Shown: positions 1 through 64,000 of the stretch, in pieces
Position numbering within the stretch: position 1 is the first letter of the stretch
How the letters are laid out: each line of letters starts with the position of its first letter
Position numbers and translations under genes: made by a program
DNA from: Microbotryum silenes-acaulis
Taxonomy: Eukaryota > Basidiomycota > Microbotryomycetes > Microbotryales > Microbotryaceae
Assembly: GCA_003665825.1 (NCBI GenBank)
Contig: QPFY01000012.1
Location: 558,001 to 622,000 of the forward strand
Direction: 5' to 3'
DNA: 64,000 nucleotides
The notes under the pieces: model-generated
What the model was told of the DNA's origin: nothing
Database searches by the model: none
What the model saw: only the letters and a program-made list of their open reading frames with translations

Positions 1-534
1 CGTTCTGTTGACAGCATATACGTTTACTTGCCCGGCATCTTGGGCACCATCCTCGCTGCGACGTGTGTTGAGCTGCCCGGTGTCGGCCGCAAATGGTCGC
101 TTGTCTTTGGTGCGATCGTGCAAGGAGTGTCCATGGCGATGTACACGCAGGTGGACACGATCAAGGCCAGTGTAGGTCTCAACGCACTCGAGTACATCAT
201 GCAGTCTTTCTTCAATGCGGTACTGTATGGGTTCACGCCTGAAGTTTTCCCAGCTCCTATTCGAGGAGTGAGTTCTCCACTCCGGTTGCAGCCATTCTCC
301 GGTCACCAATGCTTTCCCTCTGACAAAGTGCAATTGCACCCGTATCTTCAGTCCGCCGCAGTATTGTGCAGTACTTTTGGTCGCTTGGCTGGCATCGTGG
401 CCCCGATCGCGGCTCGACCATACATTGATGGCAATTCGAACGGCGTGCTATGGCTCGCAGTAGGCGGAATCTTTGTCAGCGCCTTCTTCCTCATCTTTCT
501 GCCGATCGAGATGAGGGGTCGGGCAAGCTATTAG
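1..534 (+). CDS. Major facilitator superfamily transporter, C-terminal part
   Basis: The frame is open from the first base and ends at a TAG at 532-534. Two exons are inferred, 1-267 and 352-534, separated by an 84-nt intron (GTGAGT at 268, CAG at 351) that keeps the frame. The product shows the C-terminal half of an MFS carrier: hydrophobic segments, then the conserved TPEVFP-x2-IRG loop, then a GRLAGIVAP segment and two last membrane helices. In the SV2/sugar-porter-like branch of MFS, the loop of the form PE-x-(F/Y)P-x3-RG followed by RxAG is typical, and joining the exons restores exactly that spacing. The substrate cannot be told from this half. The protein would act in the plasma membrane or vacuole membrane as a proton-coupled carrier. 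It lies about 470 bp upstream of a transposon that did not disrupt it. Confidence 0.8.
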   Translation, partial: RSVDSIYVYLPGILGTILAATCVELPGVGRKWSLVFGAIVQGVSMAMYTQVDTIKASVGLNALEYIMQSFFNAVLYGFTPEVFPAPIRGVSSPLRLQPFSGHQCFPSDKVQLHPYLQSAAVLCSTFGRLAGIVAPIAARPYIDGNSNGVLWLAVGGIFVSAFFLIFLPIEMRGRASY

Positions 535-1008
535 AAGCTTGGTGTAGAACACGTTTGTGAATACCAGGAACCTTGGCATACCAACAAGGCTAGTCCCTCT
601 ACCTTACAGGAACAGGTTGGTGAGAAGATCACGTGCCGGAAACACCTCGGAGGCTCGGCTCCGAGATGAGAAGATTTGGCAGATCGTGGATCTGGTCGCT
701 CCGGATCGCGCAATCTTAAATAAACGTTAAGAGCCCGTACGGCAAATGATTTTCGGAAAATCGCCCAGCCAAATTCCAAAATCGCAATTTTTGAGAAAAT
801 CGCCGGAGCGTTCGGCATGCGGCACGTTGACGATTTTTGGCCTTCGGAAAATCGAATATCGTCTCTTCAGCCAAATCCGAAATCCCACCTCTTGAAAGGT
901 CTTGGACGCCGGTACACCTAGGTACCGGAACCTATACGGCAAGTCCTTTGGCTACCGATAATACAGTGGGTACCCGTAGTATACACCTAACTTGAATGGT
1001 ATTAGTAA
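535..1008. other. Intergenic; weak imperfect repeats
   Basis: No convincing gene. Two stretches starting TTCGGAAAATCG (around 754 and 844) each lead into a CAGCCAAAT-x-C-(C/G)-AAA-like string, suggesting an old imperfect duplication of about 90 bp. Short ORFs here are chance. Confidence 0.4.
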
Positions 1009-1023
1009 GGGCATGTTCGGCTG
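1009..1023 (+). repeat. Left terminal inverted repeat of the PIF/Harbinger element
   Basis: GGGCATGTTCGGCTG at 1009-1023 pairs with the complement of 4844-4858 at 13 of 15 positions and sits directly against the TAA target duplication. Confidence 0.85.
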
Positions 1024-1275
1024 GAAAAGCACTTTTAGGACCTTTTCACTTTTAGCTGAAAGCGGCGCGCGCCGCGGTTAAGGACCACTTAGGAACCACT
1101 TTTAAGGCGCGAACGGCCGGGAACGATCTGACGGGTGAGAGAGCTCACCGGACGAGTTCAGGTCACGTGTTTGAACCCAGCATGTTGTCGTCGAAATTCA
1201 AATCGCAACACCCGGCATGAGGAGATGCGTGTCTTGCTTCTGCAATGCGCATCGCTGCATGAAGACATCTCGAAG

Positions 1276-3000
1276 TCATGGATACACTCCCCGAGGATCT
1301 ATCCGACGAGCAGATAGAATCTGCCATCGAAGCGGGAGTATACATACTGCAGAAGTATATTGAAAGGCGTCTGCAGCACTGCAACGCCAGTTGGTGTGTT
1401 GGGAATGAGGGTTAGGAATGGCGCGTTCATTGGTAATCTGTTTAGAAGCGCTCGTCTGTTTAGTGAAGCCTGGCGATGCGCACCAACCGTTGTCTTCTCT
1501 CCAAGCCGGACCCGAGACGGTGAGACCAGAGTGTGCGCCCGCGGCGTCGCAAATCCCAGACAGCTGGTACCCATCCTTCATGAGACTGGCAAGAGAGACG
1601 AGCTCGGCGGACAGACCCGGGACGAGAAGGACGTCGCGGAGCTCGAGAGGCGCGCCATTGGCGTCAAAGCGAAGGGTGCCCTTGCCGACAGCCATGGCGC
1701 TGGACTTGAATGCGCCGACTACGCGCACCCGCTCCGTCGTGAAAGGCTGGAAGTCGACCAAGAGATCCCGACGAGTGGTCATGTGGCGCGTCGCCCCCGA
1801 GTCGAGGAGGTAGCGGGGACCGTCGTGCAAGTACAGCGCAGAGACTTCGGTGTCAAGGGCGACCTCGGCAAAATAGTTCTCGTAAGAGTCGTCGTCAACC
1901 GATGGGTCGGGACCGTACTCAGCCACGAGCGCCATCGCGTCGGCCGCGCCGATGGAGATGTTGTGCTTGGCTAAGACGGCAACCCGACGACGGCACAGTT
2001 CGGTCGAGGGGACGGTACATTCGTCGCCAAGATGACCCTGCTCGTAGCATTTCCGACACTGCGACGGGCCCAGCCTCAGGCGACCGTTCTGCGCAACCCC
2101 GTGCGGCCACTTGTCCACGAGACCCGGTACCTTCGAAGCCGAGAGAAAACTGGACTTCGGTTTGCCTGACGAACGAGCGGGGCGCCTGCGACGACCCTGA
2201 GTCTTCGCCGCGAGGGCTTCGGCGACGTCGGTGCCGGAAGAGCGAGACATCGCCGCGCGACGAATCGCGCCCTCCACATCACTGAGCGACGGGATAGGGC
2301 CGAGGGCGTCGATAACCGTGACAATAGGCCGTGGCATCCTCGCCTTCAAGAGGTCCATGCGGATGCCTTCCGACAACGCAGGCGGCGGAACCCGCTTGTC
2401 AAACTCAGCTTGCGTGTACTTGACCCCGTCAATCTTGGCGCGCTGGTAGGCCTTGTCGCGGGAAACATGCGCGGCGTTGAGATCGACGAACAGCCGGTTG
2501 AAGCGCGACAACCAAGGGTCGAGAGGGTCTCCATCGACGTAGGCTTGGTATTGGAAAAGAGCATCGAGTTTCTCCGACCGCGCGAAGTCGTGGGATGCGG
2601 CGCCGAGATCCTTATCGAGGGCCGCCCACAGCTCGTGCGTTGGCTGGTCTGCGATGTGCGCGAACGTGGCCTCCCCCAGGCACACGAACAAGATGTTGCG
2701 GGCCTGCGCCAAGGCTTGATCGAGGTCGTCGACGTCATGACGGTAGTTCCGATGTTGTGTACGGAACGTGGCTACGTCGGCCACAGTGGAGCCACCCAGC
2801 GTACGGGTGAACTCGGACTGTTCGGGCTCGGGGCCAACGCTGAGTTCGGTCGTGACGTGCTTGAACCGGCCATCGCCCTCCAACACCCGTTGGAGTCGAT
2901 CCTTGGCCATTCCCCAATTTGTGGCGTCGACATTGCCATACAGGTCGCCCATAAGGCCGCGATGAGTGGCGGACCCGGAATCCACCGAGGTCGTAGCCAT
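1276..3000 (-). CDS. Truncated Copia-type Gag-protease polyprotein
   Basis: The frame runs from ATG at 3000 (MATTSVDSGSATHRG) to a stop at 1276-1278, 574 residues without interruption. Residues 1-250 are a retrotransposon Gag capsid-like domain (UBN2/gag-polypeptide style, with FVCLGEATFAHI, LWAALDKDLGAASHDFA and LDALFQYQAYVDGDPLDPWLSRFNRL). A CCHC zinc knuckle follows (CRKCYEQGHLGDEC). An aspartic protease has the LLDSGATRHMT active-site motif, then the flap and a second lobe ending near LVSLASLMKDGY. The usual GAG-pre-integrase and integrase never appear. Instead the frame reads through the left 115-bp repeat (1503-1389) into Harbinger DNA, giving a chimeric tail. The protein could assemble particles and mature itself but cannot copy or integrate DNA alone. 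Confidence 0.8.
   Translation of the reverse strand: MATTSVDSGSATHRGLMGDLYGNVDATNWGMAKDRLQRVLEGDGRFKHVTTELSVGPEPEQSEFTRTLGGSTVADVATFRTQHRNYRHDVDDLDQALAQARNILFVCLGEATFAHIADQPTHELWAALDKDLGAASHDFARSEKLDALFQYQAYVDGDPLDPWLSRFNRLFVDLNAAHVSRDKAYQRAKIDGVKYTQAEFDKRVPPPALSEGIRMDLLKARMPRPIVTVIDALGPIPSLSDVEGAIRRAAMSRSSGTDVAEALAAKTQGRRRRPARSSGKPKSSFLSASKVPGLVDKWPHGVAQNGRLRLGPSQCRKCYEQGHLGDECTVPSTELCRRRVAVLAKHNISIGAADAMALVAEYGPDPSVDDDSYENYFAEVALDTEVSALYLHDGPRYLLDSGATRHMTTRRDLLVDFQPFTTERVRVVGAFKSSAMAVGKGTLRFDANGAPLELRDVLLVPGLSAELVSLASLMKDGYQLSGICDAAGAHSGLTVSGPAWREDNGWCASPGFTKQTSASKQITNERAIPNPHSQHTNWRCSAADAFQYTSAVCILPLRWQILSARRIDPRGVYP
1389..1503 (+). repeat. 115-bp terminal inverted repeat, left copy
   Basis: Identical over all 115 bases to the complement of 3098-3212. 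It contains TGTTGGGAATG from 1397 and ends CTCTCCA, reminiscent of Copia LTR boundaries (TG...CA). Confidence 0.9.
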
Positions 3001-3055
3001 CTTGGATACGCGCTGCGTCTTTTCTGCGTGCGGATCTGTGCCTTGCGGCAATACA

Positions 3056-3065
3056 GACGCTACCA
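3056..3065 (-). other. Putative tRNA primer-binding site
   Basis: Minus-strand TGGTAGCGTC resembles the complement of the 3' end of initiator-methionine tRNA (TGGTAGCGCC in yeast), with eight leading matches. It lies between the LTR-like repeat and the gag start at 3000. Confidence 0.4.
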
Positions 3066-3097
3066 AATAAGAGACTGACGAGCGTGTAATCCAACCG

Positions 3098-3212
3098 TGG
3101 AGAGAAGACAACGGTTGGTGCGCATCGCCAGGCTTCACTAAACAGACGAGCGCTTCTAAACAGATTACCAATGAACGCGCCATTCCTAACCCTCATTCCC
3201 AACACACCAACT
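3098..3212 (-). repeat. 115-bp terminal inverted repeat, right copy (probable 5' LTR)
   Basis: Identical to the left copy in inverse orientation. In the gag direction it is followed by 32 nt and then the putative primer-binding site, as expected if the real LTR extends to about 3066. Confidence 0.85.
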
Positions 3213-4129
3213 ACGCCGTCTCCTGGACGAAACGGCCAAACGAAGACGAAATCTGTCCTTGCCTCAGCATATTTCGGTCCGAACAGGCCTCATCTTCTTA
3301 TGGAGCTCTTCAACAACAAGAATCCTGTTCGTATGAGTAACGCTCTTGGCCATGACACCGGCCTGCTTCTCCATCTTCGTGAAACGAGTGCTTATTCACA
3401 CCGATATCGTCCCCTCGAAGCACGTGACCGTCGAGGAGAAACTCGCTATGCTGCTGTACTGGCTGCGGGGCGCCGAGTCTTACCGCAAAATCGACGAGGT
3501 GTTTCAAAGGTCATTGGATACCATCGCTCGGTTAGTAGTTCCTGCTCTCATGTCCTACTTCATGACAGAACAGTTCCGCAGCTCTCCTCCTGACTCCAAG
3601 AGCGCTAGTACTCATGCACCTTCCTATTTGCGTCGCAGTCATTTGTCAGAAACACTTGGATTACTTGTGCACAGCGACCTCAGAAAGCTGTACCTTGTTC
3701 AGCCCACGGCAGACACGCCCACATCGAGCGTTATCACCGACAATCCTCAGTTTGCACGATACTTCGGCGATTGCATCGGCGCCATCGACGGAACGCACGC
3801 CCCCTGGTAATCAGCGGCCAACGATCCCAAACGATCGATCGATCGAAAAGGAGACAAGACACAAGACATACTCGCTGCTACGACTTTCGATCTTCGCTTC
3901 TGCTATCTTCAGACCGGCTGCGAAGGTTCTGCTCACGATCAGCAAGCGTGGGATTGGGCCCGCAAACGGGACCTCCTCATTCCCGAAGGCAAATACTACT
4001 AATCTTGGTGATGCAGGCTTTGCAACCAGCGAGGTGTGCATGACACCGTACAGAAACGTTCGGTACCACCTCAAAGAATGGCTACTGGGTAAAAAAAGGC
4101 AAGTCGCTGTTGTAGGACATGGGTTTTGT

Positions 4130-4530
4130 ACCTTGTACACTCGCGATGCCAATGGTCCGACCATGGACAAAGGTACAGGAGCGTGCTCCATGAACCAGAG
4201 AGCTTTCATTTGGTCTCGGCTACAGCTCTCTTTGCGCTCGGGATGTTGCTTCACCATCGCAGCAAAAATGATGTTCCAGGCTGGAAGCTTCAGAGGAAGC
4301 TCGGGCGACAGCATGTTGTTGCCATACAGATGGACCAAAAAGGTGGTCTGCGCAACGGACCAGTTCTCCGCTCGCGTCCCTCACTCGACTTGCTTTTGCT
4401 CTTGCCCGGGGCCCTTGCCTGTGTTGCTTTTGTTCTTTTTGCGCAAAGTGTTCGAATGAGCGGAGTGCTCAGAGTCGTTCTCGCTGTCGTCGTCGCTTGC
4501 TGAGTGTGATAAGGTGGATTTCTTGGCCAT
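4130..4530 (-). pseudogene. Myb/SANT-like protein of the PIF/Harbinger element
   Basis: On the minus strand an ATG at 4530 opens an acidic, Ser-rich N terminus (MAKKSTLSHSASDDDSE...). An in-frame TGA falls at 4381-4383, and the same frame continues with WSVAQTTFLVHLYG, LPAWNIIFAAM and SRDQMKALW, the three-helix pattern of a Myb/SANT-like DNA-binding domain. PIF/Harbinger elements normally encode such a protein beside the transposase, where it helps bring the transposase to the element ends. Its opposite orientation to the transposase fits. Either the TGA is a disabling mutation or it lies in an intron I cannot define. The 3' limit is uncertain. Confidence 0.6.
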
Positions 4531-4843
4531 GGTGGACAGCGCACGACGTGACGCGACGAAGGCCAACCGACGCGTCCGTGAGCCAATGCTGCAACCGAGG
4601 CGGCCTGAGCGGTCCGAGCGCGTCCCAGCGCCGCCTAAGCGGGTCGAAGCTCGGAGTGCGTCCCTAAAAGTGCTATAAGTGCCCTCGAACCACTTTTAAG
4701 GAATGGTCCCTAAAAGTGACTTTTAGCGACTTTTAGCGACGCAACCGTACACGCCACTTTTAGGCACTTTTATGCACTTTTAGGGAGGCTTTCAGAATGG
4801 CTGAGGATTTCCCTAAAAGTGGTCTTAAAAGTGCTTAAAAGTG

Positions 4844-4858
4844 CAGCCGAACACGCAC
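4844..4858 (-). repeat. Right terminal inverted repeat of the PIF/Harbinger element
   Basis: Read inward the end is GTGCGTGTTCGGCTG, matching the left end at 13 of 15 positions. TAA follows at 4859-4861. The 180 bp just inside is a tandem-like field of CTAAAAGTG / CACTTTTAG motifs, probable subterminal transposase-binding repeats. Confidence 0.85.
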
Positions 4859-4861
4859 TAA

Positions 4862-7280
4862 GTCTATAGAGTTTAAAGTTTAAAGCCATAAATTCCAGCT
4901 AGTCTAGACGCCTGGGTAGGCAGGTGTGAACGCACCTCCTGTTTGAGAGGAACAAGAGATCTACAATGGCCCATTGTGCCCGCCAGAACCCCGACCGATC
5001 TCGTCAAGAGGGACTCGTTTGCAACAATGGATGAATGGAATGGGATGGGAAGAAGGGAGGGAGTGGCGGGCTTTATGTCCCATGGGTTCGTTTCTCTTTT
5101 TTGTGGGGTCGCATCGAGAAGCTGTCCCCTTTGCTTTAGTTTCGGCTAGGGCAAGTTCGCGGTCCAAATGAAATGCGAGAGATCTACAATGGCGATTTTG
5201 GAGTTTGGCTACCTCGATCGGGATCACGTCAAGACTCGTTATAGCGCTTGCAAGCGCTCGACCCCGTCCCCAAGGCCCCCTCAAAGGGGAATCGGACGCC
5301 TAGCCCCGGCTCCGCGATACGATTCCGGTGCATGCGCTGGGAGTTCCCAACTTCTAGCGTGCGCTCGGTTCCGGGTGAGTCCTCATCGGGAGCGAGAGTC
5401 CCCGGACACGTTAAATGCATCACTCAAAGCATCACTTCTACCCTATTAATCCGCGCGCCGCCGAACCTTAGTTAAACCTAATCCCAACTTACTACAACGA
5501 TGACACGGGAAAGAGCCCGAGCGTCCAGTCCGTCGCTGCCCGGGGGTCGTTCTTTGCTACCTAGCCTTTGTCTAGTGCGGTCTGAAGGAAAGGGCTTTGG
5601 ATGACATGTATTCACCGTGAGTGAATCCAAATTGCAATCGCTTGCGCGGCCAAGGTCAAAAGTCGTTGGACTTTTCAATTGCAGAAACTCTTCCCGTGAT
5701 TTTCAACAGCCTCGGCCGGTACCCTAGAAGAAAACCGTCACATGACAGTTCATGACTCTCTTTCAGATTTCGGATAGTAGTAAGGTTTCACTCGAACACC
5801 AAATGATGCAAGCACAGACCGGATCTCGATAGTAGTGCCCAGTGTAGGTACAGAATTTTTAGGCTTTCGGAAATATTTTGGGAGGTCAACAGCCTGCTCC
5901 AGCTGTCTCATAGGTACCTCACCGGTGCACAAGAAGATGCTTACGTACCAGTACCACGCTATTTTGATGATCCATGGAGCATCCATCACATGCGAAATAA
6001 CGTTTCCCCGATGGCCTATCGACCGGTGAGACGGGTGAGACGCGCTAGTAGTGAAACTCGGCCTGCTTCCTAATGAAACCACGAATTGTGGATATGGCCG
6101 AACTGGCACGACACGACTTTTCAACGACCGGCTTTCCCTTGTTGGGTCCTGTGTATCTCCTATCTGTTCACTTAGTACTGAGCAGCAGTCAATTCCCTAT
6201 TGTATTCCAAGACCCCATGGATACGTAAGCTACCTTCTAGTCAGAGAATCCGGTGTCCCGTCGCCCTGCAGCTGGCTGCTTTACTTGCTGCAGGGCCGCA
6301 CAGGTATCCGAGTCGCCAGATGCTTCGCGCCTGCTCCGAGATGCCGAATCCGCTAATGCCAACAGCAGATTTGCTGAGTCCTTGATTCAATCTCGCCGTC
6401 ATCCAGGCAGGTACCCGTATCGTAGACGTACTACGTACGGTACCTCCTTCTTCACGGTCCTTGTAGCTTGTCTCCAGCTTCTTGTGGAAGTAGTGTTCGG
6501 CTCCGCAATTCAGCAACGGAAGTTGAAGCTGAGCGCGGCAGTTTCAGTTCGTCTCAAGATCGTCGGAGGTCGGATTTAACCAAAAAACCAAAAAGGGCGA
6601 GAAGAGATAGCATGCCTGGCAATCGCACGTGTAGGTACTACCTAGGTAGGCACACACACCTGACTACTTCGGTTGGACAGGTGCTTCCACCTAGTTTAAA
6701 CTTACGTCGAAGAGGGCCCGGGCACCTCCCACCTACCCAGGAGAGGACCGGGCGCAGAACTCAAAAATGAATCTAATGCAAGTTCCAATGTCAAGCTAAC
6801 CTACTTACGTTTTTTTTTTCTGCAAAAAGTTTAGATTTCCTTTACCGCAGAACTGGTTCAGCGCCGGAAACTTGTCTGAAAGGTGATCATCGGCCGCATG
6901 GACCGTCCGGCGGCGCGTCGCTAAACCCGACGCGTGGCATATTCGCGCGAGGCGCCTCGTCACTCTCGCGAGGAAAAGGCACAGAGTCTCACTCGGGAGA
7001 CCTGTTGCTGCGAGCGAGGTGCAAATGTGAGGACTTGTGAGACAGGAGCGAACATCCAAAAAGAGCAAGAGATTTTCGGCCAAGCAAGTTGAAATGGGAA
7101 AGGTCGGCGATCACCACAACGTGGCAGGCAGATGCCCGTTTCATGATGGCAATGATGATGCACGGGGACCGTCACGATGGGGAACGCCAGGCACCCCGTG
7201 ACCCCCGCGGCCGAAGCGCGCAGCGGCAACAAGATCTTCCTTTTTTTTTCTCTGAAAAAAGGAGCTGGTAAAAAGGAAAA
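4862..7280. other. Gene-free upstream region of the peptide gene
   Basis: About 2.4 kb without any ORF that resembles a gene on either strand and without a recognisable RNA gene. The 16-base string AGAGATCTACAATGGC occurs at about 4957 and again at 5172, a direct repeat of unknown meaning. Short poly-T runs occur near 6810 and 7240. A long gene-free upstream region is common for strongly regulated fungal genes. Confidence 0.5.
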
Positions 7281-7337
7281 AATGAACTAGTTCATTCATG
7301 TTCCCTAGGGAAAGAAAGGGAACGAGGTTTATAAAAG
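7281..7337 (+). promoter_or_regulatory. Two palindromes and a TATA box upstream of the repeat-peptide gene
   Basis: AATGAACTAGTTCATT (7281-7296) and TTCCCTAGGGAA (7301-7312) are perfect palindromes four bases apart. Eighteen bases later comes TATAAAAG (7330-7337), a good TATA box. A pyrimidine-rich stretch runs from about 7500 to the start codon at 7738, as in strongly expressed fungal genes. The palindromes look like sites for dimeric regulators; which ones is unknown. Confidence 0.5.
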
Positions 7338-7737
7338 GAAGGAAGAGATTATGAATAAAGATCTCCCTCTCATTAAAATTACCGAAGATTAATTTATATT
7401 ATATTGGTTTAACCTACTCCTAGAAAAATCTAGTTGTTTTGTATTCTTTACTCTTTATCGCCCGACGTCTCCTGCCGAGCGCTCCCGCGCCGCGCCGTCA
7501 GAAGACGCTCATCCGGGAGAGTCGCCTTTGAGTTTCCCTATCTTACCCACTCCGCCGCACCTAGTTCTACCTTCCCCTCCTAGCGACGCATCTCGAAACG
7601 ATCCTTCGACTGCCTTGCCCTCTCCCCTCCGCCCCTCTTCTTGGTCCTTTCTGTCTCTTACGAAGCACCGTACGCCACGCACGACCCCTTCCAGGTACCC
7701 CCCGTCACTCACGCCACACACCATCCGAACGCACGAC

Positions 7738-8565
7738 ATGAAGTTCTCCCTCGCTTTGATCGCGGGCTTGGTTGCTGTGTCCGTCGCCGCCCCCGTTCCC
7801 GTTGCCGAGGAGCAGGTTAGTCGTTGGATCGAGGACCAACGGTCAACTGTACGTAATGGAAGTTGTGATGCTGATTAAGGGCCTTTGTGCGATGCTTTTG
7901 CTTCCTTGTCACGTGAAGGCACTCGAGCCTCGATGGTGAGTTTACCCCCTTGCACGCGAACTTCCGTCGCCCCTCCTTGCATCTCTCTCGCCTCTTGTTG
8001 ACCCCACGTTCACTCGCTTCCATCTTCGATCTATCTGCGGTGCTTTCTTCAGGGGACGCGTCGTCTACGGTTCCGAAGCCGCTCCCACGGCTAAGCGAGA
8101 CCAGATCGAACCCCGATGGTCAGTTCACGCTCTCTCCGACACTCGAGGATTAACAGGCCCTCATCACCTTAGATCACTCCGCCTGACCCAACTAGAATGT
8201 CTTTTCCTACCAGGGGTCGTGTCGTCTACGGCTCTGCTGCTGCCCCTACGGCCAAGCGAGACCAGATCGAGCCTCGATGGTGAGTCGATGTGTCTAAGTC
8301 TGCTTCGCGCTAGCTAGCAGTGGCCTTCAACATGTTATCTGACCCAACTATTATGTCTTTCCTACCAGGGGTCGTGTCGTCTACGGCTCTGCTCCTGCTC
8401 CCACGGCCAAGCGAGACCAAATTGAGCCTCGCTGGTGAGTTTGCGCACTCATCCTTTCCGCCTTAGGCCCCGGGTCTCATACAGGACCTCTTCTGACCGG
8501 TCATGGTCCATCCATTCTCTAGGGGCCGCGTTGTCTATGGCGCCGCTCCTACTCCTACGGCCTGA
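7738..8565 (+). CDS. Secreted Kex2-type repeat-peptide precursor, one repeat per exon
   Basis: Six exons are proposed: 7738-7815, 7919-7935, 8053-8118, 8214-8279, 8369-8434, 8523-8565, encoding 111 residues. Exon 1 encodes a signal peptide (MKFSLALIAGLVAVSVAA) and a short pro-segment PVPVAEEQ. Exon 2 is 17 nt. Exons 3-5 are each exactly 66 nt and encode GRVVYGS-x-A-x-PTA-KR-DQIEPRW. Exon 6 ends the last copy with GRVVYGAAPTPTA and TGA. All four inter-repeat introns split the same Trp codon (TG|G), so every repeat exon can be lost or duplicated without a frame change. Cleavage after Lys-Arg would release three 20-residue peptides, each DQIEPRW-GRVVYG plus a variable Ala/Pro/Thr tail, and one N-terminal variant. 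No Cys and no CAAX box are present, so it is neither a cysteine-rich effector nor a basidiomycete lipopeptide pheromone. Similar architecture is known for yeast alpha-factor and Ustilago Rep1; the sequence itself I do not recognise. Confidence 0.82.
8053..8434 (+). repeat. Tandem exon-intron duplication inside the peptide gene
   Basis: Three 66-nt exons (8053-8118, 8214-8279, 8369-8434) are near-identical. The 3' ends of the introns before the second and third share CTGACCCAACTA, then TGTCTTT and CCTACCAG (8183-8213 and 8339-8368), so exon plus intron was duplicated as a unit of about 155 bp. Confidence 0.85.
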
Positions 8566-10407
8566 TCGAGCACGGCCGACTAGTGTGCTGAGGCGCCTGG
8601 CTTGGAGAATATCAGCGTTCGCCCAGCTTGCCGCGTACCTGCAAGCTTTCATCACGAGTCACAGTTATTATTTATTTTAAGATCACGACAACTTTCCCTC
8701 TTTAACGTATACTTCACGATTGAGGGCCATCAGGCAATCGCTGGCCTAAAACGCTGCTGCACATTCCCTTCTTTAATTATGTTGTCTCTTTCGGGGAAGT
8801 TGGGTCCTTTATTAGTTCAGTGGCTGTTGTCATTTATGTCACCTCTCACTACTTTCACTGGCGACCATGCGGGATCCAGGTCTGTCAACAGAAGTGAGGC
8901 CCGTCGTTATTGTTGAGTTGACCCTCGAGGAGTACACTCTGCATGCTCTGCAGGCTACACGAGCGCAAGCGCGCGCGGGCTTTCTCTTTAAGCTTCCTTC
9001 CGATTCGAGCGTTCTAGCGTATTGAACCAGATTCTAGAGTTCGTCGATCGCCGCTCGACATGCCTGCAATCGGACAGCCACAGCTGACTGCCAAAAGCCA
9101 CCCAATTCAGGTGTCGTCGGTGGCTGTTCAGGTGCCTTCAAGTTCCTACAGCCCACCAAGTACGCAAGCAGGGCATGTGATCAACGATTCGGACTCGAAA
9201 AACACGTGAAGTAAGTAGCTGAGTTGTCCTTGTATTTCCATACAACTGATTACAGTCTCAATCATATTTGCTTAGAATCCTACAGTTGCTGTCAGAACAA
9301 TGCCCCACCGCATCAAAACCCTACGGGCCGACCCAGGTTTAAGGGCATCAGTAGCATAACGAGCCTAGTCAGTAGCATAATGAAGTGATCGGCGCGATCG
9401 GCGGATTGGCCCCCAGCCAGCCAGGGGCTGGGGGGCAGCCAGGTCAGCGATGAGCTCTGCCGAGGCTAAAATTTGGCCTGACCGGTGGCTTGGCGAGATT
9501 GAGCTATGGGTACGTTGGGCAGGAGTTATGTAGGCTGCAACATACCTAGAAAGGGGCGCCGGCGTAACCCGGCGACCGTGGTGCCCGACGCCCGTGCGGA
9601 CCTACCTAAGAAATGGCGGGACCCTAGCGGGCGCTGGCGGGCGGACTGGGAATCTTGTTCCACGCGCCACGCGACCGCCTTCTGGAAAACTCCCCAGTGT
9701 TCCACTTGACCTTATAGAACACTAGGGCTCGGGGGGGCGCTCCGCGCCCACCTCCCTGCGTAAATGAAGGTTGTTGCGAGCTCCGCCCGCACCTCCCGGA
9801 CCGTGGGGGGGGGGGGGGGGGAGGGGGAAAGATCGGCGCGCGCGCGCGGGGCTGAGAACCTTATTTAGTTGCGCATTATTTTATGTAGATGTAGATGTAG
9901 ATTCTCTCATCTTGGGCTCCCTCGCATCGGACCCATTCCCCGGCCGTGACGTGACGTCCTTCTATCTACACCGTCTTGGGATCTGTTCGAGTCCATCTAC
10001 CACCTCCAATCGATCGGCATACACTCAGGGCTACGACACCCGTCGGACTCCGTTTGTTTGGACGTCGCTCCCGCCACCTCTCGCCTGTTCGGCAGCCACC
10101 ACGGCAATCTTCACGGCCTACCCAGGGCAGCGATTGCTAAGGGATATCGAGGCTGAGCTTCAGTATTTTCGGCAGCCCAGCTCGAAGTGATCAACATGCA
10201 AGTTCAAATGGCCTGCTGGTCGTATATAGCCGCCGAATGCGATGGCCAAACAAAAGGCTCATCCCCACTGTTCGGTCATGTTGATCGTGCTTCGCGGGGG
10301 GCTCGCGGGACAACCTGCAATGACCGGTACGATCGTCCCGCATCCAACAACACGAAGCTAACACGCGATTAATTGGTCTTTGCAGATCTAAGCCCTTGCT
10401 TGAGGAC
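8566..10407. other. Intergenic: 3' side of the peptide gene and 5' region of the first OPT gene
   Basis: No gene recognised. A GC-rich imperfect palindrome (GCCCCCAGCCAGCC...GGGGCTGGGGG) lies at about 9408-9438, a 17-G run at 9805-9821, and three copies of TAGATG near 9885-9902. A likely 5'UTR intron ends in TTTGCAG at 10385, just before the OPT start codon. Confidence 0.45.
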
Positions 10408-13400
10408 ATGTCTGGTCATGGCGAACCCCGACCTACGACGGCTGCACAGCGCGGGTCCAGTGCCCCCGTCTCGATGGACCATCATCGTTCGAAGGTGGAG
10501 GTCGATATGACGGCGCAAATGACCGGTGACGATGGAGACCCCGATTCAGGCATGTTCTTGTTCATGCCGCCATTCCAGGAAGCTACAGAACCGATTGTCT
10601 CTGGGCAAACTGCGGCGTCTCCGCTTCCCCTTGACCAGGCGCGTGTCGCAACTGCCCACGAGTCAATGTCTGCGGTAGACGTGCAACCACTATCCGCCTT
10701 GTCAGATCCCGACTCGACGATGTCACCGGCTGCTGCGTATGCCCTTGCCGCCCAGAATGGCGCCCTCGACGGGAATCTACGGCCCGCAACCAGCTATCGC
10801 CAAGGGTGGACCAAGCCCGAGATGCCGGATGGCCGTTTTGCAGAAGGAGAGTACGAGGAATCCCGAGACATCCAATTTGGAGAGTCACGCCGGACGAGCG
10901 AAGGCACCCACGAAATCGGCAAGCCTTTCCAATTCGCCACCGAGCGACAAATTCCCCCCGGCACGGCGCAATCTGCATCTCCGTTCGCATATCGACTCTC
11001 AACAACAGCTGTCCAGCTGACCGATTTAGGCGGCGACGGAGGTCCAGGACATGCAAGTGATGACGATAAGAGTCCCATCGGAGATTTAGAGTTCCCGGTC
11101 CGTCGTCACTTGGAGGAGGAGGAGGAGGAGTACGAGAACGATGATGAAGATGAGGATTCGCCATATCCGGAGGTCCGAGCCAGCGTTTCAAACTACGACG
11201 ACCCCACCACGCCCTGCGTCACGTTCCGAATCATTCTTCTCGGCTTCCTCGTCACCATCCTTGTCAGTGCGGCGAATGCGTACCTCTACTTCCGCTATCC
11301 CGCCCCCTTGATCACTCCGATCGTCGTCCAGCTCATCACGTACCCCGCGGGGAAGTTCCTGGCTTGGACGCTGCCGACGCGCGAGTTCAGGTTGCCCAAG
11401 ATCTGCTCCAGAATGGGATTGGGCGACGAATTCAGTCTCAATCCGGGTTGGTTCAATATCAAGGAGCACACCGTCCTTGTCATCATCGCAAACGTCGCAA
11501 CTGGGCCAGCCTACGGTCTCAACTTCATGATCACAGCAGAGAAGTTCTATGACATCTCGTACAGCTTCGGCTTCGACATTTTGTTCATCCTTACGACCCA
11601 GATGGCGGGCTTCGGTGTTGCGGGCTTGTGTCGTCGTTTCCTTGTATGGCCGGCGGCGATGATCTGGCCGCAAAATCTCGTCTACTGCACCTTGCTCAAC
11701 ACTTTGCACGCCGAAGACGAGAATGAACCCGGAGGAAGGGTCTCGCGATTTCGCTTCCTGACCTACGTGCTACTCGCTGCTTTCTGCTATTATTTCCTCC
11801 CTGGTGCGTATTCTTCTTGAATTCTGCTCAATTCTGCGCCGTGCTCATAGCCACTTCATTGATTCTGCGGACAGGGTTTCTCTTCCAAGCACTCTCGGCA
11901 TTCTCCTTCATTTGTTGGGCTGCTCCCAGTGAGTGACGCCTACACTCGAATATGGCCAGGGAACTCTATGCATTTGCTAACTCCGCCGTTCATAGAACAC
12001 CTGATTGTAAACCAGCTGTTTGGCGTCAATTCAGGACTCGGTGAGCTGCCGGATACCACACTGTATTATGAACGACGCGATGGTTTCGGTGCTGAACTTG
12101 AATAATTTGCTTGCAGGCATGTCCGGGCTTACCCTTGACTGGGCACAGGTCTCGTACATTGGTTCACCGCTTGTCATTCCTTGGTGGGCAATTGTCAACA
12201 TCTTCACGGCCTTCGTAGTCGCTTTTTGGGTCCTAGCGCCAATCTTATACTACAACAATGTGCGTGAACGGTCGTGCATTCATACCTATCAAGGAGTTAT
12301 CACTTACGTTCAGTCTTCTTCGCAGGTATGGGACAGCGCCTACTTGCCCATCTCGACCTCCTCCGTCTTTGACCGATTTGGGGCACCTTACAATACTTCT
12401 ACTGTCATCAACAAGGCCACTCTCTCACTGAACTTCGAGGCCTACCAAGCTTATTCGCCCGTGTATCTTCCCATCACCTATGCCATCTTCTACGGGGTCG
12501 GTTTGATGACAGCCTCAGCGCTCATCGTTCACACTGCCTTCCACCATGGACCCGACATTGTTCGTCGGATCAAGGCGTCCACCATACAAGATGACGACAT
12601 TCATATGAAGCTCATGCGCGTCTACAAGGAGGTTCCCGAGTGGTGGTACCTTATCGTAGCCGGTGTGGCCCTAGGGTTGTCGATTTGTGCAGTCGCCGTA
12701 AGTCTGAAGTACGAATGAGTAGTTTCGGTCGCAAGGAGTTGGCTACTCACCTCGATTTGGCTTGCGCAGGCATTTGATACAAGGATGCCCGTGTGGGGAG
12801 TGGTACTTGCTCTTGCGCTTTCGACGCTCTACACCATTCCTGGAGGATTTGTCTATGCGCTGGCCAACGTGGTGGTAAGCTGGAAGCACAAGCCTGCCGG
12901 TGCGGTGCTCGCGCTGATGGACGCCTGTCTTCTCTCAGATTTCAATCAATTTGGTCACACAAATTGTCGGGGGTTATTTATTTCCTGGGCAGCCTTTGGC
13001 CAACATGGTTAGTGCTTAGAACTTGCTCAGTTCCCATCAAGTATTGACCTTCCGCCCACCAGATTTTCAAAACATACGCTGCGCAATCGCTCAATGTGAC
13101 GCTCGCTTTTGTTTCGGATCTTAAGCTGGGTCATTATCAGAAAAGTAGGTCCACGATCACGCTTTTGGCAGATGTGGATGTTCCTGATCTCCGTTTTTTT
13201 TTTGTCCCGCAGTTCCACCTCGCATAACGTTTTACGGTGAGTGGTTATTCGAATGTAATTTCCTGCCACGATGCTGACAGTGGTTTTTATTCGGCCCGCA
13301 CGTAGCGCAACTTTCATCGACATTCCTGGCCTGTTTCGTCCAGGTTGGAGTGAAGCGACTACTTGTCTCAAACGTTCCAGACTTTTGCTCGCCAACTCAG

Positions 13401-14236
13401 GCGTCGCATTTGATCTGCCCTGGAGCACGAGTGTTTTACTCGTCGTCCATCGTATGGTAAGGGTAACCATACCAGGCCATATCACCGTGGCAAATGCTGA
13501 TGCTTCCGTTCACCCACTCTTCAAGGGGACTCATCGGACCACAGCGCATAATTGGCGTAGGGGCGTATTACTCGAAGCTACTGTGGTGGCTGTTACCCGG
13601 CGTACTTTTGCCGATTGCTGCGTGGCTTGCAGCACGGCGTTTTCCGCGCAGTTTCGCGCCTTTGATCAACTTCCCGGTCGCACTGGTTGGTGAGTGACAC
13701 AATCAATGGTACAGGCTTATCGCGCTTCAGGTTGGACTGACCGAACTTCGAGCCGATGTGCAGGTATCCAACTTGTCCCTCCCGCTACTGGAATCAACTA
13801 CGCATCGTGGTTCCTGGCCGGCTTCGTCTTTCAGTATCTCTTACGTCGTCGCCGATTCTTATGGTGGTCCAAGTACAACTTTGTATTGTCAGCCGGGCTC
13901 GATAGCGGTACCATCATCGGCGGCATCGTCATCTTCCTTGCCTTGGTGCTTCCAAAGGGCGGGACTATCTGTGAGACACGTCCTTAGTCTACATGCTTGC
14001 TTCGCAGAGCACCGGCGCTGACGCTTCACTTCAAATGCACTTTTTTTTGGTACCACCTTCCAGTCGTTGATTGGTGGGTTGTGCGGTCGCTTCACTTTTG
14101 TCTTCCTCGGTTCTGACCCACCCTGCTTTGTGTGTACAGGTGGGGCAACACGGTGTTCACGAATACGCTCGACTTTTTGGGCAACTCTTTCAAGGTGCCG
14201 CCCGAGGAAGGATTTGGGCGAACGACGTGGAATTGA
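10408..14236 (+). CDS. OPT-family oligopeptide transporter 1
   Basis: Fourteen exons give 972 residues: 10408-11803, 11875-11928, 11996-12040, 12117-12259, 12326-12697, 12770-12874, 12939-13007, 13063-13144, 13213-13236, 13306-13456, 13526-13689, 13764-13970, 14064-14073, 14140-14236. After an acidic, disordered N terminus of about 250 residues comes the OPT entry motif DSPYPEVRASVSNYDDP, then about a dozen membrane helices. Family blocks include NPGWFNIKEH, LVWPAAMIWPQNLV, VNQLFGVNSGLGMS, SPLVIPWWA, KIPPR, PPATGIN and DWWGNTV near the C terminus. OPT proteins import oligopeptides of about 4-5 residues or longer, or glutathione, with protons. The 10-nt microexon (14064-14073) is required to join ISF-VDW to WGN and is flanked by good splice sites. 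The ATG at 10408 follows a probable 5'UTR intron. It is the first gene downstream of the peptide precursor. Confidence 0.9.
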
Positions 14237-14772
14237 TGGACTCCTGAAATGAAATTAGACATTGGGCTTTGTGGGGTTTTGAGTGGTTGTCTGTGCTTGT
14301 TGTGTGCGTTTGTCAAATCCGTCTTTGTCTTTGAAATTTCTAGGTTGTATTGCTAGGCTTCACATTGCTGGATTTCGGTGTCGCGACTAGCTCGAGAAGT
14401 GCAACTCTAAAGCCACAGGTCACAGCATCACTTTGAATGAAACCGGTGCTCTACAGACTTCCGTGCTCAGCGCGTGCGGCGCACGGGCCCCTAGCCCCTC
14501 TCGAACGGGTCCGCCACGTGTGCGCTCGCGCGTGCCCCTGAACCGCGATCACACTAGCCTGATTCTTAGAAGTTAGCGCGCTTTATCTCTCCTTCCATAA
14601 TCGAGCTCCGAGGCGAGTGCGGAGAGTCAGACCATTTGCTCCGTCGTTCTACGGTCTGGACTAAGACGGTAGTGTGTCGGGGACTCAGGTTGCCCCTCCG
14701 CCCCCCGCGCCCTCCACCTCGTCGGTCCTCGAGTAGGCGGGTGAAACTCACGCGTCGACACCAGCCCGAGAC
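14237..14772. other. Spacer between the two OPT genes
   Basis: 536 bp. The 3' end of OPT1 and promoter of OPT2. No ORF of interest; CT-rich just before the second start codon (about 14690-14750). Confidence 0.5.
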
Positions 14773-17700
14773 ATGGCCCCGCGACCGAGCACGAGCCACT
14801 CTGACCGCCGCAACCTCGACCACGGCGTTGGTAGCTACGGCCACAGTGAAGATGACGACATGCATTCGGGGTCGGATGACGGGATGTTCTCCTTCGCTCG
14901 ACCGTCCACGGCGGATCAGCCGACTCGCTCCATCCCGTTCGGGGTGCCTTCGCACCCAAGCTCACCTCCAACACCCGACACCGTCACAGTTGCCCCTGAT
15001 GGCAGCGCACGCTCCACTCCGCGAAAACAGCTCAACTTTTCACGCGAGCACGACGAGGGCCTCGCCCCTTCGGATCGAACACATCAGGGGCCACCGCGAC
15101 CTTCGACGGGCAGCGTACCGCCAAGTGCGGGGTATAGGCTTCCTCGTAATGATATCGTGTTCGACAACGCGACTTTCTGCGTAGATCTGGGAGGTCGGCT
15201 GCGGGTTGGGTACCAAAACTCGGACTCGGAAGAGTCGTTGTCCGGTCACCACGGATTCGGGTCGTGCACATCCACCGGCCGCAGGTGCGACACGGAAGCC
15301 TCTTTCCAGTCAGAGTCACACGACGGGTCTCAGGTCGGATTGAACCCATTTGGCAAGAGTGTCAATCCGTCGCGCTGGGGAAAGTCAGACAGACAAAACT
15401 TTCGTTTGGAGAACATCGATGTCCATCCGAACCAGCCGCATGCGTCGAGCTCGTACGGCGACGGTAGCGACGACCACCTCGCAAAGGTCGTGCAAGTGAG
15501 CACTGACGCGGCTTCCGACAGTGGAGATATCGAAGAGGACTCACCCTACGCTGAAGTCCGCGCCAGTGTCTCCAACTGGGACGACCCCATCATTCCATCG
15601 CTCACGTTTCGGAGTTGGTTCCTCGGCCTGACCCTTTGCATCTTGCTGGGTAGTGCGAATACGTTCCTCGCTTTCCGATACCCCTCAGTGAGTCGATTAG
15701 ACTGCACCTATTTGAGGCTGCACCAGACTTACAGAAAGAACCTGGCAGCCTGCGATCACTCCTCTCGTCACCTTGATCGTGGCATACCCTCTCGGGAAGC
15801 TTTTGGCGATGTTGCTGCCGATCAAGGAGTGGTCCATTCCTCGATGCTTACGGCTTGGGACGACAATAAGTCTCAATCCTGGTCCGTTTTCCCAGAAGGA
15901 GCATGCGGTGATCGTCATGATGGCCAACGTTGGATTAACCCCCCCGTAAGCCTAAGAGTGATGCTTGTTAGACGTACATCTAGCTCGATCATTGCACATC
16001 CACGTGAACTGATGCCAGCCCCCGCTCCGGCCGATACCCAGCTACGCGCTCAACTACTCTGTGGCGTCCGAAGTGTTCTACAAGATCAAGTACAGCTTTC
16101 AGTTTGATTTCCTGCTCGTTCTGAGTTCCTGCATACTCGGGTTCGGTATCGCGGGCTTGTATCGCCGGTTCCTCGTCTGGCCGGCAAGTTTGCTTTGGCC
16201 GCAGAATTTGCTCTTGGCAACCCTCATCGCGACTTTTCACGCGGAAGAAGACGAGGAGCCAGATTCAGTGGGGATCCCTCGACTACGAGTGTTCACGTAC
16301 GTCATCGTGGGTGCGGCAATATGGTACTGGATACCAGGTACGCACTTCTCATGCGAGGGGCACATCTTCCTCCAACTAGCTGGACTGATTTCACTACCTC
16401 CCGTCCATCCGTGAAGGGTACATCTTCCAGGGCCTCTCCGCTTTCTCTTTCGTCTGCTGGATAGCTCCAAGCAAGTGCTTAATACGCTTCCACTTAATAT
16501 AATGCTTTCAGCTTGAGCTGATCCTCCCCCACCTCGATGATGTCTCCCACAGATAACGCGATCGTAAATCAGCTGTTCGGGGTCGACACGGGACTCGGGA
16601 TGTCTTTGCTCACCTTCGACTGGGCTCAGATCGCCTTTATCACCTCACCTCTTGTCATCCCGTGGTGGGCGATTGCCAACATCTTTGGCTGCTTCGTGGT
16701 AACCAACTGGATCGTCGCGCCGGCCCTGTACTACAGCGGCGTGTGGTCGACGTACTACCTCCCCATATCCGCAAGCGCGGTATTTGATCGGTACGGTCAG
16801 ATGTACAATCTCTCCAGAATCTTCAATCAACATGAGGCGACCATAGATGCTGCCGCATACACTGAGTATTCGCCGCTCTTTCTCACCTCGACCTACGTGT
16901 GCGCAGTCGGCCTCGCCCTTGCTCTTCTGCCGGCAGCGCTGACCCACACGGGGATATACCACGGCCGAGACATCTGGGCCAAGCTACGGGGGCGCCAGAC
17001 CGAGCGGGAGGATATACATAACAAGCTCATGAAGTCCTATCCCGACGTTCCGGACTGGGCCTACGCGTCATTCGCGGCGGCGGCGCTGGGACTGGCGATG
17101 CTCGCCATAGGTGTAAGTGTTTCCCAGTATAGTTCTGGTGTGGAGCGGTACTCTCGCGCGGTTCTGACTATCTACGGGGAGTCCTCAGTTATGGCCTACT
17201 AGAACGCCTGTGTGGGCAGTGCTGATCGCATTTCTGCTGGGATGCCTCGTTCTTCTCCCCGCCGGACTTGTGTATGCCATGAGTGCCACCCCGGTGAGTT
17301 CCCAGGAGTTACCTCGAGCTGGTGAAGTTAAATCAGCTGACCATGTTGCCAAGTACTCGAACAAAGCTTCAAGTCAATGTTCCGAGCGAATTACTAGCGG
17401 GGTACATGATGAAGGGTAATCCATCGGCGAATATGGTACGCCGCCGAAGCAAAGTTTAGGAGTTGGGATCAATCCCAGACTCTAATCATTCACGTACCAC
17501 TCGCAGCTGTTCAAGATTTACACTATCACCACTACCCAAGTGGGACTCAGCTTCGTACAGGACCTCAAATTTGGACACTACATGAAAGGTCGGTTCAAGC
17601 TTTCTCTTCTTAGGAGGCTCTCCTGAAACGGAAGCCAAAGGCTCACCTGGCGGACTTGTGCGAGTTTGCAGTTCCCCCCCGAGTCACCTTTCTCGGTAAG

Positions 17701-18768
17701 TGATCATCTATCTTCCATGATATTTGCTCAGTTCCACTGAAAGAGAGAGATCATCAAACAGTGCAAGTCGTCGCCGTTTTTGTCACTTGTCTTGCGCAGA
17801 TCGGGGTGAAGCGATGGCTGGTTGCCAACGTGGAGGACTTTTGTCAACGAGGGCAGAGTGCGCTCCTCGTTTGTCCAACTACTCGCACCTTCTACTCGGC
17901 GTCTATCATATGGTGAGAAAGGAAGCACATGATTCGGGGTGATCCTATCGCATCTGCTAACGCGCAAAATCACACCGTATAGGGGAGCTATCGGTCCTTC
18001 GAGACTGTTTGGACCGGGGAAACAGTACAGCCCGTTACTGTTTTGCGCCTTGGCCGGCGCTGTTGCCCCCCTTCTCCCTTGGATGTGTGAGAAGCGGTGG
18101 CCAAGAAGCTGGCTGGCCTATGTTTCTCTCCCGGTGGCGATGAACGGCGCCCTCGCCGTCACGAGCGCGAACGGAATCAACGTGAGCTCGTCTACCCCTT
18201 GGCTCTTCGTAATTGTCTTTTTGCAGTACTGACCCGAGGCGCTGGGTGTCTCGGAATCGTAGTACTCGTCCTGCTTCATTGTGGGCTTTGTCTTTCGTAA
18301 GCCACAATATAGAGCAGTCAGATCCTTCACTCTTCGTGATCGACCCGGCTGATGCAACTACACACCTGCAGAATACTTCTTGCGCCGTCGGCACTTCTCA
18401 ACTTGGTCCAAATACGTATACATCATCTCGGCAGGGCTCGACTCGGGGACCACGTTCAGCGCGCTCATCATCTTTTTCTCATTGATGCTACCCAAGAACG
18501 GGCAACTTAGTGAGTGTTGCCAGCGTACGGGAGGCAGGGAAACTACAGCAAGCTCATTGACGATCCCTCTGCCACCTCATCTTGATGGTTGAAGCACTCG
18601 ATTGGTACGTGTGGGCTCTCTCGAGTGACCAAAAATCGAATCGGCAAAGCTAATCCAAGAATCTGTTCGTCTAGGTGGGGGAACAACGTCTTCAAGAACA
18701 CTGCCGATTGGGCCGGTAGATCGCACCGGGACCCGCCCCCTCAAGGCTTTGGTCCAGATACGTGGTAA
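14773..18768 (+). CDS. OPT-family oligopeptide transporter 2 (tandem paralogue)
   Basis: Fifteen exons give 975 residues: 14773-15687, 15749-15945, 16042-16337, 16417-16470, 16553-17112, 17189-17293, 17367-17435, 17507-17588, 17672-17695, 17762-17912, 17983-18181, 18263-18296, 18372-18509, 18595-18604, 18675-18768. The N terminus is again long and Ser/acidic-rich, then DSPYAEVRASVSNWDDP opens the OPT domain. The same blocks as in OPT1 follow (SLNPGPFSQKEHAV, LVWPASLLWPQNLL, VNQLFGVDTGLGMS, SPLVIPWWA, VPPR, NGIN, DWWGNNV). The 24-nt and 10-nt exons are at the same positions as in OPT1, proving common origin. OPT2 lacks the OPT1 intron after the LVG segment and has two introns that OPT1 lacks, at GIN|Y and FQ|Y. 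The fourth intron appears to start with GC (GCAAGT at 16471). Confidence 0.88.
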
Positions 18769-18902
18769 CGAAGGCGAGAGGGGTTCCTGGCAGTACCAGA
18801 CAATTCGATCGTCCTTGATTCTTGTTTCACGGTGGCCCCGTAGTCGCTCGTTATATACTTTTGAGGTTGCGCAATTTACATCTTCCACACGTACTTGACA
18901 AC

Positions 18903-21726
18903 TTACGATCCCATGCGTCTACCGGTCAAAGCTCGGAATGCCTGTCTTTCCATCTCTGTCTGCACTTCCTTGATTGAAAGCAGCCGCCACCCCTCCTTTA
19001 CCGACCGACCGGCCTTACTCTCAATTGCTCGGCTGAGCTCTCCTTCCACGTCCTTGCCCGAAGCGAGGTCTACGGCCGCGCCACCTGTCGGACTGGCGAA
19101 CAAAAAGTCCGGTAGGGTGGAGGCTTTCTCAGCGGCGATGATGATGGTAGGTGGACGCCGGGCGTACAGTCTCGGGTCTGAGAACGACGAAATCGTCGAG
19201 GCTTGCAAAGGTGCATGGTGCGGGTAAGGCACGCTCGGCGTATGTGACCTTGAGAGCGGTTCAATAGAGGCTGCGCGATGAGTCGTTGCAGATCGAGGGG
19301 AGGGAGCGACGATGGACTCGGCTCGACCAGCCGTGTTTGAGCCGGACGGTGTGCTTTCGCTTTCGCACGCATAGAGGTGCACCCACCGGGCTCCAACCAT
19401 GTCCAAAGCTTCGAGAACCTCGGCCAAATCCTTGATGCCCAGACCCACGAGCAAAGCCGAGGTGTGCACTCCGACGGCGTTGATAGGGCTGAGGTTTTGT
19501 GTGATGATGTCGGCCAGCGCCAGCACTCGGACGTTTGTGTGCTTGTACCACCCTTTTGGTATCGGTGGTTCATCGTAGCTCGTCGGCTCGGAGCAAGCTG
19601 GCACGACGAGATCGATCCAGCTGCTTGCTTTTGCGGGAGGGAGGACTTGGTCCGACGGGCTCTGCGTGCCGGCTCGGAGGGCCTTGCGAGGGGAGAAAAA
19701 CGCCCCGCCAAAGTCGGTTTCGGTTTCGCGGAGAGAGAGACGGTCTTCGACAACGAAGGTGTACGGTAGACCAAGGTGGTGCGCCTCCCGCGAGAACGAA
19801 TCGGCGATAGCGTGGGACGGGACGAAGAATGTCTTTTCAAGTGTGAGACCGGACAAGAAGAGGGCTTGCTGTGTTTGAGCGTAGGTCAATTGACCTGGAG
19901 CTGCCTTGCCAGGAAGAAGCGGGTGCGTGACGGGAGAGAATACTGGGTTGAGAAAACGAGAGAGCTGACCGCCCTTGCCGAGGTTGATCGCAAGCAGAGG
20001 TATTGTCCGGTCGACCGATTTAAGAGTCGAGACCTTCGCGCGGAATTTGAGTAGCTCGACGTTCGATTCGAATGATGTAGGAGTAGAGACAAACTTAATG
20101 ATATCGACACCGAGTCGTGCCGCTCGCGAGTACTTGTCCACCATCTCTGGGGAGTCCCATTTCCATGCGCCTACGCGATCGTGGTCAGCCCCGAGGCACT
20201 GCGTTGCCGCCCCTCGCAACGCAAGTAGTCTCACGATCTCTGCATCTGGTAGGGACAATTCAAGATCGACATACTCGGCACCCAGCTTGAAGCCAAGTTC
20301 GACCAGCGCCAGATACTTTTCCATCAACTCCTCGGTCTCGAGGTCTGGAAATTCACCCCCCTGCGATCTCGTCCGTACGGTGTACAGAATTGGGAGCGGC
20401 GAGCACCGCCGCAAGTGGCCGAAGCAAAGTGTCACGAAGTGAGGTGACGGCATTTGTGTTCCCCCCTTGCCATTTGATCGAGCATTGTGTGAAGTTTCCG
20501 GAGCAGGAGACCCTCCACGCGAGTCTGGCGGCGTTTCGGGCAGTGACTGCCGCAACGTATCCACGCGCAGCTCGATCACATCGACACCACCGGCGACTTT
20601 GCGTATGGTCTCGCTCGAAACGTTGAGCAGGTTGGGAAAGTTGAGCGCCACAAAGCTTGTCCTCTGGCCCTTGGCACCGCGCCCCATCTCGCTCTCGCAG
20701 GCGCCATACCCTCCATACTCTCCCGAGCTAGGGCCAGGGATGGGAGATGGTCTGGGGCCAGGGATGAGCGGGACGTGGGACGAGGCGAGGCCAAAAATGG
20801 AACGCAGCAGCCGAACAAAGGCGGTTTCGACGTGCTTCATGAGGAATTGCGGCGATGGCGGTGGAGGATATGCCGTGAGAGAGACAATGGTGTGGGAGCA
20901 GAGGTCTTCAAAGTAAGGTGTCCTTCGACTCCACACGACGCGAATCTCCTCGCCCCAGGACGGTCTGAAAGATGAGGCCGAGTCGTTGGTCAGCGGGCGC
21001 AAGGACATCAAAAGGTGGGCCGAGATAAAGCTTGCCTCGCGTTTTCGTCCACGAGATAGCGAATCGTCTCCTCCTTGTCCCTGACGACGTGTACGATCGG
21101 ATGGCCTGACGCTCTGAATTGTCGCAATGCCGAGCGGTTCTCCTCGCGTTCGACGACGCCTCCTCCGCACGCGATGACGTAGTCACGTGGATATTGGTGG
21201 AGCAACTGCTTGAAAATGGCCGTCTCCTTGTCACGGAAGTCGGCCCAGCCGCGAGCTGCGGGTGAGAAACCATCATGTGGGGGCTCAGCCAGGATCCGGC
21301 GGATGCCGCGGAGGAAATCGTTACTTTCTCGCAAGCGGCTGGATGGCCCCGAGGTGGTGCATATGAGTAAATCTATGGTGAACATTGCTTACCTTTGACA
21401 AAGTCGGTGATGGGTCCGTGCAAGGTCTGGAAGGCTGAGTCGGCATCGATGAACTGGCGCCGGAGGGAAGTGGCCGCGATAAGACCGAGCGTAGTCTTGC
21501 CGACTCCACCTAATCGAAGGTGATACGATTGTCAGTCAAAGGTACACGTCTGGTCGCACTCGAGCGTCTCCCGTCGCGGATATTTCTGCCTCTGCCCTCG
21601 CACGAAGCCGACGCTCGCTGCGAGCATGCATGACTTGAGCTTGCGAGGCCGATCACTGGAATAGCACTCACGCATCCCAATCAGAGCGATGGTGGCCTCT
21701 GCATCGTACAGCGGTGCGTGAGGCAT
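18903..21726 (-). CDS. Quinate-repressor-like AROM derivative (shikimate-kinase, dehydroquinase and shikimate-dehydrogenase-like domains)
   Basis: Exons on the minus strand are 21726-21672, 21509-21393, 21327-21036 and 20964-18903, 841 residues. Residues about 10-155 are shikimate-kinase-like with a P-loop split by intron 1 (IGMRGVGKTT), FRDKE and ACGGGVV. About 255-480 are type I 3-dehydroquinase-like; the catalytic His and Lys seem kept (GADHDRVGAW, VDIIKFV). About 490-800 are shikimate-dehydrogenase-like (NPVFSPVTHPLLPGKAAPGQL), but the substrate motif normally reading SPISHSRSPxLHN is degenerate (VPSHAIADSFSREAHH). AROM itself would be about 1,550 residues with two further N-terminal domains, all absent here. 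This domain set matches the fungal quinate repressor (QUTR/QA-1S), which binds and inactivates an activator when quinate is absent. The third intron starts with GC. It is divergent from a Zn2Cys6 regulator, supporting a regulatory pair. Confidence 0.82.
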
Positions 21727-22167
21727 CGTCGGGCTAGGTCGCACGACACCGGTACGACGTTCCGTCGGCCTCACGGGTACCGATCGCCCCGTCTCACCGA
21801 CTGCTGCTGAGGGGGGAGAGTCGGCGCCTGGCTTGAGACGAGGGCTCTTGGTCGTCCGAGTGTAGGTCCTTTTCCTCCGCGAAGAGCTTGGTATTTGTGA
21901 CCGTAGGTAGCTGCAATGAAAGCTCCCAGGTGCAGCGAGTGGTGGCGCACTCGGCGAAAGCCGCGGCTCATTCTGGCTCCTTCGGGCTCATTCGGCCCCG
22001 CTCGGCCGCTCCGGGCTCGATTTACCCCACAACTTAGCACACCTTGGGCGCGTAGGCGATCGCGCTCCTGTTCGCACCGCCGACATTTGCATCGAAACCA
22101 GATCGACTCGGTTGGCACAAGGCCCGGCGCAACCCGTCACCAATCCAACTGGGCCAGCTCGATCGTC
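21727..22167. promoter_or_regulatory. Bidirectional promoter of the repressor-like gene and the Zn2Cys6 gene
   Basis: 441 bp between two divergent start codons. Short ORFs overlap it, but no gene is recognised. Co-regulation of both regulators from this interval is likely. Confidence 0.5.
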
Positions 22168-25100
22168 ATGGTCGCCAGACCGGCGTCGGCGTCGTTGGGG
22201 CCGATTGCTTCGACCTCGAGCTCGTCGTCCGCAGCGGTCGTACCACCGCACCAGCACCCGCCGCCCCACTCGCCGCCTTCGGACTCGGATGAGCGCGCAC
22301 CCAAGAAGCAGAAAAGGGTCACCAAAGCCGTAGGTACAACTTCGCTCGCTGCAGAGAACGCTTGCTGCGCTGACACGCTACGCTCTCGCTCTCGCGGATG
22401 CTGTGCCCCACCACCGTGATTCCATATCCGTCCTGTTCATTGCTACAGTGCGATCAGTCAGTCTGCTTGTGCACTGTAGCAAGCTGATTTATGATCTCAC
22501 ATCGCTGAAACCGTATCAAACCCGGCGGAATAGATGCCGACGACGACGCGTCAAGTGCGAAGCTTTCCCGAATGCCCCCTCGATTGACTCGCCGTGTGTG
22601 ATCTGCACCGAGCAAGGCTCCGCCCACGAATGCACCTTCACACGACCGACTCGTAAACGAGGTCCTCAAGCAGGTCTCACCAAGAATCTTGCAGAGCGCA
22701 TCACGGGTCTCGAACGATTCGTCGTAAGTGCCCCCTCTCAGTTCAGAAAAACTCGGCTCGCTCATCGACCGATCACATGCCCTGTGCGCTTTATCTCAGG
22801 GGTACTTGCTCGCGGTCGAAGGAGAAGAGATGCTCATGGCCAAGTACCGAGCTTTTTTCGATCAAAGTGATTCGAGCACCGACGCTGCAGCTCAGATGGC
22901 CGCTTGGAACCGATCGCAGCTGTCCCACTTGCTCGAAAACCTCGTCATCAGTCCCAACACGTCATCGGGGCCTGCGATTCTCAAGCAGGAGCAGCAACGC
23001 CTCGATTCCGAACTAGGAGTACACGATGTGGTCATGGACGGATCCAGCCCCGCCAACGGTCGACCTTCGACTCCAAGCCTGCAGGACTTGAGCCCGGCTG
23101 CTTCTGCTTCGACTCCTGGGACCGCCACTCGCGTCGGATCGTTCGACCCCCGCTCTCGGTCTGCAGCGTCGCTGGACGCGTCCGATACGTTTGCGAATAC
23201 TTTCAATAGCCAAGCCAATGCACCTGACTCTGGTTCGGCCGTGGCGGACGCGAGCGAGTCAGCTTTACAAACGCTTGCACACGCGGCGATACCCGACTAT
23301 TTCTTTAGCGACCCTTTCCAGGGTGGGTCCGGGGGGCTCAAAGGTACCGGCACGGAAGGCGATGGATCGATGGCGAGCCTTTCATCGAACGTTGTGCTTT
23401 CACTCCCCGACGAGGCGATACGCAATCAAATGCTCGATGTCTACTTTCACCAAATTGTGCATCCCACCTTACCGATTCTCGACAAGGCGCAATTCTTCAG
23501 CTGGTCGGCCTATCTTCCACCCACTGATGCTGCGACCTCGATCGCCGCACAAGCACTACCGGCTGAGCTATATTTGAGCGTTTTTGCCGTTGTGGCTCCC
23601 TATCTGCACTCGGATTCGACACACTCTTCAGAGACTTTTGCAGCGGCTGCGCGCTTCTACCTGTACTCTTCGATGAAGGACCCATCGGTCGAAACGGTTC
23701 AAGCTTGCACGCTTCTCGCTATTGCCGACTGGGGACTCAACGAAATGTCGCGCGCATGGATATTAAGCTCGCTCTCCATCGCACTCTCCATCACCTTGGG
23801 GATGCACCGGCGGCAGCAGCACGGTTCGCTTGCGCCCAGTCCGGCACGCCTGCGGACTTTTCATGCGGCAATCATCGTACACACGCTCCTTTCACTCCGC
23901 CTATCACGCCCCCCAATCATCAACTGTGAGGACTATGACGTCCCCTTACCACCTAGCGAAGGCTCGGAAAACTTTGAATTGTGGAGTCTAGGGCACAACG
24001 CCAACCATCTCCGGGGCGAATACGCACTCGAGCCGATAGCCACAATTGCCCGGCGACCAGGTGCGGTCCGTTCATCGACGCTTCTCCTCTTTTCAAAGAC
24101 GGCGAGCTTGTGCACATTGGGGCTCGCTGTCCTGCGTTGGAGCCTTCGACCTGCTGCTGGAGGGGATCACGGCGAGGCCGACCGACAAGACCTGATCAAA
24201 GCGCTCGTGGCGTGGGAACGAGGGTTCCCGCCGGAGTTGATGATTGGTGAGCCGTCTACGCGCGGCACCGATCGGGTCAAAGAGCGCTCAAGGTCCATCA
24301 TCGAGATGCACATGACCTTGCACTCGCTGTACGCTCGCCTCTCTCCCTCACAAGAGGCCGTTGCTGAGGGGGGACGCGCATTCTCATATGATCCCGCACC
24401 AGAATCCATATCGATGCTGTTACAGCTCACTACGACGACTAGGGACTTGTTCACTTATCTGCGAACGATGCCACTAGTCGAGGTGGCGCTCGACGTGCTC
24501 GTCAAAGCTGGTCTGGGGGAAGAACCTTCGGTTAGCGGCGCCTACGAGGAGCTTGGTCGAGTACATCGCTTGGTGCGGCGCGAAGGGGCCGTTTCTCGAC
24601 GTTCTGCTCCGAACAGGGCAACTCCGTTGTCGACCGAAGGAGGCTACGACAGCCCGATCGATGCTTTTGTGCAGATGCACCCGACGTCACAGGTCAATCG
24701 ACCACCGCACCCGCTGACCTCATCCCTTCACGGCACAACTCAGCCGGCTAAAGACTCTTCCCATGCCTCACTGGCCAATGCCGAGGCACTGTCAGTCTCA
24801 ACGGAGCCTTTCCAAGCGTTCTTATCGTACTCGGACGTACTGGGCCCGTCCGCGACAGCCTCGACTGTGCTCGACTTTGGATCATGGGATCAATCTGATC
24901 TCCTGGTCTCCCTCGGCCTCGTCTCTGACCCGACGGCGGGCTCCCAGGCATGGCAACCTCCACCTTCGAGCGATATGTCGGGCTCTCACCATGGTCAACA
25001 CCTGCCCGTCTTGGACGAGTCGAAGCCAATCTCTCTCCAGTCGATGGCGACGGCCGGAGCAACAGAGTTTCCGCACTCCGGCCTGAACGACGGTGAGGTT

Positions 25101-25355
25101 GGCCCTGGGAACAGCCACACCAGCATAGGCCACACGACACCACCTGGAGGTGAAGGGAATAATGCGGCCTTCATGTTTGAACACTTTGGGCAAGGGACGG
25201 ACTTGTTGGCTAGGTGGTTGGATCGAGGCAGTTGGGCTACTGGTTCGTCAGGCGAGCCGATTCAGGGGCTGTCGACGGGAGACTCGGAGCAAGATCTGCC
25301 TTCGAACACGGGAATGATGCTCGACCCTTCGAGTGGCGAGGGCATGATGATGTGA
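22168..25355 (+). CDS. Zn2Cys6 fungal transcription activator
   Basis: Proposed exons are 22168-22329, 22462-22475, 22534-22723 and 22800-25355, 973 residues. The zinc cluster is assembled across introns: a 14-nt microexon supplies SACAL, then CRRRRVKCE, then PCVICTEQGSAHECTF, giving C-x2-C-x6-C...C-x2-C-x6-C. Without the microexon the first Cys is missing. An acidic, Ser-rich linker leads to the fungal_trans domain (MLDVYFHQIVHPTLPILDKAQFF, QACTLLAIADWGLNEMSRAWI, ALSITLGMHRR), followed by a long low-complexity tail. It is divergent from the quinate-repressor-like gene. In Aspergillus and Neurospora the quinate activator and repressor genes lie in one cluster, so a QUTA-like role is possible. 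An Aro80-like regulator of aromatic catabolism is an alternative. The first two exon boundaries are the least certain. Confidence 0.75.
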
Positions 25356-26002
25356 AATGACAAGTGTTGTACCCATCTGATCGAACTTCGAGTCTCGGAT
25401 CGATTCGCTTGAACGCGGTGTTCGATCGGACATACCTTCAACCTGACCGGGACCGAGGTGGCATTCGCCGAGACATTTGGCAAACTGCAGCTCGCAACGC
25501 GGCGGTGTTGTCTGGTCGTCCCTTATCACGTGAGCCACGCCCCCACGCGCCTGATGCCGGCTGCCGGCGTTCGACGATTCACTCGTGTGGTCACTTGAAT
25601 CCAGATGCAGCTCTGAGCAGTTTCTCCTGTAGACTCCAACATATTTAACTGCACGTGTCCAATGCACTCGCCTACATAAGGTCACAAGGTGCGCGGGATG
25701 CCTTGAATTACTGTAACGTTCCGAACCGCTGTCGCAAGTCGCAAGGCGCGGCGTTGAACGAAAAACATCCAGGCAATACGGACGCGCAAGCGAGATCGGC
25801 TTGGAAGTCAGAGGTTTGCACTGCAAAATGCAATTCGCGATCGTGGTCCGGCCTCGCGCTGGGCGCGCCGACGTGAGACCCTCTCGACCTCGCGTTTGCC
25901 CTCTTCCCAATCCCGACCCTCTTCCCAGCATTTCTTGACCTTCAACCAGCTTGCTTAACCCACATCCCGTCTTCTCGGGAAAGGAACGACTACCGGTTCA
26001 AC
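25356..26002. other. Intergenic between the Zn2Cys6 gene and the Kre9-like gene
   Basis: 647 bp. No gene recognised. A CT-rich stretch (about 25870-25970) precedes the next start codon. Confidence 0.5.
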
Positions 26003-27691
26003 ATGCTTCGTTGCGCTGGTGCTCGCTCGATCGCCCTCCTGTTGGTCGGGTTAGCGACTAAATCCGTCCTCGGTGCTGTCACGCCAACCGCGCCGGGCCC
26101 CGGCGTAACCTTTGACGTAGGCGGACAATGCTCATTCACGTGGACCGCCGATACCACAAACGTGAGTGCTTTGCGTCTTTTGGTCTGGAGTGGGATTGAA
26201 AGTGGTGCTCGCGATCTTGATCTTTCGTCGAAGCCACTTCGAGTGCTCTGGGGTCGCTTCCCCGGCCGATTCCGTCTTGTCCGTCGGGCGACGCCCTTGC
26301 GAGTGAGACGGCCAACAAAAGGAGGCGCGGTCGGCGGACCCCGATCACCTGCTGTTGAGCGAAGCAACCGCCATGACGTCCTCAGAGCATAACATTCCTT
26401 CGGGATCATATCATGACGCCTCATGTGGTTGGGGGCCTCCCCAAGGGTCGTGTAATCACTCGATTGAGACCCACTGCGAGGGGCAGCCCTGACCACGCGC
26501 GTCCTTCAACGAACGAAATGTCGCCAGACCAAACGCCCGACACGCCAAGAGACTCTTCGGCTGACCTCAAGGCTCTTCCCTGCCCCCATCCCTTGCGCGG
26601 CGCAGACATGGACCTCTTTCGATGTTGATCTCATGTCGGGCTCGAACCAAGCCATGTCGGTCGTGACTCGTGTCACAAGTGGTCTGGATGGCACCAAGTC
26701 CGGCACCGCGACCTTCACCTGCCCCGACGTGACGCCCAACAGCGCGATCTACTTTTTCCAATTCACCATGAGCGATGCCGACCCGCAGTGGACGACGAGG
26801 TTCACCATTGCATCCTCCACAGGTGCGACTACCACACCCGCACACTCGACCCAAAGTGATGGATCTGCGATCCCTTGGGGCGTCGGAACCTTGGCCGGCG
26901 GAGCCGCAGCCAACTCTTCCTTGACCGCGACCCGACGAACATCGTCCACTAGGACGCTTTCCAGTCCGACTGTGTCTAGCACTGCGACAACAGTGACGAC
27001 GACCGTGCCCGCCTCACCGACCACGACGGCCGTTTCCAGCACTATCACGACCTCTTCCAGCACTTCTTCCAGCACTTCTGACACGGCTTCGCCTTCCTCT
27101 TCCTCTTCCTCGTCGTCGTCCTCCGCGAGTACGAGCGCGAGCGCAACCGCAACCGCCGCCGCCGCCACAGGAGGTGCCTTCTTCTCGACTTGGCCCATGG
27201 GAGGCAAGATTGGCTTCTTCGTCGGTATCGGCGTCGCAGGTTTGATCGTCGTCGCTCTGCTTATCTGGCTCGGCATCCATCTGTGCCGACGCCGCGAGGA
27301 CGACGGTGCCGAGAACTTTGTCAACGAATGGGACACCGTCGATCAAGACCCTTACTACGCGAACCAGAACCAATCGACCGTGCACGCTGGAAGTGCCGCA
27401 GCTCATGACGAAGATGCGGGGTACGCGTCGGAAAAGGTCTACGGTCGATCCCAGGTCGACGACCCTTACGCCGCGACGTCGCGCATGCCCGGAGGTGGCC
27501 ACGAGGCGTACCCATTGGTCCCGAGAGGCGGCGAGGCGGCGTACAACCACTCCACCGCTGACTTTGCCGCCTACCCTCACAACGAATATCCTCAACGCGC
27601 CGTCTCTCCATCGAACTATGGCGGTGCTGCCGACGAGTCTTTCCCCCACGGCTACCAAGATACCACGAACCAGCCGCAGCATCGTTGGTGA
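26003..27691 (+). CDS. Mucin-like membrane protein with Kre9/Knh1-type N-terminal domain
   Basis: Two exons, 26003-26161 and 26606-27691, give 414 residues. A signal peptide (about 1-24, ending VLGA) precedes a Kre9/Knh1-like beta domain: PTAPGPGVTFDVGGQCSFTWTADTTN joined by the splice to TWTSFDVDLMSGSN, then TFTCPDVTPNSAIYFFQF. About 100 Ser/Thr-rich residues, including an 11-Ser run, then form an O-glycosylated stalk. One transmembrane helix (about 254-278, FFVGIGVAGLIVVALLIWL) is followed by CRRRE and a Tyr-rich cytosolic tail of about 130 residues. The layout is that of a type I wall-stress sensor or cell-surface mucin rather than a GPI protein, because a tail follows the helix. The intron (444 nt) is unusually long for this window but joins the domain precisely. 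Confidence 0.72.
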
Positions 27692-28488
27692 TTCTTGAGC
27701 ACGGTTGGGGTCCACATGGATACTGCATTGGGACTCCGGCCTCTCTCGAAAAACAAAGTGATTGAACCCCATTTCCACCTTACCCTATCTTCTCGTATAA
27801 TGGACTATCTTTCCCGACGGGGCCTTGTGTTCTCTCTCCGTTTCTTACATCGTATGGGCACGTGACGCATCTCTTTTTTGCTTAACTCCTCTCCTTGTCT
27901 ATTCTTGTACTTGTGCGCATGGAAAGCAATCTTATTGTTACAATGCACATTCCGGGTTTGCTCGTGTTCTCGTGTTCATCCCAACTTGACTTCCAATAAG
28001 TCCGATCACATGAAAGGGCACCCTCGACTTTACAAAAAGGACATGCTCTCGCTCCAACCCCAATCCCTACCCCAAAACCTAGTAGGAATGGTACGTACGC
28101 GTACGCAAAGTCAGTTCTTTGGACGTTTCTGGGGCATGCCATCGGTTGGTCCGAACCTGCTAGGGTTAACGATCGATGACTGACCCTGCTGCTTCGATCC
28201 CTCCTTTCTGCCCGTCCTCGGCTCCAGAGGAAACGACTGCATGGCGATCGATTGAATTGGGAACAGTAGCGGAAGAGCCATCAGTAAGGGTAAGTTTTTG
28301 CTCCTAGAGCAGAGTCCCGCAAATCACGTACCCCATTCGGGTAAGCTCACACCGGTCCTGAAAGGGAAGAAGCGATAAGCCCTCTCAAGACCGAGCGAAT
28401 CCGTACCGCTCAGCACCAGGGTGAGGCAAGAAGAGCAAAAAGGGTGGGCGGCGAGGTAGATGATTCCTGGAGTGGATGCGCATCGGGG
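27692..28488. other. 3' intergenic between convergent genes
   Basis: 797 bp between two gene ends. Short ORFs only; no RNA gene or repeat recognised. Confidence 0.5.
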
Positions 28489-31400
28489 TCAGTAGAGTGT
28501 TGGAGCGATGAAGTGGTAGGACGGACCTTGGTGCTTGGCCTGGAATACTCGGTCGTGGATCTTGATCGCCGAGGGAGAGAGGAATGTGACTGCACACAAA
28601 ACCACGAAGCAGACAAAGAGTAAGGAGAGTAGTGCGACCTAAAGTAGCCTGCACCGGGCCTGCACCGGGCCTTACCGGGTACCCTCCCGTCCTTCCTCCA
28701 CTTGTTCGTCACCGAGTTGCTGAACGAGTCCCCAAGAAGCACCACATTACTTTCGCCCATAATATGCTCCTTCTCGAGGAATGGCACATCATCCCGAATG
28801 ATTGAATCCACTCGTCCGTATAGATAAGCGTCTGAAGCGAGGCGACGAGCGATAGATCGAAGATGCTCGGTTCTGGAGCTCGATCCTTGAGTCCCAATGA
28901 CGATTCGAAGAGGGCGAGGGGTCGTAAGGATCGAGAGAAGGGGTCCGTACGGACGGGCGAGGGGAGGTGTTTGAGTCTGCGAGAATGTTCTGTCGTGGGG
29001 AGATTGCACGAAATGGCGATACACGCCGGGTGCTTCGGTCGTCGAGAGATCGATGCTGGGTTGAACGTTGATACTGAGCTGCGCAATTTGCTTCAAGGGG
29101 AAGGGCGATGGACCGATTGAGAAGGCGTAAACGTTCGTGGTTTCGATCCGAGACATCTTTAATCCCGTCTCTGATGTCCATAGTTTGACGTGGATCCGAG
29201 CTAACCTGCCAGGCGTCTCGAGCTCCTTGATTAAGAATCCGTGCTTCGAGCCGGTTTCGTGAGGGTTGGCCGTGGTAAGAGTAAACTCGATTTGATCCTT
29301 AGCGCGTTCGCGAAGACGCTCGGGATTTCTCGCAATCGTCTTGCCCGACTCGACCAATCCATCAATAAAGTGTTGGGTCTTGTCCTCTCGGAAGACCGAA
29401 TCCCACCAATGACTCGTCTCGGGGACTTCACTCATTTGGATCTGGGATCCATTGGCATAAGAACTCGTCGCCCATTCTCGGACTGTGGTGACGTATTGGC
29501 GCGAGTGTTGAACGGGGACGTTGTCGTCGATGCTCTGTAGAAATGGACGATCAATTTCGGTGAGAAGAGACAATCCTCGAGTCGGGGGATCAGCAGGATA
29601 GGGGAATGGGGGTGGCATTCGCCGACTCACCCCGTGCCGAGCCAAGATGTTGAGTCCCACTAGGTTGGAGGCGTAGAGATCGTTGTCGAACGAAGCGAGA
29701 CTAGATATGAGAATCTGAATACCCTGACAGTGATCAGCGAGAATGGATTGTAGCTGCGTGCCGGCGGCGAATGCACTCACCCCTGTCAAGCTTGGATCTC
29801 GATAGTGGTGGCCGACTGAGAGGTGGTATGGTACGTAGTCTTGGATCTTGACGCTGTGACCGCGTGTACACGACATAGTTTAGCTTCGCCGTGCTCCGTG
29901 CACTTGTCCGTTGTACCCGCGACTCACTAGCCCGCAGCTGGCACACCCCCCGCAACCAAATCAGGATACCGGCTCATCAAATACCAAGCCCCTTGCCCAC
30001 CATTCGAATGCCCCAGAACGACCAACTTCTTCACTTCGCACGACGTCACATCTTCCAATAACCCATGGGCTTTGGCCCACTTCCCCTTCAAATGGCTCTT
30101 TAAGTGATGTACGGCCGAGAACGAGTCGTGTAAAGAAGGGCCGTGCCAATCGTAGCCCCATTCGGTCAGACCGAGGGGGAAGACGATCCATTCTTCTTGA
30201 CGCGGTTCAATGGAAGGAGCCCATTCGGATGCGGTGGCTGGATCAATTCCCGCGCCGTGCAAAGCTAGGAGCACGATGGGAGAGCAGGTCAGGGTCGCTC
30301 GAGGGGGACGGAAGCTCGCGTAGGTCGGGGCACCCGAGTTGGACAGGTAGGTCGAGGTGATGACGGCAGGATTGGAAGGTGACGAGTCCACGATGGGGAA
30401 TGTAATCGTTCCGGAGTGACGGGCGCCTTTGGAAAGAGAAGTGGTGGTAATGAAGTTGAGTTGAATCTCGTGAGAAGTTTGCGAGGTCAATTTGCGAATC
30501 GCTCTTTTTTGTCGGAGGTGGATGGCGACGAGACGAGTTTGCCCCAGCGCGATCGTGAAGGGTTGACTGAGGAAGGCCACGATCTGTGGTGCGAGCAAGC
30601 AATAAGTTCTCCATGCTTCTGAACGTATGGCCATGCGAGACCTGGGATACTGACCTCGTCGCCACCGCCCTCGAGCCTGACTTGCTTGATCGTGATTTTG
30701 GCACTTTGGAGGTTACTTACTTCTACCCCAACGACATCGCCCATGATCCAACCCTTGACTAAACTCGGCACGGTCGTTCTTTGGCCCCTTACGACGATCT
30801 CTTCTTTCTGTTCCTCCACATCCAGCCTCCACTTGCCCGTCGGTACGCCGCGTTCGGGGGGCTCGCCCGATACCCGAATATCGAAGACATAATCGACTCG
30901 CAGGTCGTATCTGCCTCGTTCCAAGCGAACCAAGTGACCCAAGTTAGACTTATAGTCGTACACATTCCCATTGTACCATCTCCTATCGGCATCGTCCTCG
31001 GACCGATCTTGCAGTTTCCGAGCTAAGCAAAATTCGGTCGCTCCGCCTTGAAGATGGAGCGAGTAGAGCCCCGTGCGTGGGATGGTGAGTACGCGGTGAT
31101 AGTGCACTCTGTGTTGGAGCGTGGACCATCCTGCTGTCCATCGAAGGGCGTTCCAGCTGATGGCTCATCGTCTTGGGGTTAATCTGTGGCCCATGAGCGA
31201 GATGGGAGGTGGGGACAGCGTCGACGATAACTTGGTTGAGACTGACTCTATGCTCTTGTCCCCCAAACGGATCCAGCCGTCCCGACCCTCCTCGACGGTC
31301 TTCCATCCCACCTCGGCGCCAAACACGAACGGGGAAGGGAAGCTACTCTGATTGAGAGAAGGTAGGAAGGGCGGTAGGATGGGATACTCCCTTGTGCCGA

Positions 31401-31581
31401 TGGGGAAGGGGCCGATCGACTGCCACCGGGAGCGAACTGCCGAGTCGGTTCGGTGAAGAGTGGGGTCGACGACGACCTCGTGTTTTAGCACGATCTGAGA
31501 CCGAGCACCGGCGAGCGCGTCGGTGAGGGGGGATGAGGCGAGCAGGGAGAGTGCTACTAGCGAGTGGAGCACATAATGCAT
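28489..31581 (-). CDS. Large secreted alpha/beta hydrolase (prolyl-oligopeptidase-like)
   Basis: Seven exons on the minus strand: 31581-31232, 31156-30655, 30583-29928, 29853-29781, 29723-29631, 29534-28676, 28589-28489, 877 residues. A signal peptide (MHYVLHSLVALSLLASSPLTDA) opens the protein. A beta-rich N-terminal region of about 350 residues includes GWSTLQ and RTGLYSLHLQGG. The hydrolase fold has LALHGAG (oxyanion loop), WGYDWHGPSLHD, and the nucleophile elbow VVLGHSNGGQGAWYL (GxSxG). RHG-SIDDNVPVQHSRQY probably places the catalytic Asp close to a His. The C-terminal part ends NVVLLGDSFSNSVTNKW, then a short exon. It resembles a family of large fungal secreted esterases or peptidases, and the exact substrate is unknown. 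It could trim peptides or wall esters outside the cell. It shares a 279-bp divergent promoter with IWS1. Confidence 0.72.
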
Positions 31582-31860
31582 CGCACCGCCCGTAGAGAGC
31601 GCCGAAGCACTCGGATCAAGGGTGACCGAGGGGCTGCAGTAACTTTTGGGGCGGAAAGGACTAAGGAGACCGGTTGACCGGCCTGAGCGCCGCGCCGAGC
31701 CGCCGAGAAGTGCTTCCTGAACTGCAAGCAGTCCAAGGCGTCAGCTTAAGAGTTTTGTTTCCTGGATGGCGCCGGCTTAAGAGCGTGGAGGTCAAGCCTC
31801 ACGCGCATCTCGCTCTCCTCTTGCACTCTTCTCTCACACGCCCGCACATCGCTTGTAGCC
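31582..31860. promoter_or_regulatory. Divergent promoter of the hydrolase and IWS1 genes
   Basis: 279 bp between two start codons on opposite strands. No TATA box seen; the IWS1 side is CT-rich. Confidence 0.5.
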
Positions 31861-33917
31861 ATGGACACTGACGAACCACGAGCTTCGTCATCCTCACCAC
31901 CCTTGCCGGCGGGGGAACCCATCGATGTTGATGAGCAAGACGCCGTCATGACCGCCGCCACTGGGAACGGTGCCGCTGGAGACGAACAGGGGGGAGACCA
32001 GTCTGGGGGTGACAATTACGAAGAAGGAACAGCAGACAAGAGGGATGAGCAGGAGCCAGTAGAGAAGGATGACGACGAGGAGGAGGAGGAGGAGCTGCAA
32101 CCGGAACGACCACGAAAGCTCGATCGAGACATTGCAAGTCGGAAACTGCATCCGTGTACACAGTTGTCACTAGTGTAGCTAATACTTTGACACTCGTACA
32201 GTTTGGTGACGATGATGACTCGGAACTGTCGGCGCTTTCCAGTGGTATGTGCTCGCGTCGGAGCATGAGTTCACCCTCGAGTCTGGTGCTCACGCTGGCC
32301 CATCTCTCACGTCCCCACAGACGACGACGACGACGACGACGACGACGAACCCTCCAACAAGTCCAGTAAGACGCGTCGGATACAAGACAGCGACGGCGAA
32401 GACGGCGACGGGCCCTCGCTGCCTCACCTGCCCGAAGGATCGCGCTCGCCCTTACCCGACGACGCCCAACGAGACCAAGATTCGGACCAGGACGATGATG
32501 ACGAAGACGACGGCGGAGATGAATATGAAGAACCCGACCTCAATCGCATCAAGTTCAAGAAGAAGAAGAAATCCGCCTCTACCGACGACGGCGGCGAGGA
32601 CGGCGGCGAGCTCCCAGAACTGAGGAGGGAGTGGGTCACTTTAGGAACTTTCGTAGGCAGCTGCCTCTTGCTCAAAGCTTATGATACTGTGATCGGACCC
32701 TCAGGAAAAAGAAAAAGCCCAAGAGGGACGAGCCCGAGGTACCTGAACCGATCGAGGAGGAGATTGACCCGGAGAAGGGTACGTCAGGCCGGAAGTGCAC
32801 GGCACGGGGGCCTCGACAACTGATGGAAACCCCTTGTGTTACTATACAGCCCGTAGAAAGGCGTTGGATGACCGGCTGAAGGAAATTATCAAGCCGACAA
32901 AGGCCAGGACTGGAGGCAAGAAGCGCAAGGACGCCGACGATGATGTGAGCCACCGGACCCACCCTAGTTGGGCTTCCCAATCCATGCGCCAGGCATTGAT
33001 CTTCTCCCGCCACTGTCATCCATTAGGACTTGGAAGCGTTTAACGACGAAAAGGTCGCCGAACTCCGCACAGCCATGTTGCGGGCCGCCGACGCCGATAT
33101 CACCGAGAACGAAGCCGGCCGATACGCCCCCAACAAGCTGAGAATGTTGCCTAGGGTCGTCGAGATGATGCAAAAGTCAGTGCTCTCCGATTACAATTTC
33201 TGAATGAGCGGCTGACCGATGCTCTACTCTGTTCAGGACCTCGCTCGGAGAATCCATTGTCGAGAACGGGGTGCTCGAATCGGTCAGACGCTGGCTCGAA
33301 CCCCTGCCAGACAAGTCGTTGCCAGCGATCAACATCCAACGCGCCATGTTTGAAAGTCTCCGAACAGTGAGTTACTAAAGCCTGCGAACGATCCGCATTG
33401 ACGCTTGATTGACCGGACGACACTCCCTGCGCACTTTCCCCAGCTCCCGATCGAGACCTCGGCGCTCAAATCGTCCGGTCTAGGCAAGATCGTCTACTTC
33501 TACACCAAATGCAAGCGCGTCGAACCGACGATCGGGCGCATGGCGAACCAACTCGTTTCGGACTGGATGCGACCCATCATCCGACGCTCCAAAGCCTTCG
33601 TCGATAAAGATCCTTACGCCGAACCTCTGACGAACCCCAATGCCAACCACTCGAACCGACGAATCCGAGTACCTGCTGGTGTGGTAGGCACGACGAACAA
33701 AGCGGCGGATGATGATGCGGGATTGGCGAGGAGGCACGCGAGGATCCCCGAGAGTTTCTCGGCGAGCTTCTCTGTGGCTCCTCCGACGAGCGCGAGGGAT
33801 CGACACGGTGCGGGTGGGGGTCTGCAATCGGGGCATTCGGTTACAGCTGTGTCGACCAAGATGAAGGGGTACAAGAAGAAATTGGTGGCCGGGCAACAGG
33901 CTTCGAGGAGGGTGTAA
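31861..33917 (+). CDS. IWS1: Transcription elongation factor IWS1/SPN1
   Basis: Eight exons (31861-32133, 32202-32244, 32321-32630, 32705-32778, 32850-32944, 33027-33175, 33237-33366, 33444-33917) give 515 residues. The N-terminal half is very acidic, with a nine-Asp run coded by a GAC microsatellite across the exon 2/3 boundary. The C-terminal half is the TFIIS N-terminal-like (LW) domain that defines Spn1/Iws1: [44 protein letters not shown], then LPIETSALKSSGLGKIVYFYTKCKR, then ANQLVSDWMRPIIRRS. Iws1 binds Spt6 and RNA polymerase II during elongation, in the nucleus. The first intron seems to begin GCAAGT (32134), a GC-AG intron. The tail after the domain is basic and ends in RRV. Confidence 0.93.
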
Positions 33918-34067
33918 CCTGCGGGAGGACCGTTCGCGCTCCTGCAATGTACAACGGTTGTTTCGTCGTACACATCCGTTCGTAAGGAACGAGGATCGAT
34001 GAGCTAAAGATAAATACACAGACAAAAAGTAAATCTAAGACGGAGTACAATTTAAAATTGGAAAGTT

Positions 34068-35555
34068 CTACAACTTGGCCTGTGCCTTGCCCTGCAAAGG
34101 GATCCCGACGATCTTCTCCAACTCGCGAACAGCTTCGATCGATCGACTGGGGTGCACACCTGTGGAGGAGACATGGGGTCAGAAATGTAGAACGAATAAG
34201 CGCACGCCACATATATTTCGATGTACGGATGGTCTGGATCCCCATCTTTTTTGCCGCGACGAGATTCCTGTTCCAGTCCAGGATTCTAAACAGGTCAGCT
34301 CTGGAAGGGCTTTCACGGTTCACCAAGGGTCTACCCGTACGTACCGCCCGATATCATCCAAGAAGACTGCCTCTTCTGCTTTGACGCCCAATCGATCCAG
34401 AGCGATCTGGTAGAACTTGGGATCCGGTTTCCTGAATCACCGAAGCGCCCGTGAAAGGATTCAATGAGCAGGGGTTTCCTCTTCTGCACGAATGGTGAGA
34501 AATACCGACCTAGACCCTTCCACAGCACTCTCCACAAAGACGTCGAACTGTCTCTTAAGCAAGCTACTCGAGCTCCCCTTCTTACTCGGATTCACAGCGG
34601 CGTCAAGGATCGATTGTCTCAGTTCGTCGTGCGTCAGGTGGCGGTCGTGAGGGAGAGTATCGATTTTGGAAGGGGTCGGCGCTTCGCCGGGTACGGCGAA
34701 GTTGTTCGTCAAGGCGGCGAGTTTGAATTTCCTCGAGGCTTCAGGGAAGCACGGGAAGAGGGTTAGTGATGGCCTTCTAGCTTTGGGAAGGCGCGATACG
34801 TAGGCGTAGGCGCAAAGTCGGCTCTCCGTATGGCAGACGACTGACCTCGGAGAGCGTTGATCGCGTCGAGCATGATCGGATCCGGTTCGAGCGCGGGTCC
34901 CATCATCAATGACCACAACTGGTGGGCATTAAGATCCACCCTGTAAGTATTCCGTATTCGATCAAAAGTGCAATATAGGAGTAGCTTGCATCGTTATCCG
35001 CGCGCCGACTCACCTGACTGCCATCAATGTTCAACTTGGTCGGCAACTCGGGCACGTCTTGAAGCCGGAGGTCGGGTGCGGGATCGAGCGAGCAAACACA
35101 ACCGCGGAGAAACGACACGCAGTCGAAGAATGAAAGCAACCACCGCGAATCAGCTCCCCATCTCCCCCTCTAGGACCTTCCCCGAATACAACTGACCGAA
35201 ATTCATCTTCCGACAATACAACTTATAAGCCTTATTCCCCGTCTCGACGTTACTCATCTCCTCCCCGAACCGTTTCTCGAATTCCGGTAAGGCCAACTCC
35301 CCCCTCTCCAAGCGCTGGAAAGCACCTTCTTCCCCTAGATAGGTGATGTGTGCGTTGATGTAGTGGTGAGGAAGGTCGAAGAGCTTTTCGGCCTCCCCTA
35401 CGCCTACGATCGGGGATCCGAGGACGACACCGCCGCTAGGGAAAGATAGAGGAGCGTGTGGGGCGGCGGTCAGTTTGGGAATGGGTTGGAGTGGAAGAGG
35501 GCGAAAGGGGAAAGAGGCTGCTTACATGTCAAAGATGACAGCTTTGATGGTCATG
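34068..35555 (-). CDS. HAD-superfamily hydrolase (subfamily IA)
   Basis: Eight exons on the minus strand (35555-35527, 35435-35197, 35057-35014, 34918-34846, 34738-34510, 34431-34345, 34285-34227, 34159-34068) give 283 residues. HAD motif I is split by the first intron (VIFD-IGGVVLG). Motif II is LAALTNNF. Motif III is the Lys of VEGSRKPDPKFY, and motif IV is AVFLDDIG-RNLVAAKKMGI. A helical cap lies between motifs I and II (YLGEEGAFQRLERGELALPEFEKRF). The first acidic motif reads DIG rather than DxD, as in the ACAD10/epoxide-hydrolase-N-terminal branch of HAD proteins. The substrate is unknown: a small phosphorylated metabolite or haloacid is possible. It is cytosolic, with no signal peptide, and ends 150 bp from IWS1, convergent with it. 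Confidence 0.82.
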
Positions 35556-35812
35556 TTGGGGTAGGTGGGTGCAGAGTAGAGGAGAGAAGGGTATAGCGGA
35601 ACAAGAGAGAGAGAGAAACTCCACTTGTCGAGCTCCGGCGCGGGCTATCCGGTGCTTGTAGCTGCTCTCGGAAATGAACGAGGCTCGGGGACTTTTTCCT
35701 CGGCCCGAAGCTAATCGAGGAATAAGCGAACTAAAGCATGATCTTGGTGCCATAGACTCCTTCCATGCAATGCAAAAATAATGATACACAGAGTACACAT
35801 CTATTCCACGCC

Positions 35813-37228
35813 TCACTCATCCATCCCCTCCTCTTCACTATCCTCCTCCCCTGCCGCCCTCCTCTCCTCCATCACAGGCCTCAACCACAAACCCGCGACC
35901 GCACTCCTAATGCACTTTTCCCACACCTGCTCCGCCACAAAACCCGCGACGTCATTCGACCTCTTCTCTCGCCCCAACCCCAGATCCTCCGCATAGCCAC
36001 CCTTGACGAGATGCCGTCCTTTGATCTCGTACAAATCGGAATAGGAATCCCAATTCGCCAGATCGGAGAGCACATCGTGAGGGTCGAGCGAAGGGTCTTC
36101 AAGGATCGGGTCGGTCGATTTGAGTCCGTTGAGGGACCGGAGGGAGGATTGCAGGATCGGACCGGCGTCGAGGCGCGCTGTGGAGCGCTTGAGCGCCGAG
36201 GATCGTACGGCGCGTACGACTTGTTCGGCATCTTTTTCCGATGAGGTCTGGGGCATATGAACAACGTGAAACGGTCAGGAGGACGTTTCAAATCGCCCAC
36301 CGCCCTTATGCCACAACTCACCAAAGCCAACAAGACCTTTTTGCGATCACGTTCTTTCATCTCCCTCTCCTCCAAATCCATCCTCTCGTACCCTCGTTTA
36401 ATCTCCTCCTTCTCCATCCTCTGCTCCATCTCCCTCTTCTTGATCTCCTCCTTCTCCGCCTGCCCTCGTTCCAAGTTGACCTGGATCGATTCCTGGTTCT
36501 CGGCGCGGTACCGCCCCAACAACTGTTCGACTTTTTCCACGTCCTTCTCGTTCAAGAGGTCAAAAGTGAGGTCCTCGACTTCTTGCAAGTAGGCGTTGTA
36601 CGCGTTGACGTCTTGAAAGTCGTCTTCCCTCTTGTTGTAGCTGGGTACAGGTTCGGGTGCACCTCGATGGATCAGCGCATTGGCTTTCATCACAAGCTAG
36701 CGCTAGAACCACTCTCTGCGCTCCCTGCCGCACTGACATTTTAGCCATCCTCGTGCGAATGGTAATCTCCCTCTGGACGTGCAAGTTCTCGTACACCTGT
36801 TTCTGAAAATGCGCTTTCCTAATCGTGACCCCACAGATCGGACACGGTTCCGGTCCCAAGGTGAAGATTCGATCGATGCACGATTCGCACCTGGTTCATG
36901 AAAAAGGGACCCCATAGTCAGCTGGTGATCAATCCGACGATTCTAGCTGAGGGTGGAGTGATACGCACATGCGATGATAACAACTACTGACCAACAACCT
37001 CAGGCGAGGGTTGAGGAACCGATCGGTCTTGCACACGGGGCAGACGTCCTTTTCGTGGCGGTACTCGGGGAGGTTGAGGTCGTCTTCGGCGAGCGTCTCG
37101 AAAGCGGTTGATGCGTTGGGGCGCGAAACTCGGGAGGTGGAGTTGCTGGAGGATGGGTTGGTGTTGTTCGTGTTGGTGGTGGAGGGGGGTTTGGGTTTGC
37201 CCATGAAGAAGCGTGGGGTGGACGACAT
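35813..37228 (-). CDS. TFB3: TFIIH/CAK assembly subunit TFB3 (MAT1)
   Basis: Four exons on the minus strand (37228-36969, 36890-36738, 36640-36322, 36247-35813) give 388 residues. A C3HC4 RING finger at about 65-115 reads CPVCKTDRF...LRLLVSSCYHRMCESCIDRIF...CPICGVTIRK and is joined across intron 1. The family motif IYNKREDDFQDVNAYNAYLQEVEDLTFDLL follows after intron 2. A long coiled coil comes next (LERGQAEKEEIKKREMEQRMEKEE). MAT1/Tfb3 bridges the Cdk7-cyclin H kinase to core TFIIH and stimulates the kinase, in transcription start and DNA repair. Length and domain order are as in other fungi. Confidence 0.94.
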
Positions 37229-37887
37229 GGTTGAGATCGGAGGGTGAGAGGCAAGTGGGGGTGTACGGACGACGTGGTCGAGTGCTAGTGCTGGTGACCA
37301 CTGCCCAAAGCACCGATGATCGCGCCAAGGTGTTGGAGGACGAGACTGGTGGTCGCTGAAGATCCGAGTCGGCTGTAGTACAATGCGGTTGCACTGGGAA
37401 AGCGACGCGATCAGGCAGAGAGCGAGAGTGAGACGCCGTGGAGGAGCGCGTCGTTGAGGCTATGTCGCGCTGCGAGGTGCCATGGAGGAGCAGCACCAGG
37501 TACCTAGCTAACACAGATCCGCCAGGCCCAGGTAGTGTGGATGATCGGGGGGGGGGGGGCTCGTGGGAGAGGAGGAGAGAAGGGAGAAGCTGACTCGTGT
37601 GCTGCTTGATCGCGCTTAGGAGTAATGCCGGACTGGGAACTGATATGATAAGCGGGATTAGTAATCACCAATCGGGCGCGAACTGGGACCGTCCGCGAAG
37701 CTGCGAGCTCGAGTCCGGTTCAGCTCCCAACCGCCACCACCACCACCACCGCCATCTGCGACACCTTCCACAACGACTACAATTGAAGCAGCCCACATCA
37801 AGTGGTATTGGCACCCCGAGTACAAGACGAAGCTACCCACCCACACCTTCTGGAAGCCGACTTGGTCGTCCTCACCTCTCGAGAGCC
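37229..37887. promoter_or_regulatory. Divergent promoter of TFB3 and IMG2
   Basis: 659 bp. Contains a 13-G run at about 37547-37559 and a CCACCACCAC-type stretch near 37735. No gene recognised. Confidence 0.45.
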
Positions 37888-38463
37888 ATGTCGTTCCTAC
37901 ACCGCTACTCTAGGACCTCGTCCCTGCCACGAACGGTGATGGCCGGTCGAACACTCCCCTCCACACCTGCATACTCGTACGCATACTCAACCGTCGTCGC
38001 CCCGGCCTCGACACCCGTCTCCTCCCCTCTACCGATCCAGTCCGAGCCGACCGCATCCACCTCCACCCTCGAAACCGAGACCACCACCACACCACCAACA
38101 CCGAAGAAGAGTTCGGCACCGACCGGGAACGAACCGGAGCCAAAGCTGCTGTCCTACTTTGTACGGAGGACCGCGGGCGGCGAGTTGCCCGTCTACGTCG
38201 ACGTCCTCCACGGCGGGTCCAAGCGGCTGACGCTCATTCGCAAAGTCGACGGCAATCTCGAGGTAGGTCCATGTTGCAAATTGCAGGCGGTGTCACGCCG
38301 AGTCAACGACTAATCAGAGATATCATTTCAGGCTCTGAGGCAAGATTTGTCGCGATACCTGGTCGGAGTCCCCAACTACATCAAACCGCACGCGAGGCAA
38401 GTCGTCGTCAAGGGGGATTATGTCCGGCAGACCAAGGAATGGCTTGCCGCGATGGGTTTCTAG
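37888..38463 (+). CDS. IMG2: Mitochondrial large ribosomal subunit protein mL49
   Basis: Two exons, 37888-38262 and 38332-38463, give 168 residues. The N terminus is basic and Ser/Thr-rich without acidic residues (MSFLHRYSRTSSLPRTVMAGR), a mitochondrial targeting peptide. After a low-complexity linker comes the mL49/Img2 domain: YFVRRTAGGELPVYVDV, then TLIRKVDGNLE joined by the splice to ALRQDLSRYLV, then KGDYVRQTKEWLAAMGF at the very C terminus. Img2 belongs to the mitochondrial ribosome and is needed to keep mitochondrial DNA intact in yeast. Confidence 0.92.
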
Positions 38464-38977
38464 AGGTGGGGCGTTCCCAATCTGCAATTGAGATCATTTC
38501 CGATTCTTGTGGACGAGGTGCGAGCTCCGTGCGACCCGGTCTCGGCTTTTTCAGTCACCCGGTGTCTTTGACTTGTGCAAAATCACCGAGCGCACAGGCC
38601 CTCTAGTCAAGAGCGGCGGCGCCAATCGAAGTCGGAGCAAGTCTGCTTTCGCTTGGCCTCCGCTTTGTTACCCTTGACCATCATTCCTCTCCTCGATTGC
38701 GTTCTTGCTCCCACTCTCACCATCGAACTGATCCGGGCTTGTTTCCGACCGACCCGCTCCGCTCCCATCCGAGCTCTGCGGCGCTTGCGGCGCTTCTCCT
38801 ATCCGGAACTGTTGTGTGCGCGCGTGACACGGCTCCGCTGGGCGCCCCTCCCTCCCTCTCTCTCTCCTTTACGACCAAAAGCGTTTCGCAATCTTGGCTT
38901 GCGTCTCACCATCTTGCCCCACCAACCCTCCCACTCCGTCCTATCTACACCCATACATCTGTTCACCACCTCGTTGA
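38464..38977. other. Intergenic upstream of EPL1
   Basis: 514 bp, rich in CT runs (CTCCCTCCCTCTCTCTC near 38850). Probably the promoter and 5'UTR of EPL1. Confidence 0.5.
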
Positions 38978-41900
38978 ATGCATGTACCCAACACTTCATC
39001 TGTATCAGCATCAGCAGCAAACGCGCTCAGCAGTGCTCCCCCTATCCAACCACCGTCGGCGGCATCAGTCGCGGCCTCGGCGTCATCGTCAAGTGGTGCC
39101 ACCAGCACCGTGCTCCGCCACCATGCGCTTTCCCAGTCGCAGACCACCCCCTCCGATCCCGTACTTAGCTCCGTTTCAAATATATCGATGACGGCGCTTC
39201 CCGCAATAGCACCGGCTTCGACGACTCGAGCAAGGAGGTTCAAGACGCGCAACAAGATGCCTGTGCTGATCGGCGTGCAGGCGGACACGATTCTCACCGA
39301 GGAAGCTCAGCTCGATACAATGCACAGGCTGGGGTTGGGAGTCACCACTAGTCAAGGGGCTCTTTCACCTCAGCCCATGATGGTGAATTCACAAGCACGG
39401 GAAAATAGTCCGATGGACCCGCTTCGGGATTGGTCCCTGGGTTCGCAGGATCCTCATCCGAGTCGTGTCGTGGTCGGCGAGGATGAACGCGCGACGAGAG
39501 GGGTCGACGTCACAGAGGAACAAGAATTGCATCTCCAACTCGTACTACGTCAGTTCTCATCCGCTTCATTCTCTTCGACGACTTCGACCGAGATCATTCC
39601 CACTTCGTCCGAAGCGGCTGCGTCTGCCGATGCGCCGGAACAGCTTTCGTCGATCCCGACTCCGAGCGCAGCCGGTCGAGTCGACGACGAAACCTACCAC
39701 AAACTCTACCGCTCTTCCCCACCGTGGTCCCACCCTCACACCTACCTTTGTTTTTCCGACACGGTGCAAGATACGCTCCTGCACCAAATCGACTACACCA
39801 TGGACGAGCAAGACGAAGATTGGCTCATCGCGTACAACCAAGACGTCGCGAGGATCGCCAAAGGTCAACCTCCCGCGGAGACGGGATGGTTGAACGTAAT
39901 GAGGAGGTCTATGGTGGGGTGTGAGGTGGACAAGTGGTATTTGACCGAGGATGAGTTTGAGTTGATCATGGATGTGTTTGAGAAGGAGACCGACTCGAGG
40001 GGCCTGCAGAGCGCTAAAGTGAGTGAAAAGGTGGAAACGGGAGCTAGAGTGCTCCACTGCGTCCACTCACTGAATACGTTTCGGTTTTTGGCTTGCGCCT
40101 AGGAATCGTTCATCCTCCCGAGCTTTGCAGGCTTGGCTCCGATGTTCAAAGACCCGCCCAAGACGAGTCCGAATCGAAGCGTGCAGAGCAAGCTGGGTCC
40201 TAAAGCCGAGATCATTTATCCCCATTGGCGAGCGAGGAGGGTGGCGAGGAGGTTTCAGCCGATTATTCCAATACTTCAGGTGGGGGTACCTGATCGGTCC
40301 CTTTTCATCACTTTAGTAAACTGAAGCATCTTGTGTCTTGGAACCACAGCAAACCGAAGGCCAAGGTGACTCGGCCTACGTTTGTTTTCGCCAACGCGAC
40401 GACTCGAAACGGATGCGCAAAACTCGCTCCTCGGACCACCGTTCCGTCGATCGTCTCCTCCACATCCGCGATGACCTCTATGCGGCATTACATCTGTTCA
40501 AGATGGTGCACAAGAGGGAGGTGTTGAAGTGGCATGAGATGAGGATCGGAAGGGAGGTGTTTGAGAAACAGGTGGAGATGAGAGGTTTGAAGAGGAGGCT
40601 TGGGGAATGTGGGGGGGATGAGGAGTTGTTATTTAGAAGACGTCCCCCACCGGTCAAGGAGGCGGTGGGGGCGAAGGGAGTAGATGGGTAAGTCTTCGGA
40701 CAGGGAAAACCTTTTTCTGATGACCATCCAAGTTCACCAAAACCCTTGCACCTATTCTTTCAAGTAGCCCCTCGAACGACCTCGTCACCTTCGTCGCTGC
40801 TTCGGCGGCACTTCAACGCGCAGGGGTTACCCGCGACTCGCTCCAGAAGCGACGTGAGCGCATCCTCACGATCGAGACGCGGATGCAAGACGATCTCAAA
40901 GACAAGAAGCGGGAAAAGAGGGAGTGGACAGACGTATTGGACGATCCCGTGGAGGACTCGCATCGAATGGGTGTGGGCGGAACGGTGTCAGGGGCTGATT
41001 TCTGGCGCGTTGTCGAGGTCGTCTCGAGTAGGGATCAAGACGGGAGGAGAAGGGATGTCGTCGGCTTGGTACCGTTACCTCTCAAGGGAGTCAATGCGAC
41101 CAAGGCGGCATGCTTTAGGAGACGGATCGGGAGGGGTGGCAGGTTGATGCTCGATAGACTGCGGGTGCGAGGGGAACGACCGACCAGGTTCGATCAGCTA
41201 TCCACGGCTTCACTGGGGAGTGACGACAACGGTTCCAGATCCGAGGATTCTATCGATATCGATCTTTGGGCGCGCCAGATTGAGAGAATGAGGTACGACG
41301 ACGACGAGACGAGCGATCTATCCCTCCCTGAGGAAGCCTCACCCCTCGACGACTTTCGCCTCGACTGGACCGTTCGACGATCAGGGCTGCTCAATTTCGA
41401 CGACATCGACAACATGATCATCGATGATGGGTATCTTACCCGGGCATTCGAATACGCCGCGACCCAAACGGAGAGGATGGATGTAGCGCCTGAGACAGTT
41501 GGTCCGCTCCCTCGTCAGGTGCTGCATATCGTCCCTGTCGACCATAATCGGACGCCGTCAGGGCCTTACGAGCAATCGGTGTTTAGCTCGGATGTAGGTG
41601 GACGTGCATCGGTGATGTCTACACCCATGACTCGAACGTCGTCGTACGACTCTACAAAACCTTCCACAGTTCGAATGGGGTCACAGAGGCCTATGACGCC
41701 TTCGGGGTATTCGAGTCGGTCGAGCCTTCACTCACGCATGCCGACGGGTGACTTGGAGGCGGGACTGCTGCCACTGCCGTTCTCGCAAGGTGCCGAGAGC
41801 TATGGGTCGAATTCGAGGGCTTCGGGGGTATACGGGTACTCTGAGATAAATGATAGTGCGTGGCTCTTGCCTTGACTGTATGAGTCCTGTTCTGCGCTAC

Positions 41901-42646
41901 TGACCGTCACATCAAAAATATACTGCCCAGTGCTTCATGCCCCCAACATGCAGCGACATGCAGCCCCTCTCGCCGTCGCGAACGGGGGTCAAGCCCCATC
42001 GACGCAGCTTCCGCCCCCATATTCGAACAAGTCGTCGCTATATTCAGCCCACTTCTCACATAATCGACCTCGCGAGGCAAGGAGCGCATCGATTGGGTCA
42101 GCTCACGCCTCAGAGGCGCTCGGCTCTCCCTATGCAAGCCACGTGAATAGCAACAGTCTCGGCGGGTACCCGCAAGACCCTTACGCCTCACCGAACGGCT
42201 CCGATGGCGCACCCACTCATTCAAACATGACCCACCGTACGCCTGCCCCAATGGACCAAGATCGTTCCCCACTCGTACCACTAGGTCTAGGTCCGCGACG
42301 TTTAAGCGCGCCGCTCCGAGCTTCATCAGCCATGTCCCTTTCGAAATATACAACGCTCAGTTCGCCTACGACCACAAGTTCAACGCTCCATCAACCCCTT
42401 CGACCTCATTCGGCCAGTCATTACCCGGCGCCAGCTTCATCGTCCATCTCACCTGGTTCGCCGATGGAGGGTACGCAGAGCCCACGATGTACTACGCTTC
42501 ATGAGTCGTTTAAAGCAAGCTCGGGTCCGGAAAATGCTACTTCAATCCGCTCGGTGACGACGGGTTGGCCGACGACGACGGCAGGGATGACGATGCACAA
42601 GACCAAGCAAGGAGCCAAGGATGATGCAATGATTCGATGGGCTTGA
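38978..42646 (+). CDS. EPL1: Enhancer of polycomb-like protein EPL1 (NuA4 subunit)
   Basis: Five exons (38978-40018, 40103-40279, 40350-40687, 40765-41855, 41931-42646) give 1,120 residues. The EPcA region begins RARRFKTRNKMPVL. Family blocks follow: IDYTMDEQDEDWL, EDEFELIMDVFEKET, IYPHWRARRVARRFQPIIPILQ and SAYVCFRQRDDSKRMRKTRSSDHRSVDRLLHIRDDLYAALHLFKMVHKRE. EPL1 anchors the Esa1-Yng2 catalytic core of the NuA4 histone H4/H2A acetyltransferase to nucleosomes. The C-terminal third is Ser/Pro-rich and not conserved. The start is uncertain: ATG 38978 gives a long Ser/Ala-rich leader, and ATG 39188 is closer to the conserved basic motif. Confidence 0.9.
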
Positions 42647-44707
42647 TAGCGTTCAGGTCACTCTGCGCAGACTAGTTTTGATCTTCACATTCGAAGAAAG
42701 ACGTCGGGACCACCCCTTCTTGAACTCCGAGCTGCCACATTCTGCCAGGCGTCGCGCGAGTCCGATGTCCCACGGCGGCTTTGCGCTTTGAAGCCTAAAA
42801 TAGGTGGGGTCCGACTAGTAATTCTTCTTCGCGAAGGAGCTGAGAGAAGCAGGTATTCAGTGCGATGTACGAGCATTGAGATGTAGACGATGTTTGGGTC
42901 CTGCTTTCCAGCTGAAAAGTATGCATTCCGTGCAAGCTTTCAACTGTCGATGAAGATGGTTGCCGAGTCTACTGCCATGATGCAAGGCGCTCCCATCGGC
43001 CGTTGCTGGTGACCGAATGGAATGAATGGTCCTCGATTTTTGATCCGTGGTGCATGCGGATTTCGATGCCTGCACTCGAGACTACAGGACACAAAGGAGC
43101 AGACTAGTAGGAAAACGAGACAAAATGCAGCAACCAAGACTGTCGGGACGAGCACGGCCGCCGGTCGAGGTCAGTTTCCGAGGTTCGAACGCGCTCGGAC
43201 AGGGCCAAGTCGAGTTCATGTTTGCTGATCCCTGATCATCGATGTTGATTCCCTTCGTTGCCCCACCGGTATCGCCAGGCTCAACAAGAAGGGAAATATC
43301 GAGGGCTGGGCGAGCTCGTGGCAGCTGCGCGTCCATCTGTGCGAACGCGAATACCCACCTCCTGTCCATCGTAATTTGGTCGCGGGCAAAAACATCAGGT
43401 CCGCGGACTGTATCTTCTCTGGACATGACCCATTTTTGTGAGACTAACTAAAACGTTAGTAGTCATAGTTCACAAAATACGGCACAGCCCCGGCGGTCAT
43501 GATAACACCTGGGCCATCGCACGAGTAGGCGTTCGTACGTATTCGGAATGGTAAGAATAGGACCCGGGGAAGCTCAGCCCGCGTCTCGGGAATTGGTTTT
43601 TTGGGGGCCCATTTGTGCCTTGTAACATGCTACACGAGATGTTTTCTTCTTTTTTTGATGGAAGTAAATGTTCAGTAGAGCTCGATGATTTGCTCTGACA
43701 CCAGAATACATACACCGCTTGAATAGGGATATTCGGTATACAAAGCGGCCCAAGGACGGGGTTTTCCGAACCCTTGGGCTGAGCGTTCTCGGGTCCTAGA
43801 TTTAGAATTGAAACTCTCTCGCTCGCTCCCTTTCCCGACAGGTCTCACCCTCCGTTTCCCCATCAAGTGGACTTTGCCCGAGTCGCAGGTTGTCGATGCG
43901 AGGCTCGAACTACGTCTAGCATCTACACACACACCATTAACCCAACCGCAGCCTGGTACATCACCTACTCCTCTGCTGCGCACGTCGACGACTGCAGTGC
44001 GGTGACGCCTGTTCAAGAAGGCTCCTTCACCTCCGCCGCTGGCAGAGCACGAACACGAGCCTTGTCACCGTCGCCGCAAGTGCCTGGCAACTCGTCTCAT
44101 CAACACGCTTCGATCTCGGCGGCCTCGGCGGCATCCACGTCAACTACCACACATCAAACGAGGGACATGGGTCGTTTATGTATGCAGGACCAGGACGAGG
44201 AGGTCGATGTCAAGCCCTTGATCGTCGTACAGGACGGAGACGCGAGTGAGCCCCAGCCCGGTTTCAGCAGTGAGTCGGGTTCGATTGGCCCACTCTTTGG
44301 GCGCCTCACGGTCGCGTTCGTCCGCCTCGCATCGCCGTCTCCTTCCAGCAGTGCGCTCTGTTGGGTATGGCATTCAATGCCCCCCCCCCCCCCCCGCCCC
44401 CACCGATCACCGCGACAACCAAACACATCTCATCTCTGTGCACGGTCCGACTGCGGCGTCCCATGCGTGCAGACGTCGAGCGGCGCGCGTGGGGGATGGC
44501 CGACGATCTCGGCTCTCCGATCTCGTCTGAACCCGAATCCTGCGCTGACCCTTTCGGGAATCTTTCGGTCGCTTCTCGGCCTGTCTCCTTGCGAATTCCT
44601 CAGACCCAACCAGCTCGAAAAGGAGGCGTTCGTCGTCACATTCGGTCTCGACCTCGGCACTCAACCTACTACAACAAGCCCTACTGCATCACCAACAACA
44701 GAGCGAC
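42647..44707. other. Intergenic / long upstream region of the F-box gene
   Basis: About 2 kb with no ORF that looks like a gene. A 16-C run at about 44380-44395 is followed by more C-rich sequence. ORFs from 43867 and 44361 on the plus strand are low-complexity and cross homopolymers. A 5'UTR exon of the F-box gene may lie here. Confidence 0.4.
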
Positions 44708-47237
44708 ATGCGCGTCGACAACGACGACGACGACGACCATCTTGACGGCGATGACGAGCACGCCCACGGTGATCTCGTCGGCGGTCCAGGCGCAGCGGCG
44801 GCCCGAAAGCCATCGTCGCACCTGCTCGCGCCTCGAGCCACGTCGAGTCCGTCCCGCGCCGTCTCGGTCACGTCCGAGGTCGACTCGCTCGCCAACAGTT
44901 GCAACGATGCTCTACAGACACCACCGACCAAGAAGTTGCGCAAGGGCGCTCGTCTCGGCCGACTTGGTCCCATCCTCGATAAAATTCCGATCGAGTTGCT
45001 CGCCGACGTGAGTCGCACCTTACCCCTCTCTCTCTCTCGGACGGACCTCTTAATTGCGATTCGTTCCTGAGCGCTCGAGGGCCTCGGCGCACGCACGGGG
45101 CTTCTCCGGACTGACATTGATCTCGCATACTTCATTTCCACTTTGATTTGTACTAGGTCCTCGCCTACCTCCCACCCGTAATGCTGCTTCGTCTGGCTCG
45201 CACGGCCAAAGTGTTCAGGAGCCTCCTCATGAGCAAGCACCACTCGCGTGCCATCTGGCGTCGCGCGTTTAAACGTGACGGCCTCGGACCTTTTGCGGTC
45301 GAGGACATGCCCGAACCTCAGATTGCTGCTCTGATCTGGGACAAGGAGTGTTTGGTGAGTCAAGCGCACGGTCGACACCTAAGTGCCCGGTCAGATGCTC
45401 CGAGGTCCGGAGGGGGTTAGAGGAAAGCAAGCTGACTCACCTTCGTTTCGTGCTCAATTTCAGGCCTGCGGTCGAACAAAGGTGCACAAGATCGTCTACA
45501 TTCTTGAAGGACGATACTGCGATCCCTGTTTGAAGCAAAAGTGGGTGGCAGTGCGACTTCAATCGTTGATTTCGGCATCTCATAGCAAGCTCGGAACAAT
45601 TGCTGACGTTTGAGGTAGCACAATTGCGATACCCACAGAGTTCGGACTCGATCTCAGATTCAATCCGCCCATCCTTGTCTCCATCCCAATGCATTTGAAT
45701 GCGCACCATTCTCAACGGGTAAGCTTTCAATTTAGCACGAGCTTCGTCTGTGACGACCTCGCAACTGACGGCCATTTGTTTGGCATCGATGCCCACAGCT
45801 CCCCCTTGTCGTGGTGGCAATTGGCCCGCTCTTCCTGGGCAATACATGGCCGGCGAATACTGGCTCGAGGAAACGGTGCTCAAACGCAGCGAGGAGCTAC
45901 ACGCACACGAACGTGAGGATCAGGAGCGCTGCGACGGTGGGGGCCGCGTGGCGAAGCGCGTGGCGTACTGGAAGGAACGCTTGCCTTTGATTGAGCGGGA
46001 CGCGCAGATGTTGCAGAGGTGGCAGGCCGAGTTGGATTCGAGTCGTTCGAGCGACAAGCGTAGCTTGCGCATGGAGAGGACCAAGGTGTGAGTTTCGCCT
46101 TGGGCGAATCGGACTTCATGGGGACGCGTGCGCGCATTATTGCTGAAACTCAACTCAACTGTCCTCGCCATAGTATCCGACAACGCTGCCTTGACGCGGG
46201 GTACGATGCCCGAGACGTCGACATCGCCGTTCGTGCCGACAGTGCGGTCTATGCCCACATCAACCAGCCCTACCCTCTCACGGATCGAGGTAGGTCTCTT
46301 TCGTCCTGGAAACCAGACGATCGGGAGCTGAATGTGTGCTTCCTTTGCCAGTCTGGCGCAAGATCGAACGACCCATTTTAAGTCACGTTGCGGCACTGCG
46401 CGACCAAAGGCTGAGTGACGAAACTCGGCAGATCCTGTTCGACCGCTTCCGCGAAGAGGCGGCACGTGCCCAAGAAGCCGCAGCCGAACGTCACTCTCAA
46501 GAGTTGCAGGGGTTGCGTGAACGTGATCGAAGTGCTCAGGCCGCCGTTGCTGCGACCTTGGCCGCCCACGCACAAAGAACCGCCGCGGGCGGATCGCCTG
46601 CAGTGGGCGGCTCCACGTCTTCGTTCGGGACGGGAATCGGTCAATCGCCCCAGAGGACCGTGGGCAATGGAATGCCGCCGTCGTCGTTGACCTCGGCTTG
46701 GAACCCATCGCTTGCGCATCAGGTGAGTCACGCTCGGTTCGACGAGAGAATTTTGCTCGTCACTCTTAGCTGATGCTCCGACTTGTCATCCAGCAGCAAC
46801 AGCAACAACAGCAACAACATCAACAGCCGTACCAATCCCATGCCCAGTATTTAAACGCGCTTCGCTATGGATCAGCGCACGGCCCTCGCAGCACCTCGGC
46901 ACCATCGGCGTCGCCGCTCTATCCCTCGATGGGATCCTACCAGCGACCAGCGGCTGCCAACACCCTCATGAACCCGGCTGTCGTCAGGCAACCTGTTCCT
47001 GTTCCCGTGAGTATCACCAGTGCTGGTCCGTCATTCACACCTCCGAGTCACCCGCTCATCGTCGCTCATCACGTCATATAGAACATGACCCGCATCACGC
47101 CTAGCGGCTCGAACGCCCACGACCATAGTCTAGGCGGCTGGTGGCTCGGCTCGTCACCCCGATCCAATCCGGCCCATCAGTCGACATCCCTCCCTTCTCG
47201 CACCCACCTTCCGAGGCCGTCCTCGACTGGCCCGTGA
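44708..47237 (+). CDS. F-box protein with Cys4 zinc motif
   Basis: Nine exons are proposed: 44708-45007, 45157-45354, 45464-45544, 45619-45718, 45799-46087, 46174-46289, 46352-46722, 46794-47006, 47082-47237 (607 residues). After a low-complexity N terminus comes the F-box: LDKIPIELLADVLAYLPPVMLLRLARTAKVFRSLL. Then IWRRAFKR leads to a CxxC...CxxC pair (ECLACGRTK...YCDPC). A coiled region follows (WLEETVLKRSEELHAHERED...RVAYWKERLPLIERDAQML), then NQPYPLTDRVWRKIERPI, a pattern common in basidiomycete F-box proteins. A Gln-rich run (CAGCAA repeats, 46794-46830) lies near the end. F-box proteins recruit substrates to SCF ubiquitin ligases. The exon 3/4/5 junctions are doubtful: the better donor at 45541 does not keep frame, so I used GTGGCA at 45545. 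Confidence 0.65.
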
Positions 47238-47796
47238 AGAGATTCTTCATCTGGACAATTTCCCCATACTTTCAGCATCCACGCCTCCTGGTGGCCCATC
47301 CGCATCATGCATTCTCTCTTCGCTTGATCCTTTCGGTGTTGTACCACTTCGTTTTGTCTTTTCTGCTTCGACGCACGAGCTGCTCTCGTTCTTCATTTCC
47401 GTCTGCATGCATCCCTCGTACTGCTTGTTTCGGCCCTCGGTCTATTCGCTCAGAACCATCCGCCCTGCTTTTGTCATGTCTTTCGCGCCTTCTTCAGGTG
47501 TTCTACTTTGTCCTTGCAGGCTGCCATAATACTGCTTACAACTATTACTATAACTCAGAACGAGGGTGTGCTTCGCAGTGAACCGCGGATGACGGCTCTC
47601 AGCTTTATTAGCATCGCGATCGAGTCATGTATCAGGGTGAGACATTTTCCTGCTCAGCAATCTGCTAGCGACTCCGTCGGGCACCCCATGCGTGCTCGGC
47701 TTCCCTGACTCGCTCAAGTTTGGCGCCGCCGGTTTTGGAATCTGCCACGCCCCACCTCGCCAGCCCGATACAATCTTCGACCGCTCAACTCCAAAA
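47238..47796. other. Intergenic between the F-box and DUF genes
   Basis: 559 bp, T-rich in the middle. The open plus frame at 47141-47581 is the 3'UTR in another frame; no gene recognised. Confidence 0.45.
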
Positions 47797-49791
47797 ATGG
47801 CCTCTCTGAGTGGTATCCGCGATCTGTACGAGCGAGCCAAGACGGTGACAACGTACCGTCGATCGGACTCGCCGGCGCCATTCTGGTCGCCCGTCGACAG
47901 CGCCGTGCCGGAAGGGTTCCAGATCTCCCGATCGACCTTTACGGTGTCCGTCTCGCCCTTCTCGACGCTGTCCTTCACCTCATCCGGGCGACATGCCAAA
48001 GGGACGTTGTTGTACATGCATGAGGGTACGCTCACGACGGTCGAGACGGTCATGTCGGCGCAGTTGCCGGACTACGATCAGCGCTACGATCAGACGGGCG
48101 CCGCTGTGACTTCGAGCGACTTCAAGGAAGCGAGCCACGTTAAGGTCGTCGTCGAGGCACGACACAACAGCGACGAGCTGTTACGATTGTGCAAGATTGG
48201 GACCGTGCAAAAGGAGCTCGAAGGGGGCATCTATATCGAGGTGAGTTATCTCACACTGGCTGCTATTCGACTTGATCCCCCTCCGGCGGACAAGCGACCC
48301 GGAGGTTTCGGGACTTTCTCTGTTCGTCAGGCCATCCCACACTCGGGGTTCTCAATCTGGGGCGAGACCTATCTCCGGCCGCCCCGGCCGTGGGGGCCCC
48401 GCCTTGCGTGCATCGCATTCCATGAAGTCTGAGCCACTGGGATTCATTCCTTTGCTGTATAACTAACCACCGTTTGCTTTCCCTTCATGCTCGCGCTTAT
48501 CGCAGACCCCTGAAGAGTCTGCCCGGGGCACTCTCGCTGGCGCCTCCATCTCGTTCCACATAACCTTCGAGCTTTCCGTCGCGGTGAAGGCGCTCGATAC
48601 TCTCAGAGTCACGTCGAACCAGTTCCGCATCCTCTTTGACCCATCGCTATTAAATTTGGCTATCGCGAACCTCGAGCTGTCGACTTCCGATGGGCCGATA
48701 CGTCTCGATCTCGTCCGCGTCGGCCGAGCCAAGATCGTCAACCTCAACCGGCTCGACCCGAGAAAGTCGAGCCTGACGAACCACAGCGATCTCGTCTCGG
48801 GTCGCATCGTTGCTTCCGACGATTTGGTACTCGACTGTTCGAACGGTCCTATCTCCGGAACCTACACGACGACTTATCCAAACGCACCGCTGGCGATCAA
48901 GACGGTCAACTTTGACATTCGAGATGTGGCGATGCGCTCGGCGGGAGGGATCTACGTCTCCAACACGAACGCGTCCATCACGGGTTACTTCTTCGCGAAA
49001 GAGCTTTTGACGATCGAGACTCAGCATGGCAAGGTCGGTGACGCCAATTCGACGTTCAGAGGCGAACGCGGCGTGCGAATCACGACCGTGGCGGCTGGCA
49101 TCAATGGTCGATTCGAAGTCGCCAAGGAATTAACGATCAAGTCCTCGTCGATGCCGATTGATGCGCACGTGACAATTTTGAGTCGAAGTGCGATCTCGGA
49201 GCAAGCTTCGGTCCTCGCGTCGGCGAACATCGTGGACCGAGATCGACCTGGCCTAGTGGCTGCGAAAGACGCGGGGAGGAGCTCGTTTGAACCCCCTTCG
49301 TTCGAAACGGCTGTGCGGAACGGTGCGAGCCAATCAACTTCGAGAGGGCAAGAGACGTTGACTGTGTTGTGTGAGACCAAGGATTCACACGTCATGTTGG
49401 ATTTCAAGAACCACCCGCGAGAGATTCAACTGACAAGCGAGGTCAAGACGACGGGCGGAGGTCTGGTCAAGGTTATGCATCCCAAGGAGTTTGTGGGCAG
49501 CTTTTCCGTGAGTGGATCGACACACCAGAACATTGTGGACAGAAGATGATTGATGCTGACTCCTGCCCATTATCTCGACAGGTTGCCACCGGCGCCCTCC
49601 AGCAAGCCGTCCTCGACGTTAAACCCGACGCGGATTCGGACTCCGCAGTAGCAAACAAGAAGGCCGTCTCGTACAAGATCAAGAAGCGCGCCGAAATTGT
49701 CGGCACCATCACACACGAGGACGATTCAGTAAAGCCTCGCAATTCGACCAAGATCGTCACCAGTGGCTCTGCGGAGCTCGTAGTTGGTTGA
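47797..49791 (+). CDS. Uncharacterised beta-rich protein (DUF4097/DUF7330-like)
   Basis: Three exons (47797-48240, 48506-49507, 49582-49791) give 551 residues. No signal peptide or membrane helix. The second half is a succession of short beta-strand repeats typical of a beta-solenoid: LDCSNGPISGTYTT, IYVSNTNASITGYFFAKE, IETQHGKVGDANSTF, ITTVAAGINGRFEVAKE, then STKIVTSGSAELVVG at the end. This pattern of (I/L)-x-(S/T)-x-N-(G/A)-x-I-x-G turns is that of DUF4097-like putative adhesin or beta-roll proteins. Basidiomycetes carry a similar family filed as DUF7330; this assignment is from memory and not tested. Function unknown. No clear operon-like partner. Confidence 0.68.
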
Positions 49792-50311
49792 CGGCGTTAC
49801 TTTGTGTAGTAGGCCTTGGACCACTTGGACGGTTTTTAGAGCATGAAACTACATGCCCTGTAGAGACGAAGTAGATGCTTGTTGTGCCCTTGGATTGGTA
49901 AATTTTATCCTTGTATCATTGAGCAGGCTCGAGTGTGTGTTGCAATACATGCGAACACTTGAGTGAAGAGCTTGCCGGCGTTGGTCGGACAGCCAGGCTT
50001 GGCTGAACAGCTCGGGCTGAGCCCGGTGCTCCCGACCACGTGACCGGGCTCGGACTAAAGCTATTTTAAAATATTTCGGAGTCACAGAGCGATTTGAGTT
50101 CGTTGTTCTTCGATGTGAATGGGTGTTGATCGTCCTTTGAGTACCGAATATAATGGTAAATTCGCCCGCCGGCGCCGTTCTTCGGCCGGGTACTCGAGCA
50201 ACCGGAAGCGCTGAGCATCGTAGCTCGGGCGCGATCCCGGCTTGGCCTGCTCCCGAATCTTGATCCACGTTCGCCAACAGCTACTGGTTCATTCACGACC
50301 CTCCAAGCGAC
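49792..50311. other. Intergenic between the DUF gene and the SDR gene
   Basis: 520 bp. AT-richer than its surroundings around 50060-50160. Nothing recognised. Confidence 0.45.
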
Positions 50312-51560
50312 ATGGCAAACCAAGTGCTCGAGATTCCCCAGTCATTTTCGCAAGGATCTTTTAAGGGTCGCGTTGCGCTAATCACGGGTGGCAGCTCAGG
50401 TACGTGAATCCGACCAGCGCCATCGTCCTCTCGTGCCAGTGGCTGTAGGCAGCTTTCGCAGTCGCATCAGCAGATTGTCCTTGTCTAGGCCAGGGCTTTT
50501 ATTGATGCGAGTATGGTCGTTCTACAGGTATCGGCTTGTCTACGACGCAGACCTTGCTCTCGCTAGGCTGCAACGTCGTGATCGGTGACCTATCACCCCC
50601 ACCTTCGAGCCTCTCGGACGTGGCCTCCAAATCCGGCGCCAAGTTGACCTTCCAAAAATGCAACGTCGCCGACTACTCGTCCCTTCTCGCGCTCTTCAAG
50701 CACTCTAAGAGCCATTTCGGAGCCTACCCTTCCCTCGTGTTCGCCAATGCCGGTATCGCCGAACGAGGCAAACTTTTCACCTTTGATTCGCCCGAAACGG
50801 ATCCTTCGATCGAGGTCGAACCCGATTACTCAGTCATTGATATCGACCTCAAGGCCGTTGTCAGTACGGTTAGGATTGGGATGTGGGGGATCAAGCAGAA
50901 CAATGATGAAGGAGCCGGACCGGATGTGGGCAAGGATGCGAGCATCGTCATCACCGCTTCGATGGCGGGTTATGCCGGGCAGGGTGGATTGCCGGTGTGA
51001 GTGGATGCAGTGTCTACTACATGTGCTGCAGATGACTCCAGTGGCTGATGCCTTGCTCTCTCCAACCCTTGAAATCCTCTTCATGAACTGCAAACGACTC
51101 TGGTTACATGCACTGAACGTCAAAAACCGCTTACTATAGTTACAACGCCGCCAAACACGGCTGCATCGGTCTGGTCCGTTCGATGCGCTTCCTCGCCCCC
51201 GCCCAAGGCGTCTACGTCTCTTGTGTTGCGCCGGCCATCACGACGACTCCCCTGATCTCTTCGTCGCTGCCTTACGTCCCCGGATCGGAATCCATGACCC
51301 AAGCCTCGGTCGAAAAGGCGTTCGTCTCCGCCGGTGTGCCGATGAACACCCCTCAACACGTCGCCGACGCCGTAGTGTACCTCATGGCCGAGGGATCGAA
51401 AGCGAGTGGCAAGGGCATCTTGTGCCAAGGTGGGCAATATGCGGATCTGGAGAGGGGCATCAATGCGACGAGAGATGCTTGGATGAGCGCCGAGCATGCG
51501 AGGATGTACAGGAGTGGGAATAAACCTACCAAGGAGAGCAAGGGCGCGGCGAAGTTGTAG
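50312..51560 (+). CDS. Short-chain dehydrogenase/reductase
   Basis: Three exons (50312-50399, 50528-50996, 51140-51560) give 325 residues. The Rossmann glycine motif is split by intron 1 (LITGGSSG-IGLSTTQTL). Further motifs are CNVADYSSL (acidic residue after strand 4), FANAGIAE (NAG motif), ITASMAGYAGQGG (catalytic Ser region) and YNAAKHGCIGLVRS with the YxxxK catalytic pair, joined across intron 2. This is a classical SDR of typical length plus a longer C-terminal tail. Most close relatives in fungi oxidise secondary alcohols such as 15-hydroxyprostaglandin-like substrates or sugars with NAD; the true substrate is not visible. It is probably cytosolic, and the last three residues AKL are a weak peroxisomal PTS1 variant. 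Confidence 0.88.
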
Positions 51561-52430
51561 ACTGATTGATGTAGCATAAATGAGGGTGGTCTATACATGG
51601 TTGATTGGTAATGTTATAGCCTGTTGTCTCGAAGGTTTTGTCGGAATTTGGACGGTAGGCGAGGTCGACCGAGGCGACTACTAGACGAGGTTTGCCCCGG
51701 GTGCAGAGCGACGCCTAGAAGTACAACTTTGGATTGCTGGAAAACGGCCTCTGGTTTGAAGTGAACATGGGTCGAACGCAAACAGGTTTACTCGACCCTT
51801 GCCTTTGGGACGAGTGTGTCCCCGAAAGCGAAGTCGAGGCCTTGGTGACGACGATCGAAGGCACCCCTGTTGCAGGCGATCGGGCGTAGTCCGACAAGCT
51901 GATTTGGCTTGAAGAGGAGAGGGGTTTGGGAATGATCGTGTCGAGCAATGTGTAGAGGACGGTGATGTCGAGGATGGATGTCATGGTGAGGTGTAATAAA
52001 AGAAGCGAGAGCTTTCGTGGTGAAGTGGTATGTAAGAGAACAAGCTGTACTCCGAACGAGAGCGGCGTCCAAGTACTTGCGACATGCCCACCTCGAGCTT
52101 CGCACGAATAGGTACTGCATTGTCTCATCGCACTCCCCATCGATCAGTCCACCCTTATCTTCTCCTCGCATGGTTGTTCTTCCTTCGCTCTTTCTATTCT
52201 CAGCGCTCAGATTCAACCCCCTTTGTTGAACTTTGCGCTTGCACGCGCGCGGGAGCTGCCATTTCGAACCGGGTCTGAGCAGAAAGGGACAGAAGAAAGG
52301 GAAGTTGGGCGCAGGTTCGGCGGGCCAGCGTGAACTACGTCGATGCGGGGTAGACCACGTTTTTTCACAGGCCACATGACGACGATCTACGTCGGCATGG
52401 AACAATCTGAATTACATCCGCACGACGTAC
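51561..52430. other. Intergenic between convergent SDR and PSF2 genes
   Basis: 870 bp. Several ORFs of 60-200 codons cross it on both strands, but none shows a motif, consistent composition or conserved family pattern. Confidence 0.45.
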
Positions 52431-53545
52431 TCAGTACAAAGACCCATCACCCCAACCCGCACCATTGAATTCGGTCCCATCCCGATCGCTCCTCGCCGCA
52501 CCCCCACCGGCCTCATATTCACCCAATTCCGCTCTCCTCGCAGCCTCATTCGGTTTCTCCGACCATAGCTGCTCGATCTCTTCGTGGCGTTCGGCTTCGG
52601 GGTCGAGCATGGACATGCGCTTGTGCGCTAAGGCGAAGAAGGGCCGTAATTCGTTCACTTCGAGGGAGGCGAGGTTCGGCATCTATGGAGTAGGAGATAC
52701 AGTGAGACCTTGCTCAGCACGTGGTGTTGGAATTACTTTCAAGAATGATCTTGAGGCAAGTGCAACACTTACGGCAAGATGTATCGGGTTGAGGGCTGCG
52801 AGACCTGCGCGGACTTTGGCCTGACGAGCTTCCCGAATATCCTTAAGCAAGAGCCGAACCTTGTCCGGTTGAGCGACGTCATCCGAAGCACTGTTGTGGT
52901 TAACAACAGACCTGACTCGGTCAATTCTGATTAGACCCATCTGGAAGAGTTTAGAGTGGGGAACTTGCACTTCAAGTAGAATTTTGGACACCTCAAGGTA
53001 ATCCCTCGGCAGGTCCGAAAAGCCTTCGTCTGTCGTTTCCTCTTGCAATGTGTTCTCAAGCCGCGCTGTCGAGTGAAGCCGTGGGTCACAATACATCAGT
53101 TGTGATTACTACCGGGATCTACCCTGCAGCAGCCAATGACCTGCGTCTGTCATCGCTGGAAACTGACGTATGGCGAGCCATGTCGGAGCGATGATACGAC
53201 ACTTTCGCTTCTTTTTAAGGTGCACCGCGAACCAAAGTGGCACGGTTGATTTTTGCGGTGGATTTAGAGGACCGTAGCGTATTGAAGGCTGGTGAAGGGG
53301 AACAAGAGGTCAGCGGTGAGTTGATGGGGAGCAAGAGAGCGGATGCGAGAGTCGCCCGGAGGTGATATGCACCGTCCATACAGTTGATGCGGGGACTCGT
53401 TAGGAGGTGAAATATTACTCACACCGTCGAGGCCTTCGACCAGAGGTAACTTGACGGAAGGCACGATCTCGATCGTCCGTTCCATGGCCAGGAACTCGAG
53501 GTCGCCCGGTGTCGGCCCTAGTTGCCGCAGTCTCGAGACGGACAT
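52431..53545 (-). CDS. PSF2: GINS replication complex subunit PSF2
   Basis: Five exons on the minus strand (53545-53423, 53288-53168, 53065-52969, 52890-52773, 52682-52431) give 236 residues. Family blocks in order are LEFLAMERTIEIVPSV, YGPLNPPQKSTVPLWFAVHLKKKRKCRIIAPTWL, EGFSDLPRDYLEVSKILLE joined to VASDDVAQPDKVRLLLKDIREARQAKVRAGL, then MPNLASLEVNELRPFFALAHKRM. Psf2 is one of the four GINS subunits, part of the Cdc45-MCM-GINS helicase at replication forks. The third intron uses a GC donor (GCAAGT at 52968): a GT donor cannot restore the LLEVASDD block. The tail is acidic and Gly/Ala-rich. Confidence 0.92.
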
Positions 53546-54273
53546 GGTGCAAGTGACGAAAAGCTTTAAAAGATTGTGTCTCGGTGTACGTAGAGAATGG
53601 AGCCCGGTGTCGTTGTGGGTTCGGAGTGCAGAGTGGGTGTAGGACGAGAACGAAAACGAAGCTCTCGCGTCGCGACGCGTGTTGGCTCAGTCAAAAGTGG
53701 GAGACAATGAATCCAGTAGATGGGAAGAATCAGAGTGGTTCTGTTGATCCGGGACAAGGTTGTCGAGTTTGATTGCGAGGGTTTGTAGATATGAGGAGGT
53801 ACGAGGTGCAAGTCGCGTGGTGTTGTGAGCTCGACTCCGAGTCAGATGAGTGACTCTCAAATCGACGTCAGCGCGCGCTCGGACCGCTTCCGCTCGAAAC
53901 CTGTCCCTTATCAGAAGGGCCGACCTATTAGTTCGTAGTTCGTCGGCGCCTGCTTGTCTCTGCTCGTCTTGCTTCCTGCGGCTGGCAGCTGTGGTTGGTG
54001 CTCAACTCTCCTCCTTGCCATCATCCAACGTGCCTTCTCACTCTCGCGTGTCCAGCGGTTACAGTGACTCGGACTGCCGCTCAGTGTGTGCCACCCCTGC
54101 GGCCGCGTTACCGCGCCACTCGTGACCCCGTTTGGACCAACAGACTGCCAGTGACTCGGAACCACTCGCCAGCCAACCCGAGTCGTCAGCGCAGCCGCCA
54201 ACGCAGCCGCCAACGCAGCCACAAGCACACGCCCCCACTCTCAGTCTCACATACACCACTCTCGCAAATCATC
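53546..54273. promoter_or_regulatory. Divergent promoter of PSF2 and the choline-transporter-like gene
   Basis: 728 bp between opposite start codons. Contains a CAACGCAGCCGC-type short repeat near 54195-54220. Plus-strand ORFs upstream of 54274 are in frame with the next gene but look like untranslated low-complexity sequence. Confidence 0.45.
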
Positions 54274-56585
54274 ATGCAGGGCTTTGCATCGTATGCATCC
54301 CACTTACTCGCCTCAACTACGGCCGGGCCGAGTCAAGGGCTGAGCGCATACATCGGCGGCGGCGCCCACCCGAGTGCCTCCTCAGCGACGCCCATGTTCT
54401 ACTCGACCCGCGACTCGTACATCCCCTTTGACGAGTCGGACGACATACTCGGCGCGTCTTCGTCGACCCAGGGCGAAGATGCTCGAGGGAGGTACGACAA
54501 CACTCGCACGGGCCTGTCCTTTGGCGGAAGCGTCGATGGCGGCAGCACCAGCACACGTGACGACCACCACCATGACCGAACACGGACACCGGCCGCCACC
54601 TCGCTCGGTGACAGTCATGGCCATCACCACCGCAACCACACTGTTCAAGGGGACGATGACGACGATGATAACCCCTATCGGCGTGACCCAAGTGTGACCA
54701 CCGCAACATCGTCCTCGAACGCTGCAGGCGCAGCACCGTCGAGCATGCTCGGGCTCGACCTCCCCGCGTTCGTCTCGAGGATCAACCCGGCCAACGCCGC
54801 TCGGGGATGGCGCGCACACGAATCGGTGCAGCACCCTCCACCGCATCGCTACTACCCCGAGCAGGAAGATCTCTCGGAGGAAGACGAAGGCCCACTCGAC
54901 TACATCGAGGATGCCGACGAGGAGGACGAGGACGCTAGTCCACCAGGGGCATTTCTTTCGACACCCTCTCCGCCTTTTTCGAGCGGAGGAGCAGAGCCTT
55001 TGCTGGCGCAGAGAACGCTGTTCCTTTACCCGGCCCGGGGGAGAACAGAAGGCGCCAGAGCGAACGGGGAATACAGAGACTCGCACTGGATCGTCGCATA
55101 TGGTGTATGTGTGCTGGCCGTGTTTGTGCTCGGGCTGCTGGGATGGTGGGAGGCACCGATAAAGGTTGGTCTTTGGTCTTGTTCCATGCAGAGATTCTTT
55201 TGCTGAGTAACAAAGCTAATTCTTTGTGATATGCTATCGAACCTCAGGACACACCCTCGTACCCCGCATATTCGATCTTCAACACGATCCCCGTGCTGCT
55301 CACGCTTTCGTTCGTCTCGCTTCTCGCGGGTGTCTCGTCGGCAACATATATCCTCGCCGTACGACACGGGATGCGACACTTCATCAACGCAGCTCTTATC
55401 GCTGGCCCGCTTCTGTTCATCGGTGCGGGTGTGCTCTCGTTTGGAGGCTCGTTCGGCGGTATCGGCGCCGCAGGCGACAAGGGCTGGAAAGCCGGGATGA
55501 GATGGTTCGCTGTGGCATGCTTCGTGTGGGCGTATGTGTTGGGCAGGGCGGCCATTTCGAGGAGGAAGCAAGTTTCACGAGCTATTGCTCTAGGCGAGGT
55601 AAGTTTGCTCTTATTCTCACTGCACATGCCTAGTCTTAGGATACTTACTCATTTGAGCGATTCTGCAATCCTCGATCAGCTGGCGACCCAAATCATTCTC
55701 GAGCACCCGCTCCTCATCTTGCTATGCTTCGGCCTCTCGGTTCTATCGGCGGTCGTTGCGCTCCCATGCTTTGTGCTCGTCGCCAACCAGCTGTTCGACT
55801 CGTCGGTCTCGTCGTCGTGGCTCCCCGGGTGGGGTTCCATCGTGACGCTGCTCGTTTTCGCGTGGTCGCTGGCCATCCTGCGTGGCGTGCAGCATGCCAT
55901 CGTCGGCGGTGTCGTCGGTGCCTATTACTTCGAACGCCAGCAGGCCGAATACCCCGGCCCCGTCGTGGTGACTAGAGCGGCGTTGCAGCGTGCGACCCAT
56001 GGCTCGCTCGGGACCATCATCTTTGCTTCGGCCATCACTTCGCTCGCCACATCGACGACGAGCCTTCTCAAGCGCGCGCAGACTGTGCTCCGGTCCAAGC
56101 ATCTTTACCCCATTTTCCAGCCATTAACTTATTTCGTGCCGCTGATGGGCATCGTCACGAGCTTCATTTCCAGCTTCAATGGCTATGCGCTGAGCTACGC
56201 CGGGATGACGGGCAAGCCATACCTGCAAAGCGCTCGCGAGGTCGCCAAGATGGTACGACAGAACAAGACGAGTGCGCTCGGTGACAGCCTCCTCGTACGC
56301 CTCGTCCTCTTTGTCGTCTCGTTCGGTTTCGGCCTCCTCGCGGGTCTGGTTGCGTTCCTGGTCGCGTCGTCGAGATTGGCGTCAGGGGTGCACATGACCC
56401 CGTTCGTCGCTGCGTTGTGCTACTTTGTGCCCGTGTGGACGCTCAAGTTGTGCCACGATGTCTGTGGAGATACGGTCGATGCCCTGTTCCTGTGCCTCAA
56501 CATCGATCTCGTCAAGGGGGAGAACCACTCGGAGGAGACGAGGACCGCGTTCAAGACCGAGGCAAGTGAGCCGAGTTTCGTTTGA
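54274..56585 (+). CDS. Choline-transporter-like (CTL/PNS1) membrane protein
   Basis: Three exons (54274-55164, 55248-55598, 55680-56585) give 715 residues. A disordered, acidic and His-rich N-terminal region of about 260 residues precedes about ten membrane helices. The CTL domain shows WIVAYGVCVLAVFVLGLLGWWE, PVLLTLSFVSLLAGVSSATYI, GSIVTLLVFAWSLAILRGVQHAIVGGVVGAYYF, RATHGSLGTIIFASAITSL, NGYALSYAGMTGKPYLQSARE and DTVDALFLCLNIDL near the C terminus, all CTL/PNS1 signatures. The second intron (81 nt) could be read through without a stop, so its use is inferred from splice signals and family spacing. Fungal Pns1 is in the plasma membrane; transport of choline is proven for animal CTL1 but doubtful for yeast Pns1. 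Confidence 0.88.
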
Positions 56586-57322
56586 GGAAGCGCTGCTGCC
56601 TTCTTTCACTGGACGGAGGACCGTTGGAGGAATGGAATTGTGAATATTGTTGTGTTCCTATCCGAGTGCTTTGCTCTGTGTAGTACCTCATTTTTTGTCT
56701 TTGCTTTATTTCACTGTTCCATCACTGTATATGATTGCATGTCAAGTTTCGACCACGTAGCTTTTTTTCTCAGTAAGATTCAGGCGAGATGGAACCCTTC
56801 GGCGCGCGAGGTCACGAGGAGGCCGAAGGAGTTTGGTTCGCCGTGCATATGGCTGAACTCATGACGACCGTCTTCCATCCGGTGCACCACATCAACCGGG
56901 CCATATGCGTCGTCTGCCATCGGACAACGACTGCCCGGCTCGCTAAGACTCTGCAATACCGCCCGAGGATTCCCTGCTTCTCTTCTGTCTCTGCAGTTTG
57001 GGGGACCCTTGGTACTACTGAAATTCACGCCTATGCGGGTCAAAATAAGCCTAATAAATATACTACCCCGCGCGCGGCGAGTTTAGGGAGCTTTTTGGAG
57101 ATTTGGCCCAGGAAAACGTTGGTACGGGCTAGGTGCACCATTCCCCTGCCAACCCTTTTTTATTTGATAGACTTCATTAAACAGCATAATTATATTAATA
57201 CCTAGAAATCTTCGGAAAAGTCAGAGGGAATGCTGTTACGCATACTGGCAGAAGCCAGTAGTGTAGGACTCATTGACCCTGAACCAGGATCAACCATACC
57301 CACTAAAACCCCCTTTGGTGGC
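56586..57322. other. Intergenic, leading into transposon debris
   Basis: 737 bp. AT-rich around 56640-56770 and 57140-57210. The base composition changes near 57200, where LINE-derived sequence probably begins. Confidence 0.4.
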
Positions 57323-58027
57323 TTACAGAGACACTAGGCGACCCTTGGACTCCTGAATAGAGGCTCGAAGCCCCTCGAAGTCCGTTTCGGCGATCGGTTC
57401 CAAAAGATCCGACGAGAATCGGCGACGGCGACAGAGCTTCCAGATCGAGTGAAAGAAGAGGACTCGTAGTTCGACAAGTCGACGTTCCGAGCGAGACATG
57501 ACCGGACATACAAAGTCCACAAAGACTGGGTGGGGGGTCGGGGACAGAGCAGACCAGAGACGCCGGGCAAATGGGCAGCCGACCGCGAGCTGGGCCAGGC
57601 ACTCGGGTGCTTCCGAGAGGCACATCACGCAGGAGGCAGATCGATTGTTGGGGTGAGGGCTGGTTGGGGAGGCGACTTGGCTGCCCAGATGGAGGGACCC
57701 CAGGGAGAGAAGGTGGCCGGTATCCTCGGCGTCCGAGTGAACCCGGCGAACCTTGCGCAAAGCCTTCCACCAAGCGTTCCAACGTTGCTCAGGCAGATCG
57801 AATACCTTCTGGTGTCCCTTGGGGAAGATAGGAGGGAAAATGAAGGCTTGGTGGCGTTTGGACGCGTTCACGAACGAAGACGGCGTCATCACCTCGCCAT
57901 CGGGCCCTCGAAAAAGCGTCGGGTTTACCGAGAGTTGTATTCCGTGGCCCGCTGGGAAGTAGAGTACGTGCGTCGCCCATTGCTCGAGGCCAGCCCCCGG
58001 AGGCAAAAGTGGTCGCTAATTCGGGCA
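57323..58027 (-). mobile_element. LINE 3' fragment (C-terminal tail of a reverse-transcriptase polyprotein)
   Basis: A minus-strand frame open from about 58027 to a stop at 57323-57325 encodes about 230 residues resembling the C-terminal region after the reverse transcriptase of non-LTR elements: GLEQWATHVLYFPAGHGIQLSVNP, FVNASKRHQAFIFPPIFP, then a zf-RVT-like segment with ASCVMCLSEAPECLAQLAVGCPFARRLW (C-x2-C...H/C...C). No RT core is present, so this is a fragment. It abuts the KDZ remnant without visible target duplication. Confidence 0.55.
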
Positions 58028-58130
58028 CTTGCTACTTATCCCCGCTAATGGTCCATCTGCCTCAGCACCACGAGTTCCCCCCACTTCCCTCCACCCAAGG
58101 CCTTGCAGGCTTGCACCCATCGCTTCAAGC

Positions 58131-60121
58131 ATGGACATCCTACCACACACACCACCACCTCTACAACCTAGCTCAGCATCGCCAGTCGGAACAGAGAAGG
58201 GAAAACGCGCTGACAAGATCAAGCGCAAGAAGAGCACGACCGTGAGGAGGAGGAGGAAGAAGGTGACCAGCAACAAGGACACGATCGAGAATGGGGCCAC
58301 GACGTTGGTGGGAACGGAGGAGGAGGCGAAGACGAAGAAGAAGAAGAGGAGGAGATTATGGACCAAGCGAGTACGGAAAAGGGAGCCCTCGTTGTCCCCG
58401 GATAGCGAGCTGTTCGACAAGACGTTCGGCTTCAATTTCGGTATTTTCCGCTCTCCGACGAAGAGGCGTCCGAAACGTCAGCCGAGCCCTCCCCCATCAC
58501 CATCGGTCCAGAGGTCAACGCGTCGTCGGAAGGAGCATTCGGAGAAATCCATTGCCGGCCTCCACAAATCATCGTCCGAGCCTTGGACTGACATTGCCGA
58601 TGGCGCAACGGCGTGGCCTCTAGACACCGAGACCGGCGGCTTCGAGCACGACTTCGAGCCTAACAGCGCGCCCGACTTTGAGCCCGACTACGACTTCAGT
58701 CGCGATTTCGGCGGTGGATACTCATCTGGACCGGAGCATTCGCCATTCTACCCAGACGGTGCTTCTCAAGACCAAGCGCCCTCTTCACTTAAGCGATCGC
58801 GGATCGAGAGGAACGCCAAGAAGCAGCGCAATCGTCGCCGGACTGCGAGGGCCGAAGCTAAGACTAGGGCGTCTAAACGAGCTGAACTTCTCCAGGCGTA
58901 CCTATTGATGAAGAAAAAGGCCAAATAAGTGCTTCGACAGAGCGGGTTTGTCCCTTCCCCGGACGACGAGGAGTGGTGCGACGCATGTCATGAACGCCGA
59001 GTCACCAGAAAGGTCCGGGTTGTCGACCTGTTCTTTGCAGGTAAGTGCTTCTGTTGCACATCTTTTGTCAATCACCCCTACGCTATCGTCTTGGACTGAT
59101 TTTATATCCCCCAACCATGAGCAGGCATGCGAGAACTACGATACTGCCCATGCTATTCCGAGATCCAAACCCTGGCAGCTCACGGTCTTCTCCCGACGTC
59201 GTCATCTTCAATCCGAAAAAGAGAAGGCATCACCGCATTCACCTTTCGCACGATCGAATATCTCGACACCTACTGGGGGGTAGATCCTTTTGATATCTAT
59301 GGCATGTCCAAAGCGCTCATTCTCTTTTGGTCCTCTGAATTATCCTCGGAGGATCCTTTTAACAAGGTGGGCTCTGGGACAGGGACAGGCCGGAAACATT
59401 CACTGTTTCTTACAGAAAATATTGGAAGCTTCCCGGGGTCCAACCGTGCGTCAGCATCTTCAAGCCGCAATGGATGAATATCAATTTATGCAACAGCTGC
59501 AGGCAACTTTGACCGCCGAAATTCTCGGCCTCTCCCCGCGCGAGCGTCTGGCCGACGTTTGTCCGGCATGTTTTGGGCCTCGGATCGATGAAGCCGACAA
59601 GAGCGAGAATGACCTCGATGTCATCATTGCTGTCGACGGCAATTTTCAGCATCGACGATTCGCGCGGGCAAATGCTGATCCTCTCAAGTCACGTCCCGCG
59701 TTATTCCTGCCACCAGACAAGATTCAAAACGAGCAAGCTTTGATCGACGGATCGACTGAAGCGGGCGAGAAGGTACCTTGGTGCTGCTGGTGTCGGGTCA
59801 CCCGAACCCAATAATGCGTTGACCCGACTGTCTGTGATTGCTAAACGGGCTATTCTATCATACAGGACGAATGCACAGCCAACTGGAAGACCGCAGATGG
59901 TGGTGTGACCTCCGCTTCGTCAAATGTAGTGGCCGACACAGGCCTCGTTGCTGCAGTGTGCCGTCATGATCGTTGCCTGCGACTTTGCAACCTTCATCAA
60001 TCAGGTGAAAAGTATGTGTGGACCGGCCATCTGTGACTCCAGGCAAGGACACTAATAAGCGAGTTTGGTCTACCGCAGGTATTTTTACCTTTTCTGGCCT
60101 TTTGGCTTAGATCAAGTGTAG
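58131..60121 (+). pseudogene. KDZ (Kyakuja-Dileera-Zisupton) transposase remnant
   Basis: A basic, Ser/Pro-rich N-terminal region opens at ATG 58131 and meets an in-frame TAA at 58926. The same frame continues with WCDACHERR...VVDLFFAG, spliced (GTAAGT 59041, CAG 59124) to MRELRYCPCYSEIQTLAAHGLLP...TAFTFRTIEYLDTYW, the CxC1-like zinc and helical block of KDZ transposases. Next come ICxxCxG-like ADVCPACFGP, then VIIAVDGNFQHRRFARAN, the catalytic DGNF motif. ADTGLVAAVCRHDRCLRLCNLHQSGEKYFYLFWPFGLDQ follows, with a stop at 60119-60121. The domain order is that of KDZ, but the C-terminal half of the transposase, including its last catalytic Glu, is missing. A stop and frame changes make it inactive. 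Confidence 0.78.
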
Positions 60122-60324
60122 TATCTGTTCTTATCAGTTTTCATTACTGATAGTTGTTCAACGAACAACATCCAATCAAATCTTATCTTTCGTTGCCTGG
60201 GTGTGCAGTTCTTGGGCTTGCCCTCCTGCCTCCCAAGATGTCCGTGCTTTCTCACTCCCAGCGCGGTACGTCAGTGGCGCCACTTTGTCTTTTCACTAAC
60301 GCGCCGCAAATAGAATCGCAAAAC

Positions 60325-61763
60325 ATGGACAACATCACGAACACCAACAACGCCAGCCCTGCTGCTATACCACCTCTTCGCCCTGACCCTCCCGATCCTC
60401 CCGGCCAAGCCCCCGCCACCACCACCAAATCATACTCCGCCGCGGTCGGCGCCCGCTCCGCTGCGAAGCACGGCAACGCCACCGCCAACACCTCGACTGC
60501 CGTCGCCGCCCATCCCCTGATGCACAACATCGAGAACTGTGTCATCATCAACACCCCACCCTCAACCTCGGTCGAGCAAGTCCTCCTCGCGCTCGACAAA
60601 CACTACCCTGCCCTTACCGGCGCAATGCCATGCGTCATCAAGGGTCAGCGCGGCCTCCGCTTTCCCAAGGCCGCCGATCTCGACACCCTGGTGGCCAACG
60701 GCCTTACTGTTGGCAAGACTCTGTGCAAAGTCGAGAAGCTGTACAGCTCTACTAAAGTAGGTGTTGTACAATGCACCCTTACGGGCTTTTTCTCCGACCC
60801 CGAGGGCCTCCGCGCCTATTCGATGAGCAGATCGCTGCCTATGGCACGGTCCTCCGCCGTCGCATCCAATACATTGGAAAGACGAAACACATCTCTGGGA
60901 TGTACGACTTTATCCTTGCCCTTAAGGATGTAGATGTGTTGCCCCCTGCCTCACTTTCTATTGTTCGTGACGGTGTCACTGAGCGAATCCCACTGAGGAT
61001 CACCGGTGGCATGCGCCACTGCGTCTTCTGCCGTTTCGCGGCTCACGTCCGTAAGGATTGCCCCGTCGCTCCGGCGTGCAAGTCCTGCGCGAGCACCTCG
61101 CACGCCACCCAGCACTGCCCGGGCCGTCACGCGTCGAGCCCCCAGGGTCCCCCCACGTCACGTGCCCCGCAAGCCTCCACCGTTACCACCGCCGCCCCCA
61201 CCGCCCGCGGGTCCAAGTCGATCCCCGCGGCCTCCGCCCCCGACCGCACGACTAAAAAACGTCGAGTGGAACAGGATCTGGCTACCCAGACTGAAGATCT
61301 GTCCAACAGGGCTCAGCCCGAATCTCTGTCGAAGACTGCCCGCCCCGAGTTCTCCTTCAATTTCCCTTCCAATACTGCCACTCAAACTGCCCCCCAGCCT
61401 GCCTCCAACCAGGGAACTGCCTCTTCCCTCGTTGAAAAATCCTCCGAGTCCCCCAGCTCAGAGACCACCTCTCCATCCCCAAGCCCTCCTCCGGCCACGC
61501 CAAAGTCGATCATAACTCGATCCAAGTCGATTGCCGCCCTCTCCACGCCAGCCACTTGTGAAGCCCCTCCCACTGCGCCTGCCCTCGAAGCCTCCGAGCC
61601 GACTCCCGAGCCCTCTTCGCCCACGCCGTTGCCCTCAGCCGCGCCCAAAGCCCGACCCAATGACGCCGACGCCGACGACGAGGCCGACGAAGAAGCCGAA
61701 GACCAAGAAGCACCTCCCAAGGATGTGGAATACGCTATGGACCAAGATGATGAGCACAACTAA
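60325..61763 (+). pseudogene. LINE ORF1, gag-like nucleic-acid-binding protein (frameshifted)
   Basis: The frame opens at ATG 60325 (MDNITNTNNASP), Pro/Ala-rich, then NCVIINTPPSTSVEQVLLALDKHYP and KVGVVQCTLTGFF. Near 60800-60830 the frame changes, and the following frame carries LFDEQIAAYGTVLRRRIQYIGKTKHISGMYDFILALKD, then two CCHC knuckles (CVFCRFAAHVRKDC and CKSCASTSHATQHC), then a Ser/Pro-rich and acidic tail ending DQDDEHN at TAA 61761-61763. LINE ORF1 proteins bind element RNA. One single-base shift is enough to explain the break. Confidence 0.75.
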
Positions 61764-64000
61764 GATCCCCAACGTGTCTTTTGTTGCTGCCAACGTGCAG
61801 TCAATCAATGAAGACCGTAAGCGTGCCTCTCTTTTCTCCAATCTCTGCTCCCATAACGCCGACGTCTTTCTCCTGAGCGAAACTGGCCGACCTTCCCCCG
61901 AAAGGGTGGCCCAGTGGACTCAGGAGTGCCAAGACTTAAAGCTCTCTGCTCTCTTCACTCCTTTCAACAACACTGCCATACTCTGGAAGAGCGACTCCGT
62001 GGTCATTCCAATTGATCCCGAGTCGCCTCCCAACACTCTTCGTGCCTCTTTTTCTTTCCCGGACCGAGTCACCGACGCCACCTTTCGTGTGGGTGATTCA
62101 AAGGTCCGGGTTGTAGTAATATACGCGCCTTCCTCCGACAAGCCAGAAAAAAAGCGCTTCCTCTCACATCTCAGCACAGCCCTTCGACAAGTCGTACGTG
62201 ACGAACCCTCGCCGCCTGCGCTCCTAGTCGGGGGGGACTGGAATTGTGTTGAGTCCCAACCCCTCGATTCGGAGAACCAAAACGGAACGAATTATGGGGG
62301 TCAGGAGATGCGCGACCTTGCCACGGCCAACAATCTTTTCGACGCCTATCGGCTCCACCATCCCAAAGGACGAGCCACGAGAATCGCTCAGCGCCCGGCA
62401 CGTGCCGTCGCCTCGACCGCATCTATGTCTCGCCTGATTGGGTCGACCTCTTCCATGATCACAAAATTTGGGCCCCTGTCCTCAAATCGACGCACTCAAT
62501 GGTTGTGGCACGGTTCCAAGTGCTGGGCGCAATCGACATCGGTCCGGGCAAATTCAAGCTGGGTTTGCACGTGATCGAGGGCGACGCGACCTGCGAGTAC
62601 CTCACTTCCATTGTCCGCACCCTGTACAACGAAGCCCTCCTACAGACGCCCAACGATCCACCAGCAGCTTGGACATCCACCGAACACCGCCTGCTGCCCG
62701 AGCTGCAGGCTCTGGCCCGGACGTTCGCTCGGTTCCGACGTGGAGGGTCGGAGCAAGAGAGGGGTCCCGCCTCGACCCATCTCTGGCGGGTCCCTCTTCC
62801 ATCTTCATCCGCCTGCGCAAAGTGTGTTGGAATGGGTTGGTGCAACAGAAGACGATCTCGTCTGTGAGCACAGGGGGAGCCAACTGGGTTGAGGCGGTGA
62901 TCGCGAGTGAGAGCGAGGCCAGGGATTCTTGGGCTCAGTATTCATTAGAAAGTGTCCAATTGGGTATTGCTTAGACGTTGGTAGGCTCCGCGCGCAGAAG
63001 CGGCTTAGTTTCTCCCCATCCGCTTCTCAATGTGCTTTCGCTGATCAGGGAGTCGATTTCCTCAACGTCTCTAAGAACACTACAAAGTGCGAGCATCCGA
63101 CCTGATCCCTTCGCTCACGGTCAACGATGTTGTTCATTCCGACCCTGATTCGATGCTTGGAGCGGCCAGCGACTACTTCGAGCGGGTCTATGAGGACCGC
63201 CCCATCAATGACGCGGCCCTGAAGGCGATCATCGACGGCCTCGCTTCAACTCGCCTCTCCCCCGCGGACTCACTCAAGCTCGAGGAAGCGTACCCGTTGG
63301 AGGAGATGACAAAGGCTCAAGAGGCGTGTAAGTCGAACTCTTCGCCAGGGCCTGACGGCCTCCCGGTTGAGTTCTATCGCGCTACGTGGCCGGCCACTGG
63401 CCCGATTCTTCGAGACGTCATCACCTCGATCCCCACCGAGGCCCGTCAGCCTGGACCTCTTCCCCGCAACACCGCCCACATCCATCTCATCCACAAACGC
63501 GGCGAGAGGGATCAGCTCTCGAACAAACGCCCCATATCGCTCATCAATGCGGACGAGCGCATCATCTCCCAAGCCCACAACCAGCGCCTCGCTCCCTTGC
63601 TCGAGTCCCTGATCGGCCCAACCCAACGTGGCTTTGTTCCGAACCGTTGGATCGGCACGAACATCGCTGAGGTCCAGTGTCTCATGGACCCTGGACTTCC
63701 GGGCTCACCACCCGTGTCCGGCATGCTAGCGGTGATGGACTTTGAAAAGGCTTACGATCGTCTCTCCCACACGTACCTTGATGCAGTCCTCTGCGCCGTT
63801 GGCCTCGGCCCCAAAGCCCGCCAATGGTACCGAGCGACCTACACCAACCAATCCGCCTCGATCTTCCTCAACGGTTGGCTCTCTGCCGCTTTCGACATCC
63901 TGTCGGGCGTTCGGCAAGGTGATCCTCTGGCTCCGTCTCTTCGTTCTGGCGATCGAGGGTTTTGCCTGTCAGATTCGATTGAGAGTCAAGGGCATCGAGA
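61747..64000 (+). pseudogene. LINE ORF2, AP endonuclease plus reverse transcriptase (frameshifted, partial)
   Basis: ORF2 starts at ATG 61747 or 61750, overlapping the end of ORF1 by about 15 nt. The APE-type endonuclease shows FVAANVQSINEDRKR, VFLLSETGRP and LLVGGDWNCVESQPLD. Near 62380 the frame shifts, after which RLDRIYVSPDWVDLFHDHKIW continues the endonuclease. A further shift lies around 62840. The RT domain appears from about 63100: NSSPGPDGLPVEFYRATW, HLIHKRGERDQLSNKRPISLINADERI, RGFVPNRWIGTNI, AVMDFEKAYDRLSHTYL (first catalytic Asp) and LSGVRQGDPLAP. Another frame change follows near 63930. The YADD box would be beyond the window. DFEKAYDR and GVRQGDPL point to an L1/Tx1-like clade. 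Confidence 0.8.

Follow-up and report, generated by a model that had tools for sequence, protein, structure and literature searches.

Kex2-processed repeat proteins (KEPs) are widespread, with 7878 examples reported from 1345 of 1461 strains (PMC7329392), and their functions are largely unknown (PMC9769878). The published rule for recognizing them calls for at least four fragments after cutting at KR or RR, at least three of which are similar, and the number of repeats generally varies between species that share a KEP motif (PMC6339444). Both this kind of precursor and changes in its copy number are already known. Some KEP genes have introns, since a methods passage of PMC9769878 describes intron-less KEP sequences amplified from cDNA; this paper mentions the words exon or intron once, and both words are absent from the main texts of PMC6339444 and PMC7329392. 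A KEP gene with one symmetrical exon for each unit was not found in a limited literature search that covered material other than supplements.

We describe here a gene, found once in the genome of a probable Microbotryum species, apparently an anther smut, which we hold with good confidence to encode a predicted secreted KEP built from exon cassettes. It lies in a 64-kb window, the whole stretch of DNA that was analysed, and all positions below refer to this window unless a contig is named. Six exons at 7738-8565 of the forward strand, read and spliced by script, join into a 336-nt coding sequence in a single frame that specifies a 111-residue precursor. The splicing reproduced the gene as the sequence-only reading had drawn it, including the six exons, the four units, the three different tails of the 20-residue peptides, the shared split Trp codon and the 66-nt length of exons 3 to 5. 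The features of the locus are as follows.

7330..7335, forward strand: TATAAA motif some 400 nt before the start codon, a consensus match only and a possible promoter.
7738..7815, forward strand: exon 1, 78 nt, with the start codon, the probable signal peptide and APVPVAEEQ.
7816..7848, forward strand: optional in-frame extension of exon 1, in which donor GTACGT at 7849 replaces GTTAGT at 7816, adding VSRWIEDQRST.
7919..7935, forward strand: exon 2, 17 nt, the head of unit 1, ALEPRW up to the TG of the split Trp codon.
8053..8118, forward strand: exon 3, 66 nt, the tail of unit 1, Lys-Arg and the head of unit 2.
8183..8213, forward strand: 3' end of intron 3, apparently duplicated with exon 4 (repeat family D4).
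8214..8279, forward strand: exon 4, 66 nt, the tail of unit 2, Lys-Arg and the head of unit 3.
8339..8368, forward strand: 3' end of intron 4, matching that of intron 3.
8369..8434, forward strand: exon 5, 66 nt, the tail of unit 3, Lys-Arg and the head of unit 4; its nearest relative is exon 4.
8523..8565, forward strand: exon 6, 43 nt, the tail of unit 4 (GRVVYGAAPTPTA) and the stop codon TGA.

The precursor consists of a hydrophobic leader followed by ALEPRWGRVVYGSEAAPTA-KR-DQIEPRWGRVVYGSAAAPTA-KR-DQIEPRWGRVVYGSAPAPTA-KR-DQIEPRWGRVVYGAAPTPTA. Mean Kyte-Doolittle hydropathy over residues 3-17 is 2.43, and the leader is a probable signal peptide ending, as judged by eye, near residue 17-18. 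The last three units are 20-mers that follow Lys-Arg, each being DQIEPRWGRVVYG plus a variable 7-residue tail (SAAAPTA, SAPAPTA or AAPTPTA). Three Lys-Arg sites and repeated units after a leader give the gene the form of a Kex2-type repeat precursor, as proposed, and separation by Lys-Arg holds for the three 20-mers but does not extend to unit 1 (ALEPRWGRVVYGSEAAPTA), which is continuous with the leader and has no Lys-Arg before it. Counted by hand, the precursor has three KR sites and four fragments, namely the three 20-mers and the related unit 1; the repeats make up about 54% of the protein (3 x 20 of 111 residues, against a required coverage of at least 15%), and the signal peptide that completes the definition is recognized on hydropathy alone. 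By the published rule, applied by hand and with predicted cleavage, the precursor is a KEP.

All five introns are GT-AG, measuring 103, 117, 95, 89 and 88 nt in order. Introns 2-5 split the same Trp codon in phase 2 (TG before the intron, G after it) and intron 1 is in phase 0. The peptide register is thereby permuted relative to the exons: each 66-nt exon carries GRVVYG, the tail and KR of one unit (its C-terminal two thirds and the dibasic pair) followed by DQIEPRW (the first third) of the next. The earlier picture of one unit per exon is right as to the symmetrical 66-nt cassettes and needs amending as to their content, since every such exon completes one peptide and opens another. Five skipped forms were tested. 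Those lacking exon 3, exons 4-5 or exons 3-5 stay open and in frame, as had been predicted for exon loss, and both forms lacking exon 2 lose the frame. Because exon and peptide boundaries differ, dropping exon 3, exons 4-5 or exons 3-5 gives intact chimeric peptides. If intron 2, 4 or 5 is retained, translation stops directly after EPRW; a retained intron 1 would be read for 20 residues before a stop, and a retained intron 3 shifts the downstream exons out of frame. A plausible branch-point sequence, CTGAC, is found in introns 3, 4 and 5 at 30-31 nt from the 3' end; introns 1 and 2 have less exact matches, at 48 and 55 nt respectively. Use of the alternative donor at 7849 would give a 122-aa precursor and shorten intron 1 to 70 nt, a length in line with the neighbouring oligopeptide transporter (OPT) gene, whose 13 introns measure 55-93 nt; a gene model from M. 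intermedium, described below, carries VSRGLEGSMDRL where this extension sits.

The repeat array is more than chance. A scan of the 64-kb window for 40-nt direct repeats (at least 72% identity, spacing 50-400) returned 4 rows, every one in the peptide gene, and the four copies align in register, at least 76% identical to the reference copy over 42 nt (range 76-100%). Among the four 30-nt stretches encoding EPRWGRVVYG, all 8 variable sites are synonymous third positions. Random single changes in this core would alter the protein in 73.6% of cases, which puts the chance of 8 synonymous sites out of 8 at 0.264^8, or about 2e-5. Replacements among units are confined to the head of unit 1 and to the tails. 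Since every variable core site is synonymous, the peptide core looks constrained, and a selected peptide is the simplest reading of it.

The DNA of the peptide gene has a single match in the genome (29,850,648 bases in 88 contigs), and three protein matches all fall within the gene itself. A degenerate pattern for the core, allowing up to 2 mismatches, hit the genome 34 times against 19 for the reversed control. Hits with one mismatch numbered six, being the four units, which mismatch the pattern because an intron splits their Trp codon, and two other places. Protein searches covered 5.8 billion proteins at lengths of about 43-194 residues, a range below that of precursors with at least 8 units. 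A search with the four-unit form (E cut-off 1, 2483 candidates) and one with the two-unit form (E cut-off 10, 12 candidates) led to the same lone homologue, BQ2448_5923 of Microbotryum intermedium (79 aa, E 3.9e-26). Neither search returned a peptide model from M. saponariae, though its OPT orthologue is present. No Pfam family scored above cut-off for the precursor or for BQ2448_5923, the best sub-threshold match being DUF4124 (E 0.0018, 18.9 bits against a cut-off of 22); a PDB search of the precursor gave no match at E 1, and the string WGRVVYG is absent from the main texts of the literature searched, figures and supplements aside.

As modelled, BQ2448_5923 has two units and one KR, a count that would fail the KEP fragment rule, and it shares the core and 25 of the 26 residues of the exon 1 product. 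Its first unit also opens with ALEPRW and its last tail also closes with PTPTA; because of these shared ends the first and last units of the two genes seem to correspond, and the middle two seem to be extra in the window gene. The homologue search had been set beforehand as a test of the exon-cassette idea, and it delivered one relative, a gene model, with a different number of units. Copy-number evolution as first proposed gains from a homologue with two units rather than four, with the reservation that this count comes from a doubtful gene model. The model of the adjoining M. intermedium transporter gene, BQ2448_5922, has two insertions, each some 22-23 residues long, at precisely the places where its orthologue in the window has introns (12041-12116 and 13237-13305), and for this reason the M. 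intermedium annotation seems to keep introns as coding; it may also skip exons, which would make the two-unit count an under-call. M. intermedium gene models in general call for care, given the apparently coding introns of BQ2448_5922. Two units fit the predicted change in copy number if the model, possibly incomplete, is taken as it stands.

Two OPT genes follow the peptide gene on the same strand.

10408..14236, forward strand: first OPT gene, 14 exons and 972 residues, hand-spliced; PF03169, E 4.1e-181.
14773..18481 (approximate extent), forward strand: second OPT gene; PF03169 at C12:573737-576481, which is 15737-18481 of the window, and in the open reading frame (ORF) at 16522-17199.

Pointing to a Microbotryum species as the source of the window, the first OPT protein is 95% identical to its M. 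saponariae orthologue and 85% identical to that of M. intermedium. In the latter species the transporter and the peptide bear consecutive locus tags (BQ2448_5922 and BQ2448_5923) and a contig of 1,446,674 bases is listed for both, so we infer that the two genes are adjacent there too. Across the genome, 48 OPT matches fall at ten places by our own grouping, with two tandem OPT gene pairs (C7:170871-176649 and C12:569215-576481). OPT homologues stand two tags apart, with one tag between, in Sporobolomyces ruberrimus (JCM16303_000242/000244) and Rhodotorula pacifica (JCM10908_003554/003556), and consecutively in Sporobolomyces carnicolor (JCM3766R1_004946/004947). For M. lychnidis-dioicae, up-regulation late in infection is reported for four OPT-domain proteins, with enrichment only at p < 0.1 (PMC4469406), and the OPT gene set is reported as enriched in infected stages (PMC5919739). 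Rusts and anther smuts are described as having an expanded OPT group (PMC9023891). Upstream of the peptide gene the window holds a Pol_BBD domain of a retrotransposon polyprotein (1279-3192, reverse strand) and two ORFs without a Pfam match (3337-4380). Beyond the transporters, a protein with a type I 3-dehydroquinase domain (18906-21182, reverse strand) has in its vicinity a gene whose product includes a fungal-specific transcription factor domain (22728-25352, forward strand), an arrangement resembling the repressor/activator pair of ascomycete quinate use.

Intron 3 resembles intron 4 at its 3' end: a 28-nt alignment scores 39, which none of 500 mononucleotide shuffles reached (maximum 24). 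The copies containing exons 4 and 5 agree at 93% of positions over 83 nt. Both observations are most simply explained by duplication of a stretch comprising exon 4 and the intron 3 end before it. A Trp-codon intron was probably present before the units multiplied, given that introns 2-5 interrupt one and the same codon. The same fact, one target codon hit four times, could be taken to favour an introner-like origin, in which introns were inserted independently at the same site of each repeat in a formerly intronless array. Introners resemble one another, and here, the ends of introns 3 and 4 excepted, the introns are no more alike than shuffles in 9 of the 10 pairs; this disfavours an introner origin, which we regard as the least probable of the alternatives weighed here. 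Duplication of exons with their introns is the better fit: peptide number seems to change by gain or loss of whole exons, and the exon-cassette interpretation is supported, with the caveat already given on the two-unit relative.

What the peptides do is a separate matter, for which we favour, as a guess held tentatively, a fungal signal over a wall, host-directed or defence peptide. An effector or surface peptide acting on the host plant or the hyphal wall, as reported for MiSSP8 and Rep1, is the strongest competitor but in our view unlikely. Species of Microbotryum parasitize plants (PMC4469406), Le Marquer et al. have raised the idea that conserved KEPs act on the host (PMC6339444), and MiSSP8 and the water-repellent Rep1 peptides derive from Kex2 repeats (PMC7329392); against this, the sequence carries no pointer to a host target, and the peptide is charged and has 20 residues, compared with 37 for Rep1 peptides (PMC6339444). 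Another possibility, improbable on present evidence, is that the product is an autocrine peptide, perhaps trimmed outside, that enters the cell through the OPT encoded 1.8 kb downstream and has its effect there, in the manner of Qsp1 and Opt1; in Cryptococcus neoformans, Qsp1 action is reported to need Opt1 (PMC7537855). The OPT gene is the next recognized gene downstream on the same strand, with the second OPT behind it and no stop-to-stop ORF of at least 150 aa between it and the peptide gene, and the 85% identical orthologue has the tag next to the peptide in M. intermedium. Adjacency, however, is linkage and not function, as congeners usually keep gene order; the 20-mer is longer than the 11-residue Qsp1, the OPTs may merely serve nutrition, and the nine OPT places elsewhere showed no such array in their 18 outer flanks, each of about 10 kb. 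The scan behind the last point took in 20 stretches (197,720 bases), two of them at the peptide locus, covering outer flanks as distinct from the DNA between clustered OPT genes; it gave 9 repeat rows in 5 of the 20 stretches, and inspection by eye in six frames of the stretches of 5 of these 9 rows revealed no spliced Lys-Arg units, leaving recurrence of the array at other OPT places unsupported. Still less probable is a precursor of a modified cyclic peptide, a dikaritin RiPP of ustiloxin type with cross-linked Tyr/Trp in the core. A KEP architecture with an aromatic-containing core is of the type described in PMC7329392, but UstYa (PF11807, DUF3328) has 0 matches in the whole genome, a weak test since 0 of 14 control genomes matched either, and a UstYa-type domain is absent from the nine window proteins or frames scanned, which represent part of the window's genes.

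Mating-type linkage was rejected as a lead: contig C6 carries the STE3 matches and one of the two Homeobox_KN matches, C10 carries the other, and the window lies on C12. The signature of alpha-type pheromones, STE13 dipeptides XA/XP after the Kex2 site, is absent, DQIE following each of the three KR.

Under the exon-cassette KEP reading, the precursor would enter the secretory pathway and Kex2 would cleave after the three Lys-Arg pairs, which a Kex1-type carboxypeptidase would then trim away. The genome has one P_proprotein (Kex2-type) match, and so a Kex2-type enzyme is probably present. The products would be four peptides, probably serving in extracellular signalling or interaction; three would be 20-mers that combine the invariant core EPRWGRVVYG with an Ala/Pro/Thr tail under loose constraint. 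The ancestral Trp-codon intron would make each repeat a symmetrical 66-nt cassette, so that units could be gained by duplication of an exon with its flanking intron and lost without damage to the frame, the direction and route of change being what we infer. A fuller scheme, in which exon duplication sets peptide dose over evolution, exon skipping sets it within the life cycle, and the adjacent OPT re-imports the product as an intracellular autocrine signal, appears very improbable as a whole.

The symmetrical cassette is a simple route to changed peptide number with an unbroken frame, and the neighbouring transporter suggests an uptake hypothesis. KEPs are mostly without known function, and two surveys of them worked, as described, on annotated proteins (PMC6339444, PMC7329392). 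Genes split into exons of 17-66 nt, or reduced to two units, could escape such annotation-based surveys, and exon-per-unit peptide genes are for that reason possibly undercounted.

Compared with known systems, the window gene shares with KEPs a signal peptide, near-identical units between Lys-Arg and a unit number that differs among species, and it is unlike the described KEPs in that each unit has its own symmetrical exon. SP7-like effectors and Glomeromycotina AGL proteins, considered as exon-per-repeat precedents, were rejected: as described, their introns number one or two and sit close to the leader or ahead of the first repeat, in place of one for every repeat. Ascomycete precursors of the alpha-factor type have Kex2 repeats in common with the window gene but carry the XA/XP STE13 signature after Lys-Arg, where the window gene has Asp-Gln. 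The Qsp1/Opt1 system of Cryptococcus neoformans is similar in pairing a secreted basidiomycete peptide with an OPT-family transporter, involved in the one case and nearby in the other; Qsp1 is an 11-residue peptide reported to be matured outside by Pqp1 (PMC7537855), whereas the window gene has Kex2-type repeats and, as its tie to the OPT, adjacency only. In animal proglucagon, related peptides were multiplied by exon duplication or triplication within one precursor gene (PMC8248487), much as proposed here; no homology is claimed, proglucagon being an animal hormone precursor with diverged peptides, and the window gene encoding near-identical peptides that are themselves split by introns.
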